Notes under the pieces: model-generated
The model's database searches: none
Told to the model about the DNA's origin: nothing
What the model saw: the letters and a program-made list of their open reading frames with translations, nothing else
Translations under genes and position numbers: made by a program
In this document: piece after piece, positions 1 to 64,000 of the stretch
Position numbering within the stretch: position 1 is the first letter of the stretch
Layout: each line of letters starts with the position of its first letter
DNA from: Kiritimatiellia bacterium
GTDB lineage: Bacteria > Verrucomicrobiota > Kiritimatiellia > RFP12 > UBA1067
DNA length: 64,000 nucleotides
Assembly (NCBI GenBank): GCA_017454745.1
Contig: JAFTCL010000044.1
Coordinates: forward strand, 62,001-126,000
Reading direction: 5' to 3'

Positions 1-1
1 T

Positions 2-3000
2 ACTGAGTTTAACGAAGTCACCATTACCCGGCGGGTCTTCCGTTCCGGCGAGGGACAGTATTTTATCAACAAAACGCCCAGCCGGTTGAAGGACGTTAAC
101 CGCCTGTTTATGGGTACCGGCATCGGCACCACCTCCTATTCGGTAATGGCGCAGGGTCAAATCGACGCCATTTTGTCCTCCAAACCCGAAGACCGCCGGG
201 CGGTCTTCGAGGAAGCCGCCGGGATTACAAAATTCAAGGCCGACCGCAAAGAGGCCATGCGCAAAATTGAGCAAACTGAGGCCAACCTGCTGCGGTTGGC
301 GGACGTTATACGCGAGGTTAAACGTCAGATCGGCACGTTGCAACGCCAGGCCGGCAAGGCTCAGAAATACAAAGAACTGCGGGACGAGTTGCGCGGTCTG
401 GACATTTTCTTGACCCGTCGGCGGCTGGGCGGTTTGGAGGTGCGGATCCGGGAACTGGACGCGTCGATAAACGAACTTCAGGAACAGTTGCTCGACCGTC
501 AGGATAAAGTCGCGGAGTCCGAGCGCGAGTCAGCCCGCATTCACGGTGAGATTCACGAGACGGAAGAGCGTATCGCGGTTCTTACGGAACAGGCGGCTCA
601 GGCGGATAACCGTTATATCCGCGCCCAGGAAGTGATTAAGGTCAACGAGCAGCGCATTAAGGAATACCGCGAGTGGGCGGAGCGGGACAACCGCGAAATT
701 TCCGAAACCGAGGAACAGATCGCCACCCTGAAAATGCAGGTGGAGTCGCTGGAGCAGAAACGGCTGCTTACCGAACAGGCGTTGGCGGCGGATAAAGTCC
801 GTCTGGAGGAAGCCCAGGCAAAATTCGACTCGCACCGGGTGCAGATTGACGCCACCCGCGCCGACTTGCAGCAGGAACGCCAGCAGATTGTGGCGTGCGA
901 GCGTCGTTCCTCCGAGATCCAAAAGACCCTATCCGAGATGGAAGCGCGGCAGCGCGATGTGCTGTTGAAACGCAACCGCCTAGTTGCCGAGCACAAACAG
1001 TTGGAAGAAAACGTCGCTTCCGCCAATTTCGCCCGCTCTGACGCCGAAGCGCGGCTGCAACGATTCCAAAACGAGTCCGGGCAGGTTCAAGCCCGTTTGG
1101 AAACGCTGGAAGACGAACGCGGAAACGCGCAGGAAGAGTTGCGCGGCTTGCAGGAATCGGTCTCCGGATGGCAGTCCGAGGCCGCCGCCAAACAGGCGCA
1201 GTTGGATTTGCTAAATGACACTGCCGAGTCGTCCGACGATTACGGCGCCGGCACCAAAATGCTGCTCGACCCGGAAAACCCGCTGGGGGTGTCGTCCTCC
1301 GCGGTTTTGGGGGCGTTGGCGGAGAAAATCACCGCGGCATCCGAGTTGCGTTTGGCATTGGAAGCCGCGCTGCGGGCTTGGCTGGACGCGGTGGTGGTGA
1401 ACGACGCCGGCACCGCGGTGGAGCTGCTGCGCAAATTAGGCGGACTCGGAACCCCGGCCGCCGCCAGAATGATTTTGGCGGCAGGCAATCCGCCGCCGCC
1501 GGTGACGGCGCCTGCCGGGTTGACCCCGCTGTTGGATTGGGTGCAGGTAGATGACGATTTCGCCGATGCGGCGAAGCGGCTGTTAGGCAACGTGTATCTG
1601 GCGGACAAACTGGAGGACATTCCGTTGCCGTTGCCGGCCGGATGCACCGTGGTGACATACGGCGGCGCGATTTTCACCGACTGCGGCTGCGTGGAACTGT
1701 GGATGCCGGACAGCGCGGTTTCCAGTCCGTTGGCCCGTCGGATGATGATTTCCGAAACCTCCGAACAGCTTGACGAATTGTCGGGAAAAATCACCAAAGG
1801 CAGACGCCAGCTGGAAGCGTTGAACGCACGGGTGGGCGAGTTGACATTGCTGATGAACCAGACCCGTCAGGAGCTGGATTCGGTGCGTCGCAAGGCCGCC
1901 CAGGTGGAAGGTGAGTTCCAGACCGTTAAGCGCGAGGAAGAGCGCGTACAATCCAGATTCGACGTGGTGGCAAAGGCGTTGGCCGAGATTACCGAACAAA
2001 CCTCCGGCGACGACGAACTGCGGACCGAGTTGAAGGTTGAGCTGGAGGAACTGATTTACGAACGCAACGAACTGCTGGAAAAAACCGCCGACAAATCTTC
2101 GCGTCTTCAAGAGATGGAGAGCGTTTACGGCGAATTGAGTCAGGCCCTCACCGAATGCCGCATCCAGGTTTCCGGCAACACCCAGCAATTGGAGCACGCC
2201 GCGTCGCAAAAGGAATCGGTCGAGACCCGCATATCGGAACTGGAGCGCACCGTGCAGGGGCGCCATCGCGGCGTGATGTCGTACGACGAAAGCATCAAAC
2301 GGTTGACGGAGGAAATCCAGACCTTGGAAGCCAGCTTGGACCCGTTGCGGATCGCGGCGGAAAGCATGCACATGAAAATCGAGGAAACCCGCCGCGAGCG
2401 CGGGGCGCAACAACGGGAGCTGGAGAAATCCGAAGCCGTGCTGGCCGAGTTGCGCCGGGCATTGGACGGATGCCGCGATTTGAAAGGCAAGGCGGAACTC
2501 GATGTCGCCGAATCGAAAATGCGGCACCAGAATCTGCTTGAGCACATTTACAACGAGTACGGTCTGTCGGCAGACGAATTGGTCAACGAACCCGACCCGC
2601 AATGGAAAAACGGCGAAATGCCGCCGATTTCCGAAATCGAGGAACGTACCGGTAAGCTGACTGCGGACATCCAGGCGCTAGGTCCGGTCAATCTGGTGGC
2701 GATTGAAGAGTACAAAGAGTTGGAGGAGCGTTACACCTTCCTGAAATCGCAGGAAAGCGATTTGTTAAACTCCAAGGCCCAGATTTTGGAAATGATCACG
2801 ATGATCAACCAAAAATCCGGGGAGATGTTCCAATCCACATTCCAGCAAGCCTGCGCCAATTTCGAGACCATGTTCACCAAACTCTTCAACGGCGGGCAGG
2901 CCAAGCTGGTGTTGCTTAAAAACGAGGAAGACCCGTTGGAGTGCGGCATCGACATCATCGCCCGTCCGCCGGGCAAGCGTCCGCAGTCGGTCACCCTGCT

Positions 3001-3394
3001 TTCCGGCGGCGAGCGCACGATGACGGCGGTAAGCCTGCTTTTCGCCATCTTCATGATCAAGCCCGCGCCGTTCTGCATGTTGGACGAGCTGGACGCGGCG
3101 TTGGACGACAGCAACATCGGCCGTTTTGTGCAGGCTTTGAAGGACTTTCTGGCGCATTCCCAATTCCTGATCATCACCCACAACCAGCACACCATTGCCG
3201 GATCGGATCTGGTGTACGGCGTGACCCAGCAGGAAAAGGGCATCTCCAAGATCGTCTCGATGCGGCTCAAGGAGATCGGTTCCAAAGATCTGGAGATGGG
3301 CGAGAAAGAACCCGAACCGGAACCCGAACCGACCGTAAAAAAGCGCCGCAGCCGTAAACGCGACGAAACCGATTCCGATAATGAAGCCAGCTAA
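2..3394 (+). CDS. smc: Chromosome segregation protein Smc (5'-truncated by window edge)
   Basis: Smc is the ATPase core of bacterial condensin, which compacts and segregates the chromosome. The frame is open from base 2, so the true start and the Walker A motif lie outside; the TTG at 86 is internal. The visible 1130 residues start in the N-terminal head (GTTSYSVMAQGQID, then SSKPEDRR and FEEAAGI, all typical of Smc). A long coiled coil follows, a hinge at about 1250-1720 nt, a second coiled coil, and the C-terminal head with signature LLSGGERT and Walker B CMLDELDAALDD (about 2995-3110 nt). Conserved NLVAIEEY lies before the last coiled segment. The extreme C-terminus is odd: an EPEPEPEP stretch, then a basic KKRRSRKR block and an acidic end. 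Identification is secure from the head motifs and the Smc-length coiled coils; scpA and scpB are not in the window. Confidence 0.97.
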   Translation, partial: TEFNEVTITRRVFRSGEGQYFINKTPSRLKDVNRLFMGTGIGTTSYSVMAQGQIDAILSSKPEDRRAVFEEAAGITKFKADRKEAMRKIEQTEANLLRLADVIREVKRQIGTLQRQAGKAQKYKELRDELRGLDIFLTRRRLGGLEVRIRELDASINELQEQLLDRQDKVAESERESARIHGEIHETEERIAVLTEQAAQADNRYIRAQEVIKVNEQRIKEYREWAERDNREISETEEQIATLKMQVESLEQKRLLTEQALAADKVRLEEAQAKFDSHRVQIDATRADLQQERQQIVACERRSSEIQKTLSEMEARQRDVLLKRNRLVAEHKQLEENVASANFARSDAEARLQRFQNESGQVQARLETLEDERGNAQEELRGLQESVSGWQSEAAAKQAQLDLLNDTAESSDDYGAGTKMLLDPENPLGVSSSAVLGALAEKITAASELRLALEAALRAWLDAVVVNDAGTAVELLRKLGGLGTPAAARMILAAGNPPPPVTAPAGLTPLLDWVQVDDDFADAAKRLLGNVYLADKLEDIPLPLPAGCTVVTYGGAIFTDCGCVELWMPDSAVSSPLARRMMISETSEQLDELSGKITKGRRQLEALNARVGELTLLMNQTRQELDSVRRKAAQVEGEFQTVKREEERVQSRFDVVAKALAEITEQTSGDDELRTELKVELEELIYERNELLEKTADKSSRLQEMESVYGELSQALTECRIQVSGNTQQLEHAASQKESVETRISELERTVQGRHRGVMSYDESIKRLTEEIQTLEASLDPLRIAAESMHMKIEETRRERGAQQRELEKSEAVLAELRRALDGCRDLKGKAELDVAESKMRHQNLLEHIYNEYGLSADELVNEPDPQWKNGEMPPISEIEERTGKLTADIQALGPVNLVAIEEYKELEERYTFLKSQESDLLNSKAQILEMITMINQKSGEMFQSTFQQACANFETMFTKLFNGGQAKLVLLKNEEDPLECGIDIIARPPGKRPQSVTLLSGGERTMTAVSLLFAIFMIKPAPFCMLDELDAALDDSNIGRFVQALKDFLAHSQFLIITHNQHTIAGSDLVYGVTQQEKGISKIVSMRLKEIGSKDLEMGEKEPEPEPEPTVKKRRSRKRDETDSDNEAS

Positions 3395-3410
3395 TTTATT
3401 TCACCATCGC

Positions 3411-3436
3411 CGGGACAGCGGACTGTGTCCCGTTTT
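3411..3436 (+). terminator. Probable rho-independent terminator after smc
   Basis: A 7-bp stem (CGGGACA at 3411-3417 with TGTCCCG at 3426-3432, 8-nt loop) is followed by TTTT, 17 bases after the smc stop codon. The stem is short and the U-tract weak. Its 3' arm is also the first bases of repeat copy A. Confidence 0.45.
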
Positions 3437-3700
3437 ACGATAGGTTGTCACTTGGTTAGCCTGCCGCCCGCTTCGCTTCCCGCACGGGAATGTAAATGAG
3501 GAACCGTGTAGAACGGGTAGAAACGTGTAGAAATCAGAGGTTTTAACCGCAGACCAACACAGACCCGCCACTCTTTGCGAACTTTGCGCCCTTTGCGGTT
3601 AAAAAGCATTGTGGCAATACTGCGCGTAATCGCGGAACTACTCCGTTCGCTTGACTTTGCACACCGTATTTTGTACCATTTTGGTATGAATTGTTTGGCA
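3425..3700 (+). repeat. Island repeat, copy A (promoter-bearing non-coding module)
   Basis: This is the first of three related non-coding blocks in the island. Block 1 (3425-3540) matches 5819-5935 almost base for base. Block 2 (about 3550-3700) matches 5041-5160 and 6001-6150. Block 2 carries a roughly 9-bp periodic run of TTTGCG words (3571-3600) and a conserved promoter-like pair. No conserved reading frame runs through the three copies, so I treat it as non-coding. The rest of the gap to 3858 holds more GCGCAAAG words (about 3716-3790) and a short Rhs-like relic (3818-3847). Confidence 0.8.
3651..3679 (+). promoter_or_regulatory. Predicted sigma70-like promoter inside repeat copy A
   Basis: TTGACT at 3651-3656, a 17-bp spacer and TACCAT at 3674-3679. 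The same boxes with the same spacing occur in copies B and C. It points at the lipoprotein gene starting at 3859. Conservation across copies supports it more than the individual box scores do. Confidence 0.5.
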
Positions 3701-3858
3701 AAAACTCCGAATAAGCATCGCGCAAAGTCCGAAAAGTGCGCAAAGGTCTTTCGTGTCGAACATCTTGGCGAACTTTGCGTACTTGGTGCTGGACAAAAAG
3801 GGGATGGTGGCTCCACAAACACCCTCTACGCCGTGGCCGTCCCGCAAGGAGAAAATCA

Positions 3859-4944
3859 ATGAGATATCTTAGACTTATTGTGTTGTTATTAATTGCGAAT
3901 ATCTGTTCTTCTTGTTCGACCGCAGCTTTATTTGTTGTTCGTAATCATTCTAATTCCCCGATTGTTTTAATAACGGAGTCGTCGGGACGAGATGTATTTC
4001 GACACGTTAATAAGATTCTTCCAAACGGTTCTAGCGAGAAATTCCCGTTAAATCGCACGGGGATGATAATTGTCGTTAATGATATGGGAAAGGTGACTGC
4101 TTTCGATGTTCTTTACGGATTACGTTACTATGCCCTGTCCAAAGATAATCGTCATGATTATTCCCCACTTCAGTTGCGATATGAACCGGACGGGCGGTTG
4201 TTTTTTCTTGGAAGAGACGGGTTGCCTTTATTATCACTTCCGTCTTTCGGAGAAAGCAATGTCCCTACTTATATTCGCGAGGAGTTGGAAAGGGTATTGT
4301 TTCCTTCAACCAGTTGGTTTTGGTTAGTTAGACAGATTGAGAATTATGTCTCTGAACGCCATCAATTGCCGCCTTCGCTTGCATATCTTGGTATGCCTCA
4401 GGAAAGCTGTAACTACTATTCTAAAACCCATACGCTTGTATCGACAAATATCAACGAATTTCTATCAGGCAAAGCGGATTTTGTATATTCCCGTGAATTG
4501 AACGATGCTCAAAACCGCATCGCCAACAAGCTTTTGCGGGTGGATATTGAGCGCATAATGGAACGTGAAAGGGTTATAGCCCGTGTTGTAAGAGGCATTG
4601 CGGCGCACATGGTGAATAATGACTCATTCGTATTCCCCGGGGATTTACATGAATTGGTCACCGCAGGAAGAACCAACTTGTTTGGAGAGGTTGTAGATAA
4701 ATTTGACATAGGTATTTTTAATGGTTATTGGTTTCCGCATTCTCAATCATTAACCAATTCTGTATTGTGGAAGACGGCATGGTTTTCTCCTACCACCACC
4801 AATAAGTCATTGTGTCTGGACAGTATTCTTGTCGAAACTCTTTATAAAGCGACAGGTAGCGAATGGCTGCGTGAGAAATGGGATGAACGTTTAAAAAACT
4901 ATTACCATACAGACATCCCAAAATCCGGCCAGCCCGACAAGTAG
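3859..4944 (+). CDS. Predicted lipoprotein of the Rhs-island paralogous family
   Basis: Unrecognised 361-residue protein. I chose ATG 3859 because it follows AAGGAG and opens a lipoprotein signal (MRYLRLIVLLLIANICSSC, lipid-modified Cys about residue 19); the longer in-frame ORF upstream runs through the repeat. The codons are much AT-richer than in smc, a sign of transfer. The last third (about residues 230-350) resembles the 188-residue protein at 7207: an RGIAAHMVNN...FVFPGDLHEL segment, then HSQSLTNSVLW...W, against SRDLAWYLSAH...RFPDNAEEF and GHSLTDKV...W there. Its position beside an Rhs tip suggests an immunity-type or effector-associated lipoprotein, but that is inference. Confidence 0.75.
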   Translation: MRYLRLIVLLLIANICSSCSTAALFVVRNHSNSPIVLITESSGRDVFRHVNKILPNGSSEKFPLNRTGMIIVVNDMGKVTAFDVLYGLRYYALSKDNRHDYSPLQLRYEPDGRLFFLGRDGLPLLSLPSFGESNVPTYIREELERVLFPSTSWFWLVRQIENYVSERHQLPPSLAYLGMPQESCNYYSKTHTLVSTNINEFLSGKADFVYSRELNDAQNRIANKLLRVDIERIMERERVIARVVRGIAAHMVNNDSFVFPGDLHELVTAGRTNLFGEVVDKFDIGIFNGYWFPHSQSLTNSVLWKTAWFSPTTTNKSLCLDSILVETLYKATGSEWLREKWDERLKNYYHTDIPKSGQPDK

Positions 4945-4950
4945 TCATAA

Positions 4951-5228
4951 TGTCTCGTTTTAGATGGGTTGACACTTGGATAAGTCAATTGCCCACTTCT
5001 TGCGCAAGGATGTTTTGAGGAAATTTTAGCCGTGCAGAGCGTGTAAATCTTTGCGTCCTTTGCGGCTAAAAACAATTGTGGTAAGACAGCGCGTAATCGC
5101 GGAACTGCTACGTTCGCTTGACTTTGCGCAACGGATTATGTACTATTACGATATGAATTGTTTCGCAGGGAAAAGACTTGTAGTCTCCAGAAGGCGTAGG
5201 CGTACGGACGCACGGATTTCCGCCGTTT
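4951..5228 (+). repeat. Island repeat, copy B (degenerate block 1, good block 2)
   Basis: Copy B begins with a decayed block 1 (4951-5020; GTCTCGTTTTAGATGGGTTG against GTCCCGTTTTACGATAGGTT in copy A). Block 2 follows (5041-5228) with the TTTGCG words, the GCGCGTAATCGCGGAACT segment and the promoter pair. From 5160 to 5228 it tracks copy C beyond the point where copy A diverges. The rest of the gap to 5348 holds a CATCGCGCAAA segment also found downstream of copy A at 3716. No gene is supported in this 404-base gap. Confidence 0.75.
5118..5146 (+). promoter_or_regulatory. Predicted sigma70-like promoter inside repeat copy B
   Basis: TTGACT at 5118-5123, a 17-bp spacer and TACTAT at 5141-5146, at the same place in the repeat as in copies A and C. 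It points at the gene starting at 5349. Confidence 0.5.
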
Positions 5229-5348
5229 CAACGGGCATCAGCGGAGACTGTCCCATTCTGGCCGTCATGTTTGAGGCGGTTGCAAAACCTCCGATCCAGC
5301 ATCGCGCAAAATCCGCAAATTGCATTTTAATAATATAATGGCAAATTA

Positions 5349-5837
5349 ATGAATATTCATCGCAATATCGTGAGAAGGATAGAAACTTATTGTGAAATGT
5401 TGTTTGTCCTGATATTTCTTTCCTGTTGTATATTTGCAGGAATGTGGGGATGTAATCACATGAAAGTAGAGTCGCTGTATGCTTTTTCTAGGGATCTAGC
5501 TGAATATGTTGCAGCTAACAAAAAGCTACCAGAGAATTTCACCGTTTTTTGCGAATGGAAGGTCGATGAAAATAACCGACCGATTTGGGATATCGATATT
5601 ATTACTAAAATTGTAAAGTTGAATACTATGCCGTTGGAGGAAATGCTACAAGGCAACAAACCAATAATTATTATCAAAGATGAAAAATATTCGAACTTAA
5701 CATATTCAATCAATTGTCATTTTGGCGGCCACCTATACCATGAACTACACAAATCTGGTGAAGAATCAACGTTTTCAACAAATATGCCCCATGATGTCGA
5801 TATTTTGATTAAAGACACGTGTCCCGTTTCACGATAG
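5349..5837 (+). CDS. Small membrane-anchored or exported protein, Rhs-island family
   Basis: Unrecognised 162-residue protein. A hydrophobic segment near residues 17-37 (LFVLIFLSCCIFAGMW) ends in GC, so it is a membrane anchor or a poor lipobox. Right after it, FSRDLAEYVAANKKLPENF matches SRDLAWYLSAHDYRFPDN of the protein at 7207, which suggests common ancestry. The rest is rich in Ile, Lys and Asn. The gene is very AT-rich. Its last codons and stop (5819-5837) are supplied by the first bases of repeat copy C, so the repeat junction cuts right at the gene end. No good ribosome binding site is seen before ATG 5349; ATG 5397 is an alternative start. Function unknown. Confidence 0.6.
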   Translation: MNIHRNIVRRIETYCEMLFVLIFLSCCIFAGMWGCNHMKVESLYAFSRDLAEYVAANKKLPENFTVFCEWKVDENNRPIWDIDIITKIVKLNTMPLEEMLQGNKPIIIIKDEKYSNLTYSINCHFGGHLYHELHKSGEESTFSTNMPHDVDILIKDTCPVSR

Positions 5838-6190
5838 GTTGTCACTTGGTTTAGCCAGCCGCCCGCTTCGCTTCCCACACGGGAATGTAAATGAGGAACC
5901 GTGTAGAACGGGTAGAAACGTGTAGAAATCAGAGGAGAGAATGATGAGTGACGAGTGACGAACTACGAGTGACGAGTTTGGAAAGGCAAATTTAAGCACG
6001 GATCAACACAGATATGCCGCTCTTTGCGAACTTTGCGCCCTTTGCGGCTAAAAAGCATTGTGGCAACACTGCGCGTAATCGCGGAACTGCTCGTTCGCTT
6101 GACTTTGCACACCGGATTATGTACCATTTTGGTATGAATTGTTTCGCAGGGAAAAGTCTAATTGTATCCAGAAGGCTTAGGCGCACAACC
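5819..6190 (+). repeat. Island repeat, copy C
   Basis: Block 1 (5819-5935) is nearly identical to copy A 3425-3540. A short insertion follows with direct repeats of GTGACGAGTGACGA type (5944-5980). Block 2 (about 6001-6190) carries the periodic TTTGCG words and the conserved promoter. It runs straight into the Rhs-derived coding sequence at about 6195. Confidence 0.8.
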
Positions 6191-7147
6191 GCACGGATTA
6201 CCGCCGTGCCCCATCCTCTGGGGCGGCACGTCTCCACCACGGATGCCGGCGGCACGGTTTACCACGCCTACGACGGCATCCACTGCGTCGCCGACCTGGA
6301 CGGCGACGGCAGCCTCCTCCGCGCCTACACGTGGGGCGCGGACGTGGACAATCTGTTGGCTGTGACGCTTGTCGACGGCGCGGCCACCAATACCCTCTAC
6401 GCCGTGACCGACCCGCTCGGCACCGTCCACGCGCTGATTGCATCCGACGGGACCGTCTCCGTTTCCTACACCTACGACTCGTGGGGAAACGTCCTGTCGG
6501 TTTCCGGCGACCAGGCGTTGATATCCGCGAACCGCTTTACTTGGCAAGGGCGCGAATATTCATACGCGACTGGTCTCTACAACTTCCGGGCAAGGTGGTA
6601 CGACCCCGCTGCGGGGCGGTGGCTGTCGAAGGACCCGATAGGCCTTGAGGGCGGGTTGAACCTGTATGAGGCGTTCGGTAACAACCCGGTGTGCTTTGGG
6701 GATCCTTTGGGAGAGACTGTATATTATTCTTCACTTGGAGGGACTCATGCGGAATTGATGTATACTGATTCACAAAGTTCAACAGGTTATGATTTATTCA
6801 ATTTTTACGGACAACAAGACGCACATTGGCCGGGTAAAGAATACACTGTTACAGATAATATTCAGGAAGTTATTAATGCGTTTTGGTCAAAAGGAGTATT
6901 GGTCGTCAAATCTGAGCCACAATGTCGGATTACAAAAGATTACATAACCATTCATATGACAAGTGATGAGGAAAAACGATTACATACTGTAATTGCGAGT
7001 TATGAAGTAGAAAATTACAGCGTTATTGGCAACAATTGTTCAACTGTCATTCGAAAGGTATTATACGAATGTGGGTTCTTTTCTTCTCCTCATTTTACCG
7101 GATGGCCAATTACGCCTGACGGTTTGCAAAAGGATATTGAAGAATGA
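6014..7147 (+). CDS. Orphan Rhs C-terminal tip with candidate toxin domain
   Basis: Carboxy-terminal piece of an Rhs/YD-repeat polymorphic toxin. Rhs similarity starts only at about 6195, so some 1000 residues of the normal shell are missing and the upstream codons are repeat copy C; the start is undetermined (ATG 6134 is also in frame). YD-type sequence (AYTWGADVDNLLAV, TDPLGTVHALI, YTYDSWGNVLS) leads to the core motif FRARWYDPAAGRWLSKDPIG and the boundary FGDPLG at about 6711. The C-terminal 145 residues switch sharply from GC-rich to AT-rich. They carry GGTHAELMY near their start and YSVIGNNCSTVIRKVL near their end, a His-then-Cys order that could fit a circularly permuted papain/NlpC-type fold. 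The fold and the toxin role are inference. A likely cognate immunity gene follows at 7207. Confidence 0.8.
   Translation: MPLFANFAPFAAKKHCGNTARNRGTARSLDFAHRIMYHFGMNCFAGKSLIVSRRLRRTTARITAVPHPLGRHVSTTDAGGTVYHAYDGIHCVADLDGDGSLLRAYTWGADVDNLLAVTLVDGAATNTLYAVTDPLGTVHALIASDGTVSVSYTYDSWGNVLSVSGDQALISANRFTWQGREYSYATGLYNFRARWYDPAAGRWLSKDPIGLEGGLNLYEAFGNNPVCFGDPLGETVYYSSLGGTHAELMYTDSQSSTGYDLFNFYGQQDAHWPGKEYTVTDNIQEVINAFWSKGVLVVKSEPQCRITKDYITIHMTSDEEKRLHTVIASYEVENYSVIGNNCSTVIRKVLYECGFFSSPHFTGWPITPDGLQKDIEE
6099..6127 (+). promoter_or_regulatory. Predicted sigma70-like promoter inside repeat copy C
   Basis: TTGACT at 6099-6104, a 17-bp spacer and TACCAT at 6122-6127. The surrounding TACCATTTTGGTA is a small dyad shared with copy A. 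It points at the Rhs tip gene. Confidence 0.5.
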
Positions 7148-7206
7148 AACAGAGTACACGAATGAACTGAAAATTTCAAACAGCGCATTCGGAGAAAGAT
7201 GATAAA

Positions 7207-7773
7207 ATGATGGCAATCGGACATTATATTAATTACTCGTTCCAAATATTATGCGCAGCTTTGCGTATTATATTTGGTTTCGTTTCAAAGCATTTTATTC
7301 TGGTGATGGTGTCTTGCTTTCTTTTGGCAAGAATGCCAGCTTATATTCGAGAGGTGCGTCTCATGTTGCGCGGAAATCAGGAGGTTGCGTTATCCCGTGA
7401 TTTGGCTTGGTATTTGTCGGCACATGATTACCGTTTCCCGGACAACGCCGAAGAGTTCGTCGATGCCTTAAGGCAATCTAGGCGCGAAGATGATTATGTG
7501 CCGTGTAATAGCGTCTTATGGATAAATGAACACTATTCGCTACCTTGGGGGCATTCTTTGACCGACAAAGTGTCTTTGACGGAAAACTGGTTTAAACGTC
7601 TCGACAATGACAAAATGGGGTTTCTTGCTGACGGACATCTTACTCAACGAGTTTGGAGTGATCTGTATCAATGCAGTTCGAATAAGGTTATAATTGATAA
7701 ACTGTGGGAAATTTGGGCAGAAAATCAATCCCGCACAAGTTGTGTTAATCATGTTTCGTGTGATGTAAAATGA
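7207..7773 (+). CDS. Candidate immunity protein for the Rhs tip, membrane-anchored
   Basis: Unrecognised 188-residue protein in the position typical of an immunity gene, 59 bases after the Rhs tip. ATG 7207 follows GGAGAAAGATGATAAA. The N-terminus is hydrophobic (about residues 8-44, including FILVMVSCFLLA). The rest is soluble with SRDLAWYLSAHDYRFPDNAEEF and GHSLTDKVSLTENWF. Both segments recur in the 3859 lipoprotein and the first in the 5349 protein, so the three form a family. An N-terminal anchor would place the domain outside the cytoplasm, where an exported toxin might act. AT-rich. The immunity role is inferred from position only. Confidence 0.7.
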   Translation: MMAIGHYINYSFQILCAALRIIFGFVSKHFILVMVSCFLLARMPAYIREVRLMLRGNQEVALSRDLAWYLSAHDYRFPDNAEEFVDALRQSRREDDYVPCNSVLWINEHYSLPWGHSLTDKVSLTENWFKRLDNDKMGFLADGHLTQRVWSDLYQCSSNKVIIDKLWEIWAENQSRTSCVNHVSCDVK

Positions 7774-7807
7774 ATTAGTCAATGCTCGGGAAGAACAGAG
7801 GACAACG

Positions 7808-8534
7808 ATGAAAGTCATAATACCGCATATACATCGTCTTAGGCGTGTCATTTTTGCAGTGTCTATGCTTGTTCTCGCTACGTCTGCGGTTGTGGCGGTC
7901 AGAGAAATCCGCAGGGGGGGCAGCCATTGCAAGCGCGAAGGCACAACATCGTAAGATCTATTCGTTAGTGACGGATCATCTTGCATCATCCCAACGGAAG
8001 CAAATGGTTGATACTGATGTTATATTGCATAGGTTTAAACGGTACATTGACGAAGTATATGGTTTAATGGAGGAATCTCACCGTGATTTTTTGGAGATAC
8101 TCACCATTATCGGCCTTTTTTGCTTATATTTGTGTTATATCGCATCTAGCTCGCGGCGGACAAAGTCATTTATGGATAATTTTCCCTATGTCTCCAGTTG
8201 CATGATAATCGCTTTGGGGATATCGCTGGCCCTGCTAACTTTGAAGTTTAAGTGTGTATCCGGAACAATCCAAGAAAAGGGATCGGAGGCACTGACGTTC
8301 TTAAATCAAGCCATCAACGTTATGGAAAACAATGCCGGGGAAAAATATGTGGGTAACGAAATAGTGAAGGACGTTTTCGCCTGGACCAATACCGTATACC
8401 GGTTAATAAAAGTTATTGATCTGGACACAATGTTTTTCCTTATGGGAACAGGTATCGCAACAATCGTGTCAGGAGTGATGTTGTTTGCCGCAACATGTAA
8501 AAATAATTGCAATGGGTATTTTAATGAAAACTAA
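7808..8534 (+). pseudogene. Multi-pass membrane protein gene interrupted at a G7 tract
   Basis: ATG 7808 opens a signal-anchor (VIFAVSMLVLATSAVVAV) but runs into a stop about 50 codons later. The frame with the remaining protein starts upstream only as an artefact. The two frames meet at a run of seven G (7914-7920); with six G they join as REIRRGAAIASAKAQ into a 241-residue protein. That protein would have the N-terminal anchor, two central hydrophobic segments (LTIIGLFCLYLCYIA; CMIIALGISLALL) and a C-terminal one (FFLMGTGIATIVSGVMLF). It could be a phase-variable gene, a plain frameshift or a homopolymer read error. Family and function are not recognised. AT-rich like the rest of the island. 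Confidence 0.6.
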
Positions 8535-8706
8535 AACAACATCGGCTGCCTCAGTAATCATGGTTATGTTTCTTGGATTCGCTTGGCTGCTGTGCCGAGG
8601 TCTTGGCGGATGCCGCGCGGACAGTCTAAACCATTCCGATTTGGCGGCGCATACCATCCCCGGAATCGCCGAAACCAACCGTTTCATTCAGGTTCTCGTG
8701 ATTTGA
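8524..8706 (+). CDS. Small exported or membrane peptide (60 aa), uncertain
   Basis: ATG 8524 overlaps the end of the preceding membrane protein by 11 bases, which suggests coupling. The product starts with KTKTT and has one hydrophobic segment (VIMVMFLGFAWLLC) followed by GLGGCRAD, which could be a signal peptide or lipobox-like end. The remaining 28 residues are unremarkable. It could be a gene remnant. From 8707 to 9072 I see no gene, only an inverted repeat. Confidence 0.4.
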   Translation: MKTKTTSAASVIMVMFLGFAWLLCRGLGGCRADSLNHSDLAAHTIPGIAETNRFIQVLVI

Positions 8707-8777
8707 CACATTAGGGATTGGACAAATTCGGTGGCATCCGCAAATCGTGCAAACACGGTGGACAGGGTGGGAGATAC

Positions 8778-8977
8778 GGGAGGGACGCGCTCCGTCGCGT
8801 CTGGGTTGCAGGGTTGGTTGTCTCCATACCTTTGCGTTCCATGCGCTCTCTGCGGTCGAAAACAAACGGATTTGTTCGTTACTAACGCCGCTCACGGGAA
8901 TGTTGCGTGGTCGCCGATTGGTGTGGATTCGTGTCACCTTGCGGTTCACAGCGGACGCGACGGAGCGCGTCCCTCCC
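8778..8977. repeat. REP-like inverted repeat pair
   Basis: A 24-base sequence at 8778-8801 recurs as its perfect reverse complement at 8954-8977. Each arm contains its own small dyad (GACGCG...CGCGTC around ACGGAG). Such short GC-rich palindromic units in inverted pairs are the form of REP/BIME elements. They lie in the 366-base gene-free gap between the island and the helicase gene. No RAYT transposase is in the window. Confidence 0.6.
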
Positions 8978-9072
8978 TTTGTGGCTCCAACTTTCGCGGG
9001 TTTGCGTTTGATTTCTTAATCATGAATACCCTAAAATGTCTTTGTGCCAAACCACTAGGATAACAGTTGGCA

Positions 9073-12000
9073 TCATAAACCACCGTTCCGGTAAACCGTA
9101 TCCAGAAATTCTCTGGTGCGGACGTTGAGAACACTGAACCCCATGCATTTCGCGGTTTCACGGTATAGAGTGTCCGGTTCCAACGATTGGTAGTCCTCGG
9201 TCAGTTCGCGCATCACGTTAAGCAGTTCCGGCGGCGGGATCTCATCGATCGCCCGGCGGTTTTCCTCCCGGTCCGGAATGCGGTATTCGCGATATTCGGA
9301 CGGGTTCTGGTTCGGAGCCCAGTAGATTTTTTCTCCGCCGTTAAATTGCGTAACCGGGCATTCCGAAGGCATGCACTGATTCACAATGGACATAATCTGG
9401 CTGCCGCCGCGATTGAAACCCCAGGCTCGGATCAGCCGGTTCTGCGCCACGCTTTCAAACACCGGCCCTTCCTGGGTGATGATGGCCAGCAGCTGTTTCC
9501 TGATGGTGGTCTGCTGGCGCGGTTCGTAGAAGTTTTCCGACGACAGTCGTGCGCTTGTAGTCCACGCTTTGTAAAACGGATGCTTGCGTATCGTCGGGGC
9601 CAGTTGGGGCAGGGGTTCAAGTTTTGGTTCGGCTTTTTTAGCCGACGGTTCGTCCGCTTCGGTCAATGCCTTTTGAATCGCCTCCAGCAATTGGTTCTCG
9701 GCGCGAACCCGGTCGAAAGCCCAGTCCACGCTCCAGGCGCGATAGGTGTGCCAACCCAAACCGCGCAGCACGGAGAACCGCAAATGGTCACGGTCGCGCG
9801 TGGTGCGCTGTTTGGCGTATGCCGGGCCGTCGCATTCGATGCCAAGCAGATATTCGTCCGGGTGTTCGGGGTGTACCACCGCAAGGTTGATCCGGTAGCC
9901 GGAGTGGCCGATGTTGGTCATGACGGTGTAACCTTTGTCAACAAGGAATTTGCGGATCACTTCCTGAAGTCCGGTTTCGAGTTTCGATTCGGCCTTTGTC
10001 CCGGCCTGCATTTGTTCGGACTTGGCCCCGCTTTCGGCGTATTCGATAAAGTATTTCAGATGGGCCGCGCCAACCGCCTTGGTACGGTCGAGGTTGATTT
10101 GGTTGCCGTGGATTGACGAGAAGAGGACAACCTCTTCTTTGGCGCGGGTGACCGCCACGTTTAATCGGCGTTCGCCGCCGTCGCGATTCAGCGGGCCGAA
10201 GTTCATTGCGAACTTGCCGTCCGCGTCCGGAGCGTAGCCCACCGAGAACAGTATGGCATCGCGCTCGTCGCCCTGAACGTTTTCCAGATTCTTGACGAAG
10301 AACGGCTCCTCGCACTGCTCGGTGAAGTAATCCTCAAACTCCGGTTGGCTGGCGCGACGCTCTTCAACCAAGTCTTCGATAAGTCCGCGCTGCGCCATGC
10401 TGAAGGTAACCACCCCCATGCTCTTTTTGCGCATCTTGGGATCGGCCAAACGGTCAAAGATGTAATCCACCACCGCTTCCGCCTCCTTGCGGTTGCTGCG
10501 CGATTTGCGGCGGTCGTAAATACCGCCCTCGACGAAACGGAAGCTCACGCCAAGGTGTTCGCCGTTGCGCGCCGCCGGGAAGGTGAACAGTCCGTTGCCG
10601 TAGTAATGGCAGTTGCTGAAGGCGATCAGCGACTCGTGGCGGCTGCGGTAGTGCCAGCTGAGATAGGACGAGTGTACGCCCGCCGCGAGGCATTCGTCGA
10701 GAATGCTCTCCATATCCTCTTCCGGAGCTTCGGCGGCTTCGTCGCTGTCGTCCTCTTCCAACCCCTTTTGGAAGAAGTTGGTCGGCGGCATCTGTTTGGG
10801 GTCGCCCACCACTACCAATTGTTTGGCGCGGGCGATAACCCCGATCGCGTCCCAAACCGGAATTTGCGATGCTTCGTCGAACACCACCACGTCGAACGGC
10901 TCGTGGTTGGGCGGCAAATACTGCGCCACCGATAGCGGGCTCATCAGGAAACAAGGCTTGAGCGAACGGAGCAGGGTGGGTATCTGCCCCAACAGCTGGC
11001 GCACCGGTTTTTGCCGGGCGCGTTTTTCGCATTCGCGTTTCAAAATGCCCAACTCGGTGCCTTCGGGACACGGACCGCTGCGGCGGCGCGGGAGCCTCGA
11101 CGCCAGTTTGGCGTAAACGATTTGCCGCGACACCGAGATGTACCGTTCGTCCAATTCGCAGAATTTCTTGATGCGCTCGTTTTGGGTGCTTCCCACGAAG
11201 CGGCATAGTACGGGCTGGGATTCAAGGATCTCCTCCAGCATTTTTTTGCGGTAGGCGCGGTCAAAGGCATCGGTCAACTGACCGGGGGCGACCGTTCCGT
11301 CTTCCAACGCGACGGCGAGTTTCACCAACTGCAAGTCAACCGCGGATTTCCGCTGTTGCAGGTAAACCAGCATTACCCGCAAATCCGGCAAATTGTTTAT
11401 GCAACGGTTTAGCCGGTCTTCGGTTGCGGCGAGTCCGGATGCGGCGTCAAAGCCGTTCGCGTATTTTTTCAATTCATCCAGCTTATCCCCGAAATTCTTC
11501 AACCGCTGTTCCAAACGGCGCAGCGTTTCGCCGTCAACGGCATGGAACAGCCGCTGCGATTGCGCTTCGGTGCGCAGCGACTCCAACGCGCAACGGTATT
11601 CCGCGCCGTCGGGATTGAAGATTCCCGCGAGCGCGTTGAAAACCTGTAACGCCGGTTTCGCCGCGGCGTCAACCGCGTTCCAATCGGTTGTCCCGCCGGA
11701 GGCAAACCCGGCCACGGCGACGGAAAGGCTCTTTTCCGCGGCGGCGAGTTTGCGGCGTTTCGTTTGGTGCTCTTCCAAGGCGTCAAGCTGACCGGTCAGC
11801 TCTTCCAGAGTAAGCTTGGCTCCGCCGGGACGTTTTAAGCCGGACATTTCCTTGAGCAGCGAACGGTTGGCGAAAAACCGCGAGATGAAGAACTTCGCGC
11901 GGTTGGTTTGGATGCGGTTGCGGATGCCGGGGTAATCAAGCTCGTCGGAAAAATCCAGTTTATACGACGCGAGCTGACGTTCCAGCTCTTGGCAGCGGAT

Positions 12001-14877
12001 TGCGGTTTTTGCTACGGAAGCTACTATGGGACACTCTTTGGCGCCGCTTGGGGTAAGCCACTCAGCAGGGAAAGATTGTCCGCCGGAAGTGGCGCGGGCC
12101 AGTTCCGAAAGACACTTTGCCGCGTCGTAGGATAAGTCTGTAGCCGTTAAGGCAAAGGCATCGGTAACACTCTGGCAGCTTTCCCGAAGCGCGGAACAAC
12201 ACTCTTTGGAATCGGTCAGACAGGCCGAGAGCTCGCGTTCGAAGAGCGGAGTCCATTCGGCGGGGAGGAAATCGCCGAACGCTTCGCGCGCCGAAGCGGA
12301 AGTGCTGGAAAAGGCGGTGGACAGCTCTTCGCAAAATTGCCGCATGGACAGATATTCGTCGCGGGACTGGCCGGAACATTTAAAAGCGATCCAATCGCGG
12401 GCCGGTTCATCCTCGGAGGCCATTTGCGACGAGAAGCATTCGTAAGGGGTGATGCCGTTGGGGCATGGGGCGTGGAGGGCGTTAACATAGCAATTCAGCT
12501 CATCGCGCACCGCTTGCAGCTCTTTCACCGTTTCATCCCAGGACTTGGGTTCGGCGGTATCGGCAACGGCAAGCGCCTCGGCAAACTGCGCCAATACCTC
12601 GGTCTTGCCGGATTTGTTGGAGTGCAGCTCCAAACAGAAGGGGCGAAGGCCGATTTTCTCCAGTCTGCGGTGCACCACGTCCAGCGCGGCGCGTTTTTCG
12701 GAGACGAACAACACCCGCTTCCCGGTGGCCAGCTCATGCGCGATAATGTTTGTGATGGTCTGGGATTTGCCGGTGCCGGGCGGCCCGTGCAAGACAAAGC
12801 TTTTCCCAAGTTCAGCGTATTTAACGGCGGTCAGCTGAGAACCGTCGGCACTCATCGGACAATAAAGCGAGGCCAGATCCACATGCTTGGCAATCTCTTC
12901 GGGCGGGAACACCTCGATACCGTCATCAAAAAGTCCGCCGCCTTCAATAAGATGATTCACCAGCGGCTGCTCTTTGAGGTCGTCGATGCGGTTGGACAAG
13001 TCGTTCCACATGATGAATTTGTTGAACGAGAACAGCCCCAGCCAAGCCTCTTCGCGCACTTCCCAACCTGAGATGTTGCGGATACGCTCGCGGAAAATCG
13101 CCAACACCTGTTTGACGTCCACGCCGTGGTCGTCAAGCGGCAGGTCTCCCTCCAGTTCCGGTATCGCCAGATGCTTCTCCCGTCGCAACAGCTCCAGCAA
13201 TGTCACATTGATGGTGGTGTCCTCGTCCAAACGGGCGAGCGTGATGCCGTCAGCCATCGATTTGCGCTGCAACCGCACCGGAATCAGTAGAATAGGCGCG
13301 AGGTAGCTTTTGGCTTCATGGTCGGACATCTTCCATTCCAACATCCCCACGCCGAGGAAAAGGGTGTTGATGCCGCCGTCTTCGAAGTCGGCTTTATTTT
13401 GGCGGAAGATGGCTTTTAACCGTTTAGCGTTCTCCTTATCCGGAACTTCCGTGTAGATGTGGCGCTGTTTTTCAAACCCTTGAACGATCAGGTTCTGGAT
13501 ATGTTCGGGGTAGGGGTCTTTGGGATGCTGCGAACGGGCGAGCCGGTCGGTATCGTTGAGGATCGTTTCTAACGAGACCAATGTAAAGGTCGCTTTGTCG
13601 GCAAGACGGTCTTCGAGCATCGACACGTCCGGACAGGCGAGCGGAAGCACTTGGGCGCTGTTGCGCACATTCAACAAACGGTTGCGCAACGAGAGGTCGA
13701 GCAGTTTCTGCTGCCAGCGCGCCACGCGGGCGCTGGGCGCTTCCTTGGGCTTGGCGGGGGCGGTTGCCGTCGGCGATTCCTCCAATTCCCGCAACGGTTC
13801 GCCATCGGAAGAGGCGGCTGCCGGAGCGGAATCGGCCGGCATTTCCAGTTCGATGCCTTCGGCGTCGGTTTTCAGCGGCAACGGGCGGATTTTGCTCATC
13901 CTGGCGCGATAGATATCGATCGCGCATTCAAAATCCTCGTCGTGGTTTAAGTTGACTCTGCGCGCCTGGGCCTCGGCCTCCTTGAACGCGGTATGTCCGG
14001 TTGCCAGCGTGGCTTCGATTACGCAGAAATTGTCGGAGGCGGCAAGTTTGCGGATCTGCTGCAGATCGTCAACCACGGTTTCCGGGAAATAGGTGTCGGT
14101 CAGATGACAGCCGATATAGGCATGGCCGCGTTCCAGCATCACCACCGGATGCAGTCCGCACTGCTCCATCACCGCCGCGAAGAGCAGGGTGAGGTCGAGA
14201 CAGGTGCCGAGCTTGAATTTCATGACCGCGCCGGGAAGCCGGACGCGCTGGCCAACCGATTCGAAAGACGTCGGCGGCTCGCAGTAGGCGATTCCGGCGC
14301 CGGCGATGGCGTTGTAAATGGAGGCGCAAATTTCGTAGGCGCGTTTTTTACCCTGCTGGTACCCGGAAACGGCGGACGATTTGGTTCGGCGCTCAAGGTC
14401 GTCCGCAGCCGCTTTCATCAGCAATGCCACTGCGGTGAGGTTGGGGGTGACGAACGCCGCCAACAATTCGGGGAAACGCGACGTGCCTAACCACTGGTCG
14501 GCCGCGCAGGCGGTAACCGCAGCCGTGGTAGCTGACAGCTGGCGCCCATCTCTGTCGGTGAGCGCGAATTTTATCTCGCCTTTAACGGAGTCCGACAATT
14601 CCGCCAGCCATTTGTGGTCAAGCTCAACATTGAGGTCATGCAGGACAATCGAACCTCCGGCAGCCAATTCGGCGATATTAACGGTTTTTTCTTTCAAGAA
14701 ACCGGGCTCGGATGTTATCTCCACCTTCAGGTCTCGGTATGCGGAAACTCCTGGGTTGGTTATCGCGATCTCATGTACCACGGGGAATGCGTTTTGCTGC
14801 AAAGCCAGATCCACGGCGTCAACCACCGTGGTGTCGATTTTTACGGGAGTAGGGTCGGTTAAGGTCTGATCATCCAT
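9073..14877 (-). CDS. DUF4011 superfamily I helicase-nuclease, Hhe-type defence protein
   Basis: A 1934-residue protein with the order of Hhe anti-phage proteins (DUF4011, helicase, Vsr/DUF559-like nuclease). ATG 14877 follows GAGGTG; the TTG four codons upstream is not needed. An N-terminal transglutaminase-like region has LGTCLDLTLL (about residue 230) and RGHAYIG. The DUF4011 part holds LSLRNRLLNVRNS. Helicase motifs are Walker A GPPGTGKSQT (about 695), DEASQIPVWDA with GDPKQMPP (about 1335), the WHYRSRHESLI motif, and NVQGDERDAI then RRLNVAVTRAKEE. A PD-(D/E)XK-like nuclease (about 1655-1715) has GIECDGPAY and DRDHLRFSVLRGLGW, but reads YRINLAVV where the family normally has RIDLAV. A C-terminal DUF3320-like domain (EGPVFESVAQNRLIRAWG) ends the protein. 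It stands alone, as Hhe does, beside the Rhs island. Defence function is by family. Confidence 0.9.
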   Translation of the reverse strand: MDDQTLTDPTPVKIDTTVVDAVDLALQQNAFPVVHEIAITNPGVSAYRDLKVEITSEPGFLKEKTVNIAELAAGGSIVLHDLNVELDHKWLAELSDSVKGEIKFALTDRDGRQLSATTAAVTACAADQWLGTSRFPELLAAFVTPNLTAVALLMKAAADDLERRTKSSAVSGYQQGKKRAYEICASIYNAIAGAGIAYCEPPTSFESVGQRVRLPGAVMKFKLGTCLDLTLLFAAVMEQCGLHPVVMLERGHAYIGCHLTDTYFPETVVDDLQQIRKLAASDNFCVIEATLATGHTAFKEAEAQARRVNLNHDEDFECAIDIYRARMSKIRPLPLKTDAEGIELEMPADSAPAAASSDGEPLRELEESPTATAPAKPKEAPSARVARWQQKLLDLSLRNRLLNVRNSAQVLPLACPDVSMLEDRLADKATFTLVSLETILNDTDRLARSQHPKDPYPEHIQNLIVQGFEKQRHIYTEVPDKENAKRLKAIFRQNKADFEDGGINTLFLGVGMLEWKMSDHEAKSYLAPILLIPVRLQRKSMADGITLARLDEDTTINVTLLELLRREKHLAIPELEGDLPLDDHGVDVKQVLAIFRERIRNISGWEVREEAWLGLFSFNKFIMWNDLSNRIDDLKEQPLVNHLIEGGGLFDDGIEVFPPEEIAKHVDLASLYCPMSADGSQLTAVKYAELGKSFVLHGPPGTGKSQTITNIIAHELATGKRVLFVSEKRAALDVVHRRLEKIGLRPFCLELHSNKSGKTEVLAQFAEALAVADTAEPKSWDETVKELQAVRDELNCYVNALHAPCPNGITPYECFSSQMASEDEPARDWIAFKCSGQSRDEYLSMRQFCEELSTAFSSTSASAREAFGDFLPAEWTPLFERELSACLTDSKECCSALRESCQSVTDAFALTATDLSYDAAKCLSELARATSGGQSFPAEWLTPSGAKECPIVASVAKTAIRCQELERQLASYKLDFSDELDYPGIRNRIQTNRAKFFISRFFANRSLLKEMSGLKRPGGAKLTLEELTGQLDALEEHQTKRRKLAAAEKSLSVAVAGFASGGTTDWNAVDAAAKPALQVFNALAGIFNPDGAEYRCALESLRTEAQSQRLFHAVDGETLRRLEQRLKNFGDKLDELKKYANGFDAASGLAATEDRLNRCINNLPDLRVMLVYLQQRKSAVDLQLVKLAVALEDGTVAPGQLTDAFDRAYRKKMLEEILESQPVLCRFVGSTQNERIKKFCELDERYISVSRQIVYAKLASRLPRRRSGPCPEGTELGILKRECEKRARQKPVRQLLGQIPTLLRSLKPCFLMSPLSVAQYLPPNHEPFDVVVFDEASQIPVWDAIGVIARAKQLVVVGDPKQMPPTNFFQKGLEEDDSDEAAEAPEEDMESILDECLAAGVHSSYLSWHYRSRHESLIAFSNCHYYGNGLFTFPAARNGEHLGVSFRFVEGGIYDRRKSRSNRKEAEAVVDYIFDRLADPKMRKKSMGVVTFSMAQRGLIEDLVEERRASQPEFEDYFTEQCEEPFFVKNLENVQGDERDAILFSVGYAPDADGKFAMNFGPLNRDGGERRLNVAVTRAKEEVVLFSSIHGNQINLDRTKAVGAAHLKYFIEYAESGAKSEQMQAGTKAESKLETGLQEVIRKFLVDKGYTVMTNIGHSGYRINLAVVHPEHPDEYLLGIECDGPAYAKQRTTRDRDHLRFSVLRGLGWHTYRAWSVDWAFDRVRAENQLLEAIQKALTEADEPSAKKAEPKLEPLPQLAPTIRKHPFYKAWTTSARLSSENFYEPRQQTTIRKQLLAIITQEGPVFESVAQNRLIRAWGFNRGGSQIMSIVNQCMPSECPVTQFNGGEKIYWAPNQNPSEYREYRIPDREENRRAIDEIPPPELLNVMRELTEDYQSLEPDTLYRETAKCMGFSVLNVRTREFLDTVYRNGGL

Positions 14878-14895
14878 AAAGCACCTCAATTACTA

Positions 14896-14913
14896 ATGGT
14901 AAAATTTTACCAT
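14896..14913. promoter_or_regulatory. Perfect 18-bp palindrome, operator candidate of the helicase gene
   Basis: ATGGTAAAATTTTACCAT is an exact palindrome 18 bases upstream of the helicase start. On the minus strand it contains TAAAAT, a good -10 box, with TTGCGA 18 bases further up as a possible -35. A repressor bound here would cover the promoter. The regulator itself is not seen nearby. Confidence 0.5.
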
Positions 14914-14967
14914 GCCGCACCGCTAATTCGCAAGTACAATCACCGTGCGGCGGCAAGAAAAAACCGC

Positions 14968-14996
14968 TTGTCTAGATCCCGTTTTTTTGGTAAATT
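14968..14996 (+). promoter_or_regulatory. Predicted promoter of the GH106-truA unit
   Basis: TTGTCT at 14968-14973, a 17-bp spacer and TAAATT at 14991-14996, some 80 bases before the GH106 start. The boxes are moderate matches. Similar boxes with the same spacing precede cmk. Confidence 0.4.
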
Positions 14997-15077
14997 ACCG
15001 ACCACAATCTAAAGGTATTTGTCCTTGTGTGTTTTACGCTATGCCAATGCCATCGCTGGTGGTGAAAGGGTCTGGCT

Positions 15078-18000
15078 ATGAGATTATGTCTTTTTTGTTT
15101 TGCGTTATTAGCGGTGCAAGGTCTTCGTGCGGACGGGGTGGGATTTCCCAAACCAAATGCCGCCGATACTTTGCGCGAGTCATTCGTAACCCCGCCACCC
15201 GGCTATGGCGAGGTGCCTTTCTGGTGGTGGACCGGCGACAAGCTTGACAAACGCCGTCTGCTTGAAGAGCTGGAAGAACTTCACCAAGCCGGAATCTCAG
15301 GCACCCAGATCAACTATTCACACCGGCGTTCAAACGGTTGGCCGACCGAGACGGTCGATCCCCCCATCTTCTCCGACGAGTGGTGGGACATATTTGCCTT
15401 TGTTGCCGAAGAATCTGCCAAACGCGGCATGGGCATCGGATTAAGCGGTTACACTTTGGATTGGCCGGGCGGGGATAATCTGTGGACGCAACTTGGCATC
15501 AGCGCTCCAGACACCCGCGCTCACGAGTTGACGATGAAAAGTTACCGCAGCAAAGGCGGTGCGGTTAAAATTGACAAGACGGACGGCCTGGTCTCGGTAA
15601 CCGCTTACCACGACCGGCCGGAGATCTCCCATGTGTTGCTTTATCCGGGTAACGAAAAGCCGGAACTTCCTGAAGGGGACTGGACAATCTATTCGGTGAG
15701 TCAGAAGCCGCAGAACGGAACGTTGGATCCGCTCAATCCCGAATCGGCCAAACGGGTGATAGAGCGTTTCCTGAATCCGTTTGAACAGCGGTTGCCGGAA
15801 AGCGCGCGAAAAGCGTTGAACTACTTCTTCCAAGACGAGTTGCGTCTAGGCGGCGATTTGCGTTTGTGGTCGGATGATTTCGCGGCAGAGTTCAAACGGC
15901 GCAAAGGTTACGACATTTTGCCCCTGTTGCCCCGCCTGTGTGCCACCGGTTTGGTGGCGGAAACGGTTAAGACCCGTCTGGACTACAACGATGTGCAAGT
16001 GGCGTTGACCGAGGAACGTTATTTCAAGCCGATATTCGATTGGCACAACAGCCGCGGGCTGATTTACGCCTGCGATCCGGCTTCGCGAGGGTACAACGTG
16101 ATGTCGTTCGGCGACTACATGCGGTCGATGCGCTGGTACACCGCGCCGGGGTTTGACACGCCCGGAACCTCGGCTGACGTGATTAAGAACAAAGTCGGTT
16201 CGTCCATCGCGCATCTATACCGCAGGCCGCGGGTTTGGCTGGAGGGATACCATAGCCAAGGCTGGCAGGCCTCAACGGAAACCATCTTTGATTCCAGCGT
16301 CCATAATTTCGTTTACGGTTCCACGTTGCTCAACCTGCACGGGCTTTACTATTCCACTTACGGCGGCTGGTGGGAATGGGCACCGCCGTGTTACCACTTC
16401 AGGATGCCATACTGGAAACATCTCAGCGGCTATCTGAAATATTTTGAACGTTTGTCGTTCCTGTTAAGCCAAGGCGACCACGTGGCAGACATCGCGGTGG
16501 TAAACCCGTTGGAACCGGTGGTTGCCGACCGGAATTTTGGCGCAGGGGCGGTAAGCACCGCGCATCAGTTGGTGCGGAAACTGGTCACCGAAAAGTCCTG
16601 CGACGTTGATTTCATCGATGCCGACTCTATCGCCAACGCCAAAATTTCCGATGGACATTTATGCGCGGCCGGCGAACGTTACCGGGTGGCAGTGGTGCCG
16701 GCAATGCCGGTAATCAAGGCGGCTACCGCCAAAAAATTGGCGGAGTTCGCCAAATCCGGCGGACGGGTGGTGTTGTTCGGAGAACCGCCCAAGATGACCG
16801 ACGGTGATATCGGAACGCTTGACGAATTGTCCCGTTGCGCCACGCTTAAACTGGACGGAAGGTTTACCGACGAATCTATAGACAAGTTGCTTGAACAGCG
16901 CGGGACGGCAGATTTTAACGGGGGGCCGGACGGGGTTAAGGTTTTGCACCGGCGGATTGGCCCGTACAACGCCTATTACATGGTCGATTTTAAAAACGAT
17001 GCCGTTTGCCGTTTCCGGGTGGCCGGGGAACCGGAAATCTGGGACGCATGGACCGGGAAGCAGACCAAGGTCAACGCTTGGCGAATGGAAAATGACGGAA
17101 CGGTTTCCGTTCGCCTGTCCGCGACCGGGCAACCGTTGTTGGTGGTGTTTGTGTTTGCGCCTTCATCCGGCGTTGCCGCGTCACGCGGACCGGAATGGGA
17201 TGCGGACGTAAAAACCAAAACAATCGCAAACGAAACGGTTTTGGACGGCGAATGGGATTTTACGCTGATTCCAACCATGGACAACCGCTGGGGCGATTTC
17301 CGTCTACCCGCTTTTGACGGAAAGATCGGCGCGGAGTTGCGGTGGATGACCGCCAAAGGCCAGCGTATGACGCTTGGCTTCGGGCCGCAATTCCGCCGAT
17401 ACGGCCCGTTTAAGCGGGGCGCGGAGCTGGATGCTAAAACCGCCGAGTTGGGTGCGATGCGCAATCTCGACCCAGCCGCCGCCGGTTGGCAGCCGGTGAC
17501 ATTCTCTTGGCGGTGGGGCGATGAACATTGTCCGGCGTATCAGGACTGGCACCATGGGCTTAACCGCAAAGTCGGCGACGACTTTTTTGTCTTTGGCAAC
17601 TATAACCGCGGGCTGTACGATGTGGTGCCGAGAAAAGAGAGCGAGGCCGATTCATGGTTGTGCCAGACTGCGGCGTATGTTCCGGAAGTATGCGAAGTCA
17701 ATGTTGAAACCAGCGGAATCGCCCCGAGCGCGGTCTGGGTTGATGGACAAGTCCGCCAGATCGGCGTTCCTTTCCGTCTGGAACCGGGTTGGCGCACCCT
17801 CTTGGCTAGATATGACCGCGACGGCCGGGCGGCAGTGGTTTTGGTTCGTACCGACATCAGGTTGAAGACGAAAACGATTCCGCTCGCAATGCGCTGGTAC
17901 AACAATCCTGCGGTCTTGACGTTCGATCCGTTTGGCGGCCAGTCGGAGAAAACAACCGAATGGAACGCTTCGGTTCCCCCGGCTTTCGAGTCCGCCGAAC

Positions 18001-18602
18001 TGGTGGTTCGCGGCACTGTTGAATCGGCTTCAACCGAAGCCGGGGTTGCCAAGGTGACCGCCGTCAGAGACGAGGGCAACGGGTGGCGGCGATGGCGTGT
18101 CGATGCCGGGCGGGTGGACGAACACAGCAAAACGCTGACGCTGCGGATTACTGCCGCCCCCGGATGTCCCGGCGCTACCGTGTTCCGAGGGCCGATCGCA
18201 CTGCGTTGCGGTACCGGGAAAACCGTACCCGGCGATTGGGCGCAAAATGACGGTCTCGCCTGTTACTCCGGCGGCGCGGTTTACCGTAAAACCATCCGTC
18301 TGGGCCGTCAAATGTCTGATATGGCAGAACTTGACCTTGGCAAAGTTTCCGCCACTTGCGCGGTGCGGGTGAACGGCCATGATGCGGCAGTGTTGACCGC
18401 CCCGCCTTGGAAGACCGAAATCGGCAAGTGGCTCAAAACCGGTGACAATGAAATTGAGGTTACGGTTTACAATACCCTCAACAATCATTACCAAACTATC
18501 CCGACGCGTTACAAAAAGCCGATATCCCAAGTTCCGAGCGGATTGCTCGGGCCGGTGAAGCTGCGGGAAATCAAAATTGATGTTAAGCAACCAGCCTCAT
18601 GA
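15078..18602 (+). CDS. GH106-family alpha-L-rhamnosidase, secreted
   Basis: Predicted exo-acting glycoside hydrolase that removes alpha-L-rhamnose from pectin-type or flavonoid glycans, exported to the periplasm or cell surface. The first 19 residues form a signal peptide (RLCLFCFALLAVQGLRAD). The mature protein opens with PPPGYGEVPFWWWTGDKL, characteristic of the family, then a catalytic barrel region with GYTLDWPGGDNLW, EGYHSQGWQAS and YYSTYGGWWEWAPP (about residues 60-480). A glutamine-amidotransferase-like segment follows, then C-terminal beta-sandwich domains with GKVSATCAVRVNGHDAAVL and GDNEIEVTVYNTL. Length 1174 is usual for GH106. The stop overlaps the truA start (ATGA). Exact substrate is not proven by sequence. 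Confidence 0.87.
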   Translation: MRLCLFCFALLAVQGLRADGVGFPKPNAADTLRESFVTPPPGYGEVPFWWWTGDKLDKRRLLEELEELHQAGISGTQINYSHRRSNGWPTETVDPPIFSDEWWDIFAFVAEESAKRGMGIGLSGYTLDWPGGDNLWTQLGISAPDTRAHELTMKSYRSKGGAVKIDKTDGLVSVTAYHDRPEISHVLLYPGNEKPELPEGDWTIYSVSQKPQNGTLDPLNPESAKRVIERFLNPFEQRLPESARKALNYFFQDELRLGGDLRLWSDDFAAEFKRRKGYDILPLLPRLCATGLVAETVKTRLDYNDVQVALTEERYFKPIFDWHNSRGLIYACDPASRGYNVMSFGDYMRSMRWYTAPGFDTPGTSADVIKNKVGSSIAHLYRRPRVWLEGYHSQGWQASTETIFDSSVHNFVYGSTLLNLHGLYYSTYGGWWEWAPPCYHFRMPYWKHLSGYLKYFERLSFLLSQGDHVADIAVVNPLEPVVADRNFGAGAVSTAHQLVRKLVTEKSCDVDFIDADSIANAKISDGHLCAAGERYRVAVVPAMPVIKAATAKKLAEFAKSGGRVVLFGEPPKMTDGDIGTLDELSRCATLKLDGRFTDESIDKLLEQRGTADFNGGPDGVKVLHRRIGPYNAYYMVDFKNDAVCRFRVAGEPEIWDAWTGKQTKVNAWRMENDGTVSVRLSATGQPLLVVFVFAPSSGVAASRGPEWDADVKTKTIANETVLDGEWDFTLIPTMDNRWGDFRLPAFDGKIGAELRWMTAKGQRMTLGFGPQFRRYGPFKRGAELDAKTAELGAMRNLDPAAAGWQPVTFSWRWGDEHCPAYQDWHHGLNRKVGDDFFVFGNYNRGLYDVVPRKESEADSWLCQTAAYVPEVCEVNVETSGIAPSAVWVDGQVRQIGVPFRLEPGWRTLLARYDRDGRAAVVLVRTDIRLKTKTIPLAMRWYNNPAVLTFDPFGGQSEKTTEWNASVPPAFESAELVVRGTVESASTEAGVAKVTAVRDEGNGWRRWRVDAGRVDEHSKTLTLRITAAPGCPGATVFRGPIALRCGTGKTVPGDWAQNDGLACYSGGAVYRKTIRLGRQMSDMAELDLGKVSATCAVRVNGHDAAVLTAPPWKTEIGKWLKTGDNEIEVTVYNTLNNHYQTIPTRYKKPISQVPSGLLGPVKLREIKIDVKQPAS

Positions 18603-19414
18603 ACCCCGATAAAAACGATAATGTGATTCAACAGCGGCGCATCCGTATTGATGTAGCATACGACGGCACCGCGTATGCGGGTTGGCAGGTGCAGCCGGAA
18701 TTGGTGAGCGTGCAGCAGCGTTTGGAAGAGACATTCGCTGGGGTGGTTGGGCATAGCGTGAAAATCCACGGCAGCGGGAGAACCGACCGGGGAGTGCATG
18801 CCAAATGCCAAGTGGCGCATCTGGACGTTACCACCCGCATTGCCGACATTTCGCTGCAACGGGCGGTTAATTCGCGTATTGCGCCTGACATCCGGGTTAC
18901 CAGGCTGATTACCGTTGCGCCGGACTTCCACGCCCGCCGTTCCGCCCATGGGAAAGAGTACCGGTATTTCGTATGGTGCGGTGAAATAATGCCGCCGGAA
19001 AAACGCCTTTATGCGACGCATTGCCATCATCTTTTGGACGTGCCGGCCATGAGCAAAGCGGCGCAATGGTTCGTAGGCACCCACGATTTCGCGGCATTCT
19101 CCGCCAACCCGCAACGGGAGATTGACACCACGGTACGGACAATCTTCAAATTTACGGTGACCGGACGCGGACCGCAGGTTACATTCGCAGTGCAAGGGAA
19201 CGGTTTCCTGTACAAGCAGGTGCGGAGCATGGTTGGCTTCTTAATGCGCGTCGGGGTAGGGGCGGAGCGTCCGGACGCGGTCAAAGAACTGCTTGATGCC
19301 GCCAATCCGCGAGTGGCGCGGGTGCCCTCCGCGCAACCGCAGGGATTGTTTTTGTGGCGGGTTTGGTATGGCGGATCACGCGTACGTGTGCATCCCGGAA
19401 AAAATCCTCGATAG
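18599..19414 (+). CDS. truA: tRNA pseudouridine(38-40) synthase TruA
   Basis: Converts uridines 38-40 of the tRNA anticodon stem to pseudouridine. The N-terminus (RIRIDVAYDGTAYAGWQVQP) and the catalytic segment SGRTDRGVHAKCQV (about residues 58-71), with the Asp nucleophile in RTDRG, identify it. C-terminal FLYKQVRSMVGFLMRVG is also typical. 271 residues, a normal length. Its ATG overlaps the GH106 stop by 4 bases, so it is probably translated by coupling. Its last 39 bases overlap the convergent ccsA-type gene. Confidence 0.96.
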   Translation: MNPDKNDNVIQQRRIRIDVAYDGTAYAGWQVQPELVSVQQRLEETFAGVVGHSVKIHGSGRTDRGVHAKCQVAHLDVTTRIADISLQRAVNSRIAPDIRVTRLITVAPDFHARRSAHGKEYRYFVWCGEIMPPEKRLYATHCHHLLDVPAMSKAAQWFVGTHDFAAFSANPQREIDTTVRTIFKFTVTGRGPQVTFAVQGNGFLYKQVRSMVGFLMRVGVGAERPDAVKELLDAANPRVARVPSAQPQGLFLWRVWYGGSRVRVHPGKNPR

Positions 19415-20161
19415 ATTGATCCACGTCAGCGTCAGCACGATAAACAGCAGTCCGACGCATAACAACACGGCCAGCGATCTGGGACGGCTGACGCCGTAGC
19501 GTTGCCGGAAATGGAAGTAGGCGGCATACACCAGCCAAGTGGCGAGCGACCACATCTCCTTGGGGTCCCACGCCCAATAGTTGCTCCAGCAGACCTTGCC
19601 CCATATCGATCCCAGCAGCAGACCGGCGGTGATCAGAACAAATCCGGCCGCGACCGACTGCCGTACCGCCAGATCAATCCGAGCCAGCCGTTCGGCTGCG
19701 GTATCGCGGCGGAACATCGGCAGCGCAATCGCCGTTGCGCGCGTCATCATCACGTATCCGGCCACATAGGCCGCAACGTGCGGAACAAAAAACGGGCTTT
19801 GCAGCGCGGGCATCAAATGGCGCATCTCTTCTTTGAAAACGAACCCGGCGGGAAACAGGATAACTAACCCGATTACGGCATCCTGAAATTTGGTGTCCAA
19901 CCCGTGGCGGCGGAGATTCCACCAGGACAACGGTGCCAACGCCGCCGCCATGCACAGGAAAAATTCAAAAAGGTTTTGCATGGGGGGATGCCCGGTGCTG
20001 AATCCGCGCCACGCGACCGAGAGCAACGCCACCGTAAATCCTCCGATCCAAAATGCGGTTGCGTTTTGATTGCGGCGGAGTCTGGCGGCAACCAGCGTTG
20101 CGATGAAAAACAGCATGGTGAGGTAAATCAGCCCGCCCTGAATCGTTAATTTTACCGCCAT
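19376..20161 (-). CDS. ccsA: CcsA/ResC-type cytochrome c assembly protein
   Basis: Integral membrane protein of system II cytochrome c maturation; with ResB it carries heme across the membrane and attaches it to apocytochromes. About eight hydrophobic segments fill the 261 residues. The heme-handling tryptophan-rich motif is clear (WGKVCWSNYWAWDPKEMWSL, about residues 190-210). Conserved histidines lie in GHPPMQNLFEF and FFVPHVAAYVAGY. Last gene of the five-gene minus-strand operon, 2 bases after the ResB-like gene. Its 3' end overlaps truA convergently. Confidence 0.9.
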   Translation of the reverse strand: MAVKLTIQGGLIYLTMLFFIATLVAARLRRNQNATAFWIGGFTVALLSVAWRGFSTGHPPMQNLFEFFLCMAAALAPLSWWNLRRHGLDTKFQDAVIGLVILFPAGFVFKEEMRHLMPALQSPFFVPHVAAYVAGYVMMTRATAIALPMFRRDTAAERLARIDLAVRQSVAAGFVLITAGLLLGSIWGKVCWSNYWAWDPKEMWSLATWLVYAAYFHFRQRYGVSRPRSLAVLLCVGLLFIVLTLTWINLSRIFSGMHTYA

Positions 20162-20163
20162 GG

Positions 20164-20880
20164 CTAGCTTTTACCTCCATGTTTGAACGCAAACATTGTA
20201 ACACCGGCAAACAACAGGAGGTAACCGGCATACACGAGCGGGACGCCGGGATCGCGCTGGAACTGCAAAACGGTGTAGACCAAGGGTCGCCCGTACATAT
20301 CTTTCGCTTGACCCCAGCTCATTTGGTAGATGTCATAGCCGCATACCCGCGCCGGGTGGTTGACGCGGATGTTTCGCACGTAAGGCTCTTTACCCGGTTC
20401 GGTTATGGTAACCCGGCTCCGGTATTCACGCACCGTATCATCGGGATAATAATCAATCTTGAACCTTTCGAGACGGATGGAAAACGGTAGTTTGCCTACT
20501 GGCTCGGTTAGGTTGTCGCCCGTATAAAGCGTGTTGCTCTCATCACCGTCAATCATCGCCACCGCTCCGTAAACCGGAAGCCCGTCAGCGGGATGTTTTG
20601 CGACATACTGGCCAACCAACCAACCGACGCCGACCAAAACGCATCCGCCATGCAACAGGACGGAAATCCACCGCCGGCGGATCATCGCGCGAACAGCGCA
20701 AAAACCAAGCAACACCGCGCCGCATACTGCAAGAGCATAACCGGGTGGAGTGGCAACCGCCTTTGACGCGCGGTCCGCCTGCATAAATGCCAATGCGATT
20801 GACGCCGCCGCGCCAAACAAACACCCGGCCGCAGCCGCGTTCAATCCGGTGATTTTATTTAAGAGCGGCTTGAAACTCAT
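20164..20880 (-). CDS. ResB-like cytochrome c biogenesis protein
   Basis: Partner of the CcsA-type protein downstream. The 238 residues show three N-terminal hydrophobic segments (about 15-95), a periplasmic region with FSIRLERFKIDYYPDDTVREY and NHPARVCGYDIYQMSWG, and a C-terminal membrane helix (PLVYAGYLLLFAGVTMFAF). This is a compact ResB layout, shorter than the roughly 450-residue Ccs1 type. The ATG overlaps the lipA stop by 4 bases. The call rests on the NHPARVxGYxIYQ-type segment and the neighbour. Confidence 0.8.
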   Translation of the reverse strand: MSFKPLLNKITGLNAAAAGCLFGAAASIALAFMQADRASKAVATPPGYALAVCGAVLLGFCAVRAMIRRRWISVLLHGGCVLVGVGWLVGQYVAKHPADGLPVYGAVAMIDGDESNTLYTGDNLTEPVGKLPFSIRLERFKIDYYPDDTVREYRSRVTITEPGKEPYVRNIRVNHPARVCGYDIYQMSWGQAKDMYGRPLVYTVLQFQRDPGVPLVYAGYLLLFAGVTMFAFKHGGKS

Positions 20881-21767
20881 TCTTTTGGTTCTCGCTTGGA
20901 AAGAACAAATTCGGTTTGCCCTTGCTCGTGGTAGGAACTGCGCACCAACGGCGAACTGGCGACGAATCCGAACCCAGCCGCCAGGGCGGATTGTTTAACG
21001 ATGTCGAACTCTTCCGGAGTAACGTAACGGGCGACCGGCAAATGTTTTTGGCTGGGCTGCAGATATTGTCCGGCGTAAAAAATCGAGCAGCCTGATTGCC
21101 GGGCATCCGCCAGCACCGCTTTAATCTCGTCCAAGTTTTCCCCCAGACCCAACATAAGGCTGGTTTTGACGATGAAGCCGCGTTCGGAAGCTTGACGCAG
21201 CACCGCCAGCGACCGCTGATAATTGGCTTGCGGCCGCACTTCGGGATAAAGTCGCGGAACGGTTTCAAGATTATGGCCGAAGACATCCGGTCCCGCGTCA
21301 AGAACGGTGTCGATCGCCGAGCGGTCGCCTTTAAAATCAGGCACCAGCACTTCAATCAGCGCCGAAGGAACGGCGCGGCGGATTGAGGAAACCGTGTCCG
21401 CCCATATTCCCGCGCCGCCGTCGGGAAGGTCGTCCCGGGTGACGGAAGTGATCACCACCTCGCGCAGTCCGGTTTCTTTAACGGCAGCGGCGACTTTGGC
21501 CGGTTCGTCCGGGTCAGGCGGGAGCACCGTTTTTTTATCGACATTGCAGAATCGGCAGCGGCGGGTGCAACGGTCGCCAAGAATCATGATGGTGGCGCGG
21601 CCGTGCGCCCAGCATTTCCCCATATTTGGGCAGAATGCGGATTCGCAGACCGTGTGCAAACCGCGCTCGTGCACTCTGGCTTTGGTTGCCTCGAAAAGAC
21701 CGTTCTGGCCGATGCGCACCCGTATCCACGGCGGGCGGGGCAGGGGGGTATTAGCGTTATTGTCCAT
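20877..21767 (-). CDS. lipA: Lipoyl synthase
   Basis: Radical SAM enzyme that inserts two sulfurs into octanoyl groups on lipoyl domains. Both cluster motifs are intact: auxiliary cluster Cys 41, 46, 52 (CESAFCPNMGKCW) and radical SAM Cys 67, 71, 74 (CTRRCRFC). The C-terminal Ser ligand segment LVRSSYHEQ is present. 296 residues, a normal length. Its start immediately follows the UbiA-type stop and its stop overlaps the next ATG, so it is in the middle of a coupled operon. lipB is not in the window. Confidence 0.97.
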   Translation of the reverse strand: MDNNANTPLPRPPWIRVRIGQNGLFEATKARVHERGLHTVCESAFCPNMGKCWAHGRATIMILGDRCTRRCRFCNVDKKTVLPPDPDEPAKVAAAVKETGLREVVITSVTRDDLPDGGAGIWADTVSSIRRAVPSALIEVLVPDFKGDRSAIDTVLDAGPDVFGHNLETVPRLYPEVRPQANYQRSLAVLRQASERGFIVKTSLMLGLGENLDEIKAVLADARQSGCSIFYAGQYLQPSQKHLPVARYVTPEEFDIVKQSALAAGFGFVASSPLVRSSYHEQGQTEFVLSKREPKE

Positions 21768-22700
21768 TTAAAAGCGCCCTTTTAAAATGGTGAAAACCGC
21801 CACCACCGTCAACAGATAACCGGCCACAGTCGCGATCATGATTTTATCGGTAAGCATCACCCGTTCCGGACGGCCGCCGCCGTCGTGTCGGTAAACCAGC
21901 TCCAAATAACGGAACACGCCGAAAATCACAAACGGTATGGTCAGCCCCAGACAATGGGTTCCGAAGCGTTGCACCGTTTCCGGCGAAAGGGTGTAGATTG
22001 AGTAAGAAACCACCGTGGCGGCGGCGGCGATCGCGATTTGGATGTCCATGAGGTTTACGCTGTATCCGGCCAACGCCTCGCGGTGCAGTGCATCCGAATC
22101 GTCTAACAGCAACTTTTCGTGGCGGCGTTTGCAGAGCGCCAAAAACAGCGACAACAGGAAAGTGCACAACAGCAGCCACGGCGAGATGCGCACCGATATC
22201 GCGGTGGCGCCGGCGACCGCCCGCAACACGAAGCCGAACGCGATCACAAACACATCCACATACGGAATACGTTTGAGTCCGAAAGTGTACGCCGCCTGCA
22301 TTACGGCATATCCGGCCAATACCATGCCGAAACGTTTTGGCAAGTACGCCGCGAAAACGGCGCCAACGGAAAGCAGGATCGACATTATCGCGATGGCCGC
22401 GCCGCGCGATACTTCGCCGGCGGCAATCGGACGGAAACGCTTTTGCGGGTGCATTCGGTCCGCCTCGCGGTCATGAAGATCGTTCATAACATACACGGCG
22501 CTGGAGACAAGACAAAAAGCCGGCACCGCCAGTCCGAAGACTTGAATCAATCCATGCAGTCCGGCGGCGGCATGGGCTTGGCTGGGATCCCATACCGCAA
22601 ACAGCCACGCCGCCGGCACAATGCCGTTCTTAAGCCACTGCGCCGGACGCAAAAGCCGGACCCAGGCCGGCACCTTAAACTTTTTCTGATTGTCAGGCAT
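21768..22700 (-). CDS. UbiA-superfamily prenyltransferase, DPPR synthase-like
   Basis: Membrane prenyltransferase with about eight helices in 310 residues. The first Asp-rich motif is NDLHDREADRMHPQKRFRPI (about residues 68-87). The HPxKRxRPIAxG wording is that of decaprenyl-phosphate phosphoribosyltransferases rather than quinone UbiA. A second polar segment lies at YSVNLMDIQIAIAAA. The neighbouring polyprenol-phosphate glycosyltransferase fits a lipid-linked sugar pathway. The phosphoribosyl specificity is inference. Confidence 0.82.
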   Translation of the reverse strand: MPDNQKKFKVPAWVRLLRPAQWLKNGIVPAAWLFAVWDPSQAHAAAGLHGLIQVFGLAVPAFCLVSSAVYVMNDLHDREADRMHPQKRFRPIAAGEVSRGAAIAIMSILLSVGAVFAAYLPKRFGMVLAGYAVMQAAYTFGLKRIPYVDVFVIAFGFVLRAVAGATAISVRISPWLLLCTFLLSLFLALCKRRHEKLLLDDSDALHREALAGYSVNLMDIQIAIAAAATVVSYSIYTLSPETVQRFGTHCLGLTIPFVIFGVFRYLELVYRHDGGGRPERVMLTDKIMIATVAGYLLTVVAVFTILKGRF

Positions 22701-22707
22701 GGATTTG

Positions 22708-23451
22708 TCAATCGGTGGTTTTCTTGCGCGGTGAACGGCGGAATCCGGAACGAGCCCAGAGTTTCAGCACCATGCAAAAAGCCTCGGTGGCGATGTTGGC
22801 CCGCATCTTGGAGTAGCCGCTCTTGCGGTCCTCAAAAATTATCGGCACCTCTTTAATGGTGAAACCCTTCATCCACGCGGTGTGCGACATCTCGATCTGG
22901 AATGAATAGCCGTTGGAGGTGATGTGGTCAAGGTCGATCGATTCCAGCACTTTGCGCCGGAAACATTTAAAGCCGCCGGTGGGGTCGCAAACCGGCATGC
23001 CGGTGACTATCCTGACATATTGCGCCGCGCCGGTGGAGAGCAGCAGCCGGTTCATCGGCCAGTTCATCACCCTGATGCCGCCGATATAGCGCGACCCTAA
23101 CGCCAGATCGGCACCTTGGTCAATCGCGGTGAAAAGGTCCGGCAGCGATTTCGGGTCGTGCGAGAAATCGCAGTCCATTTCGCAAATACGCTGGTAGTCC
23201 CGTTCCAGCGCCCATTTGAAACCGGCCACATAAGCCCGTCCCAACCCCTCTTTTTTCTCTCGGTGCAGCACGTTGATTCTTGCGTCGGCGGCGGACAGCT
23301 GATCCAGGCGTTTCCCGGTACCGTCGGGCGAATTGTCATCGACAAACAACAGGTTAAGCTCCGGGTCAACAGCCAGCACGGCTTCCGACATCGGGGCCAC
23401 ATTGTCGATTTCGTCATAGGTCGGGATCACTATCAGCGTCTTTTCGTTCAT
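22708..23451 (-). CDS. Polyprenol-phosphate mannosyltransferase (Dpm1-like GT2)
   Basis: GT2-family glycosyltransferase that makes a polyprenol-phosphate sugar donor at the inner membrane. ATG 23451 follows GAGGAG by 8 bases; the codons before it are outside the gene. Motifs are VIPTYDEIDNV at the start, LFVDDNSPDGTG, MDCDFSHDP (DXD-type metal site), LGSRYIGG and CDPTGGFKCFRR. Ending at VPIIFEDRKSGYSKM, it lacks the C-terminal membrane domain of two-domain homologues. First gene of the five-gene operon. The sugar could be mannose or glucose. Confidence 0.88.
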   Translation of the reverse strand: MNEKTLIVIPTYDEIDNVAPMSEAVLAVDPELNLLFVDDNSPDGTGKRLDQLSAADARINVLHREKKEGLGRAYVAGFKWALERDYQRICEMDCDFSHDPKSLPDLFTAIDQGADLALGSRYIGGIRVMNWPMNRLLLSTGAAQYVRIVTGMPVCDPTGGFKCFRRKVLESIDLDHITSNGYSFQIEMSHTAWMKGFTIKEVPIIFEDRKSGYSKMRANIATEAFCMVLKLWARSGFRRSPRKKTTD

Positions 23452-23508
23452 GGACAAACTCCTCAAAACGCCTTAATTATCGCATAATCAGCCGCGTTCG
23501 TCAATCCG

Positions 23509-24909
23509 TCAAAAGCCAAAATATCTTTTGGCGTTGCGATAACAGATATCCTTGACAATCTCGCCGGTCCAAGCGATGTCGTCAGGAATCAAACCGGCCT
23601 CGATGTCGTTTCCTAGGATGTTGCAGAGTACCCGGCGGAAATATTCGTGCCGGGTATAGCTCAGGAAGGAGCGGCTGTCCGTAAGCATTCCGACGAATCG
23701 GCTCAGCAGCCCCAGTTGCGACAAGGCTTCAATCTGCCTCACCATACCGTCACGCTGGTCGTTAAACCACCATCCGCTTCCGAACTGCATCCGTCCGGCT
23801 TCAGGGCCGTGTTGGAAGTTCCCGATCATGGTGGCGACCATCTCGTTGTCACGCGGGTTGAGCGTGTAGATTATGGTCCGCGGCAATGCGTCGGTCAGCT
23901 CCAAACGGTTGAACAGTTTGGCCATCGGTGCGGCGGAATTCCAATCGCCAATGCTGTCGAATCCGCAGTCCGGGCCGATAGCGCGGAACATTTTGGTGTT
24001 GTTGTTGCGCAACGCCCCGTAGTGTAGCTGCGCGGTCCAGTTGCTCACGGCGTCGAGCTTAATACATTCAAACAGCGCGGCGGAACGGAACTTTTCGGCT
24101 TCCGACTCCGTCGGTGTGGCCCCGTCGCGCACCTTGCGGAAAATCGACCGGATTTCGCTTTCGGTATAATCTGCGGCATAAACCGTCTCCATCCCGTAGT
24201 CGGAAAGACGGCAACCATGGACGGCAAAGAATTTGTGACGGACGTTAATCGCCGACAAGAAATCGTCCCATTCCATAACATCCTGTCCGGCCGCCGCACC
24301 CAGTTTGTCCATCCAACTATTCCAGAGCTCCGGATTGTTTACGGCGAGAGCCTTGTCCGGACGCCAGGTAGGCAACACGCGAACGCCGAAACCGGAGGCA
24401 GCGATTGACTTATGATATTCCAACGTATCGGTCGGATCGTCGGTGGTGCAAACCAGTTCGACTTTGCTGCGTTCCATTAATCCCCGCGCTGAGAATTCCT
24501 TTTGCGGCAGTTGCGCAAAAGTGGCTTTCCAGATCTCTTCGGCAGTTGCCGGACTAAGCAGTTTGAAAATGCCAAAGTATCGCGCCAGTTCCAAATGCGA
24601 CCAGTCGTACATCGGGTTGCGCAACAGGTAGGGCATGGTTTCGGCGAATTTCAGGAATTTTTCCCGGTCCGGAGCATCGCCGGTGATATACCGCTCATCG
24701 ATACCGTTCGAGCGCATACAACGCCATTTGTAATGGTCGCCGCCCAGCCACAGCCGGGTCAGGTTTTCCCACTGTTTGTTTTCGGCGATTTCCCGCGGCG
24801 GCAGATGGCAGTGGTAATCAATGATCGGCATTGATTCCGCATATTCATGGTAAAGGGTTTTTGCCGCATCGGTTTGCAGCATGAAGTCGTCGTTGATGAA
24901 TGTTTTCAT
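23509..24909 (-). CDS. uxaC: Glucuronate isomerase
   Basis: Isomerises glucuronate to fructuronate and galacturonate to tagaturonate, the first cytoplasmic step of hexuronate use. Amidohydrolase-type metal motif IDYHCHLPP (about residues 30-38), WRCMRSNGI and the C-terminal LTDSRSFLSYTRHEYFRR are typical. 466 residues matches the family. AGGAT precedes the start. It follows the thioesterase by 6 bases in one operon. It links with the pectin-type hydrolases elsewhere in the window. Confidence 0.95.
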   Translation of the reverse strand: MKTFINDDFMLQTDAAKTLYHEYAESMPIIDYHCHLPPREIAENKQWENLTRLWLGGDHYKWRCMRSNGIDERYITGDAPDREKFLKFAETMPYLLRNPMYDWSHLELARYFGIFKLLSPATAEEIWKATFAQLPQKEFSARGLMERSKVELVCTTDDPTDTLEYHKSIAASGFGVRVLPTWRPDKALAVNNPELWNSWMDKLGAAAGQDVMEWDDFLSAINVRHKFFAVHGCRLSDYGMETVYAADYTESEIRSIFRKVRDGATPTESEAEKFRSAALFECIKLDAVSNWTAQLHYGALRNNNTKMFRAIGPDCGFDSIGDWNSAAPMAKLFNRLELTDALPRTIIYTLNPRDNEMVATMIGNFQHGPEAGRMQFGSGWWFNDQRDGMVRQIEALSQLGLLSRFVGMLTDSRSFLSYTRHEYFRRVLCNILGNDIEAGLIPDDIAWTGEIVKDICYRNAKRYFGF

Positions 24910-24915
24910 GGAGGT

Positions 24916-25326
24916 TTATCCTATGGCGCCTAGCGCGTTGAGAATTTCGCGGGATGGTTTGCTGGGACGCATGGTGGCGAGGTTAACAAACACATGCACC
25001 GTATATCCGTCTGCGAGCAGTTTGCCGTCGCGGCGGATTTCGCAGCATATTTTCACTCTCACGCCTTTTAACTCCTCGCACCATGCGGTGATTTCAAGCA
25101 GATCGTCATAAGTGGAGGGGGCGCTGTAGTTGACATGCGCTTCCCGCACCGGAAGCGCGAATCCCATTGATTCCATCTCCCGGTAGGTTAATCCGAGCGC
25201 CCGCAGCAACTCGTTTCTGGCCCGTTCAAAATACACCAGATAGTTGGCATAGTAAACCACCTTCATCTGGTCGGTGTCCGCGTATGGAACGCGGTATGAA
25301 ATCGTGTTTCGCAATGTATCGCTCAT
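24916..25326 (-). CDS. Acyl-CoA thioesterase, YbgC/4HBT hotdog family
   Basis: Single hotdog-domain thioesterase of 136 residues. The active-site segment is YADTDQMKVVYYANYLVYFE, with the catalytic Asp in the TDQM position. Hydrolyses acyl-CoA or related thioesters in the cytoplasm; substrate unknown. In other Gram-negatives YbgC sits with tol-pal genes, but here it lies between a U32 peptidase (12-base gap) and uxaC. Confidence 0.88.
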   Translation of the reverse strand: MSDTLRNTISYRVPYADTDQMKVVYYANYLVYFERARNELLRALGLTYREMESMGFALPVREAHVNYSAPSTYDDLLEITAWCEELKGVRVKICCEIRRDGKLLADGYTVHVFVNLATMRPSKPSREILNALGAIG

Positions 25327-25338
25327 CTCTCGCCTCGC

Positions 25339-27681
25339 TTACAGCAGGTTACGGTTAAGGTTGCCACGCACGCCGTCACCGTTAATTGCGGCGGATAGAT
25401 CGGGTTCCGTTTCCGGATCCCAAGAAAAGTCATAACGCCGCCGTTTTGCCAGATTCAAAATCTCCGCCGTCGGCATGTACGGTTTAGCGTTCACCGTAAC
25501 CCATCTCGAATCCCGCCGGTAAGCGACGAAAGTCTCTCCGTTACGGTTGGTGAAACGGGTGGGTGAATCCGGTGCGCGGTTGCCGGGCAGCAACGGCGGG
25601 GTTTCCGAAATAAAAAGCGGGGTGTGCTGGTAAACCAGCGCGGCGGTTCGGCCGTCTGACAACAACGGCAACAACGATTCTTTGTCGTGTTCGGGTGAAA
25701 GCACCAGATTGCCTACACCGCATTCGTCGAGGCTGCCGAGCGCCAAACGATTGAATGCGTAGTAGCTCCAATCCGCGTCAACCGAATGAACGCCCAAGCG
25801 CCGCAAACGGTGCAAACCCGACAAATCGGCGCATTCCCATCTGCCATACCCGCGCCGAATCAACTCGGCAACGGTTCGGTCCAACGGATCCGACTCCCAT
25901 GCCCGGGTGATAAGCGGCAAGGCCAGAATCGGACGGTCTGCGGTTTGTTGCAACCACCTTTCCAAATGCTCCAGAGTTTCAGCGGCTGTGCGGTGCCCGA
26001 TATCCAGCACCACCGGAATGTCAAAACGCTTTTTCACCCACTGTTCGACCCGGAATTTATATGTGGCGGCTGCCGCCTCGGATACGGAATGATCGCGACC
26101 GGATTTCTGTGACTCGTCCAACACTTTATCAATGTGAAGTTGGTGCGTGGAGGAAGTGTCTTGCGCCAACTGCGCCGAAAAAATTCTTCTCGCTTCATTA
26201 AGCAGTGATGGCGGGGCGTAAAGCCGCAACGGGTCATCAAGCTTCAAGTCGCCCAGTGTCCATCCGCTTCCGCCGGTTCGCGAGAAAGCTTTACGGACCG
26301 CAACTGCGGTTTTGTCGGGATTGTTCGCCGGGATCAATTGGCACGGCAAAGAAATCTTTGTGCCCGACTCCGACCGCACCTCGATTGTTTCAGGCGACAG
26401 TATAACTAGCACGTTTTCATTTTTGCCGATCGGCAATTCGGATTCGCGCACCGAATCAAATTCATAATTTCGCCTCACCGCCTGGGAGGCGGAACAGAAA
26501 ACCGGCGAGCCAACGGGAAGGGTAGGGGAGTCGGCAGGAAGCAGCAGTTCGACAGACTTACCGACGGGCAATGATATTGGCCGCTGGTTGCGTTTGCCGG
26601 ACTCGCGCATTGCGTTCACCGCGAAACCGAACGGTTTCCCGCCGGACGGGAGTTCTACTTGGATACCGTCATGTTTTTCCAAAGCCCGCCTCGTGGTAAA
26701 CCGCAGCCATCTGGTTCCGTCACGGTCGCGGCAAACGTTTTCGACCTCGCCGATACGCGCCCCGCGATGGCCGATGCCGATTGGATCGATAATCTCGTCT
26801 GGCGGAACGTCTTTTCCTTCCGCGTACAGTTTGGTCCAGGGGCGGCTGAAAACAGTTTGCAAATCCTGTACCATGGTCTCAGAATCAGACATCGAATGGT
26901 CGAGTAGTTTCCGGTAATAATCCGTTACGCAAGCCACGTAGTGCGGATTTTTCATTCGCCCCTCGATCTTAAGCGAATGCGCACCGGTGGCGACCACCCG
27001 ATCCATAATCGGTCCGAGTGCCAAATCTTTCATAGAAAAAGGGTACACGCCATCCGGGAATCCGGCGCAGCGAAAACGTTCGCGGCAACAGTATGCGCAA
27101 CGCCCGCGGTTACCGCTCCGTCCGGTGGAGTGCGAAGAAAACAGGCAAAGTCCGCTCACGCTGTAGCAAAGCGCGCCGTGGATAAAAATCTCGATCTCGG
27201 TTCCACCGTTCTGCACTATGTCCGCGATTTCGTCGAGCGTAAGTTCACGCGCCAGCACCACGCGGACGAATCCCCGATCTCGCAACGCCTTAACCCCGTC
27301 CAGGTTGTGGGCGGCAAGTTGGGTGGAGGCGTGTAGGGGCAGGGTAGGGTAGTATTTGCGTATTAAGGTAGCCACGCCCAAATCCTGGACGATCACTCCG
27401 TCCGGCGGCAAATCCGCCAACGCTTCAAGAGCTTTCACGGCATCGCGCATTTCTGATTGTTTGACCAGCGTATTGAAGGTCACGTATATCTTTTTGCGCG
27501 GCTGAAACGTTCGCGCGTAGGCCAGAAGCACCCGAAGGCGTTCAACGGTCAAGTTGTCCGCGTCGGCGCGGGCGGAGAATTGCGGCAACCCCAGATAAAC
27601 GGCGTCGGCGCCGAACTGGAAAGCCGCGAGTGCGGCATCGAAACTTCCGGCTGGCGATAATAGTTCTGGTTTAAACGGCAT
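25339..27681 (-). CDS. U32-family peptidase, RlhA-like 23S rRNA hydroxylation factor
   Basis: U32 protein of about 780 residues, longer than E. coli RlhA (about 650). ELLSPAGSFDAALAAFQFGADAVYLG opens the barrel in full-length U32 style (given here as the family start only). The U32 signature lies at IFIHGALCYSVSGLCLFSS and the Cys cluster at GNRGRCAYCCRERFRC (about residues 165-205). The C-terminal half is the less conserved DUF3656-type extension. I prefer ATG 27681 over the TTG six codons earlier; neither has a clear ribosome site. Role in C2501 hydroxylation is by family only. Confidence 0.85.
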   Translation of the reverse strand: MPFKPELLSPAGSFDAALAAFQFGADAVYLGLPQFSARADADNLTVERLRVLLAYARTFQPRKKIYVTFNTLVKQSEMRDAVKALEALADLPPDGVIVQDLGVATLIRKYYPTLPLHASTQLAAHNLDGVKALRDRGFVRVVLARELTLDEIADIVQNGGTEIEIFIHGALCYSVSGLCLFSSHSTGRSGNRGRCAYCCRERFRCAGFPDGVYPFSMKDLALGPIMDRVVATGAHSLKIEGRMKNPHYVACVTDYYRKLLDHSMSDSETMVQDLQTVFSRPWTKLYAEGKDVPPDEIIDPIGIGHRGARIGEVENVCRDRDGTRWLRFTTRRALEKHDGIQVELPSGGKPFGFAVNAMRESGKRNQRPISLPVGKSVELLLPADSPTLPVGSPVFCSASQAVRRNYEFDSVRESELPIGKNENVLVILSPETIEVRSESGTKISLPCQLIPANNPDKTAVAVRKAFSRTGGSGWTLGDLKLDDPLRLYAPPSLLNEARRIFSAQLAQDTSSTHQLHIDKVLDESQKSGRDHSVSEAAAATYKFRVEQWVKKRFDIPVVLDIGHRTAAETLEHLERWLQQTADRPILALPLITRAWESDPLDRTVAELIRRGYGRWECADLSGLHRLRRLGVHSVDADWSYYAFNRLALGSLDECGVGNLVLSPEHDKESLLPLLSDGRTAALVYQHTPLFISETPPLLPGNRAPDSPTRFTNRNGETFVAYRRDSRWVTVNAKPYMPTAEILNLAKRRRYDFSWDPETEPDLSAAINGDGVRGNLNRNLL

Positions 27682-27689
27682 TTCAACAG

Positions 27690-27737
27690 TAAAAATCAAA
27701 GACCCCGGGCAACGGCGCGTGACCGCAGCCCGGAGTC
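27690..27737 (-). terminator. Rho-independent terminator after the Gfo/Idh oxidoreductase gene
   Basis: On the minus strand a 10-bp stem (27728-27737 with 27701-27710, one G-U pair) is followed by TTTGATTTTT. It lies 16 bases after the oxidoreductase stop and just ahead of the U32 start, so it should separate the two units. Confidence 0.6.
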
Positions 27738-27752
27738 GGGAAATAAAACGGA

Positions 27753-28904
27753 TTAGATCTTCTTCCAGACGTTTCCGCCCTTGGAAGATTCAACCACCGC
27801 ATTGATGAACTTCATGCCGCGAACGCCGTCTTTGACGCCTGGGAAATCCAGTTCCAGATCGGTCGGCTTTTCGCCGGTCTCTTTGGCGCGGATGGTGTCG
27901 GTGAAGTTCTTGTAATGGTTGGCGAACGCCTCAAGGAACGCTTCGGGATGCCCGCACGGGGTACGGGTGCAGCGGCCGGCGGCCGGGGACTTCGCGGCCA
28001 CATAGGGGTTGCCGCGCTTCCAGACCTGTTCCGGCTCGGAGTCGGAAAGCACCCGAAGGTAGTTCGGGTTTTCCTGATACCAAACGATGGTCTTCTTTTC
28101 GCCGTAAACGAAAATGTGAAGGTTGTTTTCCTCGCCCGGTCCAATCTGGGTGGCGGTCAGTACGCCTTTGGCTCCGCCGTTGAAATGCAGCAGCACGTTG
28201 CCGTCGTCATCCAGCTTGCCTTTGAGGTAGCTGGTGAGATCGGCCAGTACCTGCGAGATTTTCAAACCGGTGATGTACTCGGCCAAGTTGGCAGCGTGCA
28301 CGCCGATGTCGCCCATGCAGCAGGAAGCGCCGCTCTGCTTCGGGTCAGTGCGCCACAGTCCCAGCGAGGGGTTGCTTCTGGCGACTTCGCCCAGCCAGCC
28401 CTGCGGATAGCGTACTACGACCTTGCGGACTTTGCCGATGTCGCCGTCGGCCACCATCTTCTTGGCCAGCTTAACCATCGGGTATCCGGTGTAGGTGTGG
28501 AGCAGACCGAAAGTCCTGCCGCTCTTCTTGACAAGCTTCTCCAGCTCGTTGGCCTGTTCCACGGTCATGGTCATCGGTTTTTCGCACATCACGTTGAAGC
28601 CGGCCTCAAGGCAGGCTTTGGCGATCGGGAAATGGGTAGAATTCGGGGTGCAGATGGAAATGAAATCCACGCGCTCGCCGGGCGGCAGCTTTGACTCGTT
28701 CTCGATCATTTCCTGGTAAGTGCCGTAGCAGCGTTCAGGAGCGATTCCGAGAATCTTTCCCTGTTCAAGCGAACGTTCGGGGTTAATGTCGAACGCTCCA
28801 GCGACGACCTGGACGTAACCGTCCATCCGGGCAGCCTTACGGTGAACCTCACCGATAAAAGCCCCGATACCTCCGCCGACTTGGCCCATCTTAAGTATGC
28901 GCAT
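27753..28904 (-). CDS. Gfo/Idh/MocA-family NAD(P)-dependent oxidoreductase
   Basis: Cytoplasmic 383-residue sugar-type oxidoreductase. ATG 28904 follows GAGGAG by 6 bases; upstream in-frame codons are not used. Rossmann start MGQVGGGIGAFIGEVHR, then FISICTPNSTHFPIAKACL and the EKPMT motif (catalytic Lys) at about residue 115. CCMGDIGVHAANLAEY holds the second conserved His segment. No signal peptide, unlike the GH109 protein at 46731. Substrate is probably a sugar or inositol derivative; not determinable here. A divergent promoter region separates it from cmk. Confidence 0.88.
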   Translation of the reverse strand: MRILKMGQVGGGIGAFIGEVHRKAARMDGYVQVVAGAFDINPERSLEQGKILGIAPERCYGTYQEMIENESKLPPGERVDFISICTPNSTHFPIAKACLEAGFNVMCEKPMTMTVEQANELEKLVKKSGRTFGLLHTYTGYPMVKLAKKMVADGDIGKVRKVVVRYPQGWLGEVARSNPSLGLWRTDPKQSGASCCMGDIGVHAANLAEYITGLKISQVLADLTSYLKGKLDDDGNVLLHFNGGAKGVLTATQIGPGEENNLHIFVYGEKKTIVWYQENPNYLRVLSDSEPEQVWKRGNPYVAAKSPAAGRCTRTPCGHPEAFLEAFANHYKNFTDTIRAKETGEKPTDLELDFPGVKDGVRGMKFINAVVESSKGGNVWKKI

Positions 28905-29072
28905 TGAGTATCTCCTCTTTTTGGGTTGTAAACACAAAGCCCACATAAGCTTTAAATTAATATGATACACATATCCTTGGGCAAAATAAAGCCTAAAATC
29001 CAAATTATATTACGTCGCATAATGCGTATTATGTTAACTTCGGGGGCGGGGGAGGTTTAGCGCAATTTTGGG

Positions 29073-29101
29073 TTGACTTTTGTCCGATTCCACAGTAAAT
29101 T
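29073..29101 (+). promoter_or_regulatory. Predicted promoter of cmk
   Basis: TTGACT at 29073-29078, a 17-bp spacer and TAAATT at 29096-29101, about 39 bases before the cmk ATG. Good -35, fair -10. The AT-rich stretch from 28920 to 29030 probably holds the divergent promoter for the oxidoreductase. Confidence 0.5.
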
Positions 29102-29139
29102 CATCGCGTTCTGTAAAAAAGGATTTTAGGGGTTTTACC

Positions 29140-29832
29140 ATGCAGCAAGTTCGCATCATCGCCATCGACGGCCCTTCGGGGTCGGGCAAATCTTCGGTCT
29201 CAAAACTGGTCGGCGCTCGCCTGGGTTTCCTTCACGTTGATTCCGGCGCGTTATACCGAATCATGACCTGGCAGTGTCTGGAACACCGCGTGGATACCGC
29301 GAATCCCGATGCGGTCGCCGAATTCGCCCAAAAACTCAACGTTGATTTCGCCGCTAAAGACGGAGCGGTCGTTTTTCTGGTGGACGGCGAGGAGCCGGGA
29401 AACCGGATACGTACTCCGGAGATCAATCGGCACGCCAGCGAAGTGGCTACGGTAAAGGCGGTCCGCGACCGGATTACCGGCTGGTTGCGCGGACTCACCA
29501 GTTTCGGCGATCTGATTGTCGAGGGCCGCGACATCACCACCGCAGTCTTCCACGACTCGCCCGCCCGGTTTTATCTATCTGCCAGCGCCGAGGCCCGCGC
29601 CGCCCGCCGCCAGAAGGAAGAGGTTGAGAAAGGCATTGCCAACCAGTCCGCCGAGGCAGTCAAGGCGTCGCTGCTGGCCCGCGACAAAATCGATTCCACC
29701 CGCAAATACGCACCGCTCAAGAAGGCCGACGGCGCGGTCGAGATAGACAGCACCTACCTCACCCTCGAACAGGTGGTGGAAACCGTTCTGGCCGCCCTAC
29801 CCCGCGACTGGACCAACGGCGAGGTCGCATAA
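29140..29832 (+). CDS. cmk: Cytidylate kinase
   Basis: Phosphorylates CMP/dCMP with ATP. ATG 29140 follows AGGGG; the TTG 20 codons upstream lies inside the predicted promoter. P-loop GPSGSGKSS at residues 11-19, then DSGALYR (nucleotide-monophosphate site), EGRDITTAVF and SAEARAARRQKE (lid). 230 residues, normal. A 31-codon ORF starts one base after its stop. Confidence 0.95.
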   Translation: MQQVRIIAIDGPSGSGKSSVSKLVGARLGFLHVDSGALYRIMTWQCLEHRVDTANPDAVAEFAQKLNVDFAAKDGAVVFLVDGEEPGNRIRTPEINRHASEVATVKAVRDRITGWLRGLTSFGDLIVEGRDITTAVFHDSPARFYLSASAEARAARRQKEEVEKGIANQSAEAVKASLLARDKIDSTRKYAPLKKADGAVEIDSTYLTLEQVVETVLAALPRDWTNGEVA

Positions 29833-29833
29833 C

Positions 29834-29929
29834 ATGACGGTAGCCGGTTGGATCACCATGGGAATCTGCTGGACTTTTGTCATCGGCGGTTGCGCTTTTC
29901 TGCTGGCCCAGACCATGCGCAAGAAGTAA
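29834..29929 (+). CDS. 31-residue single-helix membrane peptide
   Basis: The ATG lies one base after the cmk stop (TAA then C then ATG), so translation is likely coupled. The product is MTVAGWITMG, then ICWTFVIGGCAFLLAQ as one membrane helix, ending TMRKK. The Lys-rich end suggests the C-terminus faces the cytoplasm. It resembles the small subunits and accessory peptides of sodium symporters (MetS-like) in layout only; no transporter gene is adjacent. Too short for default gene callers. Confidence 0.5.
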   Translation: MTVAGWITMGICWTFVIGGCAFLLAQTMRKK

Positions 29930-29974
29930 GTTTAATTGGAGCTTTGGTCACAACACAGTTTGGAGTAATGACGC

Positions 29975-32257
29975 ATGAAGAAGCTTTTTGCTCATCCATC
30001 GGGATTGTTTTTACTGGCCTTATCGGCGTTGGCGTTTTGCGGTTGCCGCCAACTTGATTCGTCCCCCAAGCCTACCCCGCAGCCTACCGACTGGACCGGG
30101 GCGAAATGGATTTCCGGACCGATGAATTACAAGCCGGAAGGGGCGGCATACAACGACGTCATCCCCGCGCCGCTGGTTTTCCGTGATTTCTCCGTGCGCA
30201 AAGGGCTGAAATCGGCCACTCTCCAAATCGCCGGATTGGGGTATTACGATCTATTCGTCAACGGTAACCGGCTGACCGACACCGCGTTCCCGCTTTGGAC
30301 CCCCTACCGCAAGCGGGTGCTGTTCGACCTTTACGACTTGACCGACCGCATCAAGACCGGGGATAACAGTATCGAAGTCGAACTCGGCAACGGCTGGTGG
30401 AACCCGCTTCCGATGCGGATGTGGGGACGTTTCAACCTGCGCAGCGTGCTAGAGGTCGGGCAGCCATGCGTTATCGCCAAGCTGTCCCTCGCCTACCGCG
30501 ACGGCACAACCGAAACAGTTGCCACCGATACCCAATGGAAATCCGGCAAATCACAATGCCTTATCAATAGCCACTACATTGGCGAGACTTTTGACAACCG
30601 CATCCGTTCCCGACGGCAGGGCGCGGCAAACGCGGTTGCGGTTTCCGGGCCCAGCGGCAAATTGTTGCCACGCGAGGCCCCGCCCATCACCGTCCGCGAC
30701 CGTTGGCAGGCCTACAAGATCAACGCCATCGGCAAAAACACCTATGTCGTGGATTTTGGGGTGAATTTCGGCGGGATGGCCGTGTTTAAATTCCGCAACC
30801 CCAAAGGCAAGATTAAAATCCGCTATGGCGAACTGGTAAAACCCGACGGGACGGTAAACGTGATGACGGGTGTGGCCGGACAGATCAAACGCGCCGGAAT
30901 GGGCGGTCCGGGCAGCCCAGACATTGCGGAGCAGTCCGACACCTTCATCGCCAACGGTGACGCCGAAGAAACATTTGAGCCGCGTTTCGCGTTCCACTCT
31001 TTCCGCTACGCGCAGATTGATGGCGAGTTCGATGTTCCGAAGCCGGAGGATTTCACCGCCTTGGCGACCGCATCCGCCGTTGCCGACGCATCGGTGTTCG
31101 AGTGCGACTCGGAGTATTACAACGAATTGCACGCGGTTTGCAGGCGGACGTTTCTATCAAATCTCCAGGGGGTGCAGTCGGACTGCCCGGCGCGGGAGAA
31201 ATTCGGCTACGGCGCGGATATCGCCGCCACTGTGGATGCCATGTGCCGTTCGTTTGACATGCGGGAGTTTTACCGGAAAACCGTCCGAGATTTTCTTGAC
31301 GAAGCGGAAGAGGACGGTTGGTTCACCGAAACCGCGCCCTACGTTGGAATCGGTGACAGCGGTTACAGCCAGCGTGGCGGGCCGATCGGCTGGACGGTCG
31401 GAGTACCGGTAATGCTGGACGCTCTGGTGCGCTACTACGGCGATCTGGAAATCGTGGCCGAGGCCTATCCCGCCCTTACCCGATACATCGGTTTGGTCAG
31501 GGAAAAATTCCCGGGCCTCATTATTCCCCGTTGCATCGGCGACCACGAGGCGTTGGATAAGGCACCCACCGACTTGACCGCCACGGCGCATTTCCACCAG
31601 TGGGCGGTATTGACCGCCAAATTCTCCGGTCTGCTGCGGAAACCCGAAGATGCTGACGAGTATCTAAAGCTGGCCAAAGCCATTGCCGCCAAGTTTAACG
31701 AAAAATACGTTAAAAACGGCATTGTCGGCAGCGGTTCGCAAGGGACGCAGGCGTTCGCCATCTACCATGGGTTGGTTGACCCCAGACCGGACGGTCCCGC
31801 CTACCGGCAATTGATCAAAGCCATTACCGACCGCAGCAACGCCCTCAGCACCGGGATTTTCGGTACCAAGTATATGCTCGACATTCTGGGCGGATCAGAA
31901 CTCGCCGGAGAAATTGTCAATCACGATGCTTTCCCGGGTTGGAAGAACATGCTTAACCACGGCGCCACCACGTTGTGGGAAAACTGGGCCGGTTCCGACA
32001 ACATCTTCAGTCAGAACCATCCGATGTTCGGTTCCGTTGAAGACTGGCTGCATTGCAACATTCTCGGTATTCGCATCGACCCGGACGCGATAGGTTGCAA
32101 CAAGGTAACCATCGACCCGCAACCGCTTGGCTGCACCAAGGCTTCGGGTTCCTACCGCACTCCGCGCGGGGAGATTCGCGTTAAATGGGAACTCCTTCCG
32201 GACGGCACGCTTAAAGTTGACAAACAGTTGCCTCCGGGGATAACAGAGGTCAAATAA
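29975..32257 (+). CDS. GH78 alpha-L-rhamnosidase lipoprotein
   Basis: Removes terminal alpha-L-rhamnose. Lipoprotein signal with lipobox at LALSALAFCGC (Cys about residue 26), so it should be anchored in a membrane, probably the outer one. An N-terminal beta domain has DTAFPLWTPYRKRVLFDLYD and NSIEVELGNGWWNP. The catalytic barrel carries QSDCPAREKFGYGAD, with the Asp and Glu (DxxxxE spacing) in the GH78 positions, and ENWAGSDNIFSQNHPMFGS near the end. 760 residues. GGAG lies 6 bases before the start. Confidence 0.9.
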   Translation: MKKLFAHPSGLFLLALSALAFCGCRQLDSSPKPTPQPTDWTGAKWISGPMNYKPEGAAYNDVIPAPLVFRDFSVRKGLKSATLQIAGLGYYDLFVNGNRLTDTAFPLWTPYRKRVLFDLYDLTDRIKTGDNSIEVELGNGWWNPLPMRMWGRFNLRSVLEVGQPCVIAKLSLAYRDGTTETVATDTQWKSGKSQCLINSHYIGETFDNRIRSRRQGAANAVAVSGPSGKLLPREAPPITVRDRWQAYKINAIGKNTYVVDFGVNFGGMAVFKFRNPKGKIKIRYGELVKPDGTVNVMTGVAGQIKRAGMGGPGSPDIAEQSDTFIANGDAEETFEPRFAFHSFRYAQIDGEFDVPKPEDFTALATASAVADASVFECDSEYYNELHAVCRRTFLSNLQGVQSDCPAREKFGYGADIAATVDAMCRSFDMREFYRKTVRDFLDEAEEDGWFTETAPYVGIGDSGYSQRGGPIGWTVGVPVMLDALVRYYGDLEIVAEAYPALTRYIGLVREKFPGLIIPRCIGDHEALDKAPTDLTATAHFHQWAVLTAKFSGLLRKPEDADEYLKLAKAIAAKFNEKYVKNGIVGSGSQGTQAFAIYHGLVDPRPDGPAYRQLIKAITDRSNALSTGIFGTKYMLDILGGSELAGEIVNHDAFPGWKNMLNHGATTLWENWAGSDNIFSQNHPMFGSVEDWLHCNILGIRIDPDAIGCNKVTIDPQPLGCTKASGSYRTPRGEIRVKWELLPDGTLKVDKQLPPGITEVK

Positions 32258-32349
32258 TCTGAACCTCGCTTTTCTTGTTTGCAACTTTACTTTTGCCGCC
32301 GTCCTGTGGTAAAATCTCCGTTACTTTTGCAAATAGTGCGGAGGAAGCC

Positions 32350-34623
32350 ATGAGGACATCAACATTGCTGTTTTGCGGGATTTTTTGGGCCGGATATGCC
32401 GCCGCGTTCACCATCGCCGAACGCGGGGGATCCGGATACACGGTGGCGTTGCCGGAGAATCCGAACGAAGCCCAAAGTTTCGCGGCTGACGAATTGCGCT
32501 CGTTCACCAAGCGGATGACGGGGGTCGAGATGAAGGTTGCTCAGTCCGCCGGCGAAGCGACTGTGGTTTTGCTTGCCCCCGACCCCGTTAACGGTTTGGG
32601 GCAGGACGCTTTCCGGCTTCGGGTACGCGGCAAACGGCTGGAGATCGAGGCCGGATCGGACAGCGGCCTGATTTACGGCGTTTACGAATTGCTGGAGAAA
32701 TACGGCGGTTGCCGCTGGTACGCCAGCTGGTGCGAGAAAGTGCCGGAACTGCGGAAATTCGAGGTGCCGGATGCATTGGACGACACCCAAACCCCGGCCT
32801 TCAAGCTGCGCGATCCCTATTGGGGCGATCTGCTTAAAAGCAATCTGGATTTCGCGTGCCGGTTGCGTTGCAACGCCCGGCTGACCCCGAAACACGGCGG
32901 TATCCCCTATCGTTTCGGCGGCGACCTTTGGGCCTGCCACACCTTTAACAAACTATTGCCGCCGGAAAAGTATTTCAATGAGCATCCGGAATATTACAGT
33001 GAAGTTAACGGCAAAAGGTTAGGGAAACGCACTCAGCTCTGCCTCACCAACCCTGACGTGTTGCGGCTGGTTACCGAAGAAGTGCTGCGCCGGATTCGAG
33101 AGGATCCAAACGCGTCGTTTTACGGCGTTAGCCAGAATGACTGGTACAATTACTGTACCTGCGAGAAATGCAAAGCGATTGACGATTATGAAGAATCCCA
33201 CGCCGGAACCATGATCGCGTTCGTCAACAAAATCGCGGAGGCGGTCGAAAAAGAATTCCCCAACGCCATTATCGAGACGCTAGCGTACCAGTACACCCGT
33301 ACCCCGCCCAAACACATCAAGCCGCGTCCGAACGTGATGCCGTGCCTGTGCACGATCGAACTGGATTTCCAATACCCGATCCCGGAGAACCGCTACCCGC
33401 AGAATGTCAAGTTCATTAAGGACATCGAAGGTTGGGGAAAAATCTGCCGTCAGGTCTATGTGTGGGATTATGTGACCGATTTTCACAACTACACCATGCC
33501 GTTCCCCAATGTGTTGGCGTTGCAGGGCAATGTGAAATTTTTCCGCGACAACCGAGTGTCCCATCTGTTTGAACAGGGCGCGTATGAAGGCTACCACGCC
33601 GATTTCGCCGAACTTAAGGCGTGGCTGCTGGCCAAATGGATGTGGAATCCCGACCTGCCGATGGAGCCGCTGCTGCAGGATTTCTTTGCCGGTTATTACG
33701 GCAAAGCCGCCCCGATTGTCCGCGAGTATTTCGACGCTCTGCACCAACTCCGGACAGATCCGGAAAAAGTGCATTTGGGTTGTTTCGCCTCGATCCGCAA
33801 CGAAATCATCACCGATGAATTTCTCGACCGCGCCGAAGAGTTGTGGCAACGCGCGCAAAAGGCCGTGGCTGACGAGCCGCAGGTTATCCGGAACAATGTG
33901 CGCTGGGGAATGTTTCCGGTCATCTACGCCAAGCAGCAACGCGCTGTCCCTAAACGTGAGGTGTTTGTTACCCGTAACCCGGATAAATTCACCAAGGAGG
34001 AGCAAAGGTACAGCGACTACGCCAAATGGCTGGTGGAGGTAAACCGGGAAACGGAAGATAAAATTTTCGTGCGCGAATATTGGAAATACAATAACGAGCA
34101 TTGGGAATCGATTAAGAAATGCGCGGTCGATGTAAAACCGCAAAAAGCAGCCGACAGCGCGGTGGTCGAAGAAAAAATGTTTTCCAACGCCAAGCTCGGC
34201 ACATGGTGCAAATTCGTGGATGACGCGGAGGCGGACGACGGAAAGGCGTTGATGCTCCTCCCCAACCATTATGAATGGTGCACCTCGTTCGGGATGAGAA
34301 AAGTCGCCTACGATCCGGACGCCACCTACCGTCTTTCCGCCCGCGTCCGCGTGGATAAGGCGGATAACGCCCCGGACGGGGAAGCGTTCTGGGCTGGGGT
34401 GTACGACTACAAGGCTAAACGCGGCATCAGCGAATTGTACGTTAACATCAAAGACATCAGCGACGGCAAATACGTTTGGTACGAGATCGTCAAGAATTGG
34501 AAACCTAACGACGACTCATCGTTTTGGATCGGGCCGGGACGGTTCGACACTAAGACGCAGAAACAGTCGCCCCGCCACCGCGGCGTGTTCATTGACGCGA
34601 TAAAAATCGAGCGTGCCGATTGA
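32350..34623 (+). CDS. DUF4838 secreted protein, glycoside-hydrolase-like
   Basis: Exported 757-residue protein of the DUF4838 group, common beside glycan enzymes in PVC and Bacteroidota. ATG 32350 directly follows GGAGGAAGCC and opens a signal peptide (RTSTLLFCGIFWAGYAAAFT). The N-terminal region (about residues 25-140) looks like the alpha/beta domain that precedes GH20/GH67 barrels (ENPNEAQSFAADELRSF, LIYGVYELLEKYGGCRWY). A barrel-like core has FYGVSQNDWYNYCTCEKC. The C-terminal 150 residues look like a carbohydrate-binding beta sandwich (TYRLSARVRVDKAD). No activity is known for sure. Confidence 0.8.
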   Translation: MRTSTLLFCGIFWAGYAAAFTIAERGGSGYTVALPENPNEAQSFAADELRSFTKRMTGVEMKVAQSAGEATVVLLAPDPVNGLGQDAFRLRVRGKRLEIEAGSDSGLIYGVYELLEKYGGCRWYASWCEKVPELRKFEVPDALDDTQTPAFKLRDPYWGDLLKSNLDFACRLRCNARLTPKHGGIPYRFGGDLWACHTFNKLLPPEKYFNEHPEYYSEVNGKRLGKRTQLCLTNPDVLRLVTEEVLRRIREDPNASFYGVSQNDWYNYCTCEKCKAIDDYEESHAGTMIAFVNKIAEAVEKEFPNAIIETLAYQYTRTPPKHIKPRPNVMPCLCTIELDFQYPIPENRYPQNVKFIKDIEGWGKICRQVYVWDYVTDFHNYTMPFPNVLALQGNVKFFRDNRVSHLFEQGAYEGYHADFAELKAWLLAKWMWNPDLPMEPLLQDFFAGYYGKAAPIVREYFDALHQLRTDPEKVHLGCFASIRNEIITDEFLDRAEELWQRAQKAVADEPQVIRNNVRWGMFPVIYAKQQRAVPKREVFVTRNPDKFTKEEQRYSDYAKWLVEVNRETEDKIFVREYWKYNNEHWESIKKCAVDVKPQKAADSAVVEEKMFSNAKLGTWCKFVDDAEADDGKALMLLPNHYEWCTSFGMRKVAYDPDATYRLSARVRVDKADNAPDGEAFWAGVYDYKAKRGISELYVNIKDISDGKYVWYEIVKNWKPNDDSSFWIGPGRFDTKTQKQSPRHRGVFIDAIKIERAD

Positions 34624-34670
34624 TCTTCACCAAAGCCCGCACATTGTTTGCCTAAGAGCAGGAATACCGC

Positions 34671-36902
34671 ATGAATTTGGACGCCAACTCCCCTACCCCG
34701 AACGACAGCCAGCATCACATCACCGGCACGGTGGAATCCATTGTGTTCCGTAATGATGAGACCGGCTACACCGTCTGCAATGTGCGTCCCGCCAAGGACG
34801 GCAGTTGGCATTCTGCGGTTAGCGACGAAGTGTTCACCGTGGTCGGGGTTTGCGCGGCAATCTGGGAAGGCGAAGAGATGCAAGCCGACGGCGAATGGGT
34901 GAATCATCCGTCGCACGGGAATCAGTTCCAGGCCAAAAACATCGTGTGCATCACCCCTACATCGCTGGAAGGCATACGACGCTATCTCGCCAGTGGAATG
35001 ATTAAAGGCATCGGGCCGAAATTCGCCCAGCGCATTGTGGACAAATTCGGCGCCAATACGCTGGAGATTATCGACAAAGCGTCCGCACGGCTTTGCGAGG
35101 TGGAGGGAATTGGCGACGGACGGCGGAAACTGATCAAGGAATCCTGGGCGGAACAGCGCGGCATCCGCGACATCATGATCTTTCTCCAATCGCACGGCAT
35201 CGGCACCGCCAAAGCTTCGCGCATCTACCGGCAGTACGGTGCGGATGCCATCGCGGTTGTGAAACGCAACCCCTACCGCCTTTGCGAGGAGGTATGGGGA
35301 ATCGGGTTTAAAACCGCCGACGGAATCGCGCTGAGCGTGGGCATCCCGCCCGATTCCGAAATCCGCGCCCGAGCGGGGTTGATACACACTTTAAGGACCG
35401 CTGCCGAGGAAGATGGCCATTGCTACACCATGGAACCCGACTTGCTGCTGAATGCCCAGGAAATGCTTAAGACTTCCAAAGACATTCCGCTGGAAACCAT
35501 TGCCGTGGCGCTGAACACCGAATACAGCCGCGGCGGATTGGTAAAAGAAGACGGGCGCGTATATCTCCGCGATATTTACCACGCCGAATTCCGTGCCGCC
35601 GAGAAATTGAAGCGGCTGCTCTCGTCGCCCCGCAGTTTCGAGCCGATCAACGCGGAGAAAGCGATAGCTTGGGCCGAAGGTAAAATCGGCTTCAAACTCG
35701 CCGACCGCCAGCGCCAGGCGTTGTCCAACGCAATTGAAAACAAGGTTTCGGTGATTACCGGCGGCCCCGGCGTGGGCAAGACCACCATTATCCGGGCACT
35801 GACCGATATTTTCGAAGCGCGCAAACTTAAATTGGGTTTGGCCGCCCCGACCGGACGGGCGGCAAAAAGGATGTCCGAGTCGACCGGTGTTGAGGCGCAA
35901 ACCCTTCACCGCATGTTGAAATTCAATCCATCCTGCGGCAAGTTCATTTATTGCGCCGAAAATCCTATGGAGTGCGACTGCTTTATCTTGGACGAAACCT
36001 CGATGATCGACATCCGGCTGATGGAGCAGTTTTTGCAGGCGTTGCCGGATTCCGCGACGCTGATTCTGGTCGGCGACACCGACCAGCTGCCCAGCGTCGG
36101 GCCGGGCAACGTGTTGCACGATTTAATCGATTCCGGCGTTATCCCGTTCTGCAAACTGGACTTTATTTTCCGGCAAGACGCATCGGGATATATCGTGCGC
36201 AACGCCCACCACGTCAACAACGGCGAACGGTTTGAGCTGCCTTCAGGGGAAAGCGATTTCTATTTCATCGAAACCGCCGAGCCGGAGAAAATCATTGAAC
36301 GCACGGTTGAACTCATGACCAGCCGCATTCCGAAGAAATTCAAGTTCGATCCTTTAAACGATGTCCAGGTGCTTACCCCGATGCGGAAAAACCTGCTTGG
36401 CACCGAGTATCTAAACGAAGTGATTCAACGGACGCTCAACCCTTCCGGCCCGGCATTGTCGCGAGGAATGACCAAATTCCGGCAAGGCGACCGGGTGATG
36501 CAGCTGCGCAACAATTATGACAAAGGCGTCTTCAACGGCGACATCGGAATCATCAAAAGCGTTGACGAAGAAGAGGCGCAGATGGTGGTGCTTTTTGACG
36601 GGTGCCCGGTGGAGTACCGGAAAAACGAGTTGGACGAGTTGGTGCTGGCATACGCCTGTTCCATCCATAAATCCCAGGGAAGCGAGTATCCGGCGGTGAT
36701 AGTGCTTATTCACACCCAGCACTACAAACTCCTGCAACGCAACCTGCTCTACACCGCCATCACCAGAGGCAAGAAATTGGTGATGGTGATCGGATCGTCA
36801 AAGGCGGTGTATATTGCCGTGAACTCCAACCAAGTGCGGGAGCGCCGCACCTCGCTCGGCCTTCGGTTGAAGAGCGGTATTGATCGGGGCAACCCGCGTT
36901 AA
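34671..36902 (+). CDS. recD2: ATP-dependent DNA helicase RecD2
   Basis: 5'-3' SF1B helicase of the RecD2/YrrC type for DNA repair, without RecBC. N-terminal OB-like and helix-hairpin-helix region (SGMIKGIGPKFAQRIVDKFG; VEGIGDGRRKLI), then Walker A GGPGVGKTTI (about residue 363), Walker B FILDETSMID (about 438), GDTDQLPSVG and the late motif CSIHKSQGSEYPAVIV (about 663). 743 residues, a normal length. 47 bases after the DUF4838 stop; AGGAAT precedes the ATG. Confidence 0.95.
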   Translation: MNLDANSPTPNDSQHHITGTVESIVFRNDETGYTVCNVRPAKDGSWHSAVSDEVFTVVGVCAAIWEGEEMQADGEWVNHPSHGNQFQAKNIVCITPTSLEGIRRYLASGMIKGIGPKFAQRIVDKFGANTLEIIDKASARLCEVEGIGDGRRKLIKESWAEQRGIRDIMIFLQSHGIGTAKASRIYRQYGADAIAVVKRNPYRLCEEVWGIGFKTADGIALSVGIPPDSEIRARAGLIHTLRTAAEEDGHCYTMEPDLLLNAQEMLKTSKDIPLETIAVALNTEYSRGGLVKEDGRVYLRDIYHAEFRAAEKLKRLLSSPRSFEPINAEKAIAWAEGKIGFKLADRQRQALSNAIENKVSVITGGPGVGKTTIIRALTDIFEARKLKLGLAAPTGRAAKRMSESTGVEAQTLHRMLKFNPSCGKFIYCAENPMECDCFILDETSMIDIRLMEQFLQALPDSATLILVGDTDQLPSVGPGNVLHDLIDSGVIPFCKLDFIFRQDASGYIVRNAHHVNNGERFELPSGESDFYFIETAEPEKIIERTVELMTSRIPKKFKFDPLNDVQVLTPMRKNLLGTEYLNEVIQRTLNPSGPALSRGMTKFRQGDRVMQLRNNYDKGVFNGDIGIIKSVDEEEAQMVVLFDGCPVEYRKNELDELVLAYACSIHKSQGSEYPAVIVLIHTQHYKLLQRNLLYTAITRGKKLVMVIGSSKAVYIAVNSNQVRERRTSLGLRLKSGIDRGNPR

Positions 36903-36930
36903 CGGCACGCCAACTTGCCGGGAATTCGCG

Positions 36931-36959
36931 TTGCAATTTGGAATTGGATGGTGTAAACT
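36931..36959 (+). promoter_or_regulatory. Predicted promoter of the GH97 gene
   Basis: TTGCAA at 36931-36936, a 17-bp spacer and TAAACT at 36954-36959, about 50 bases before the start codon. Moderate matches only. Confidence 0.35.
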
Positions 36960-37010
36960 TTCGGTATCGTTTTGTGAGAGTTGGTACGTTTCCTATCAGA
37001 GGAGGTTGAT

Positions 37011-38999
37011 ATGAGATTCGCATCGTTGTGTATCGCGGCGGTTTTATTAGGAAGCAACTTATGGGCGGAACAACCCATTTTGGTGACATCGCCGAACATG
37101 ATGAACTCGATCGAGCTTAAGGTAACCCAATCCGGGGTGGAAATGGCGGTCCGGCGCTATTCCGCCACACAGGTCACCGCGCGTTTCGGTTTTCAGAGAT
37201 ATCTTGACGGTTCCGACGCACCGGACGGACGGAACGCCCAAATCGAACGGGTTGCCCGCACCGTCCGCTCCGGTAAAATCGACACGCCGGTTTATAAAAA
37301 ATCCGCGGTAGATTTAGCCGCGAACGAGGCCACGGTTTGGTTCAAAGGGGGATGGGGAATCGTGCTGTTATGCCGCAATGACGGAGTCGCTTACCGTCTT
37401 GTCACCGTAAAAAACGGCGAACGCTTGATTTCCGTTGACTCCTCGCAACTGATATTCCCCTCCCCCGAAACCCGTTGCTGGGCGGGACGAAACAACGGCA
37501 ACTATAATGGCGACAAATTTCAGAACAGTTGGGAAACCGTATTCGAGGAAACGAAAATCGGCAAACTCGACACCTTAGGCAAGAGCATTTTCTATCTGCC
37601 GTTCGTATTTAACCACGGCAACGTTTTCACCGCATTCACCGAGAGCGACCTGCGCGACTATCCCGGTTGCGATTTGGTACACCTTAAAGAGGGTTCCAAC
37701 GTGCTCGATCTTTGGCATTCCCAGATTCCCGAATCCACCGAAATCCGTCCACCGCACATCCGGGTAACCAACCGGATGGGCGCGTTCGCCAAAACCGGCG
37801 TCAACCGGTCCTATCCGTGGCGCGTGTTCATTCTCGGCGACAATATCGCCGATCTCGCGGCCAGCGATATTGTTTACGCGCTTGCCGAACCCGCCGCCGA
37901 AGGAACGGATTTCAGTTGGGTTAAACCCGGGATTGCCACTTGGGAATGGTGGAACGGTTGCAGCCTTAAAAACGTGCCGTTCCAACCCGGCGTGAATACC
38001 GACACCTATCTGCATTTCATCGACTTTGCCGCCGAATACGGAATCCCCTATCTGCTGATTGACGCCGGATGGAGCAAAGGCGATATTTTCGACATCAATC
38101 CAAATGTCGACCTGGATAAAATCATCCGCCACGGCCGCGAAAAGCGCGTTGGGGTTATACTTTGGGCCGCCTGCTCGCAGTTTAAAGACCGGATTGACCC
38201 GGTTATGTCGCGAATTGCCCAAATGGGGGCGAAAGGGCTAAAGATCGATTTCTTTGACCGTGACGACCAGACAATCGTCAACTACATCGAAGAGTTGGCC
38301 GCCACCGCCGCCCAATACCGTTTGGTGTTGGACTTCCACGGAATGTTCAAGCCCACCGGGCTGGAACGCAAATATCCCAACATACTAAACTATGAGGGAA
38401 TATACGGGTTGGAGCAGATGAAGTGGACGCAGTTCCGCGATATGCCGCGCAACGACTGCCAGGCCGTGTTCACCAGAATGCTGGCCGGACCGATGGACTA
38501 CACTCCCGGCGGAATGCGCAACGCCACCCTAAAAGGTTACAAGCCTTCAGGGCGGCAACCGCCGACACAAGGCACGCGTGTCCATCAGATGGCGCTGCAG
38601 GCTCTTTATTTCGCGCCTTTGCAAATGATGGCCGATTCTCCCAGCGATTACCGAGAAAATTCCGAATGCGCGAAATTCATGGCCGGAATCCCGACGGTTT
38701 GGGACGACACCGTGGCGTTGCCGAGCGAGATGGGTAAAACCGCCGCGCTGGCCCGGCGCAAGGGTAAAACCTGGTATGCCGCCGCGATCGGCGACTGGAG
38801 TGAACGCATTTATTCTCTGCCCACCGGTTTTCTTGACAAAGGCAGCTGGCAAGCGGACATTTTTGAAGATGCTGCCGAAGCGGCGGAACAACCTACCCGT
38901 TATACCCGCCGTACTGCAGTTATCAAAGCCGGCGATACAATCTGCATGCGTCTAGCGCCGGGCGGCGGTTTTGTCATCAGGTTCAGTAAATCGAATTGA
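37011..38999 (+). CDS. GH97 alpha-galactosidase/alpha-glucosidase, secreted
   Basis: 662 residues with a signal peptide (RFASLCIAAVLLGSNLWAEQ); ATG 37011 follows AGAGGAGG. The N-terminal beta-sandwich starts at NSIELKVTQSG. The barrel has TWEWWNGCSLKNVPFQPG, LLIDAGWSKGD and GLKIDFFDRDDQ, then LDFHGMFKPTGLERKYPN and MDYTPGGMRN, all GH97 landmarks. The Asp in KIDFF would match the nucleophile of retaining GH97 enzymes (alpha-galactosidase type) rather than the inverting SusB alpha-glucosidases. That subtype call is inference. Confidence 0.9.
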   Translation: MRFASLCIAAVLLGSNLWAEQPILVTSPNMMNSIELKVTQSGVEMAVRRYSATQVTARFGFQRYLDGSDAPDGRNAQIERVARTVRSGKIDTPVYKKSAVDLAANEATVWFKGGWGIVLLCRNDGVAYRLVTVKNGERLISVDSSQLIFPSPETRCWAGRNNGNYNGDKFQNSWETVFEETKIGKLDTLGKSIFYLPFVFNHGNVFTAFTESDLRDYPGCDLVHLKEGSNVLDLWHSQIPESTEIRPPHIRVTNRMGAFAKTGVNRSYPWRVFILGDNIADLAASDIVYALAEPAAEGTDFSWVKPGIATWEWWNGCSLKNVPFQPGVNTDTYLHFIDFAAEYGIPYLLIDAGWSKGDIFDINPNVDLDKIIRHGREKRVGVILWAACSQFKDRIDPVMSRIAQMGAKGLKIDFFDRDDQTIVNYIEELAATAAQYRLVLDFHGMFKPTGLERKYPNILNYEGIYGLEQMKWTQFRDMPRNDCQAVFTRMLAGPMDYTPGGMRNATLKGYKPSGRQPPTQGTRVHQMALQALYFAPLQMMADSPSDYRENSECAKFMAGIPTVWDDTVALPSEMGKTAALARRKGKTWYAAAIGDWSERIYSLPTGFLDKGSWQADIFEDAAEAAEQPTRYTRRTAVIKAGDTICMRLAPGGGFVIRFSKSN

Positions 39000-39028
39000 C
39001 AAAGCCAATGACTTATGTGTTTTTCAAC

Positions 39029-39057
39029 TTGCCGGGCAATGATTTTTTTAATAAAAT
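39029..39057 (+). promoter_or_regulatory. Predicted promoter of the lptE-rsmI pair
   Basis: TTGCCG at 39029-39034, a 17-bp spacer and TAAAAT at 39052-39057, 31 bases before the start codon. The -10 box is strong. Confidence 0.5.
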
Positions 39058-39088
39058 CACGGTGTTGTTTTTTTGAAGGAGTTTCGTT

Positions 39089-39610
39089 ATGCGCGTTAGT
39101 AATTTTTTAGTAATGGTTCTGTCCGCCGGTCTGTTTTGCGCCGGATGCGCCAATTATCGTGTGGGTTCGGGCGTGCCGGCTGATAAACGGACTATTTCGG
39201 TGTCGGAATTCGAAAACGAATCCGGGTTTCCCGAAATTGACTCCATTATTACCCAATACACATTACGCGAGTTGCAGCGCGAAGGCACTTTCAAACTCGC
39301 CAAGCCCGGCGAAGCCGCGCTGAAAATCTATGGGCGGGTCACCAGATCCCATGCCGAAGGCATTCATTACGACCGCAACTACAACGCGCGCGCCTCCGAA
39401 TACCGCCACACTTTAACCGTGAGGTTCTCGCTCTGGGACACCGAGACCGGCAAGATGCTGATCGACGACCAACCGGTGAAGGTAAACACCACGTTTATGA
39501 CCCGCGGCGACATGCTCACCGGCTTGCAGGATTCAATGCCCCGTCTCGCCAAAGACGCGGCCCGAACCATTGTGGACACCGTACTGGCCCAATGGTCAAC
39601 CGACAAATAG
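39089..39610 (+). CDS. lptE: LptE-like LPS-assembly lipoprotein
   Basis: Outer-membrane lipoprotein that forms the plug of the LptD LPS translocon. Signal and lipobox at LSAGLFCAGC (Cys about residue 20), then the family opening NYRVGSGVPADKRTISVSEFENES (mature domain start) with EIDSIITQYTLRELQREG. 173 residues, typical of LptE. GAAGGAG precedes the ATG. It shows that the cell has an LPS-type outer membrane. Sequence conservation in LptE is low, so the exact role is by family pattern. Confidence 0.85.
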   Translation: MRVSNFLVMVLSAGLFCAGCANYRVGSGVPADKRTISVSEFENESGFPEIDSIITQYTLRELQREGTFKLAKPGEAALKIYGRVTRSHAEGIHYDRNYNARASEYRHTLTVRFSLWDTETGKMLIDDQPVKVNTTFMTRGDMLTGLQDSMPRLAKDAARTIVDTVLAQWSTDK

Positions 39611-39614
39611 CACC

Positions 39615-40322
39615 ATGTTACACTTCGTAGCAACGCCAATCGGAAATCTTGGGGATCTTTCACCGCGCGCGATCGAGGTTTTTAAAGCCGCCGAACTGAT
39701 TGCCTGCGAAGACACCCGGCGTACTTGGCAACTGTTGTCCGCCTTTAATATTCCGCGCAAAGAGATGGTGTCTTACCGGCAAGGCAACGAAGAATCTACC
39801 GGCGACCGGATAATTCGTGCCGTGCAAGCCGGACGCGAAGTCGCGGTGTGTTCCGATGGCGGATATCCAGGCATCAGCGATCCCGGATACCGGTTGATCC
39901 GTCAAGCCGCCCAGCTCGACATCCCGTTCGATATCATCCCCGGCGCATCGGCGGTAAATGTCGCGTTGTTGATGTCTGGACTTCCGACCTCCAGCTTCAC
40001 CTTCAAAGGATTCCCGCCCCGCAAACCCGGCGCTTTGCGCAGGTTTTTCGAAGAGGAAAAAGATTTGCCGCACACGCTAATCTGTTTCGAATCGCCTTTC
40101 CGCGTAACGCATTCGCTGCAAGCCGCGTTGGAAACGATGGGCGACCGGGAGGCTGCGGTCTGCATAGAACTGACCAAACTGCACGAGCGCGTGTCACGCG
40201 GTTTTCTTTCCGAACTAATCCCCCAATTTGACGGGAAAACCGTCAAAGGCGAAGTGGCAATAGTAATCGCCGGAAACAACGAAAAATTTCAGCGTCAGGC
40301 AACTGATTGCGCTACCGAATAA
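39615..40322 (+). CDS. rsmI: 16S rRNA (cytidine1402-2'-O)-methyltransferase RsmI
   Basis: SAM-dependent 2'-O-methylation of C1402 in 16S rRNA. ATG 39615 starts the conserved LHFVATPIGNLGDLSPRA, four bases after lptE. CEDTRRT, SDGGYPGISDPGYRL and FKGFPPRKPGALRRFFEE are family motifs. 235 residues, slightly shorter than E. coli because the C-terminal domain is missing. The 3' end overlaps the convergent rhamnosidase gene by 11 bases. Confidence 0.95.
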   Translation: MLHFVATPIGNLGDLSPRAIEVFKAAELIACEDTRRTWQLLSAFNIPRKEMVSYRQGNEESTGDRIIRAVQAGREVAVCSDGGYPGISDPGYRLIRQAAQLDIPFDIIPGASAVNVALLMSGLPTSSFTFKGFPPRKPGALRRFFEEEKDLPHTLICFESPFRVTHSLQAALETMGDREAAVCIELTKLHERVSRGFLSELIPQFDGKTVKGEVAIVIAGNNEKFQRQATDCATE

Positions 40323-42033
40323 TCTTCACCCAATCGGGGGCTTTAACATCGGTCTTAAGTTGTCCGTCAGGGGTTTTATCCACCCGTACCTTTACCACCT
40401 CTCCGGTCGGTAACGGGAACGAACCTTCCGCCCACTCCAAATCACCGAGGAAGGGTTTTACCCGAACCGTCTTGCACCCGGTTTCCACCGCCGTAATCCC
40501 AAGGACATGGTGAATCAGCCAAGCCGCCGGACCGGATGACCAGCCGTGACACAGGCTGTGCCGGAAACCTACATAGCAGAACTCGCCGTAATCGCCGTGG
40601 ATATCCTTTTTACCCGCCACCGGCAATTGGTCGATCCTGAACGCGTTGTTAGTCCATGCAATGTTGAAATCCTCCCAGAACGAGGTGGCGCCCATATCGA
40701 GCATCCCTCCCCAATAATCCCGAACCGTGTTTACCGCGCACTGGTTTTCGCCGACTTTGGACATCGCCTCCAGCATATAGTAGCCGTAGAATGTGGACAC
40801 ATTCTTTACCCCGTCCTTGCCCAGCACTTGGTCATACATTTCGCGTTCGTCGCGCAAACCGGCCAGTGCCAAAAGCGCCGCCGCCTGTTTGCTGCCGTGC
40901 GGGGCGGGTTTTACGGAAGCCAAGCGGCTCACCGCATTATCGCACTCTTTCTTAAACTCGGCGTCATTCAACGCTTCGGCCATTTTTGAACTGCAAACCA
41001 TCGCCTCCAACATCAACGCCTGCATTCCGGACGCCACTGCCGGTTTGTTGTGGTTGGACGGCCAATCCAAAAAGCCGCCCATCGTGCATTTGTTGTCCGC
41101 GCCGATATGCTGCAACACATGCTTACAAGTCGCCTTGATGTACTCGCGGTGTTTTTTGAGGTAATCCAAATCCCCGGTGTAATGGTACCATTCGTAAACG
41201 CAGCGCAGCCACCACAGCGTATAGGACGGCATAGAGTCCATCCAAGCGTTCGGCGAGGTGGTAGCCCGCATATAGTCGAACGATTCCGGCAAAATCGACT
41301 GGGCGCCGAACACCGCCAGAATGCTCATCATTTCCGGATGCGAATCGCCCATCCAAACCAGACGGTCGCGCTTGATACCGTCCCAAAGATAATCCTGGCA
41401 GCACAGGTGCACGGTTCTGGCGGCGGTGGCCCAAACTTCGTTCAATCTGTCGTCGCTGCATTTGAATCCGCCAAGGTACTGCATCGGGCGCATCAGCGAC
41501 ACGGCCTTGAGATACTCAATCTGCAAACGGCCTTTGGTGAGCAGATCAATCCGCACAAAACGGAAACCGGTGTTGCCGATCTCGCGGGTCCCGGCCCAAG
41601 GCAAATCAATTTCGCTGTCGCGTATCGCGTGGTCGTTGCAAGCTCCGCGCTCGCCAAGCTCGGACATCGCCTCCGCCACCGACTCGCCAAAACGCACCCG
41701 GACCTTCACTCCCCTACTGCTCGGACCGCCGGAGGCGATTAACAGACCTCCGTGCAACTCGCGCCCGAAATCAACCAGCACCCCGGCTCGTTCGCCTTTG
41801 TTTTCAAGCGTGCAACCGGAACCGTTCAAAAACGCACCTTCGGGGACCTGCCCCAAACGCGGTCTGCAAAGTATTTCGGAGTTGGAGACCGACGCTTTTT
41901 CGCTATTTTCGGATTGCCAAACCACCCTTGACGGCGAAATGTACGTCCGTACCCGCGGGTCAACCTTTTCTTCCGTTCCCGCGATGGCGGCTGCCGCCAT
42001 CATTCCAATTGCCAGCAACGACACAAGTTTCAT
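40312..42033 (-). CDS. GH78-type alpha-L-rhamnosidase, secreted (second copy)
   Basis: 573 residues with a signal peptide (KLVSLLAIGMMAAAAIAG); GAGGAG precedes the ATG. It is shorter than the lipoprotein GH78 at 29975 and has only one N-terminal beta domain (VDFGRELHGGLLI). The six-hairpin barrel carries WDGIKRDRLVWMGDSHPEM, where an Asp replaces the Glu at the acid position, a known GH78 variant. ATSFWEDFNIAW and GFRHSLCHGWSSGPAAWL near the end are typical. Probably periplasmic or extracellular removal of rhamnose. Confidence 0.88.
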   Translation of the reverse strand: MKLVSLLAIGMMAAAAIAGTEEKVDPRVRTYISPSRVVWQSENSEKASVSNSEILCRPRLGQVPEGAFLNGSGCTLENKGERAGVLVDFGRELHGGLLIASGGPSSRGVKVRVRFGESVAEAMSELGERGACNDHAIRDSEIDLPWAGTREIGNTGFRFVRIDLLTKGRLQIEYLKAVSLMRPMQYLGGFKCSDDRLNEVWATAARTVHLCCQDYLWDGIKRDRLVWMGDSHPEMMSILAVFGAQSILPESFDYMRATTSPNAWMDSMPSYTLWWLRCVYEWYHYTGDLDYLKKHREYIKATCKHVLQHIGADNKCTMGGFLDWPSNHNKPAVASGMQALMLEAMVCSSKMAEALNDAEFKKECDNAVSRLASVKPAPHGSKQAAALLALAGLRDEREMYDQVLGKDGVKNVSTFYGYYMLEAMSKVGENQCAVNTVRDYWGGMLDMGATSFWEDFNIAWTNNAFRIDQLPVAGKKDIHGDYGEFCYVGFRHSLCHGWSSGPAAWLIHHVLGITAVETGCKTVRVKPFLGDLEWAEGSFPLPTGEVVKVRVDKTPDGQLKTDVKAPDWVKIIR

Positions 42034-42052
42034 ATCCCGAACTCCTCAAATA

Positions 42053-42100
42053 ATTAAAAAAAATCCCGGCGGGAAAGGGGAAAACCCTTCGCCGCCGGGA
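42053..42100 (-). terminator. Rho-independent terminator after yebC
   Basis: On the minus strand a GC-rich hairpin (42100 down to 42064, outer stem TCCCGGCGG with CCGCCGGGA) is followed by eight T. It lies 19 bases after the yebC stop and ends the valS-radical SAM-yebC unit. Confidence 0.75.
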
Positions 42101-42118
42101 GGATAAAAAAGCCGCGTA

Positions 42119-42880
42119 TTACTCCGCGTCAAGCTGGTCGGCGATGGAATCGTCCACATCCATGTTGGTGTAGACATCCTCAACATCCTCGTTCTCTTCC
42201 AAAGCTTCAACCAGACGATTGATTGCCTTGGCGACGGAAACGTCGCTGACCGGGGTGGTCATCAACGGAACCAAACCGACCTGGGAATTTTCGGCATCGA
42301 TCACGATGTTGGCCTGGTCGAGCGCGTTGCAGACATCATAGTATGCCGAAGGCTCGCAAGTGACGGTGAAACCTCCATCGTCGGTCTCCATGTCGTCGGC
42401 GCCGGCGTTGAGTACCACTTCCATCACGGCGTCTTCTTCCAAACCTTCTGCCTGCGGGATGAGGATGGTGCCTTTACGGGCGAAATTACGCATAACCGAA
42501 CCCTGCTGGGCAAGCTCCGCGCCCGCTTTCTTGAAGATGCTGCGGACTTCGGCCGCCGCACGGTTCTTGTTGTCGGTAAGAACTTTGACCACCACGCCGA
42601 CGGAATTGGTGTAACCCTCGTAGATGATTTCTTCGAGGATATCCGCCGCCAATTCGCCCGTGCCCTTCTTGATGGCGCGATCGATGTTGTCGTTCGGCAT
42701 GTTAACCGATTTAGCCTTTGCGATCAGGGTACGAAGCGTCGGGTTGTTTCCGGGATCGCCTCCGCCCTGCTTCACGACAATCGTGATTTCCTTAGCGATC
42801 TTCGAAAAGATCTTGCCGCGCTTGGCGTCAGCCGCGCCCTTCTTGTGTTTAATGGTTGCCCATTTACTATGACCGCTCAT
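42119..42880 (-). CDS. yebC: YebC/PmpR-family regulator / TACO1-like factor
   Basis: 253-residue cytoplasmic protein of the YebC family, linked to transcriptional regulation and, for some members, to translation of proline-rich stretches. N-terminus MSGHSKWATIKHKKGAADAKRG, KQGGGDPGNNPTLR and MPNDNIDRAIKKGTGE are hallmarks (given as separate motifs). The acidic tail EDVEDVYTNMDVDD is normal. GAGGAAAGG precedes the start. Last gene of the valS unit. Confidence 0.95.
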   Translation of the reverse strand: MSGHSKWATIKHKKGAADAKRGKIFSKIAKEITIVVKQGGGDPGNNPTLRTLIAKAKSVNMPNDNIDRAIKKGTGELAADILEEIIYEGYTNSVGVVVKVLTDNKNRAAAEVRSIFKKAGAELAQQGSVMRNFARKGTILIPQAEGLEEDAVMEVVLNAGADDMETDDGGFTVTCEPSAYYDVCNALDQANIVIDAENSQVGLVPLMTTPVSDVSVAKAINRLVEALEENEDVEDVYTNMDVDDSIADQLDAE

Positions 42881-42928
42881 CTTCTACCTTTCCTCGTACG
42901 CAGCACGCTCGGCGTGCCGTTCGTTTCA

Positions 42929-43867
42929 CTACACACTGCTTGTCGCGGAATACCGGCTTTCCGCGCCTACCGCACCTTCGCCCGCAGGCATCTCCTGCCC
43001 CAACAGACCTTCCGGTGCAACATCCTCATACTCCTGGACCCAACCGTTGTCGAATCCCAGCGCATCTACCGCGTCGGTGAGCATTTCGTACTCTTCCGCG
43101 GTAACCCGCCGGTTCCAACCGTCATGCTCCAATGCCCGGTAAACCGGAGTGTACTGCGACATCACACTCACCGAAATCCCGGTGCCGACCGTTTCGGCCA
43201 GCCATTTCAAGTTTGCCACCGCCTCTTGCACCCGGCCAGGCAACGCCAGCAGGCGGCAAATAACGCCGCGCCGGGCCAATCCGCCGGAATCCAGCTCCAA
43301 CGACCCCAAACGGTTCCAAAACCACCTCAACGCTTCCCGCGAACACTCCACGTAACGGGGAGCGTCTGAACCCTCTGCCGCACATGCGGAAGTAGCGTAG
43401 CGCAAATCGCACAACGCGATATCCGCCAAGTCTGAAAACCGCACAAGAGTCTCCACCAACTCAAAACCAGACGTATTATACACAATTGGCAACGAAATGC
43501 CAGCACTAAGTAACGGAAATAACGCTTCTTTTATCTGCGGCAACCACGGCGTCGGCGAAACCAGATTCCAATTGTGGCAACCTTTGGCGGCCAAAGAGCG
43601 GAAAATCCCGGTCAAGGCGTCGATTTTCAGGTCTTCACCTTGACCGCCCTGGCTCCATGGGTGGTTCTGGCAGTAAATGCAGCGCATCGTGCAATGCGAG
43701 AAAAAGACCGTTCCGGATCCATTTTCGCCGGTCAGCGGCGGCTCTTCTCCAAAGTGCGGCCCGTAACGGAAGACCCGCGGCAACCGTCCGGCGCCGCAAT
43801 ATCCCGGTCTGCCTTCCGCGCGGTTGGCTCCGCACCGGCGCGGACACAATTTGCAGCTCTCCAGCAT
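42929..43867 (-). CDS. Radical SAM protein, PflA-activase-related
   Basis: 312-residue radical SAM protein of the group annotated as pyruvate-formate-lyase-activating-enzyme-like. N-terminal CKLCPRRCGANRAEGRPGYC holds extra cysteines for a second cluster; the SAM cluster motif is CTMRCIYC (about residues 59-66), followed by QNHPWSQGG. SPTPWLPQIKEAL and LPIVYNTSGFE are typical. The target is unknown and no glycyl radical enzyme is near. Starts 3 bases after the valS stop. Confidence 0.85.
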   Translation of the reverse strand: MLESCKLCPRRCGANRAEGRPGYCGAGRLPRVFRYGPHFGEEPPLTGENGSGTVFFSHCTMRCIYCQNHPWSQGGQGEDLKIDALTGIFRSLAAKGCHNWNLVSPTPWLPQIKEALFPLLSAGISLPIVYNTSGFELVETLVRFSDLADIALCDLRYATSACAAEGSDAPRYVECSREALRWFWNRLGSLELDSGGLARRGVICRLLALPGRVQEAVANLKWLAETVGTGISVSVMSQYTPVYRALEHDGWNRRVTAEEYEMLTDAVDALGFDNGWVQEYEDVAPEGLLGQEMPAGEGAVGAESRYSATSSV

Positions 43868-43870
43868 ACC

Positions 43871-46612
43871 TTAAGCCGTAAACGCCTGATAAAGCTTTTC
43901 AAGTTTCGCGATGGTCTCGGTCAACTCCGCCTGTTTGGCCCGCTGCTGCTCCACTACCGCCGCCGGGGCTTTGGCGACGAACCCGGCGTTGCCGAGCTTG
44001 GCCTCCACGCCTTTCAGGAAGCCGCGAGCCTTATCAAGCTCGCCCTTGACCCGCGCCGCCTCGGCCGCCACATCCACCAGCCCTTCCAACGGCAGATAAA
44101 TGGTGCCGAGCCGGACCAGACTGCTGGGCATGGCTTTTTTCTCACCCTCGGTCACCACGTCCAGCCGGTCGGAGCGCAACAAAGTTTTCAGCGACTCGGC
44201 GTCCGCGTTGATCAAATCGGCGGAAGCCTGATCCGCGACATGGATAATGAAATGGGCGAACTTGGCGGGGGCGACGTTGTAATTGGAACGCAACGCGCGC
44301 CCGGCGGAGACCAACTCCCGCTTCTGCTCGACGTAGTTGAACACCGTGTCGGTAAGTCCCCACGATTGCTTGTCGCCGTCAGCGAAAGCGGCAGGCCAAG
44401 GAGCCGTCATGATGCTCTCGCCGTCTGCACCGTAACCCATCTGGTGCCAAAGCTCTTCGGTGATGAACGGCATATAGGGATGGAGCATCCGCAACGCCCG
44501 GCTGAACACATTCGCCATAATGGCCAGCAGTTGCGCCCGGCGAGTCTCGTCTTCACCATACAGACCGGTCTTGGCGTATTCAAGATACCAGTCGCAAAAA
44601 TCGGTCCAAATGAAATCGTAAATCGCCAGCGCACCGTCCTGAATGCGGTATTTCTCAAGTAATGCGGTGATTTGCGCGGCCACGCGCTCGCACTTGAGGA
44701 GTAGATGGCGGTCGTCGGCGGTAAGCAGCCCGCTGTTTAGCACAAGCCGATCTCCGGCATTGGCCGCGAACGAGAATCCCGGCACCTTTTCGGCATGCAT
44801 CTGCATGAACCGGGCCGCATTCCAAATCTTGGTGCCGAAATTACGGCCGATCTCGAACTTCTCCTTATCGACCTTGGTGTCGCAGTCAAGCGACGTGATG
44901 AGCGCGAGCGAGAAACGCAGCGCGTCGGCGGAATAAGCCTCGATTAGCTCCAACGGATCCAGCGAGTTACCGAGCGACTTCGACATCTTGCGTCCTTGTG
45001 CATCACGGACAATACCGTGAATGACGATATTCTTGAACGGCGGCTTCTTCATGAAGTGGATGCCGGCCATCATCATCCGGGCAACCCAGAAGAAAATAAT
45101 GTCCTGCGCCGTCACCAGATCGAAGGTGGGATAGTAGAAATCGAGGTCGTCGGTCTTTTCAGGCCAGCCGAGGGTGGAGAACGGCCACAGCCAGGAGCTG
45201 AACCAAGTGTCGAGGACATCGGGGTCCTGCTCAAGGTCGGCCAGCGTAAGCGCGGCATCGCCTGTCGCGTTTTTTGCCTTCTCCAACGCAGCTTCGGCAG
45301 TCTCCGCGACAAACACCGATTCTTCGTTTCCGCGCAGGTAATAAGCGGGAATGCGGTGTCCCCACCAAAGCTGGCGCGAAATGCACCAATCCTGGATGTT
45401 GTTCATCCAGTTGAAATAAATCTTGCTCCAGCGGTCGGGAACGAAACGAACCTCGCCGCTCTTGACCGCCTCGATGGCGGGCTCGGCGAGCGGTTTCATT
45501 TTGACGAACCACTGCTTGGAAAGACGCGACTCCACCACTTCGTGGCAACGGTAGCAGTGTCCCACCTGATTGTCAAGATCCTCGATATGGTCGAGATACC
45601 CGCCGGCTTCCAGATCGGCCACAATCGCCTCGCGGCATTTAAAACGATCCATGCCGCAATACTCCGCACCGGCCAGTTCGTTCATCGTGCCGTCGCCGTT
45701 CATGATATTGATTTCGGCCAGATCGTGACGCTTTCCGACCAAGAAGTCGTTAGGGTCGTGCGCGGGGGTGATCTTAACGATACCCGTACCGAATTCGCGG
45801 TCCACATAATCATCTGCAATCACGGGAATCTCTCGCCCGGTTAGCGGAAGAATTACGGTTTTGCCAAGCAGGTGCGCGTAACGCTCATCCTTCGGGTTCA
45901 CCGCCACCGCAGTGTCGCCGGGCAAAGTCTCGGGACGGGTCGTCGCCACCATCACATAATCTTGGTAAGGTTCGCCGGCGGCGCCTTTATCGCTATCCAC
46001 CACCGGATAGCGGATATACCAGAAATGGCCGTGGTTGGGTTCGTGCTCCACCTCATCGTTGGCCAGCGCCGTTCCGCAGCGCGGACACCAGTTGACGATA
46101 TAGTTGCCTTTGTAAACCAAACCCTCGTCGTAAAGGTTGCAAAAGACCTTGGCAACCGCTTTGGAGCAACCCTCGTCGAAGGTAAAACGCTCGCGCTGCC
46201 AATCGGTAGAGTTGCCCAACTTGCGCTGCTGGTGGACAATAGTGCCGCCATATTGGCGTTTCCACTCCCAAACGCGCTCGACAAAAGCCTCGCGCCCCAA
46301 ATCCTGGCGGCGCTTGCCCTCTTTCTTGAGCGCTTTTTCAACCACGTTCTGAGTGGCGATACCGGCGTGATCCGTGCCCGGCAGCCAAAGCGTGTTGAAC
46401 CCGCTCATCCGACGCCACCGCACCAGCACATCCTGGATCGTCTGGTTTAGGGCGTGCCCCATGTGCAGGATGCCCGTTACGTTCGGCGGCGGGATTACTA
46501 CGCTGTACGGCACTCCGCCGTCACCCGGCTCTGCGTGGAAACAGCCGTGCTGCTCCCACCACGCGTACCATTTTTCCTCAACCGCCTTCGCATCGTAATG
46601 TTTGTCCATCAT
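43871..46612 (-). CDS. valS: Valyl-tRNA synthetase
   Basis: Class I aminoacyl-tRNA synthetase, 913 residues. HIGH motif as HMGH (residues 50-53) after PPPNVTGIL; KMSKS at about 543 (GRKMSKSLGNS). The editing domain carries ATTRPETLPGDTAVAV and PAHDPNDF. The C-terminal coiled-coil arm typical of ValS is present (ARVKGELDKARGFLKG). GAGTAGG precedes ATGATG. First gene of the unit ending with yebC. Confidence 0.97.
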   Translation of the reverse strand: MMDKHYDAKAVEEKWYAWWEQHGCFHAEPGDGGVPYSVVIPPPNVTGILHMGHALNQTIQDVLVRWRRMSGFNTLWLPGTDHAGIATQNVVEKALKKEGKRRQDLGREAFVERVWEWKRQYGGTIVHQQRKLGNSTDWQRERFTFDEGCSKAVAKVFCNLYDEGLVYKGNYIVNWCPRCGTALANDEVEHEPNHGHFWYIRYPVVDSDKGAAGEPYQDYVMVATTRPETLPGDTAVAVNPKDERYAHLLGKTVILPLTGREIPVIADDYVDREFGTGIVKITPAHDPNDFLVGKRHDLAEINIMNGDGTMNELAGAEYCGMDRFKCREAIVADLEAGGYLDHIEDLDNQVGHCYRCHEVVESRLSKQWFVKMKPLAEPAIEAVKSGEVRFVPDRWSKIYFNWMNNIQDWCISRQLWWGHRIPAYYLRGNEESVFVAETAEAALEKAKNATGDAALTLADLEQDPDVLDTWFSSWLWPFSTLGWPEKTDDLDFYYPTFDLVTAQDIIFFWVARMMMAGIHFMKKPPFKNIVIHGIVRDAQGRKMSKSLGNSLDPLELIEAYSADALRFSLALITSLDCDTKVDKEKFEIGRNFGTKIWNAARFMQMHAEKVPGFSFAANAGDRLVLNSGLLTADDRHLLLKCERVAAQITALLEKYRIQDGALAIYDFIWTDFCDWYLEYAKTGLYGEDETRRAQLLAIMANVFSRALRMLHPYMPFITEELWHQMGYGADGESIMTAPWPAAFADGDKQSWGLTDTVFNYVEQKRELVSAGRALRSNYNVAPAKFAHFIIHVADQASADLINADAESLKTLLRSDRLDVVTEGEKKAMPSSLVRLGTIYLPLEGLVDVAAEAARVKGELDKARGFLKGVEAKLGNAGFVAKAPAAVVEQQRAKQAELTETIAKLEKLYQAFTA

Positions 46613-46662
46613 AGCCTACTCGCTTCCAAAGAAAATGACTCGAAAATCGAAAGAAAAAATTT

Positions 46663-46691
46663 ACCATATTCCCCCCGAAAAGGCAAGTCAA
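46663..46691 (-). promoter_or_regulatory. Predicted promoter of the valS unit
   Basis: On the minus strand TTGACT (46691-46686), a 17-bp spacer and TATGGT (46668-46663), about 50 bases before the valS start. Good -35, fair -10. Confidence 0.45.
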
Positions 46692-46730
46692 CAATAGCTT
46701 TTACAAAATTCGAAAAGGAGTTTCGGCACG

Positions 46731-48155
46731 TTATACCGACTGTGCGTCTTTGTCCTTGGCAAGATTGTCAAACCGGAACTTACTGATGTCAATCTCGTCA
46801 ACGACGAACGGCTTGGCCGTTTTCCAGCCGCCCCGCGTGTAATCCGGAAAGTCGATTGCCGCCGAACGCGAATTGACCGATTTCTCGGACAGTTCAACGA
46901 TGGAACTGTAGGTCGCCAGATCGTACACGTCCGTATCCAGCGGCAATCCGTTTTGCAGGCAGTAAACCCAGCGCAAGTCCATTATGAAATCCATGCCGCC
47001 GTGACCGCCGACCTTCTTGGCGATTTCGCCGGCGACTTTCCAAAACGGGTGTTTGTACTCTTCCTTAATCCGTTCCGCCTTTTCAGCGTCGAAGTACGAG
47101 TGCGCGGCGCCGTCGCCCACTTTGGTTTCGAACCCGACCCGGTATTCGGGATAAGCGCGGAAAATCCCCTTCGTCCCCATAAGCACTCCGCCGCGCGAAT
47201 AGGGCCGGGGCGTGCAGACATTGTGCGTGAGCTGCACCGTCCGCCCGCCGACCGTGCGGATCAGGCTGACGTTAACATCGCCCCGAACCATCTTAGCCGT
47301 ATGCCGCCAATCCCCTTCCGGGAAATTCTCCCTGCCGTACAGTTCGAACGAGGCGCTTTTAGTTTCCATCGAGACTAGATAATCGAAACGGTCGCCCCGG
47401 TTGATGTTCATGCACTTTCCGGCGGGGACGAGACCGTGCGTCGGATAGTAATTGCCGTGATGCGTCTTATGGCGTTCAATCCGCCAGAAAACGCCGTCGT
47501 GGGGATTGTACTGCAGGGAACGCTGGTCGTGCGAGTATCCCACTTCTGCTTGAATGATCTCGCCCAGCATGCCCTTGTGTACAAGGTTGAACGCCAGCAT
47601 TTCGTATTCGCCGTAAGCGCAGTTCTCCAACATCATGCAGTGGCGGCGGTTCCGCTCGGCCGCCTCCACGGTCTGCCAGCATTCGTCCAGATTGAAGACG
47701 CCCGGAACCTCCTGCATGACGTGCTTGCCGTGATCCATCGCGTACACGTTGATCGGGCAATGGAGCGGGCGCGGCGTTGCCGAGTAGATGACATCCACAT
47801 CCTCGGTGTCGCACAGGCGTTTCCAGTCATCTTCGGTTTTCCCGTACTCCTTGGCCGGCGGCGCCCCCCTCTCCTTCAGCCAATTCCGCGCCGCCTCAAG
47901 CCGCGCCGGGTTGATGTCGCAAATCGCCGTGATTTGGCATCCCGGAATCTGCGCGATCCGGTGAACCGCCGCCGTTCCGCGACTGCCAATGCCGATAAAG
48001 CCGATCCGGATTACCGGGATCGGCGGCACGGCAAAGCCATGCATCGGCGCACCCGCAGCGGCGGCTACTCCGTCCTTGGCGAAAGATCCGGCCGCCATCG
48101 CGGCCACGCCCATCCATGCCGTACCCTTCAAAAAATCACGCCTGCTTTGCGACAT
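46731..48155 (-). CDS. GH109-type NAD-dependent glycosidase, Tat-exported
   Basis: 474 residues. ATG 48155 follows GAGGAGG and begins a twin-arginine signal (SQSRRDFLKGTAWMGVAAM). The Rossmann part has GFIGIGSRGTAAVHRIAQ; the second half has HHGNYYPTHGLVPAGKCMNI and NRGDRFDYLVSMET, diagnostic for GH109 alpha-N-acetylgalactosaminidases that use bound NAD for hydrolysis. The tightly bound cofactor explains folded Tat export. Possible targets are alpha-GalNAc-capped host glycans; substrate range in this family is wider than its name. Confidence 0.87.
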   Translation of the reverse strand: MSQSRRDFLKGTAWMGVAAMAAGSFAKDGVAAAAGAPMHGFAVPPIPVIRIGFIGIGSRGTAAVHRIAQIPGCQITAICDINPARLEAARNWLKERGAPPAKEYGKTEDDWKRLCDTEDVDVIYSATPRPLHCPINVYAMDHGKHVMQEVPGVFNLDECWQTVEAAERNRRHCMMLENCAYGEYEMLAFNLVHKGMLGEIIQAEVGYSHDQRSLQYNPHDGVFWRIERHKTHHGNYYPTHGLVPAGKCMNINRGDRFDYLVSMETKSASFELYGRENFPEGDWRHTAKMVRGDVNVSLIRTVGGRTVQLTHNVCTPRPYSRGGVLMGTKGIFRAYPEYRVGFETKVGDGAAHSYFDAEKAERIKEEYKHPFWKVAGEIAKKVGGHGGMDFIMDLRWVYCLQNGLPLDTDVYDLATYSSIVELSEKSVNSRSAAIDFPDYTRGGWKTAKPFVVDEIDISKFRFDNLAKDKDAQSV

Positions 48156-48214
48156 TCCCAAATCCTCCTCAAGTATCACTCAAATGCCATCTCTCCCCTG
48201 CCCTTTTCGAAGAC

Positions 48215-51200
48215 TTACTCTTCAACAGTCACGCATTCTACGTAACCGCTGAACTTACCGGCCTTGGGAGGCAGGTAGATGAATGTCTGGTACTTGCCAT
48301 CCGGTCGCGGGCACAACACCGCGCTTCCGCTGGCACTGTACACAATCTCCTTACCGGTTTTGGCGTCCTCTCCGGTGACGAATCTTGCCGCGACCGTTAC
48401 GCCGCCGGTTGCCTGTAGCTTCAGCGTCACAGTTCCGGCATTACCGTCCGCATCCTCGGTCTCGTAGGCGTACACCGTGTTGGCCAGACCCTTGCCCAAA
48501 GTCTTCCACGGCTCGTACTTCCAGTTGTTCTGGTAGGCCACAAACACCTCGCCGGCTGCCACTGCCACGCCACCGTTAACATCAGCGCCGAAAGCCACCG
48601 TGTTGGTAACAGCCTCCTTACCGCTCTTACCTACCAGCGTAGCGAAGTAAATGTCTTCGTCTGCGTTCCAAGTATTGAAGCTGTCAGCCGCAAGCGTCCA
48701 GGTCAATCCGCCCTCAAGCCACTTGCCGCTGATTTTGCCGGTCTGGGTTACGGTTAGCGTTGCCTGACCGGTCTCACCGCCACCATTGAAAGTTCCGACC
48801 GCCCACAGGGGCAGCGGGAGGATTGTCCAGTCGAAGGCATAGGTTTGCGACGACTTGCCCGCCGTTGTCACGGTAAGTTTCACCTTCGACGGCACATAAG
48901 CGCCGGTCTTTGCGTCTAACTTCGAAGCCGCAGTAGGCGCTCCCACTAACGAATATGCCTTCGTTACCTTGTCTTGCACAAGTTTGACGCCGGTCGGCAA
49001 CCCTGCCGCCTTCACCGTTGTGGCAGAAAGCGCGGTCGCCTCAAGCGGCCAGGCAACCGCCACACCGCAGTAGTTGATGACGGCCGGTGTTTCCTCCGCC
49101 AAAACAGGAGCTCCTTCGCCGGATACCGCGAGAGTAATCGATGCCATATCTTCTTCGAGCGTCACGAAACGGGCATAAAGGTCGGCGTCGGCTTCCGGCA
49201 TCGCAAACGTAAAGTTTGGAGCCTGCGAGAGTATATTGCCGCCTTCCGCCGGATACCAACCGCCAAACGCGAACCCCTTGTTCGCGGTCGCCTTTAGCGT
49301 AACATTCTTCCCGGCGGCGTAACGCCCCGCACCAGTCACCTTGCCACCCTGCGTAGCAATGACGCCTTGATCGTTGAACGCTACCGGCGTAACTGTCACG
49401 CGCGGATCACCCGCAAAAACGGCATAGAACGTTGTTGACTCGGTAATATTCGTGAGCGTAGTCGAAGTTTTCGAGTCCTTAGCGGGTTTCGCAGTGCGAT
49501 CGATGACTAGCGACGGCGTGGTGGCGACTAAGGTATCGCCAAGCAAATTGTCCGTCCATCCGACAAACGTGAAGCCTTTGTTCACTGTCGCTTTCAGCGT
49601 AACCTTTTTGCCCAAGGCGCAATAACCGCTACCTGTAGTCTTACCGCCGTCTGCAGGAGCGGCAAGTGCGCGCATATACGGTATTTCCTCAAATACCGCG
49701 ACATACTCATCGTCGCTGTTGACAACAATCTGCCACTTCGCTTTCGTCGAAAGCAATTGGTTGTCCGAGGTGCGCCACCATCCGACAAATGCCCAGCCCG
49801 GACGCGTCTCGGCGGTCAACGTGAGCTTCGATCCGCTCGCGTAGTAGCCGGTTCCCGCAACGAATCCACCTTGCTCATTGCTGGAAGCAACCGTGACACT
49901 GTTTGTAGTCACCGTCTCGCCCTTTTTAGGCTTGTATGCAGTCACTGCGGCCTTGAGCGTCTTGTCGTTAGCATCTTGGATCGACACCGTGCAAATGTCA
50001 GTCTCACCGACCTCAGCACCGATTGCGTCCGCCAGCTGAAGAGTGAAGAATTCGAGATTCTCCACCGTCTTATCTGCTTTTATCGGAATTGAGATTGTCT
50101 TCGGATTAGTGTCGCCTGTGTCCCACGCGAGCGTTAGCGGGAATTTCAATCCGCCCTTCGGCATCACTTCATCGATCATGCCCTTGGTGAGGTCCAGATC
50201 TGCCGCGGCGGCGGTCTGGTATGTCATATAAACCTTTACACTCGAAGGCCCCGCCGCGCTGCCGCCATTGACCACTACATTTACCGTGTCAGGTTCGCCA
50301 GTTACATACTCCGACTCGACGAACGTCACCACTGCCAGCTCAGGCTCTAGGGTGGAAATCCCCAGCTGTATCTGGTTCTTCACGTCCATAATCGATCCGC
50401 TGTAGGAGCTAGGGCTGGCCGGATCGTAGTTGGTGCCGTCCGAATAGACGCGTATTGCCATGTGTGAGGCGTCAAAAGCCAAACAGGACATCCCGCTTTC
50501 CCAACGACCAGAGTTGTCGTCCACTATGACGGCAAGGTTGTCGGTGCCGTTATAGGCAAATGGGGCGTCAAGAGGTATCGTCGTCCAATCCCCTGACGTA
50601 AAAGTCACCTCCCCGCTAAACACCTTGTCGGCGACTGTTGCTGCAATCCAGTCCGCACTGCCGCTAAACGAATCCTTGTCTGTGTGTACAAGGTAGATGT
50701 CGAGCGTGCGCGTCTTTTCGACACCGACATTCTTGAATGCAATGCTGTTGATGGTGCAGGTCCCGCCGATCTCGTCGGACGTGTATATCTGCTGCGTCAG
50801 CGAATAGTTGCAGAAGGTGTAGGTCGGCAGATAGTTGTTGCCTGTGCCGGTGCCGCTGCCTATGGTGATGACGTGCGACTCCGTCCAGTGCGCGTAGTAG
50901 GTCGCGCCGTCCTCCGGCGTCAGAACCTGCTCGCCGCCCTCGGCTTCGGTGAACCAGCCGATGAACGCCCAGCCGGCGCGCGCGGTCGTCGGTTTTGTCC
51001 TCGACAGCGGTTTAGTCGCCGAAACGTCCTCAGTTGTCGTTTTTCCCCCCTCGAAGTTTTCAACCAGCGTCACCGAAACGAACGTATCGACAAAGTCTTG
51101 AACAGGACGGATGGGAGTCCCGGCGTAGCGCTCGGAAGTATACTCGATGTCTTTGCGATTCGGAAGATAGACCAAGCCCCCCTGCGTTGTACGACGATGA

Positions 51201-51265
51201 CGCAGGAACCGACGACCAATAATAGCCTTGCGAGGAAAAGACTTCTCTATAATAGCCGCTTCCAT
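48215..51265 (-). CDS. Large surface protein, 3' part: InlB B-repeats, Calx-beta, Ig-like
   Basis: Probably the downstream part of one gene with the frame at 51060-52097, split at a six-G tract (51177-51182). The start near 51265 is not a real start. From the junction the protein reads LVYLPNRKDIEYTSERYAGT and IRPVQ, the end of a Fibrobacter-type paralogous domain. After that come an InlB B-repeat (GWAFIGWFTEAEGGEQV...YYAHW), a beta-sandwich of about 170 residues, a Calx-beta-like domain (VTFVESEYVTGEPDTVNVVV), three more GWxFxGW repeats, a putative-Ig domain (AAGLPTGVKLVQDKVTKAYS) and a C-terminal beta domain. Likely a cell-surface or secreted adhesin or matrix protein. Function not known. 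Confidence 0.8.
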   Translation of the reverse strand: MEAAIIEKSFPRKAIIGRRFLRHRRTTQGGLVYLPNRKDIEYTSERYAGTPIRPVQDFVDTFVSVTLVENFEGGKTTTEDVSATKPLSRTKPTTARAGWAFIGWFTEAEGGEQVLTPEDGATYYAHWTESHVITIGSGTGTGNNYLPTYTFCNYSLTQQIYTSDEIGGTCTINSIAFKNVGVEKTRTLDIYLVHTDKDSFSGSADWIAATVADKVFSGEVTFTSGDWTTIPLDAPFAYNGTDNLAVIVDDNSGRWESGMSCLAFDASHMAIRVYSDGTNYDPASPSSYSGSIMDVKNQIQLGISTLEPELAVVTFVESEYVTGEPDTVNVVVNGGSAAGPSSVKVYMTYQTAAAADLDLTKGMIDEVMPKGGLKFPLTLAWDTGDTNPKTISIPIKADKTVENLEFFTLQLADAIGAEVGETDICTVSIQDANDKTLKAAVTAYKPKKGETVTTNSVTVASSNEQGGFVAGTGYYASGSKLTLTAETRPGWAFVGWWRTSDNQLLSTKAKWQIVVNSDDEYVAVFEEIPYMRALAAPADGGKTTGSGYCALGKKVTLKATVNKGFTFVGWTDNLLGDTLVATTPSLVIDRTAKPAKDSKTSTTLTNITESTTFYAVFAGDPRVTVTPVAFNDQGVIATQGGKVTGAGRYAAGKNVTLKATANKGFAFGGWYPAEGGNILSQAPNFTFAMPEADADLYARFVTLEEDMASITLAVSGEGAPVLAEETPAVINYCGVAVAWPLEATALSATTVKAAGLPTGVKLVQDKVTKAYSLVGAPTAASKLDAKTGAYVPSKVKLTVTTAGKSSQTYAFDWTILPLPLWAVGTFNGGGETGQATLTVTQTGKISGKWLEGGLTWTLAADSFNTWNADEDIYFATLVGKSGKEAVTNTVAFGADVNGGVAVAAGEVFVAYQNNWKYEPWKTLGKGLANTVYAYETEDADGNAGTVTLKLQATGGVTVAARFVTGEDAKTGKEIVYSASGSAVLCPRPDGKYQTFIYLPPKAGKFSGYVECVTVEE

Positions 51266-52097
51266 ACCCGGTGCAAGGAAGGAAGATGCTGGCGGAAGAA
51301 TATTCGCCCTTGCCGCGAACGAGGTATCCGTTTACGCCGTTAGTTGTCGTCCAAATCCAGTCGCACTTGTAGTAGCAGAGGTCGTTCAGATCCTGTACCG
51401 TAGGCATGCGCCACCCGCCGCCCCACTGCGCCTGCGCCGCATCATGCTCGGGGGCGAGCACATACGTGCCGCCCTGCGACACGACCCAGCCCTCGCTTTG
51501 CAGTTCATATACGCTCTTGTCGTAGGTCGGCACGTTCTCCCAGCTGAACGAGAAACCCGATGCCGATCCGTCGCTTGCCACCCAGGAAGAGCCATCGCGC
51601 CTGTAGCCGATGGTGTCGCCCCACCAGAAGTAGTAGCCGGATTCCCACGGCTCCTCCGCGCCGATATTGATCGTCGCCCAGTAGGGACCGTCTTCCCAGA
51701 GCTGCACCTTGTCGCAAGACACTTCCGCCCAATGCGCGTAGTACGTCGCGCCATCGGTTGGCAAAGTGTCCGCCGAAACCTGCTCGCCCCCCTCCGGCGC
51801 GGTGAACCAGCCGACAAACCTCCAGCCCGTGCGCATGGAAACCGACGGCGCGTTTGCCAGTATCTTGCCCGTGCTCGAAACCGACATGTTCGTCGTGCTG
51901 CCGCCCTCGAAGTTCTCGTCGAACGTCACGTGGCAGAAGCCGCCCTCCGGCGGCTCGGCCATGAACGAGAGCGGATAGCTCGCGGCGGTCGGCCCGCCGG
52001 AAAGGTCTATCACACAGTAGGTATCGTCGTCCGCCCACGCCCCGAGCATCGCGCCCGCCACTACAAGCAGTGTCATCAGCTTAGTTTTCAGTTTCAC
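51060..52097 (-). CDS. Large surface protein, 5' part with signal peptide (frameshifted)
   Basis: Upstream part of the same gene. I chose GTG 52097 because a signal peptide starts there (KLKTKLMTLLVVAGAMLGAWA) with AAGGAG upstream at a long 14-base spacing; the longer ORF adds 71 non-signal residues. An InlB B-repeat (FDENFEGGSTT...GWRFVGWFTAPEGGEQV...YYAHW) leads into a Fibrobacter-major-paralogous-type domain (GPYWATINIGAEEPWESGYY, GGGWRMPTVQDLNDL, GYYWSSVPASSSYNAGG). After the G6 tract this frame loses the family pattern and stops at 51060. With five G the product would continue in the other frame to about 1270 residues. Upstream, 52098-52325 holds no gene. Confidence 0.72.
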   Translation of the reverse strand: MKLKTKLMTLLVVAGAMLGAWADDDTYCVIDLSGGPTAASYPLSFMAEPPEGGFCHVTFDENFEGGSTTNMSVSSTGKILANAPSVSMRTGWRFVGWFTAPEGGEQVSADTLPTDGATYYAHWAEVSCDKVQLWEDGPYWATINIGAEEPWESGYYFWWGDTIGYRRDGSSWVASDGSASGFSFSWENVPTYDKSVYELQSEGWVVSQGGTYVLAPEHDAAQAQWGGGWRMPTVQDLNDLCYYKCDWIWTTTNGVNGYLVRGKGEYSSASIFLPCTGYGSGYYREVFSSQGYYWSSVPASSSYNAGGLGLSSESQRHRVYFRALRRDSHPSCSRLCRYVRFGDAG

Positions 52098-52325
52098 TAT
52101 TATTGACGTTTCTCCTTGTTTGGGTTTGAAAAGTTGATTTACGAAAGGAATTTTCCACTTCAAGATTCGGGAACTGTCGGGCCATGCGCTTTCTCTCGCG
52201 CACCGACCCGCCTTACTACACTCCCCTGCCGACCACCAAGCCGACACATTCCGTCGCAAATGCGGTACAATAGTATCATATCCTCCTACGATGCGTAAGA
52301 GCGCAATCAATAAGAATGACTTTTC

Positions 52326-54041
52326 CTACTCGCCCGATTTCGCGATAAATGCGGAAATCAAATCTAACACCTCGCGGAAATGGACGCTCAAACCGTGGTT
52401 GTCATTTTCTAAGAGGTGCAATTCGCTCTTCTCCCAGATTTCATGGAAACGCTTTGACGCCCAGTCCGGCGCGATACCGTCGCCAGTTCCATGCAGAAGA
52501 AGCGCCGGCCCTTTGAAATTTTGCGCGGTCTCGTATATCGGCAGCTTGTAGGCAGTTTTCACGTATTCGCCGCCAATCTCTACCGACCCCCAGATTTTTA
52601 ATGTCTTCGGCGGATGCTCAGGATCGAAACTCGGGCCGCGCCCCCACCCGTCTTTGGCGGCCTCTTTCAATACGCACGCCGGAGCGAGCAGCACTACGCG
52701 GTCAATCTCTTTATCGCCAAGTTCGCCGGCGGCCATCGCCGCGACAACCCCGCCCTGAGAATGCCCAAGGATGGACACCTTACCGGCCCACGGCTGCGAC
52801 TTCGCCCACGCGACAACCTTCTTCGCGTCCTCGATCTCATTCGGTACGGTCATGTCGGTAAAAAGCCCTTCGCTTTCGCCGTGGCCGTTGAAGTCGAACC
52901 GCACACTTGCGATTCCGTCTTTGGCGAGCCGATCCGCGATGTCCTTTAGCATTCCGCCCCGCTCGTCCTTGGAGGCGCGAAAGCCGTGGCAGAGCACCGC
53001 CACCGGGTATTTCTTCCAATTCGCAAAAGCGTCGGGCAGTTTCAGAATGGCGGAAAGCCGCCCCTTCGCGCCTTGGATGCCGAACTTGCCGGAAACCGGT
53101 CCCGACTGCTGCGAAGTGCCTTTGTAAGAACGCGGCGCTCCAAACGTGCGCTTTAGCCAAACGGCGGCAAGCTCGGGCCAGGCGTCGTTGTCGCGCCCGG
53201 TTTTACGGCTGCCGTAACCGTGTCCGCCTTTAGGGCCAAGCAGCATGGCCGCGGGAACCTTGCACTTTTTGCAGGCAAGATAATAGGCAAGTGAATTCTC
53301 GACCTGACAGAAATCATCCTCGGTCTGCGTAATGAACACCGGAGGCGTATCCTCGGTTACGAACGTGTCCTCGCAAAGCGCCAGATCCGGAGTAGGTTTG
53401 GCGCGAAATCCGCCCTTGAGAAGTCCTCCGGGATAGACGAGAATCGTCGCGTCGGGTCGGCAGGATTCTTTGTCAACCGCGTCCACCGGCTCGTATTTGC
53501 GCGTTTTGAAGTTATTGGCGGTTCGGGCGGTGAGATTAGCTCCGGCGGAGAAACCGATTTGGGCGATTTTGTCCGGATCAATGCCAAGCTCTTTCGCATT
53601 GGCCCGCATCCACGACACGGCGCGTTGGGCATCAATGAGCGCGATAGAACCGTCGTTCGGGACGCGGTACTTCAAAATAAAGGCGTCGAAACCGTTGTCG
53701 TTGGCCCACTGCGCTATCTCCATGCCTTCGTGGCGCCAGGCAAGCAGAAAATACCCGCCGCCCGGACAAATCAGCATTGCCGGATGTATGCCGCCGCCGG
53801 GAGCCTTGCGGATAGTAATCGTGGGATGGCTTACGTTTTGGTAGTTGATATCCCCTTTGGGTTGTCCGTTGTCAAGCAACTCCGGCCGGACGGTCTTTGG
53901 ACCGGGCATTTTGCCTTCCGGCCAGAGATCGACAATCTTTCCAAAAGAAGCGACCTCATCCTCGTAGTTCTTGTCAGCCGCCATCGCGCAGAATGTCGCA
54001 AACGTAGCAATGGCACTAAATACGCATAATCGCTTGTTCAT
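52326..54041 (-). CDS. Secreted tandem esterase: two alpha/beta-hydrolase domains
   Basis: 571 residues with a signal peptide (RLCVFSAIATFATFCAMAAD). Domain 1 (about 25-295) is acetyl-xylan-esterase-like: CPGGGYFLLAWRHEG (oxyanion HGG-type), nucleophile GFSAGANL, late His in GPKGGHGYG. Domain 2 (about 305-571) is feruloyl-esterase/S9-like: CHGFRASKDERGG, nucleophile GHSQGGVV, HGTGDGIAP and final ENDNHGL. Both triads look complete. It would remove acetyl and perhaps feruloyl groups from plant polysaccharides ahead of the glycosidases. Substrates are inferred. Confidence 0.85.
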   Translation of the reverse strand: MNKRLCVFSAIATFATFCAMAADKNYEDEVASFGKIVDLWPEGKMPGPKTVRPELLDNGQPKGDINYQNVSHPTITIRKAPGGGIHPAMLICPGGGYFLLAWRHEGMEIAQWANDNGFDAFILKYRVPNDGSIALIDAQRAVSWMRANAKELGIDPDKIAQIGFSAGANLTARTANNFKTRKYEPVDAVDKESCRPDATILVYPGGLLKGGFRAKPTPDLALCEDTFVTEDTPPVFITQTEDDFCQVENSLAYYLACKKCKVPAAMLLGPKGGHGYGSRKTGRDNDAWPELAAVWLKRTFGAPRSYKGTSQQSGPVSGKFGIQGAKGRLSAILKLPDAFANWKKYPVAVLCHGFRASKDERGGMLKDIADRLAKDGIASVRFDFNGHGESEGLFTDMTVPNEIEDAKKVVAWAKSQPWAGKVSILGHSQGGVVAAMAAGELGDKEIDRVVLLAPACVLKEAAKDGWGRGPSFDPEHPPKTLKIWGSVEIGGEYVKTAYKLPIYETAQNFKGPALLLHGTGDGIAPDWASKRFHEIWEKSELHLLENDNHGLSVHFREVLDLISAFIAKSGE

Positions 54042-54101
54042 GTCAGTTCACTTTCAATTGCCATAATTGGCACTCAGGCCGGAAATTTTCTAAACACCGT
54101 G

Positions 54102-54141
54102 ACGCTGAGGCGCAAAGGATGTTATCCTTGCGCCTCAGCGT
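54102..54141 (-). terminator. Hairpin terminator after the metallophosphoesterase gene
   Basis: An 18-bp stem with one bulged base and a 3-nt loop (54102-54120 with 54124-54141). On the minus strand it lies 16 bases after the metallophosphoesterase stop. The following tract (GTTTAGAAAATTT) is only moderately T-rich. The stem contains GCGCAAAG words like those in the island repeats. Confidence 0.55.
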
Positions 54142-54157
54142 TAAAAATAAACGGACG

Positions 54158-55696
54158 CTACGCTTTGGCCGTGTTCAGCCACTCGCTGACGATTGGCTTG
54201 CCGACCTTCAGCAGCGAATTGACCGGACGAACCGCGAAACGGAAGTCCACGCCCTGCGGCACTTGGTCAAGCGCGATGCTGCATTGTTGCGGACGTTTCG
54301 CGCGTGGGCTGTCAGGCGACATATTGTAACCCTGGGCTATTACATACTTCTTAATCGGCTTCTTGCCCCCACTCTTCTCTTCGATTGTGATTTCATAATC
54401 AAAGGCGCGCGCGCCTTTTAGCGCGGTTGCGGCGGGGAAATCCAACACGTAGATGTCCTTCTCCTCGGCTGCCACCGGTTTCTTGGCATCTTTGGAACCG
54501 CGATTCTTGGCCCTGGCCCTGGAGACGAGCAACTCGGCGCAAGCGGGGAATTCCGGCGCGATCGACCGTGCCGCGCTGGCAGCGAAAGCGAAGGGCTTGG
54601 ACTCGGCCGCCGGAAGCGGCAGGACCCAATCCTCGCCCAGCGACATATCATAAACAAACTCGCGGCGCGTAAAGGTGATATGGTCGCCATAAACTCGCAC
54701 CAGCATTCCCTGCCGCCCGTCCATAGTGCTTCCGTAACCGGCGTTCACTTTGTACGGCTCGTATTCCGCCGAGCCGCCGCCGTTCTCGTACCCCATCGGC
54801 AACCGCGCCTTTGAGTAATCGCCGCCGGTGTAGCGGAGCGAGCTGGTGCCGAGCGAGGTGAACTCGCCCTGCCAGATCGACTTTTCGTGCGTCAGCGTGG
54901 TGTGGGAGTGACCGGAAAAAGCGATCGCGTTCGGGAACTTGCTGAGTACGCGCGTGGCGCGTCCGTCATCGTGTCCCCAAGCCCAGAATCCGTAACAAGT
55001 GTCTTTCGGGTGCGGGTGCTGGTAATAGAAGAATGGCAGTTTGGGGTCAAGATACTTGGCATTCGCAGCAAAGAATTCGTCAAGCCCCTCAATGGCGCGT
55101 TCTTCAATACCGCGGCATTTGTCGGCCGCCCAATGCCCGCCGATGAATGAATAACCCTTGACCTCCTTGCGGTAGATCGGGGAATACTCCTCATGGAAAA
55201 TGCGTTCCCAGTTGCCTTTCAGGTCGGTACGGAGAACGTTTTTGGCGCGCTCGTTTTCGTCCGACCAGATTTTCTTGGCGTAATCGCCGTATGCCGCGCC
55301 CTCGAAATCGTGGTTGCCGTACACAAAGAGACGCTCGACCTTGCGGCCGTCCGGGGCTTTGTCATTCGGGAACACTTTGTTCCAGGCGTCCGCGACATAC
55401 TGGAGTTCTTTGACCAAACCCCGATCCGCGATATCTCCGACAATCATCACCGCGTCGGCGCCGTTGTCCCGGAACCACTCGAAGGTGTGGATCAAGGTTG
55501 AGGTGTCGTGATCCTTCGCGAATCCCTCCCCTGAAAGCGCGAGGCGAATGTGGACATCGCTGACCACACCGAACGAAAGATTGGGCTTGCCTTGAGAGTA
55601 TTTGCTGTCTGTGGAACGGAATATGCGGCAGCCGCCCAAAGCTCCGAATGACGCGATTCCGCCAATGAACCAGCGGCGTGAAACGTTAACGCTCAT
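54158..55696 (-). CDS. Exported metallophosphoesterase (calcineurin-like)
   Basis: 512 residues. The N-terminus SRRWFIGGIASFGALGGC combines a twin-arginine-like pair with a lipobox. Metal-binding motifs are VSDVHI, VGDIADRG, GNHDFEG and FSGHSHTT in the right order (about residues 45-280). The C-terminal 170 residues are a beta-rich domain with several basic patches and no clear family. GAGGAAGGA precedes the start. Probably a periplasmic phosphodiester- or phosphomonoesterase. Its gene lies 116 bases upstream of the esterase gene, separated by a hairpin. Confidence 0.87.
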   Translation of the reverse strand: MSVNVSRRWFIGGIASFGALGGCRIFRSTDSKYSQGKPNLSFGVVSDVHIRLALSGEGFAKDHDTSTLIHTFEWFRDNGADAVMIVGDIADRGLVKELQYVADAWNKVFPNDKAPDGRKVERLFVYGNHDFEGAAYGDYAKKIWSDENERAKNVLRTDLKGNWERIFHEEYSPIYRKEVKGYSFIGGHWAADKCRGIEERAIEGLDEFFAANAKYLDPKLPFFYYQHPHPKDTCYGFWAWGHDDGRATRVLSKFPNAIAFSGHSHTTLTHEKSIWQGEFTSLGTSSLRYTGGDYSKARLPMGYENGGGSAEYEPYKVNAGYGSTMDGRQGMLVRVYGDHITFTRREFVYDMSLGEDWVLPLPAAESKPFAFAASAARSIAPEFPACAELLVSRARAKNRGSKDAKKPVAAEEKDIYVLDFPAATALKGARAFDYEITIEEKSGGKKPIKKYVIAQGYNMSPDSPRAKRPQQCSIALDQVPQGVDFRFAVRPVNSLLKVGKPIVSEWLNTAKA

Positions 55697-55803
55697 TGAT
55701 TGTCCTTCCTCTTTTGCAGTTTTCGGGGAATCTCCCCCCTATCACCTAAAACACTAGAGAGAAGGTAACATTTTTGCGGGTCAAGGTCAAGCGCGAAGAC
55801 TTA

Positions 55804-57906
55804 TCAGGGCGCAAACTCCGCCAGCGCCAAGGCCAGAAACGCCGAACCGACCTCCGCGTCGGGCGCGATGGCGGACGGCACAAGGCCGTACCGGGCCAAA
55901 GCCGCCGACGTTGGTTTTCCCAACACGGTTACCGCTTTCCCGACCAATCTTTCCGCGCCGAACTGCGACACAAAAGAATCAACCGCCGAGGCGCTGGCAA
56001 AAAAGACCGCGTCAAACTCCGGCAACCGGTCATAGGCTACGAATTTATTGCGGTAAAGCACCGCGTCATCCACCGCCGCCCCCCGTTGGCGTAACGTATC
56101 CGCCACCACACTTCCCGCCTTTTCGGAACGCAGCCGCAACACCTTTTGTCCGGAAAAATCCACTTCAGCCGACGCGGCCAGCATTCCTTCGGCGCAGAAA
56201 TTGGATGCCGGGGCCAGATCCGGCTCGATGCCGTAACGCCGAAACGCCGCCGCGCTACCCGGTCCGCAAGTCATCACTTTTGGAAGCTTACGCAGGTCAA
56301 CCCCCGTTAGCCGAACCAGCGCCATCATGCAATCCACCGCCGACGGCGAGGTGAGCACCAGCCAATCGTATTCCCCCGCCCTTCTCAACGCCGCCTCCGC
56401 TTCGGCGCACGGAACAAGCCGGATCATCGGGCGAACCAGCGGGATTGCGCCCAAATCCCGCGCCGCCAGTTCCGCCTTGTCGCGCAACGCCTCGCTGGCG
56501 GTGATTAAAATGCGGCGACCGCGCAACGCGCCCAAATCCCGCCGGTAACAGTGTCCGGCCGCCGTACCCACCACTAGCAATCCGGGCGGATCGCCTTCTA
56601 AAACCGGCAAGGTTCCGGACACCAGTCCAGCCAAGGTGGTTGCCACCACCCGTTCATCGTCCGCCCCGGCGTTGAACACGCATGACGCCGGGGTGTCAGA
56701 AGGCCAGCCTTCGTTAATGAGTTGCGCCGCCACCTGATCAGCCACCCGGACCGACATGAACACCGCCAACGGCAGACGGGAACGCTGTTCCAACGCCACC
56801 CCAGCTATGCCTCCGCGCTCTGCACGGGGCGTGAGTGCGGTGAAACCGCGCGATTCGCCGCGGCGGGTCAACAGCATCCCGGTTCCGGTGGTGGCGACGG
56901 TCAATGCGCTGACCCCGGGACGAACGGTGTAAGGCAGGCCCAGTTTCTCCAGAACCTCGATCTCCTCCGCCAGACGTCCGAACAGCCCCGGATCGCCGCC
57001 CTTCAATCGCACCACCCGACGGCCTTGGCGCGCATAATTAGCGATTAACTCCGTGATTTCCGGCTGCGGAACCGTATGTCCGCCGCATCTTTTGCCAACA
57101 AACACCCACTCGCAATCCGGTGGCAGAAACTCCAGCAACGCCGCGTCCATCAAAACATCGTAAAGGCACACCTCGGCCGAACGCAAATCGTTGATTCCGC
57201 CCCAAGTGCAGGTGTCGAACGAACCTACGCCCGCGCCGACAAATCGAACCGCTTTGACCATAAATGCGCGGATCCTGGTCAGCAACGGATCGCCCGACCT
57301 AAAGGTTACCGCCAACACCCCCTGCCCCGGCGGCACCGTCAATTCGCTCAACGGTACCCATTCTGATGCGCGTTCGGGAAGCCCCAACCGGTTAAGCGCC
57401 GCGCCGGCCATCAGCAGCGCGTCGAAATCGCCCCGGTCAAGCTGTTCCAGCCGTGACGGTATCGATCCCCGGACGGGACGGCAAACCGCGTTTGGAAAAC
57501 GGCCGCGGCAATACGCCTCGCGCCGGTCGCTGCTCACCCCCACCACCGGGGCTTCGGGCAAATCTTCCATGGTCTTGCCCGGCGGCAACACCCACGCGTC
57601 CCTGGGATCTTCGCGCCACGGCAACCAAAACCAGTCAATCCCATACGGCACCGGATTCGGCAAATCCTTGGCACTGTGAACCGCAAAGTCGATTTGCCCG
57701 GAAATCAGCGCATCATCCAACTCTCTGGTGAAGAAATCCTCCGGCGAAAACCGCAAATCGGTTTTTAGATCCCGGTCGCCGATGGTGGAAAATTTGCGCA
57801 ACTCAAACTCCAACGCCGGGAACCAGCATTTAAAATGTTCCAAGACGGCGTGGGTCTGAATAAGGGACAGGCGGCTGCCGCGCGCTCCGACAATCAACTT
57901 TTTCAT
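55804..57906 (-). CDS. HemC (no cofactor domain) - SUMT - HemD fusion
   Basis: 700-residue fusion for tetrapyrrole synthesis. ATG 57906 follows GGTGAG. Residues 1-220 are porphobilinogen deaminase domains 1-2: GARGSRLSLIQTH, STIGDRDL, FTRELDDALISGQIDFAVHS with AKDLP (catalytic Asp), REDPRDAW, VGVSSDRREA, RGSIPSRLEQLDRGDFDAL and PPGQGVLAV. Domain 3, which carries the Cys holding the dipyrromethane cofactor, is absent: uroporphyrinogen-III methyltransferase sequence begins directly (VRFVGAGVGS, about 222; RLKGGDPGLFGR; LTRRGESRG). Its first SAM loop reads GAGVGS instead of GAGPGD. From about 464 comes HemD (uroporphyrinogen-III synthase; VLTSPSAVDCMMALV, TCGPGSAAAFRRYG, FFASASAVDSFV). Product could be siroheme or heme precursors. 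Confidence 0.88.
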   Translation of the reverse strand: MKKLIVGARGSRLSLIQTHAVLEHFKCWFPALEFELRKFSTIGDRDLKTDLRFSPEDFFTRELDDALISGQIDFAVHSAKDLPNPVPYGIDWFWLPWREDPRDAWVLPPGKTMEDLPEAPVVGVSSDRREAYCRGRFPNAVCRPVRGSIPSRLEQLDRGDFDALLMAGAALNRLGLPERASEWVPLSELTVPPGQGVLAVTFRSGDPLLTRIRAFMVKAVRFVGAGVGSFDTCTWGGINDLRSAEVCLYDVLMDAALLEFLPPDCEWVFVGKRCGGHTVPQPEITELIANYARQGRRVVRLKGGDPGLFGRLAEEIEVLEKLGLPYTVRPGVSALTVATTGTGMLLTRRGESRGFTALTPRAERGGIAGVALEQRSRLPLAVFMSVRVADQVAAQLINEGWPSDTPASCVFNAGADDERVVATTLAGLVSGTLPVLEGDPPGLLVVGTAAGHCYRRDLGALRGRRILITASEALRDKAELAARDLGAIPLVRPMIRLVPCAEAEAALRRAGEYDWLVLTSPSAVDCMMALVRLTGVDLRKLPKVMTCGPGSAAAFRRYGIEPDLAPASNFCAEGMLAASAEVDFSGQKVLRLRSEKAGSVVADTLRQRGAAVDDAVLYRNKFVAYDRLPEFDAVFFASASAVDSFVSQFGAERLVGKAVTVLGKPTSAALARYGLVPSAIAPDAEVGSAFLALALAEFAP

Positions 57907-57978
57907 CACATCTCACCAATAACCAAGCCAAAAACGAAAGACGAGTAACAATATAACTCTTTTAGCTAAAATTGTCTA

Positions 57979-57994
57979 GGGTGTAGTTACACCC
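57979..57994. promoter_or_regulatory. Dyad GGGTGTAGTTACACCC, operator candidate
   Basis: Seven-base arms around a two-base centre, ending 9 bases before the -35 box of the promoter at 58004. Its place suggests an activator or repressor site for the beta-helix protein gene. It could also serve the divergent HemC-SUMT-HemD gene. Confidence 0.4.
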
Positions 57995-58003
57995 AGTCAC
58001 GAT

Positions 58004-58032
58004 TTGACACCTGAAACAGATTATGATAAGAT
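58004..58032 (+). promoter_or_regulatory. Strong predicted promoter of the beta-helix surface protein gene
   Basis: Perfect -35 TTGACA (58004-58009), a 17-bp spacer and TAAGAT (58027-58032). About 130 bases of leader follow before the start at 58168. The leader holds a copy of a CGGATTACACATAAATCCTG-type dispersed sequence and a six-codon ORF (58151-58171) whose stop overlaps the gene's ATG. Confidence 0.65.
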
Positions 58033-58167
58033 AATTATATGTTTTTGCTGGTTGAAATGCCATGAAACGGGAAGCAAGGCATAAGACACGGATTACACAT
58101 AAATCCTGTAAATCGTGTTAATCCCGTCAGGACCGCATTTTGCTTAAACCATGAAAGGGAACGAACA

Positions 58168-60816
58168 ATGAAAAGACTATTCGCAATCCTAGCGGCGGCG
58201 ATTGGTTTCGCCGTAATCGCAAACGCGGAAAATTACATCAATTTGTCGACTTTGACAGGCGACAAGACACTCGTCGATGGCGATGCCATCTGGGACACGC
58301 TCTCCGGCAACCACAAAATCTCTATCGCTCCCGGCGCTACGATTATACTCAATAGCGCAACCATCAACGGCGTGAACAACGAAAACTGCAAGTGGGCCGG
58401 CATCACATGCCTGGGCGATGCGACAATCGTACTTGTTGGAGACAACACCGTCAGGGGATTCTACGAGGATTATCCCGGTGTATACGTACCTGAAGGCTCG
58501 ACACTCACTATTCGTGGGGGCGGTTCGTTAAACGCCTCCAGCAACGGCTGGGGTGCCGGCATCGGCGGCGGTTACGATATGCCATGCGGAGACATCAAAA
58601 TCCTTTGGGGTGACATAACTGCCACGGGCGGAAGCCACGCGGCGGGCATTGGCGGTAGCTGCGATCAAACTTGCGGCAACATCCTCATTTACGGGAAAAA
58701 CGTCACCGCCACGGGCGGTACCAACGCCCCGGGCATCGGCTCCGGCGGTAGCACTAGCTGGTCTCAAGCCTCCTGTAACAATATCATCATTTACGGCGGC
58801 ATCGTCACCGCCACTGGCGGAACTAACGCCCCCGGTATCGGTTGCGGCAAAGGAAGCAAATGCAATGATATCCAAATCACTTCCCAGTACTACGCACCTT
58901 GCGTTACCGCGACATGCGGCAAAAACTGCGATAAACCAATTGGCGCGGGTGTTGACGGGACTTGCGACTTAATCTTCGTGAGCACGAATCTTGACAGTGT
59001 AACAAACGGCCAGACGCGCAAAATCAAACATATTGCTAATCTCGCCAATATCACGAAAGATACGCAATTCATCCATGGAGAGACCATCTCAGGCACTCTC
59101 GGCGGCAACTACAAAATCTCCATCACCGATGGTTCTACAGTGACGCTCAAAAATGTGACCATTCGGGGCGCGAACAGCTCCAGCTACGCCTTTGCAGGAA
59201 TAACATGCGAAGGCGATGCCACGATCATCCTTGAGGGCGCGAACACCATCAAAGGATTTTACGATAGATACCCTGGTATTTTCGTCCCATCAGGCAAGAC
59301 GTTGACAATCAAGGGCACTGGTTCGCTTAATGCCTCCAGCAACGGATATGGATCCGGCATCGGCGGCGGTTACGGCATAAATTGCGGAAATATCGTTATT
59401 GATGGCGGCACCATTACGGCCCAAGGCGGCAGCAGTTCGGCAGGAATTGGCAGCGGTGACGGCGGAAGCGGTTCTGCCACTGCCATATGCGGCTACATCA
59501 CAATAAACGGCGGCACTATCACCGCGACCGGTGGCGTCAACGGAGCAGGCATTGGCTGCGGCAGGTGCGGCGAGTGCGGCAACATCACCATCGGTTCGGG
59601 AATCACCAGCGTAATCGCGACGCGCAACTCCACATATAGCACAAATCTGGCCCCTATCGGCAAGGGCTCTGGAGCCAGCACTACAGGTACCATAACCATC
59701 GCGGACGACCTGAATGACGTGACAAGCGATGACGGTGATACACGTACCATAAAGGCCTGGTCCTTAAGGAGGCTTGAACTGCTCGTGGGTGACCCGACAT
59801 ACAATAACTTAGAAATAATCACCGGTACTCTCACGGGCAATTTCAAGATTTATATCGCAGACGGCGCGACGGTGAAGCTAAGGAATGCGACAATCGTCGG
59901 CGAAAATAACTCCAACTATGATTGGGCAGGCATCACCTGCCTCGGCAACGCGACAATCATACTGGAGGGCGATAATACTGTAAAAGGATTCGACGAAAGC
60001 TATCCCGGCATTTCCGTTCCGGCGGGCAAGACGCTGACTATCAAGGGCACTGGGTCATTAACTGCATCCAGCAACGGCTGGGGTGCCGGCATAGGCGGTG
60101 GGTACAATATGGCCTGCGGCAATATTGTCATAGAAGGCGGAACAATCAACGCAATAGGCGGTGGTGGCGCGGCCGGCATCGGCAGCGGCTATGTCAACAA
60201 ATGCGGCAACATCACTATCTCCGGCGGTACCGTCACGGCGACGGGCGGTCTACAGGCTACGGGCATTGGCAGCGGTAGCGGTAGCGGGGCCAAATGCGGT
60301 ACCATCACCATCGGCGCAGGCATCACGCGCATCACGGCAACATGTGGTGAGAGTTGTTCCAATCCCATCGGCGCGGGTTATAGTGGCTCTTGCGGCGTCA
60401 TAACATTGGCGAGTGGCTTGAGCGACTCGACAACCGGATCGACGAGGGTGATCGCAAGTAACAGCGGCATCGCTTCGTGGGCGGCTGCGAAGGGACTCAA
60501 GGGCGCGGATGCGGAATGGGACGCTAAACCGGCGATGTGGGGCGGCAAATGGGCGAATGCTTTCATCTATACCTACGGTGAAGGGCTAGCTAACGGTACG
60601 ACCGCCTTAATGACCATCAAGTTCGACGCTAATGGTAAACCGATCATCACGACTGCACCGGTCATCGAAGGCCGCACTGATTTCAGCGCTTCCATAATCG
60701 GCGTACCCAAGCTCGACAACTGGGCTAATCCGGTCATCCTCAACCGTAGTGGAAATGACTGGACCCTCCCGGCGGGCAAGGCGGCAAACTTCTTCCGCGT
60801 TAAGCTGTCTAAATAG
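58168..60816 (+). CDS. Secreted beta-helix protein with three 245-265-residue repeats
   Basis: 882 residues with a signal peptide (KRLFAILAAAIGFAVIANAE). Three long repeats start near residues 31, 297 and 541. Each runs in the same order: a GTLxGNxKI segment, WAGITCxGDATIxLxGxNTV, a YPGIxVPxGKTLTIKGTGSL line, SNGWGAGIGGGY and several CGNIxIxGGTITATGG turns. This is a right-handed beta-helix pattern found in surface proteins of gut anaerobes. Cys residues recur at every CGN turn. The C-terminal 110 residues (KGLKGADAEWDAKPAMWGG ... WTLPAGKAANFFRVKL) form a separate module that may be an export or anchoring tail. Ligand unknown. AAGGGA precedes the start. Confidence 0.85.
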   Translation: MKRLFAILAAAIGFAVIANAENYINLSTLTGDKTLVDGDAIWDTLSGNHKISIAPGATIILNSATINGVNNENCKWAGITCLGDATIVLVGDNTVRGFYEDYPGVYVPEGSTLTIRGGGSLNASSNGWGAGIGGGYDMPCGDIKILWGDITATGGSHAAGIGGSCDQTCGNILIYGKNVTATGGTNAPGIGSGGSTSWSQASCNNIIIYGGIVTATGGTNAPGIGCGKGSKCNDIQITSQYYAPCVTATCGKNCDKPIGAGVDGTCDLIFVSTNLDSVTNGQTRKIKHIANLANITKDTQFIHGETISGTLGGNYKISITDGSTVTLKNVTIRGANSSSYAFAGITCEGDATIILEGANTIKGFYDRYPGIFVPSGKTLTIKGTGSLNASSNGYGSGIGGGYGINCGNIVIDGGTITAQGGSSSAGIGSGDGGSGSATAICGYITINGGTITATGGVNGAGIGCGRCGECGNITIGSGITSVIATRNSTYSTNLAPIGKGSGASTTGTITIADDLNDVTSDDGDTRTIKAWSLRRLELLVGDPTYNNLEIITGTLTGNFKIYIADGATVKLRNATIVGENNSNYDWAGITCLGNATIILEGDNTVKGFDESYPGISVPAGKTLTIKGTGSLTASSNGWGAGIGGGYNMACGNIVIEGGTINAIGGGGAAGIGSGYVNKCGNITISGGTVTATGGLQATGIGSGSGSGAKCGTITIGAGITRITATCGESCSNPIGAGYSGSCGVITLASGLSDSTTGSTRVIASNSGIASWAAAKGLKGADAEWDAKPAMWGGKWANAFIYTYGEGLANGTTALMTIKFDANGKPIITTAPVIEGRTDFSASIIGVPKLDNWANPVILNRSGNDWTLPAGKAANFFRVKLSK

Positions 60817-60833
60817 GGCGTTTTACAAGATTA

Positions 60834-60871
60834 GGGAGGGCGCATGTGGTATGCGCCCTCCCTCTCATTTT
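60834..60871 (+). terminator. Rho-independent terminator after the beta-helix gene
   Basis: A perfect 12-bp stem (60834-60845 with 60851-60862, loop GTGGT) followed by TCTCATTTT. It ends 17 bases before the sialidase-type start, so the downstream gene needs read-through or its own promoter. Confidence 0.7.
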
Positions 60872-60887
60872 GATAGGAAAAAATCGG

Positions 60888-61964
60888 ATGACGCTCAACA
60901 AAACGCGGATATTGATCACGTTGGCGGTTTGCACGGTATCAATGGTGCTGGCTGCACCGGAACTTGATTTCATTGCGCCACCAGTACCGGGACATGTCCA
61001 TGCGTCCACATTGGCGGCACTCCCGAACGGGGACTATATCGCCGCATGGTTCGAGGGCACTAAGGAATCGGCACCGGATGTCGCAATCTGGGGTGCGAAA
61101 CGTCAGTCCGGAACATGGGAAACGAAACGGATGTTTGCGAAGGCGGCTCCAGTTGCGCATTGGAATCCGGTTTTACGGTTGGCGAATGACGGGCGGCTAG
61201 TACTCTATTTCAAGGTAGGCGCGAAGATTCCAGACTGGCAAACATTTTTCTGCGAGAGCCGCGACGGCGGCGCGACGTGGGACACACCGCGCGAGCTGAT
61301 TCCAAACGATCGGCAAGGGGGACGCGGTCCCGTGAAAAACAAGTGCATAAAACTCAAGAATGGACGGTGGCTGGCACCAGCCTCGTGGGAAAAGGGGTGC
61401 TGGAGGGCCTTTGTAGACACTTCGGATGATGACGGGCGGCATTGGCGTAATTCACCATTGTTTCCCATTCCCGCCGATGCCGACAAAACGTTTGGCGTAA
61501 TCCAGCCGTCACTTTGGGAATCGGCGGACGGAATTCACGCGCTGATGCGAGCGAAGGATGGCTGGATCTGGCGGAGCGATTCGCGGGACGGTGGACTGAA
61601 CTGGTCGGAAATCTACCGAACGCCTTTGGAGAATATCAATTCGGGGCTGGATTTGGTCCGCGCCTCTAACGGCAACCTCTACCTTGCAATGAACGGTAAG
61701 TCCGCCGTGACCGGCGGATGGGGAAGCCGCCACCATCTGGAGGTCAAGGTTTCGGAAGATGACGGGAAAAGCTGGCGAACCTTAATGACGCTCGCCCACA
61801 GCGATAAGCTGAAGCAGCCCGACGGCCGCACGACGGAATTCTCCTATCCAGCAATCATCGAAGCACGTCCCAAGTTATTGGCCGTAACCTTCACCTACAA
61901 TCGCCGTCAAATCGCGTTTGTGGAGATACCAATCCCGGCTGCTACTTCCACTCCCGTGCGGTAA
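60888..61964 (+). CDS. Sialidase-family (BNR/Asp-box) secreted protein
   Basis: 358 residues. ATG 60888 follows AGGAAAA; the longer ORF begins inside the terminator. Signal peptide TRILITLAVCTVSMVLAAP. A six-bladed propeller is indicated by four Asp-boxes: SRDGGATWD, SDDDGRHWR, SRDGGLNWS and SEDDGKSWR. The opening HVHASTLAALPNGDYIAAWF is that of the BNR_2 group, which includes exo-sialidases and other exo-hydrolases. Blade spacing is normal but I cannot assign all sialidase catalytic residues, so the substrate is open. The 3' end overlaps the convergent BPL_N gene by 23 bases. Confidence 0.8.
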   Translation: MTLNKTRILITLAVCTVSMVLAAPELDFIAPPVPGHVHASTLAALPNGDYIAAWFEGTKESAPDVAIWGAKRQSGTWETKRMFAKAAPVAHWNPVLRLANDGRLVLYFKVGAKIPDWQTFFCESRDGGATWDTPRELIPNDRQGGRGPVKNKCIKLKNGRWLAPASWEKGCWRAFVDTSDDDGRHWRNSPLFPIPADADKTFGVIQPSLWESADGIHALMRAKDGWIWRSDSRDGGLNWSEIYRTPLENINSGLDLVRASNGNLYLAMNGKSAVTGGWGSRHHLEVKVSEDDGKSWRTLMTLAHSDKLKQPDGRTTEFSYPAIIEARPKLLAVTFTYNRRQIAFVEIPIPAATSTPVR

Positions 61965-64000
61965 GCACCCTAAAAACCTCGTCTGTGGTCTGAACGAGGC
62001 GAATATTTTGACCCGGACGGGAAGTGCTCTTCTTTTCGGGGTCGAATTCGACGACACGCCCGCCGTTTTTCAAGAAAGCATGGACATACGAGGTGTAACC
62101 CCTGGTCACCGGATAAGGGAAAAACAGGATGTCGGTATGCTCAAGCGCACCTTGCCCGACTTCGTACCAAGTGACCGGTTGCAGGTCTAACCGCGCGTCG
62201 CGGCTAAGCGCCATGCTAAGCTCCATACCCTGCATGGTACTCTTCTCGACACAAACGGCCACGTTGATTGCGCCTTTGACTCGGTCTGGATACTCCGGAT
62301 CTGCCTTGCGGCCGGTCAGATACTGGAGAATCGAACAAATGATATCTTGGGTGTTTTCCGACGATTCAGGATGGGGTCCGCAAAGGACAATCTTCCCTTT
62401 CCCGCATGTGCCGCCAATGATTGCCGCATGGCCAGTCATCGGACTGATCGACTTTCCAGAGAAAGTGTTGATCATGTTTCCGCGGTATTCGGCTAAAACC
62501 TTGATGTCCGCATCCGCGACAGGGCTTCCGGGGAGTATTACCGGGCCTCCCCAATAGAGAACGTGTCGCTTGGTTCCGCCAAGGATACCGAGTTTTTCAA
62601 AACCATCATCGGTGAAGCGGACAGTGGTCTGCGCCCAGCCGCGATAGGCTTCCTCAAGCTGCTCGCGGAATGGGACCAACCCGCCAATACGGGGAGAGTC
62701 AGGACGGATTTTTTCAAGCGCCAAAAACGCGCCGGCGCACACACCCAGATAGTTGCCGCCGTTCCGAACGAAATCACGGATGGCGGAGCAACCATTCTCG
62801 CCGAACGTCTTATACAATGTCGGGCTGTAACCACCACCGATCACCAGCAAGTCGAATGAAGATAGTTTGCCGTTACGAATTGTCTCGCTATCGATGAATG
62901 TGACGTCATAGAGCGGTGAGAAGGTCATGAGCTGGGAGAGATTCCAATATGCGGCATAACCGGCACCCGGTCCAGCGTAAATGGCGACCTTCACGGGGTC
63001 AAACCGCTGCGGATTGGCGAGCGACGGCTTGTCACGCAAATTTGTGAGCGCCTGAACCGCTTCTTCACCTGACGCGACGCGGATCACGCCGGGTTGCATC
63101 TCGCGGAAACGTTTTGACGGTTTACCCCAGGTGACGATCGTTCCCCCACGTTTCAGAAATTGGTTGCGGCGCGCGACCGGAATAGGCTGGAAGATGCTTT
63201 CGATTCTGTTGGTGTCGCAGCTTTCGGGGATTACCAGCGCATCCAAGTGGTGAAAGATCCCCTCCGCGCACTGGTCTTCGGTGATTGGGGTGATGTCCAG
63301 CGCGTCGGAACGAACCAACGCCATGTAGGCTTCGGCGTCAATAGGACCCGGCGAAGGGGCGCACATGAGACCCACGGCCAGTTGGCCGGGTTTGCGTTGG
63401 GGCACTTTCCAAGAGACCTCGCGCCCCGTGACATATTTGAAAGCGCCGCGCACGATGTCCCACGTGCTTGGGTAGTATTCCGGATGGTCCGCGAAAACAA
63501 ACACCCGGCCCTTGCCGTAAGTTCCCGCCACTGCGCTGGCCGTGCCGGTCATCGATTCGCACGGGGTATCCGTATTGACATTGATATCGCCCACGAAGGT
63601 TGCCATCACCTCGAAGGAGGCATCCTTAACCGGTTTGCCGGGAATCATCTTTGGACCGCCGTGGTACCGCACGCGGTGGATACCGGACTTGATGCCGGTC
63701 AACTCCTCCGCCCGTTCGGTAAACGAAGTGGAAAGAATAGTGCCGCCGCGATACGGCCCTTTCTGGTCGATGTACGGGATCACGTTGCATCTTTCGTGTT
63801 TCTGGGCCGAGGACATTAGCAGATAGCACCCCGCGCAGGATCCGATATAGCCGCCACCCTTGTGGATGAACGATTTGAGCCGTTCCACGCCCTTCTCCCC
63901 GAGCATATTGTATTCGATTGTGGCGTTGCCGCCGGGCATGATAAGGACGTCGATCCGGTCCAGAACGCCTTTACGAATCATTTCGCCATCCACATACGTG
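61942..64000 (-). CDS. Tandem BPL_N (DJ-1/glutaminase-like) protein, 5'-truncated
   Basis: Open to the end of the window, so the N-terminus is missing; the visible part is at least 686 residues. Two related class I glutamine-amidotransferase-like domains are seen. The first has LIMPGGNATIEYN and GGGYIGSCAGCYLL, the second VIGGGYSPTLY and GGNYLGVCAGAFLA. Each GxCAG is a nucleophile-elbow Cys. Each is followed by a GTYGKGRVFVFADHPE- or GTCGKGKIVLCGPHPE-type strand and a YVTGR or YLTGR end. Similar proteins are labelled biotin-protein-ligase-N-terminal (PF09825). The activity is unknown. Confidence 0.82.
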   Translation of the reverse strand, partial: TYVDGEMIRKGVLDRIDVLIMPGGNATIEYNMLGEKGVERLKSFIHKGGGYIGSCAGCYLLMSSAQKHERCNVIPYIDQKGPYRGGTILSTSFTERAEELTGIKSGIHRVRYHGGPKMIPGKPVKDASFEVMATFVGDINVNTDTPCESMTGTASAVAGTYGKGRVFVFADHPEYYPSTWDIVRGAFKYVTGREVSWKVPQRKPGQLAVGLMCAPSPGPIDAEAYMALVRSDALDITPITEDQCAEGIFHHLDALVIPESCDTNRIESIFQPIPVARRNQFLKRGGTIVTWGKPSKRFREMQPGVIRVASGEEAVQALTNLRDKPSLANPQRFDPVKVAIYAGPGAGYAAYWNLSQLMTFSPLYDVTFIDSETIRNGKLSSFDLLVIGGGYSPTLYKTFGENGCSAIRDFVRNGGNYLGVCAGAFLALEKIRPDSPRIGGLVPFREQLEEAYRGWAQTTVRFTDDGFEKLGILGGTKRHVLYWGGPVILPGSPVADADIKVLAEYRGNMINTFSGKSISPMTGHAAIIGGTCGKGKIVLCGPHPESSENTQDIICSILQYLTGRKADPEYPDRVKGAINVAVCVEKSTMQGMELSMALSRDARLDLQPVTWYEVGQGALEHTDILFFPYPVTRGYTSYVHAFLKNGGRVVEFDPEKKSTSRPGQNIRLVQTTDEVFRVLTAREWK

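Follow-up and report, generated by a model that had tools for sequence, protein, structure and literature searches.

The locus between smc and a helicase gene in the window (the whole 64,000-nt stretch of DNA analysed) is very probably a decaying array in which displaced (orphan) Rhs toxin-tip/immunity modules have three repeats as their spacers. This reading follows from the arrangement found around one of its genes, gene 5349 (genes are named here by their first position), in a relative of the same genus, Verrucomicrobia bacterium UBA1200 (G001). The segment 5324-6133 matches G001 over 811 columns with 95.8% identity, and the Rhs tip, of which the window retains the last 25 nt, is complete in G001. 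Since the G001 counterpart of gene 5349 stands behind that complete tip, its assignment as an orphan immunity gene is well supported. The order on the G001 contig is rhs tip, a 96%-identical copy of gene 5349, the repeat and a host gene, which from its sequence we take to be of the Gfo/Idh type.

An earlier note on this DNA had described the repeats as promoter-bearing modules separating unrelated-looking accessory genes, and knew of no named element with such a form. Neither description was supported. The genes comprise an orphan immunity gene, an immunity candidate and a toxin-immunity pair of an Rhs locus, which makes the locus an orphan Rhs array, an array of a known kind. It carries a modest but real twist, a spacer with an in-frame start codon in every module.

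Modules and repeats of the array

The features of the array and its left boundary, all on the forward (+) strand, are the following.

86-3394 (+): smc (chromosome partition), left boundary; Pfam SMC_N and SMC_hinge; neighbour kept in G001, 94-96% identity
3425-3739 (+): repeat A; block 1 at 3425-3540, block 2 at 3582-3700, tail at 3698-3739
3651-3679 (+): promoter-like TTGACT-17-TACCAT in A; consensus match, not above chance
3686-3862 (+): open frame of 58 codons from the ATG of repeat A; ATGA 4-nt overlap with gene 3859
3813-3845 (+): Rhs-core remnant (STNTLYAV) in module A; 88% identical to 6384-6416, E 6e-5
3859-4944 (+): candidate orphan immunity gene by position only, 361 aa, lipoprotein-like start
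4951-5323 (+): repeat B; stretches common to the other copies at 4951-5000, 5049-5226 and 5282-5323
5118-5146 (+): promoter-like TTGACT-17-TACTAT in B; consensus match, not above chance
5153-5338 (+): open frame of 61 codons from the ATG of repeat B; stop 10 nt 5' of gene 5349
5324-5348 (+): terminal 25 nt left over from a deleted Rhs tip, module B; within the G001 match containing the complete tip
5349-5837 (+): orphan immunity gene (well supported), 162 aa; last codons and stop in the first bases of copy C
5819-6207 (+): repeat C; into Rhs core by about 6219
6099-6127 (+): promoter-like TTGACT-17-TACCAT in C; six bases 5' of the in-frame ATG
6134-7147 (+): mini-Rhs; leader of about 28 aa from the repeat, last ~165 aa of Rhs core, 145-aa tip
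6710-7144 (+): predicted toxin tip of module C; 44% identical to an Rhs tip in G005
7207-7773 (+): predicted cognate immunity gene of the tip; its G005 homologue directly follows the homologous tip
7845-8534 (+): ORF for a small membrane protein, possibly one more immunity gene; no family match above cut-off

Repeat A begins 30 bases past the smc stop. In module A the repeat is followed by 33 nt of rhs core and gene 3859, in module B by 25 nt of a tip end and gene 5349, and in module C by ~165 aa of rhs core, the 145-aa tip and immunity gene 7207. The three repeats are confirmed as real and far beyond chance by BLASTN within the window, which aligned A with C over 331 columns (76%, E 9e-71), B with C over 178 columns (87%, E 2e-54) and A with B over 119 columns (85%, E 1e-31). 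Block 1 is some 106 nt long in A and C, with its first ~50 nt alone recognisable in B, block 2 is common to A, B and C, and a tail is common to A and B (3698-3739 corresponding to 5282-5323). The copies exist where the earlier note had located them, but their ends had to be redrawn, as the homology of C extends to about 6207-6229 and that of B to about 5323. As had been pointed out, copy C contains the TAG stop of gene 5349 within its first bases, and the arrangement is the same in G001. A search of the locus against Rfam gave no match.

Recognition of module C rests on its rhs core, which scored 79.3 bits with TIGR03696 of NCBIfam against a cut-off of 32.5 and was the sole match, the immunity genes and the tip giving nothing above the cut-off in Pfam, NCBIfam and PHROGs. 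The delivery part of rhs is absent from this module, whose core measures ~165 aa against more than 1200 aa before the core end in full-length relatives, and upstream of the array the window contains smc and no full-length rhs gene. The tip and gene 7207 occur as a pair, side by side, in a genome of another genus (G005), with 44% and 31% identity, respectively. The tip also has a brief similarity to the G001 tip, and the gap between smc and the helicase gene in G001 contains rhs core debris together with a truncated homologue of gene 7207 (51%). A PDB sequence search with the tip gave no match, and its single-sequence AlphaFold model, with a mean pLDDT of 41, was too low for use; by inspection only, its HxxL...NNC motif is presumably thiol-hydrolase-like. 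Gene 3859 showed neither a family match nor a homologue in 115 genomes, and its label as an immunity candidate is therefore drawn from its position.

Three further features were observed in the window. A large protein with DUF4011, AAA helicase, MTES_1575 nuclease and DUF3320 regions (9073-14889, minus strand) adjoins the toxin array and resembles, we presume, defence-associated helicase-nucleases. A perfect 24-nt inverted repeat, GGGAGGGACGCGCTCCGTCGCGTC, is found at 8778-8801 and 8954-8977, with near copies at several G001 sites, and looks like a dispersed intergenic palindrome. Three diverged ~0.5 kb tandem copies with 67-68% identity, at 58271-60326, are probably paralogous genes.

Promoter-like pair and leader frames

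The pair TTGACT-17-TAC(C/T)AT, which had been noticed in each copy, occurs exactly three times in 64 kb, once per repeat. Its recurrence is to be expected, since A, B and C are duplicates of one sequence and do not amount to three independent observations. A consensus scan counted 10 promoter-like sites in the region and 10.5 +/- 3.1 in shuffles, so that the pair has no statistical weight as a predicted promoter. Varying columns numbered 1/12 in the hexamers against 15/86 in the remainder of block 2, and the conservation of the hexamers is not significantly better. The proposal that the repeat supplies a promoter is unproven, the site being at chance, the hexamers being not significantly better conserved and the other Rhs arrays analysed here differing at their junctions; as a hypothesis, the pair may still be treated as a candidate promoter. 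From the cassette array of the earlier note the modular order is retained, with each repeat 5' of a gene cassette, and the promoter role only as a hypothesis.

In every copy an open frame begins just 3' of the pair, from an ATG placed six bases after it, which supports the pair's having been said to point at the following gene. In A this frame crosses the 33-nt Rhs-core remnant in frame before it overlaps gene 3859, and in C it is the mini-Rhs itself, with 337 codons. The length difference between A and B, 114 nt, preserves the frame. What survives of the promoter idea would hence be translational, namely a spacer ATG predicted to read into or up to the immunity gene.

A related explanation accepts the Rhs orphan array but regards the repeats as passive by-products of tandem duplication and deletion, with a pair and leader frames devoid of function. 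The chance level of the pair fits this explanation, the third-position excess between the B and C leaders is weak (6/11, p 0.12), and chance alone gives frames of 58-61 codons a few percent of the time. It is opposed by the three leader frames being open and reaching the immunity start region, one of them with an exact 4-nt overlap, by the frame-preserving difference between A and B, and by an excess of in-frame starts throughout the family. Repeats of this passive kind are therefore judged somewhat unlikely.

The family-wide excess was found in an analysis of truncated units. Rhs cores, often arrayed, were present in 56 of the 77 family genomes, and repeated sequence at the unit joints was also seen in other arrays of the own and related genomes, where it differs from the window repeat. 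At the joints of one array (C41 of the own genome) a 77-nt repeat corresponds to the end of the neighbouring gene, and at those of another (G009 C87) the end of the upstream gene is followed by a promoter-like site (such as TTGACG-18-TAAAAT) and, seven bases on, a start codon, as read by eye. The analysis took in 50 truncated units, all closed at the 5' end; they were a convenience sample and partly related, their junctions were set automatically, and their two other frames were used as controls. An in-frame ATG before a stop upstream of the junction was present in 39/50 units against 28/100 control frames, about three times as commonly (Fisher p 9e-9, a value overstated, as frame 0 gains from alignments that start late and the units are related). 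Such alignments may let core codons pass as upstream sequence, an effect confined to frame 0; when only junctions within 40 codons were kept, the count, made by hand, was about 25/35 against 20/70. An estimate of 22/24 from hand-picked junctions was dropped as biased in favour of the automatic count. Nine of the starts have 4 or 1 nt in common with the stop of the ORF before them.

Short basic leader peptides are common to truncated rhs units on several contigs (G009:C67, G069:C30, G009:C166 and G063:C72). The leader MKRTLNTTINRSKS is common to the genera g9 and g15, and the leader MxExRxLxKxKSETxSxDYTDRVF to two species of g9. These shared leaders suggest that the units may move together with their own start.

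Occurrence of the repeat

In its own genome the complete repeat was found at four places, the three window sites and positions 3179-3457 of a 3.5-kb contig (C40). This contig contains the end of an rhs gene, a tip, two small ORFs and the repeat, and ends where the next rhs core joins; the junction from repeat to core is common to C and C40, with 97.5% identity over 199 nt. The core is 78-86% identical among the window, C40 and a further contig of the same genome (C62), and the sequences diverge after the core border. C62 holds an rhs end and a host flank as in G001. The assembly is a broken metagenome, 92% complete, and because both C40 and C62 end inside rhs it did not reveal the principal full-length rhs gene of the locus family.

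Among 60 relatives the complete repeat was present only in G001, once, and a search of genome contigs likewise gave one true match, G001; two other contigs were set aside, as only 22-30 nt of the repeat matched. Plasmid records gave no match to the repeat region, and viral contigs none to the block 2 pattern. The many short matches elsewhere correspond to general intergenic motifs of the genus that lie inside the repeat. Two such motifs, CGTGTAGAAATCAGAGG and CTTTGCGxxCTTTGCGGC, form part of blocks 1 and 2 and are dispersed genome-wide in intergenic positions of the own genome (for example on contigs C57, C59, C74 and C77). The earlier note would have given up its modules had the repeat been scattered over the genome with no link to downstream genes; the complete copies are not scattered and are strictly tied to Rhs cassettes. 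On the evidence of the two genomes that represent the genus, the repeat appears confined to a single family of Rhs loci.

This distribution bears on the possibility of a mobile promoter-bearing element, MITE-like or an unnamed cassette, that would insert between any genes and supply promoter and recombination homology. Three similar copies, each 5' of a gene and each with a promoter-like pair, are what such an element would leave. However, complete copies occur only in rhs arrays, in two genomes, the shorter pieces elsewhere are the general motifs just mentioned, and rhs debris or an immunity gene follows each repeat. Neither terminal inverted repeats nor target-site duplications were noticed in a general repeat scan, and the immediate neighbours examined include no transposase gene. 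A mobile element is thus very unlikely and, as judged from the sequences compared, the repeats are not a free-standing new element. A chromosomal integron, in which the repeats would be attC sites and the genes integrase-inserted cassettes, is scarcely credible, since despite the cassette-like order, and a relative (G031) with an rhs tip cassette between attC-like sites on contig C139, the attC reading was rejected on a fold z of about 0 (0.75, -0.05 and -0.33 in the window repeats against -2.7 to -5.9 at the G031 sites), on integrase searches of the 92% complete own genome that gave only Xer-like matches, far below the model cut-off and as in control genomes, and on a GTTRRRY-type boundary that was not seen.

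The G031 unit is an observation in its own right. At 1893-4360 of G031:C139 (L173), a truncated rhs unit with a signal-peptide-like start, a tip and a small membrane ORF lie between attC-like sites with z -4.4 and -5.9, and the contig also has an integron-integrase-like gene. The unit may represent an Rhs toxin carried in an integron cassette, and none of the papers searched brought integrons, attC, Rhs toxins and immunity together.

Proposed formation of the array and related systems

In the orphan array proposed here, each module would consist of the repeat, acting as a spacer with a promoter-like site and a start codon, the 3' part of the rhs core, a toxin tip and an immunity gene. Modules would be added or swapped by recombination between homologous core sequences at one end and homologous spacers at the other, and a spacer copy would thereby be left at every joint. 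The toxin parts would decay afterwards and the immunity genes be retained, so that module C could be taken as the complete stage, B as a stage with the tip reduced to 25 nt, and A as one with the core reduced to 33 nt. The spacer ATG, whose frame is seen to stay open into the mini-Rhs or to the immunity start, may allow the immunity gene still to be translated, presumably through coupling on a common transcript.

The locus agrees closely with several systems already on record. Orphan modules of rhs and cdi are well documented, usually without translation starts, and the homology of the enterobacterial orphan rhs-CT/rhsI modules to the main rhs gene permits tip switching (PMC3967940, PMC3150448). 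The locus resembles those of Salmonella LT2 and other enterobacteria in its arrayed, displaced core fragments, each with tip and immunity gene (PMC3967940, PMC3150448), and differs from them in that the spacer gives an in-frame ATG and repeats separate the modules. In Salmonella, orphan Rhs toxins can be expressed from a promoter, P2, located 5' of at least 50 tips (PMC7043789). A conserved promoter or promoter-like site before differing Rhs tips is common to both cases, with toxin-antitoxin-like expression without the delivery part in Salmonella (PMC7043789), but P2 was measured and is placed within the rhs reading frame, whereas the candidate described here lies in the spacer as a consensus match only. 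Type VI arrays of Vibrio cholerae lose effectors stepwise and retain their immunity genes, and grow by insertion of new effector-immunity modules (PMC5361080). Toxins would be lost, immunity genes retained and new modules inserted here as in those orphan immunity arrays, but the means of delivery may differ, and a repeated spacer with a leader frame precedes each immunity gene. In the tandem type VII immunity genes esaG and tipC, homology blocks that include intergenic regions drive recombinational gain and loss (PMC9484751). Those immunity genes are paralogues, whereas here the genes are mostly unrelated and the spacers alone are alike.

The usual account of orphan toxin modules is of silent stores, expressed only after recombining with the main gene. 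Tentatively, and as a suggestion that may well have to be given up, the displaced Rhs tips in this Verrucomicrobiota family might not be silent. They would be systematically re-equipped with a start codon, taken either from a promoter plus ATG spacer or from a 4-nt overlap with the preceding immunity gene, and whole arrays would be translated as coupled mini-Rhs/immunity operons, in which the start outlives the toxin because the immunity gene is driven from it. Should related arrays retain a start before every module, even toxin-less ones, selection would preserve the expression of immunity and not the storage of toxins. Spacer-borne starts would then, if this is true, provide a simple marker for such arrays in unannotated genomes. 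The array also brings orphan Rhs biology into a little-studied phylum.

Follow-up and report, generated by a model that had tools for sequence, protein, structure and literature searches.

The stretch of DNA analyzed here (hereafter the window; 64,000 nucleotides) carries on its reverse strand, at 55804..57909, one reading frame of 701 codons from the GTG at 57909, or 700 amino acids from the ATG at 57906, which encodes a HemC-SUMT-HemD fusion that has only domains 1 and 2 (D1-D2) of HemC. All features of the fusion lie on this strand. The HemC domains occupy residues of about 3–214 (57268..57903), as delimited by Pfam PF01379, a helix at residues 208–214 of the structural model, and the E. 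coli domain limits. Porphobil_deam (PF01379) matches residues 5–208 over positions 1–203 of the 207 in the profile (177.9 bits), and the catalytic Asp, D82 (E. coli D84; 57664..57666), lies in the motif HSAKD and is invariant in the alignment rows. The uroporphyrinogen-III C-methyltransferase (SUMT) domain follows at residues 223–428 (56626..57243; TP_methylase, PF00590, E 4.5e-32, above the Pfam cut-off). It contains the motif RLKGGDP and has GAGVGS in place of GAGPGD in its first SAM loop (residues 225–230, 57220..57237), a loop type shared with relatives; its score on TIGR01469 is 171.7 bits, below the cut-off of 185. Both the retained Asp and the departure from GAGPGD had been part of the original prediction and can be read directly in the sequence. 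The uroporphyrinogen-III synthase (HemD) domain lies at residues 482–689 (55843..56466; HEM4, PF02602, E 1.4e-37, 129.5 bits against a cut-off of 27.5). Judged from sequence, the fused enzyme is a siroheme/B12-pathway protein. On the forward strand of the window, an 882-amino acid protein with repeated GAGIGGGY-like segments (58168-60816) looks like a repetitive secreted protein.

The end of D2 (PPGQGVLAVTFRSGDPLLTRIRAFMVK) is followed immediately by the SUMT strand VRFVGAGVGS. Domain 3 with the cofactor Cys would be expected to start in this junction (residues 209–222, 57244..57285; placed by Pfam, the alignment, and the model). In E. coli, the hinge spans residues 218–221, domain 3 comprises residues 222–313, and the cofactor is carried on Cys242 (PMC3945110, PMC8561815). 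The HemC match of the window protein ends at the position of this hinge, with SUMT from there on. Porphobil_deamC has no Pfam match anywhere in the fusion protein, and the hemC profile TIGR00212 (176.5 bits, cut-off 164) is matched only over positions 1–210 of 293. The fusion is thus of the predicted type, without the cofactor domain. In the AlphaFold2 model of the fusion (mean pLDDT 89.5, pTM 0.88), the helix at 208–214 leads to the SUMT strand at 221–225, and therefore a domain of 90 residues would not fit; Foldseek matched this model to HMBS and siroheme synthase structures. The identical junction was found in 29 of the 30 aligned loci, including that of the window, and is therefore not due to chance. 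The one exception (L002 of genome G033) has domain 3.

The lack of domain 3 recurs in other genomes. Among 59 genomes of relatives up to the order level, PF01379 is found in 39 and PF03900 (domain 3) in one (G033). The 38 of 39 HemC-bearing relatives without PF03900 have a single HemC per genome. G033 belongs to the window's family, and its HemC-SUMT-HemD fusion with domain 3, located near hemB, seems to be of the canonical type and to have replaced the short form. In the window's class, our own count of rows gave 86 genomes with PF01379, of which four have PF03900 (G033, G113, G225, and G370); across 387 genomes of the phylum, the corresponding numbers are 244 and 124. PF03900 is a weak model, and its absence alone was distrusted outside the window's class because real domain 3s of some other Verrucomicrobiota score near its threshold; our own domain-3 profile detects these at about 1e-10. 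Among the best 80 loci of a genome scan that had further matches, domain 3 is missing in loci of Kiritimatiellae, Lentisphaerae, Omnitrophota, records of Pontiella and Victivallis, and one record each of WS1, Prevotellaceae, and Tannerella. In Bacteroidales, 24 of 119 genomes have HemC, always as a single copy, which lacks domain 3 in four and has it in 20. In Omnitrophota, PF01379 is found in 81 of 145 genomes. Two Omnitrophota genomes each have a domain-3-less and a canonical hemC (L196/L205 in G496 and L204/L206 in G525), for which contamination of the metagenome-assembled genomes (MAGs) and genuine co-existence are both possible.

Other architectures were also observed. A second type of HemC(D1-D2)-SUMT-HemD fusion, with ALVGCPA or a similar sequence as the SUMT Gly loop, is present in four loci (L109, L110, L124, and L130) of Verrucomicrobia/Kiritimatiellae and other MAGs. 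In two loci of Pontiella/Kiritimatiellales (L084 and L089; 452–454 amino acids), HemC D1-D2 runs straight into a HemD-like sequence with no SUMT.

For phylogenetic analysis, 227 HemCs were extracted, and a profile made from the E. coli sequence and its matches was used to look for domain 3 in each. Domain 3 was scored as present at E 5e-10 or better, and all other sequences had E above 0.1 or no match. The tree was inferred from domains 1–2 alone for 206 of these loci; those left out were two with frameshifts (L119 and L121), two with D1-D2 in two pieces (L094 and L101), a copy of L002 (L031), and same-locus copies. L119 and L121, initially labelled domain-3-less, were rejected as such, being frameshifted canonical genes whose domain 3 lies shortly downstream in a different frame. 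A single branch parts the 105 domain-3-less from the 101 domain-3-bearing rows (SH-aLRT 98). In a careful subset of 85 rows, cut just past the QGxL motif, the splitting branch has support of 100/99, and a single change is needed in all 200 bootstrap trees. The rows are a non-random sample, some of them having been chosen because they resemble the group of the window. However, the Bacteroidales set was found by Pfam alone and is therefore free of this recruitment bias, and all 24 of its loci are included in the 206-row tree. The best reading of these sequence patterns is that domain-3-less HemCs form a separate, ancient family of porphobilinogen (PBG) deaminases in several bacterial phyla. Because the position of the root is not fixed, one loss of domain 3 is the simple reading and one gain is also possible; the two-domain form might resemble the original enzyme.

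The domain-3-less HemCs share domains 1–2, the catalytic Asp, and the arginine cleft with canonical HemC (TIGR00212; PDB 1pda, 1ah5, 4mlv, and 7aaj), with 31–39% identity to the canonical structures over D1-D2. In E. coli numbering, R11, S13, Q19, H80, S81, K83, D84, S128, R132, R149, R155, R176, and Q198 are identical in 105/105 domain-3-less rows, and the catalytic Asp is likewise present in all 101 domain-3-bearing rows. The window protein itself has both this Asp and the arginines of the cleft. Unlike canonical HemC, the new family lacks domain 3 and the cofactor Cys, has its own DFFT loop, and is relaxed at R101, R131, N151, T154, K158, and P194, of which R101, R131, and N151 are invariant in the 101 canonical rows. 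R131 is kept in 81 of the 105 domain-3-less rows, and the 24 losses are all outside the Kiritimatiellae/Lentisphaerae fusions. The lid loop of the active site has family-specific acids, with Asp at the position of I48 in 99/105 rows and at that of G60 in 103/105. The pyrroles bound to human HMBS contact Ser147 and Arg149 at the C1 site and Arg150, Ala189, Ser96, Arg195, and Gly218 at the C2 site (PMC7907807). By the offset in our alignment, these correspond to E. coli S129 and R131 (C1) and to R132, A170, S81, R176, and G199 (C2). Based on this mapping, the C2 site is fully kept, whereas R131 of the C1 site, beside the tether, is lost in 24/105 rows.

Stand-alone members of the family provide information on how a cofactor may be held. 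The 22 short HemCs retrieved from Omnitrophota (L176-L196 and L208, where L176, L179, and L208 are the genes also recorded as L128, L140, and L129, respectively) are 206–246 amino acids long and end 3–31 residues past D2. A stop codon is present in 21 of them, and the remaining one (L182) reaches the contig edge. Three complete proteins (L181, L191, and L208) contain no Cys, nor is any encoded in the stretch from the upstream stop codon to the start of these genes. These three therefore cannot have dipyrromethane bound through a thioether, as it is in the enzymes of E. coli, B. megaterium, and humans. The AlphaFold2 model of one of them (L129, i.e., L208) reaches a pLDDT of 95 and is similar to HMBS structures (TM 0.84–0.93), and D1-D2 is thus predicted to fold alone. 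That the deaminase may hold its cofactor without a thioether had been one of three possibilities raised in the original prediction, and these complete cysteine-free homologues support it.

The strongest alternative is that dipyrromethane is still bound covalently, but through some other residue of D1-D2 or SUMT: a Cys at a new position or a different nucleophile, for instance one of the lid-loop acids. Cys is found at SUMT-loop position C234 (window numbering) in 26 of the 41 aligned fusions and at C248 in 27, which is the maximum for any column of these fusions. However, at any D1-D2 column, Cys occurs in at most 31 of the 105 domain-3-less rows, and five of these rows have no Cys in D1-D2 at all. 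A relocated, conserved cofactor Cys was accordingly rejected for both D1-D2 and the fusions, and the window fusion has no invariant Cys to carry dipyrromethane, as the region that would bear it is absent and no Cys column elsewhere is conserved. The family-specific acids fit the other version of this explanation, but a carboxylate ester is chemically fragile. Taken together with the cysteine-free stand-alone proteins, these patterns make another covalent attachment unlikely, although a nucleophile other than Cys is conceivable.

A second alternative is that a separate protein, either diverged or unrelated, takes over the role of domain 3 in trans. The window genome (3.86 Mb in 83 contigs) is 92.2% complete and most genomes surveyed are drafts, such that a gene may have been missed, and PF03900 fails to recover some diverged domain 3s. 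A search of the window genome for a second hemC or a stand-alone domain 3, as the original prediction had proposed, found PF01379 only in the fusion and no match to PF03900, whereas both profiles match in 11 of 14 control genomes. Like the 58 of 59 relatives mentioned above, 42 of another 44 genomes that have a domain-3-less HemC lack PF03900, and the other two both have a second, canonical HemC. In another set, it was found in 0/16 genomes. Moreover, at 122 loci labelled domain-3-less, no other open reading frame of at least 100 amino acids encodes domain 3, except at the frameshifted L119 and L121. One genome (G508; two contigs) has only a marginal domain-3 match (E 0.027) in its readable part. 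These results argue against the suggestion that the missing part lies elsewhere in the genome, and make provision in trans quite improbable.

Even less probable is the third alternative, in which the HemC half has decayed or serves a different purpose, such as regulation or PBG binding, with the tetrapyrrole made otherwise. The missing domain does bear the Cys that is essential in the canonical enzyme. However, D1-D2 is under purifying selection, with dN/dS of 0.040/0.335 (about 0.12) between the window and L061; the corresponding values are 0.042/0.528 for SUMT and 0.110/0.584 for HemD. HemB, present in 42 of the 59 relatives, is found in all 39 with HemC and in three of the 20 without (Fisher 4e-12). 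Among 80 further genomes, HemB is present in 44/44 with a domain-3-less HemC and in 0/36 without HemC, although that of G525 is a fragment. In the window genome, hemB (L207) and the fusion are on separate contigs, and the sequence neighboring either gene offers no clue to the pathway.

Operons in other genomes link these HemCs to tetrapyrrole synthesis. In Omnitrophota, they contain genes for Rrf2, PAPS reductase, CysG-N, HemA, HemC, SUMT or SUMT-HemD, HemB, HemL, and nitrite/sulphite reductase, with the content assigned by Pfam for L181 and L208 and by similarity for the remaining loci. In loci of Kiritimatiellae and Lentisphaerae, a CysG-N/HemA protein is often encoded upstream of HemC, with HemB and often HemL downstream (e.g., L067, L072, and L086). 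The upstream reading frame of ~500–550 amino acids in L062, L067, L072, L078, L086, and others matches both CysG-N and HemA and is likely a CysG-N (precorrin-2 dehydrogenase)/HemA fusion. Ten Omnitrophota operons (L181, L186-L191, and L193-L195) extend from HemA through nitrite/sulphite reductase with a SUMT of ~240–300 codons and no HemD. In G508, our own profile detected no HEM4 in what could be read of the two contigs, with N at 233357 of the 1864002 bases of the pieces.

Short and canonical forms also substitute for each other, with one HemC per genome in both the Bacteroidales, where four of 24 are short, and the 39 HemC-bearing relatives. As the trait is shared by 38 of these 39, with D1-D2 under purifying selection and HemB in all 39, decay is not the explanation. 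The idea of a degenerate HemC half, also raised in the original prediction, is thus contradicted by the selection estimates, the status of the fusion as the only HemC of its genome, the catalytic residues invariant in 105/105 rows, the HemB linkage, and the operons. Finally, although the frameshifted L119 and L121 do mimic a lack of domain 3, an assembly or gene-calling artefact is refuted by the recurrence of the junction in dozens of independent genomes of several phyla, and the next pathway gene lies directly after stand-alone HemCs.

With a missing part elsewhere and a degenerate HemC half both countered, the reading left is a deaminase that would hold its primer without a thioether. In the canonical enzyme, four PBG are added to the Cys-bound dipyrromethane before the product is cut off, and the apoenzyme builds its cofactor slowly from PBG but fast from preuroporphyrinogen (PMC3949521). 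Cys261 is the sole point of attachment for the chain in the human enzyme (PMC7907807) and is intolerant of mutation (PMC10577081), and an untethered enzyme would thus need another way of priming. The domain-3-less HemCs are probably a functional family of two-domain PBG deaminases with an untethered primer. Domains 1 and 2 would provide the cleft known from the canonical enzyme, with its catalytic Asp and arginines, and would assemble PBG into the linear tetrapyrrole without any covalently bound dipyrromethane. Either free dipyrromethane or PBG may serve as the primer, and the kept C2 site and relaxed C1 site lean slightly toward the shorter primer. The primer and growing chain would be held by salt bridges only, as the cleft alone would hold the chain. 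The linear product would then be handed to the fused uroporphyrinogen-III synthase and SUMT to yield precorrin-2. The frequent fusion to HemD fits a direct hand-over of an untethered product, although the stand-alone forms indicate that fusion is not required. We infer activity, non-covalent priming, and the identities of the primer and product from sequence comparisons. The broader proposal, that the whole multi-phylum family, cysteine-free stand-alone proteins included, primes from a free pyrrole without any covalent cofactor, seems to us rather more plausible than not.

Among known systems, the hydroxymethylbilane synthase model NF002202/PRK01066 (NCBIfam; 241 positions) is matched by the window protein over positions 20–216. 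The score of 142.7 bits is below the cut-off of 251, and the window protein is therefore not a member. This model, which we presume to have been built on Chlamydiae, ends about 25 positions past D2 and is thus probably domain-3-less too; it is likely a database precedent for short HemCs. HemC-SUMT-HemD fusions with domain 3, for example in Lachnospiraceae (L111, L115, L122, and L123) and in G033, have the same order in one frame. Unlike the window fusion, the domain-3-bearing fusions group with canonical HemCs in the trees that include them. Searches of the open-licence PMC literature yielded no account of a HemC lacking domain 3; the single match to a "truncated HemC" concerns a Plasmodium protein with its signal sequence, not domain 3, removed. 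Within the reach of these searches, neither the family and its unity nor its cysteine-free members and operons seem to have been described.

Haem, chlorophyll, siroheme, F430, and B12 all depend on the PBG deaminase step. To our knowledge, the cofactor domain and its Cys are present in every well-studied PBG deaminase, and the tether is regarded as universal. When PF01379 is the only criterion, annotation lumps together two enzymes, perhaps of different mechanism. How the chain is elongated is debated, and the favored model has the Cys pull the chain past the catalytic Asp (PMC8561815). A natural two-domain enzyme free of Cys offers a direct test of the need for a tether, of the primer, and of how the enzyme counts to four. 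A family that lacks both this domain and its Cys suggests that no covalent anchor is needed to make the universal tetrapyrrole chain and, if this is true, the dipyrromethane tether would be dispensable.
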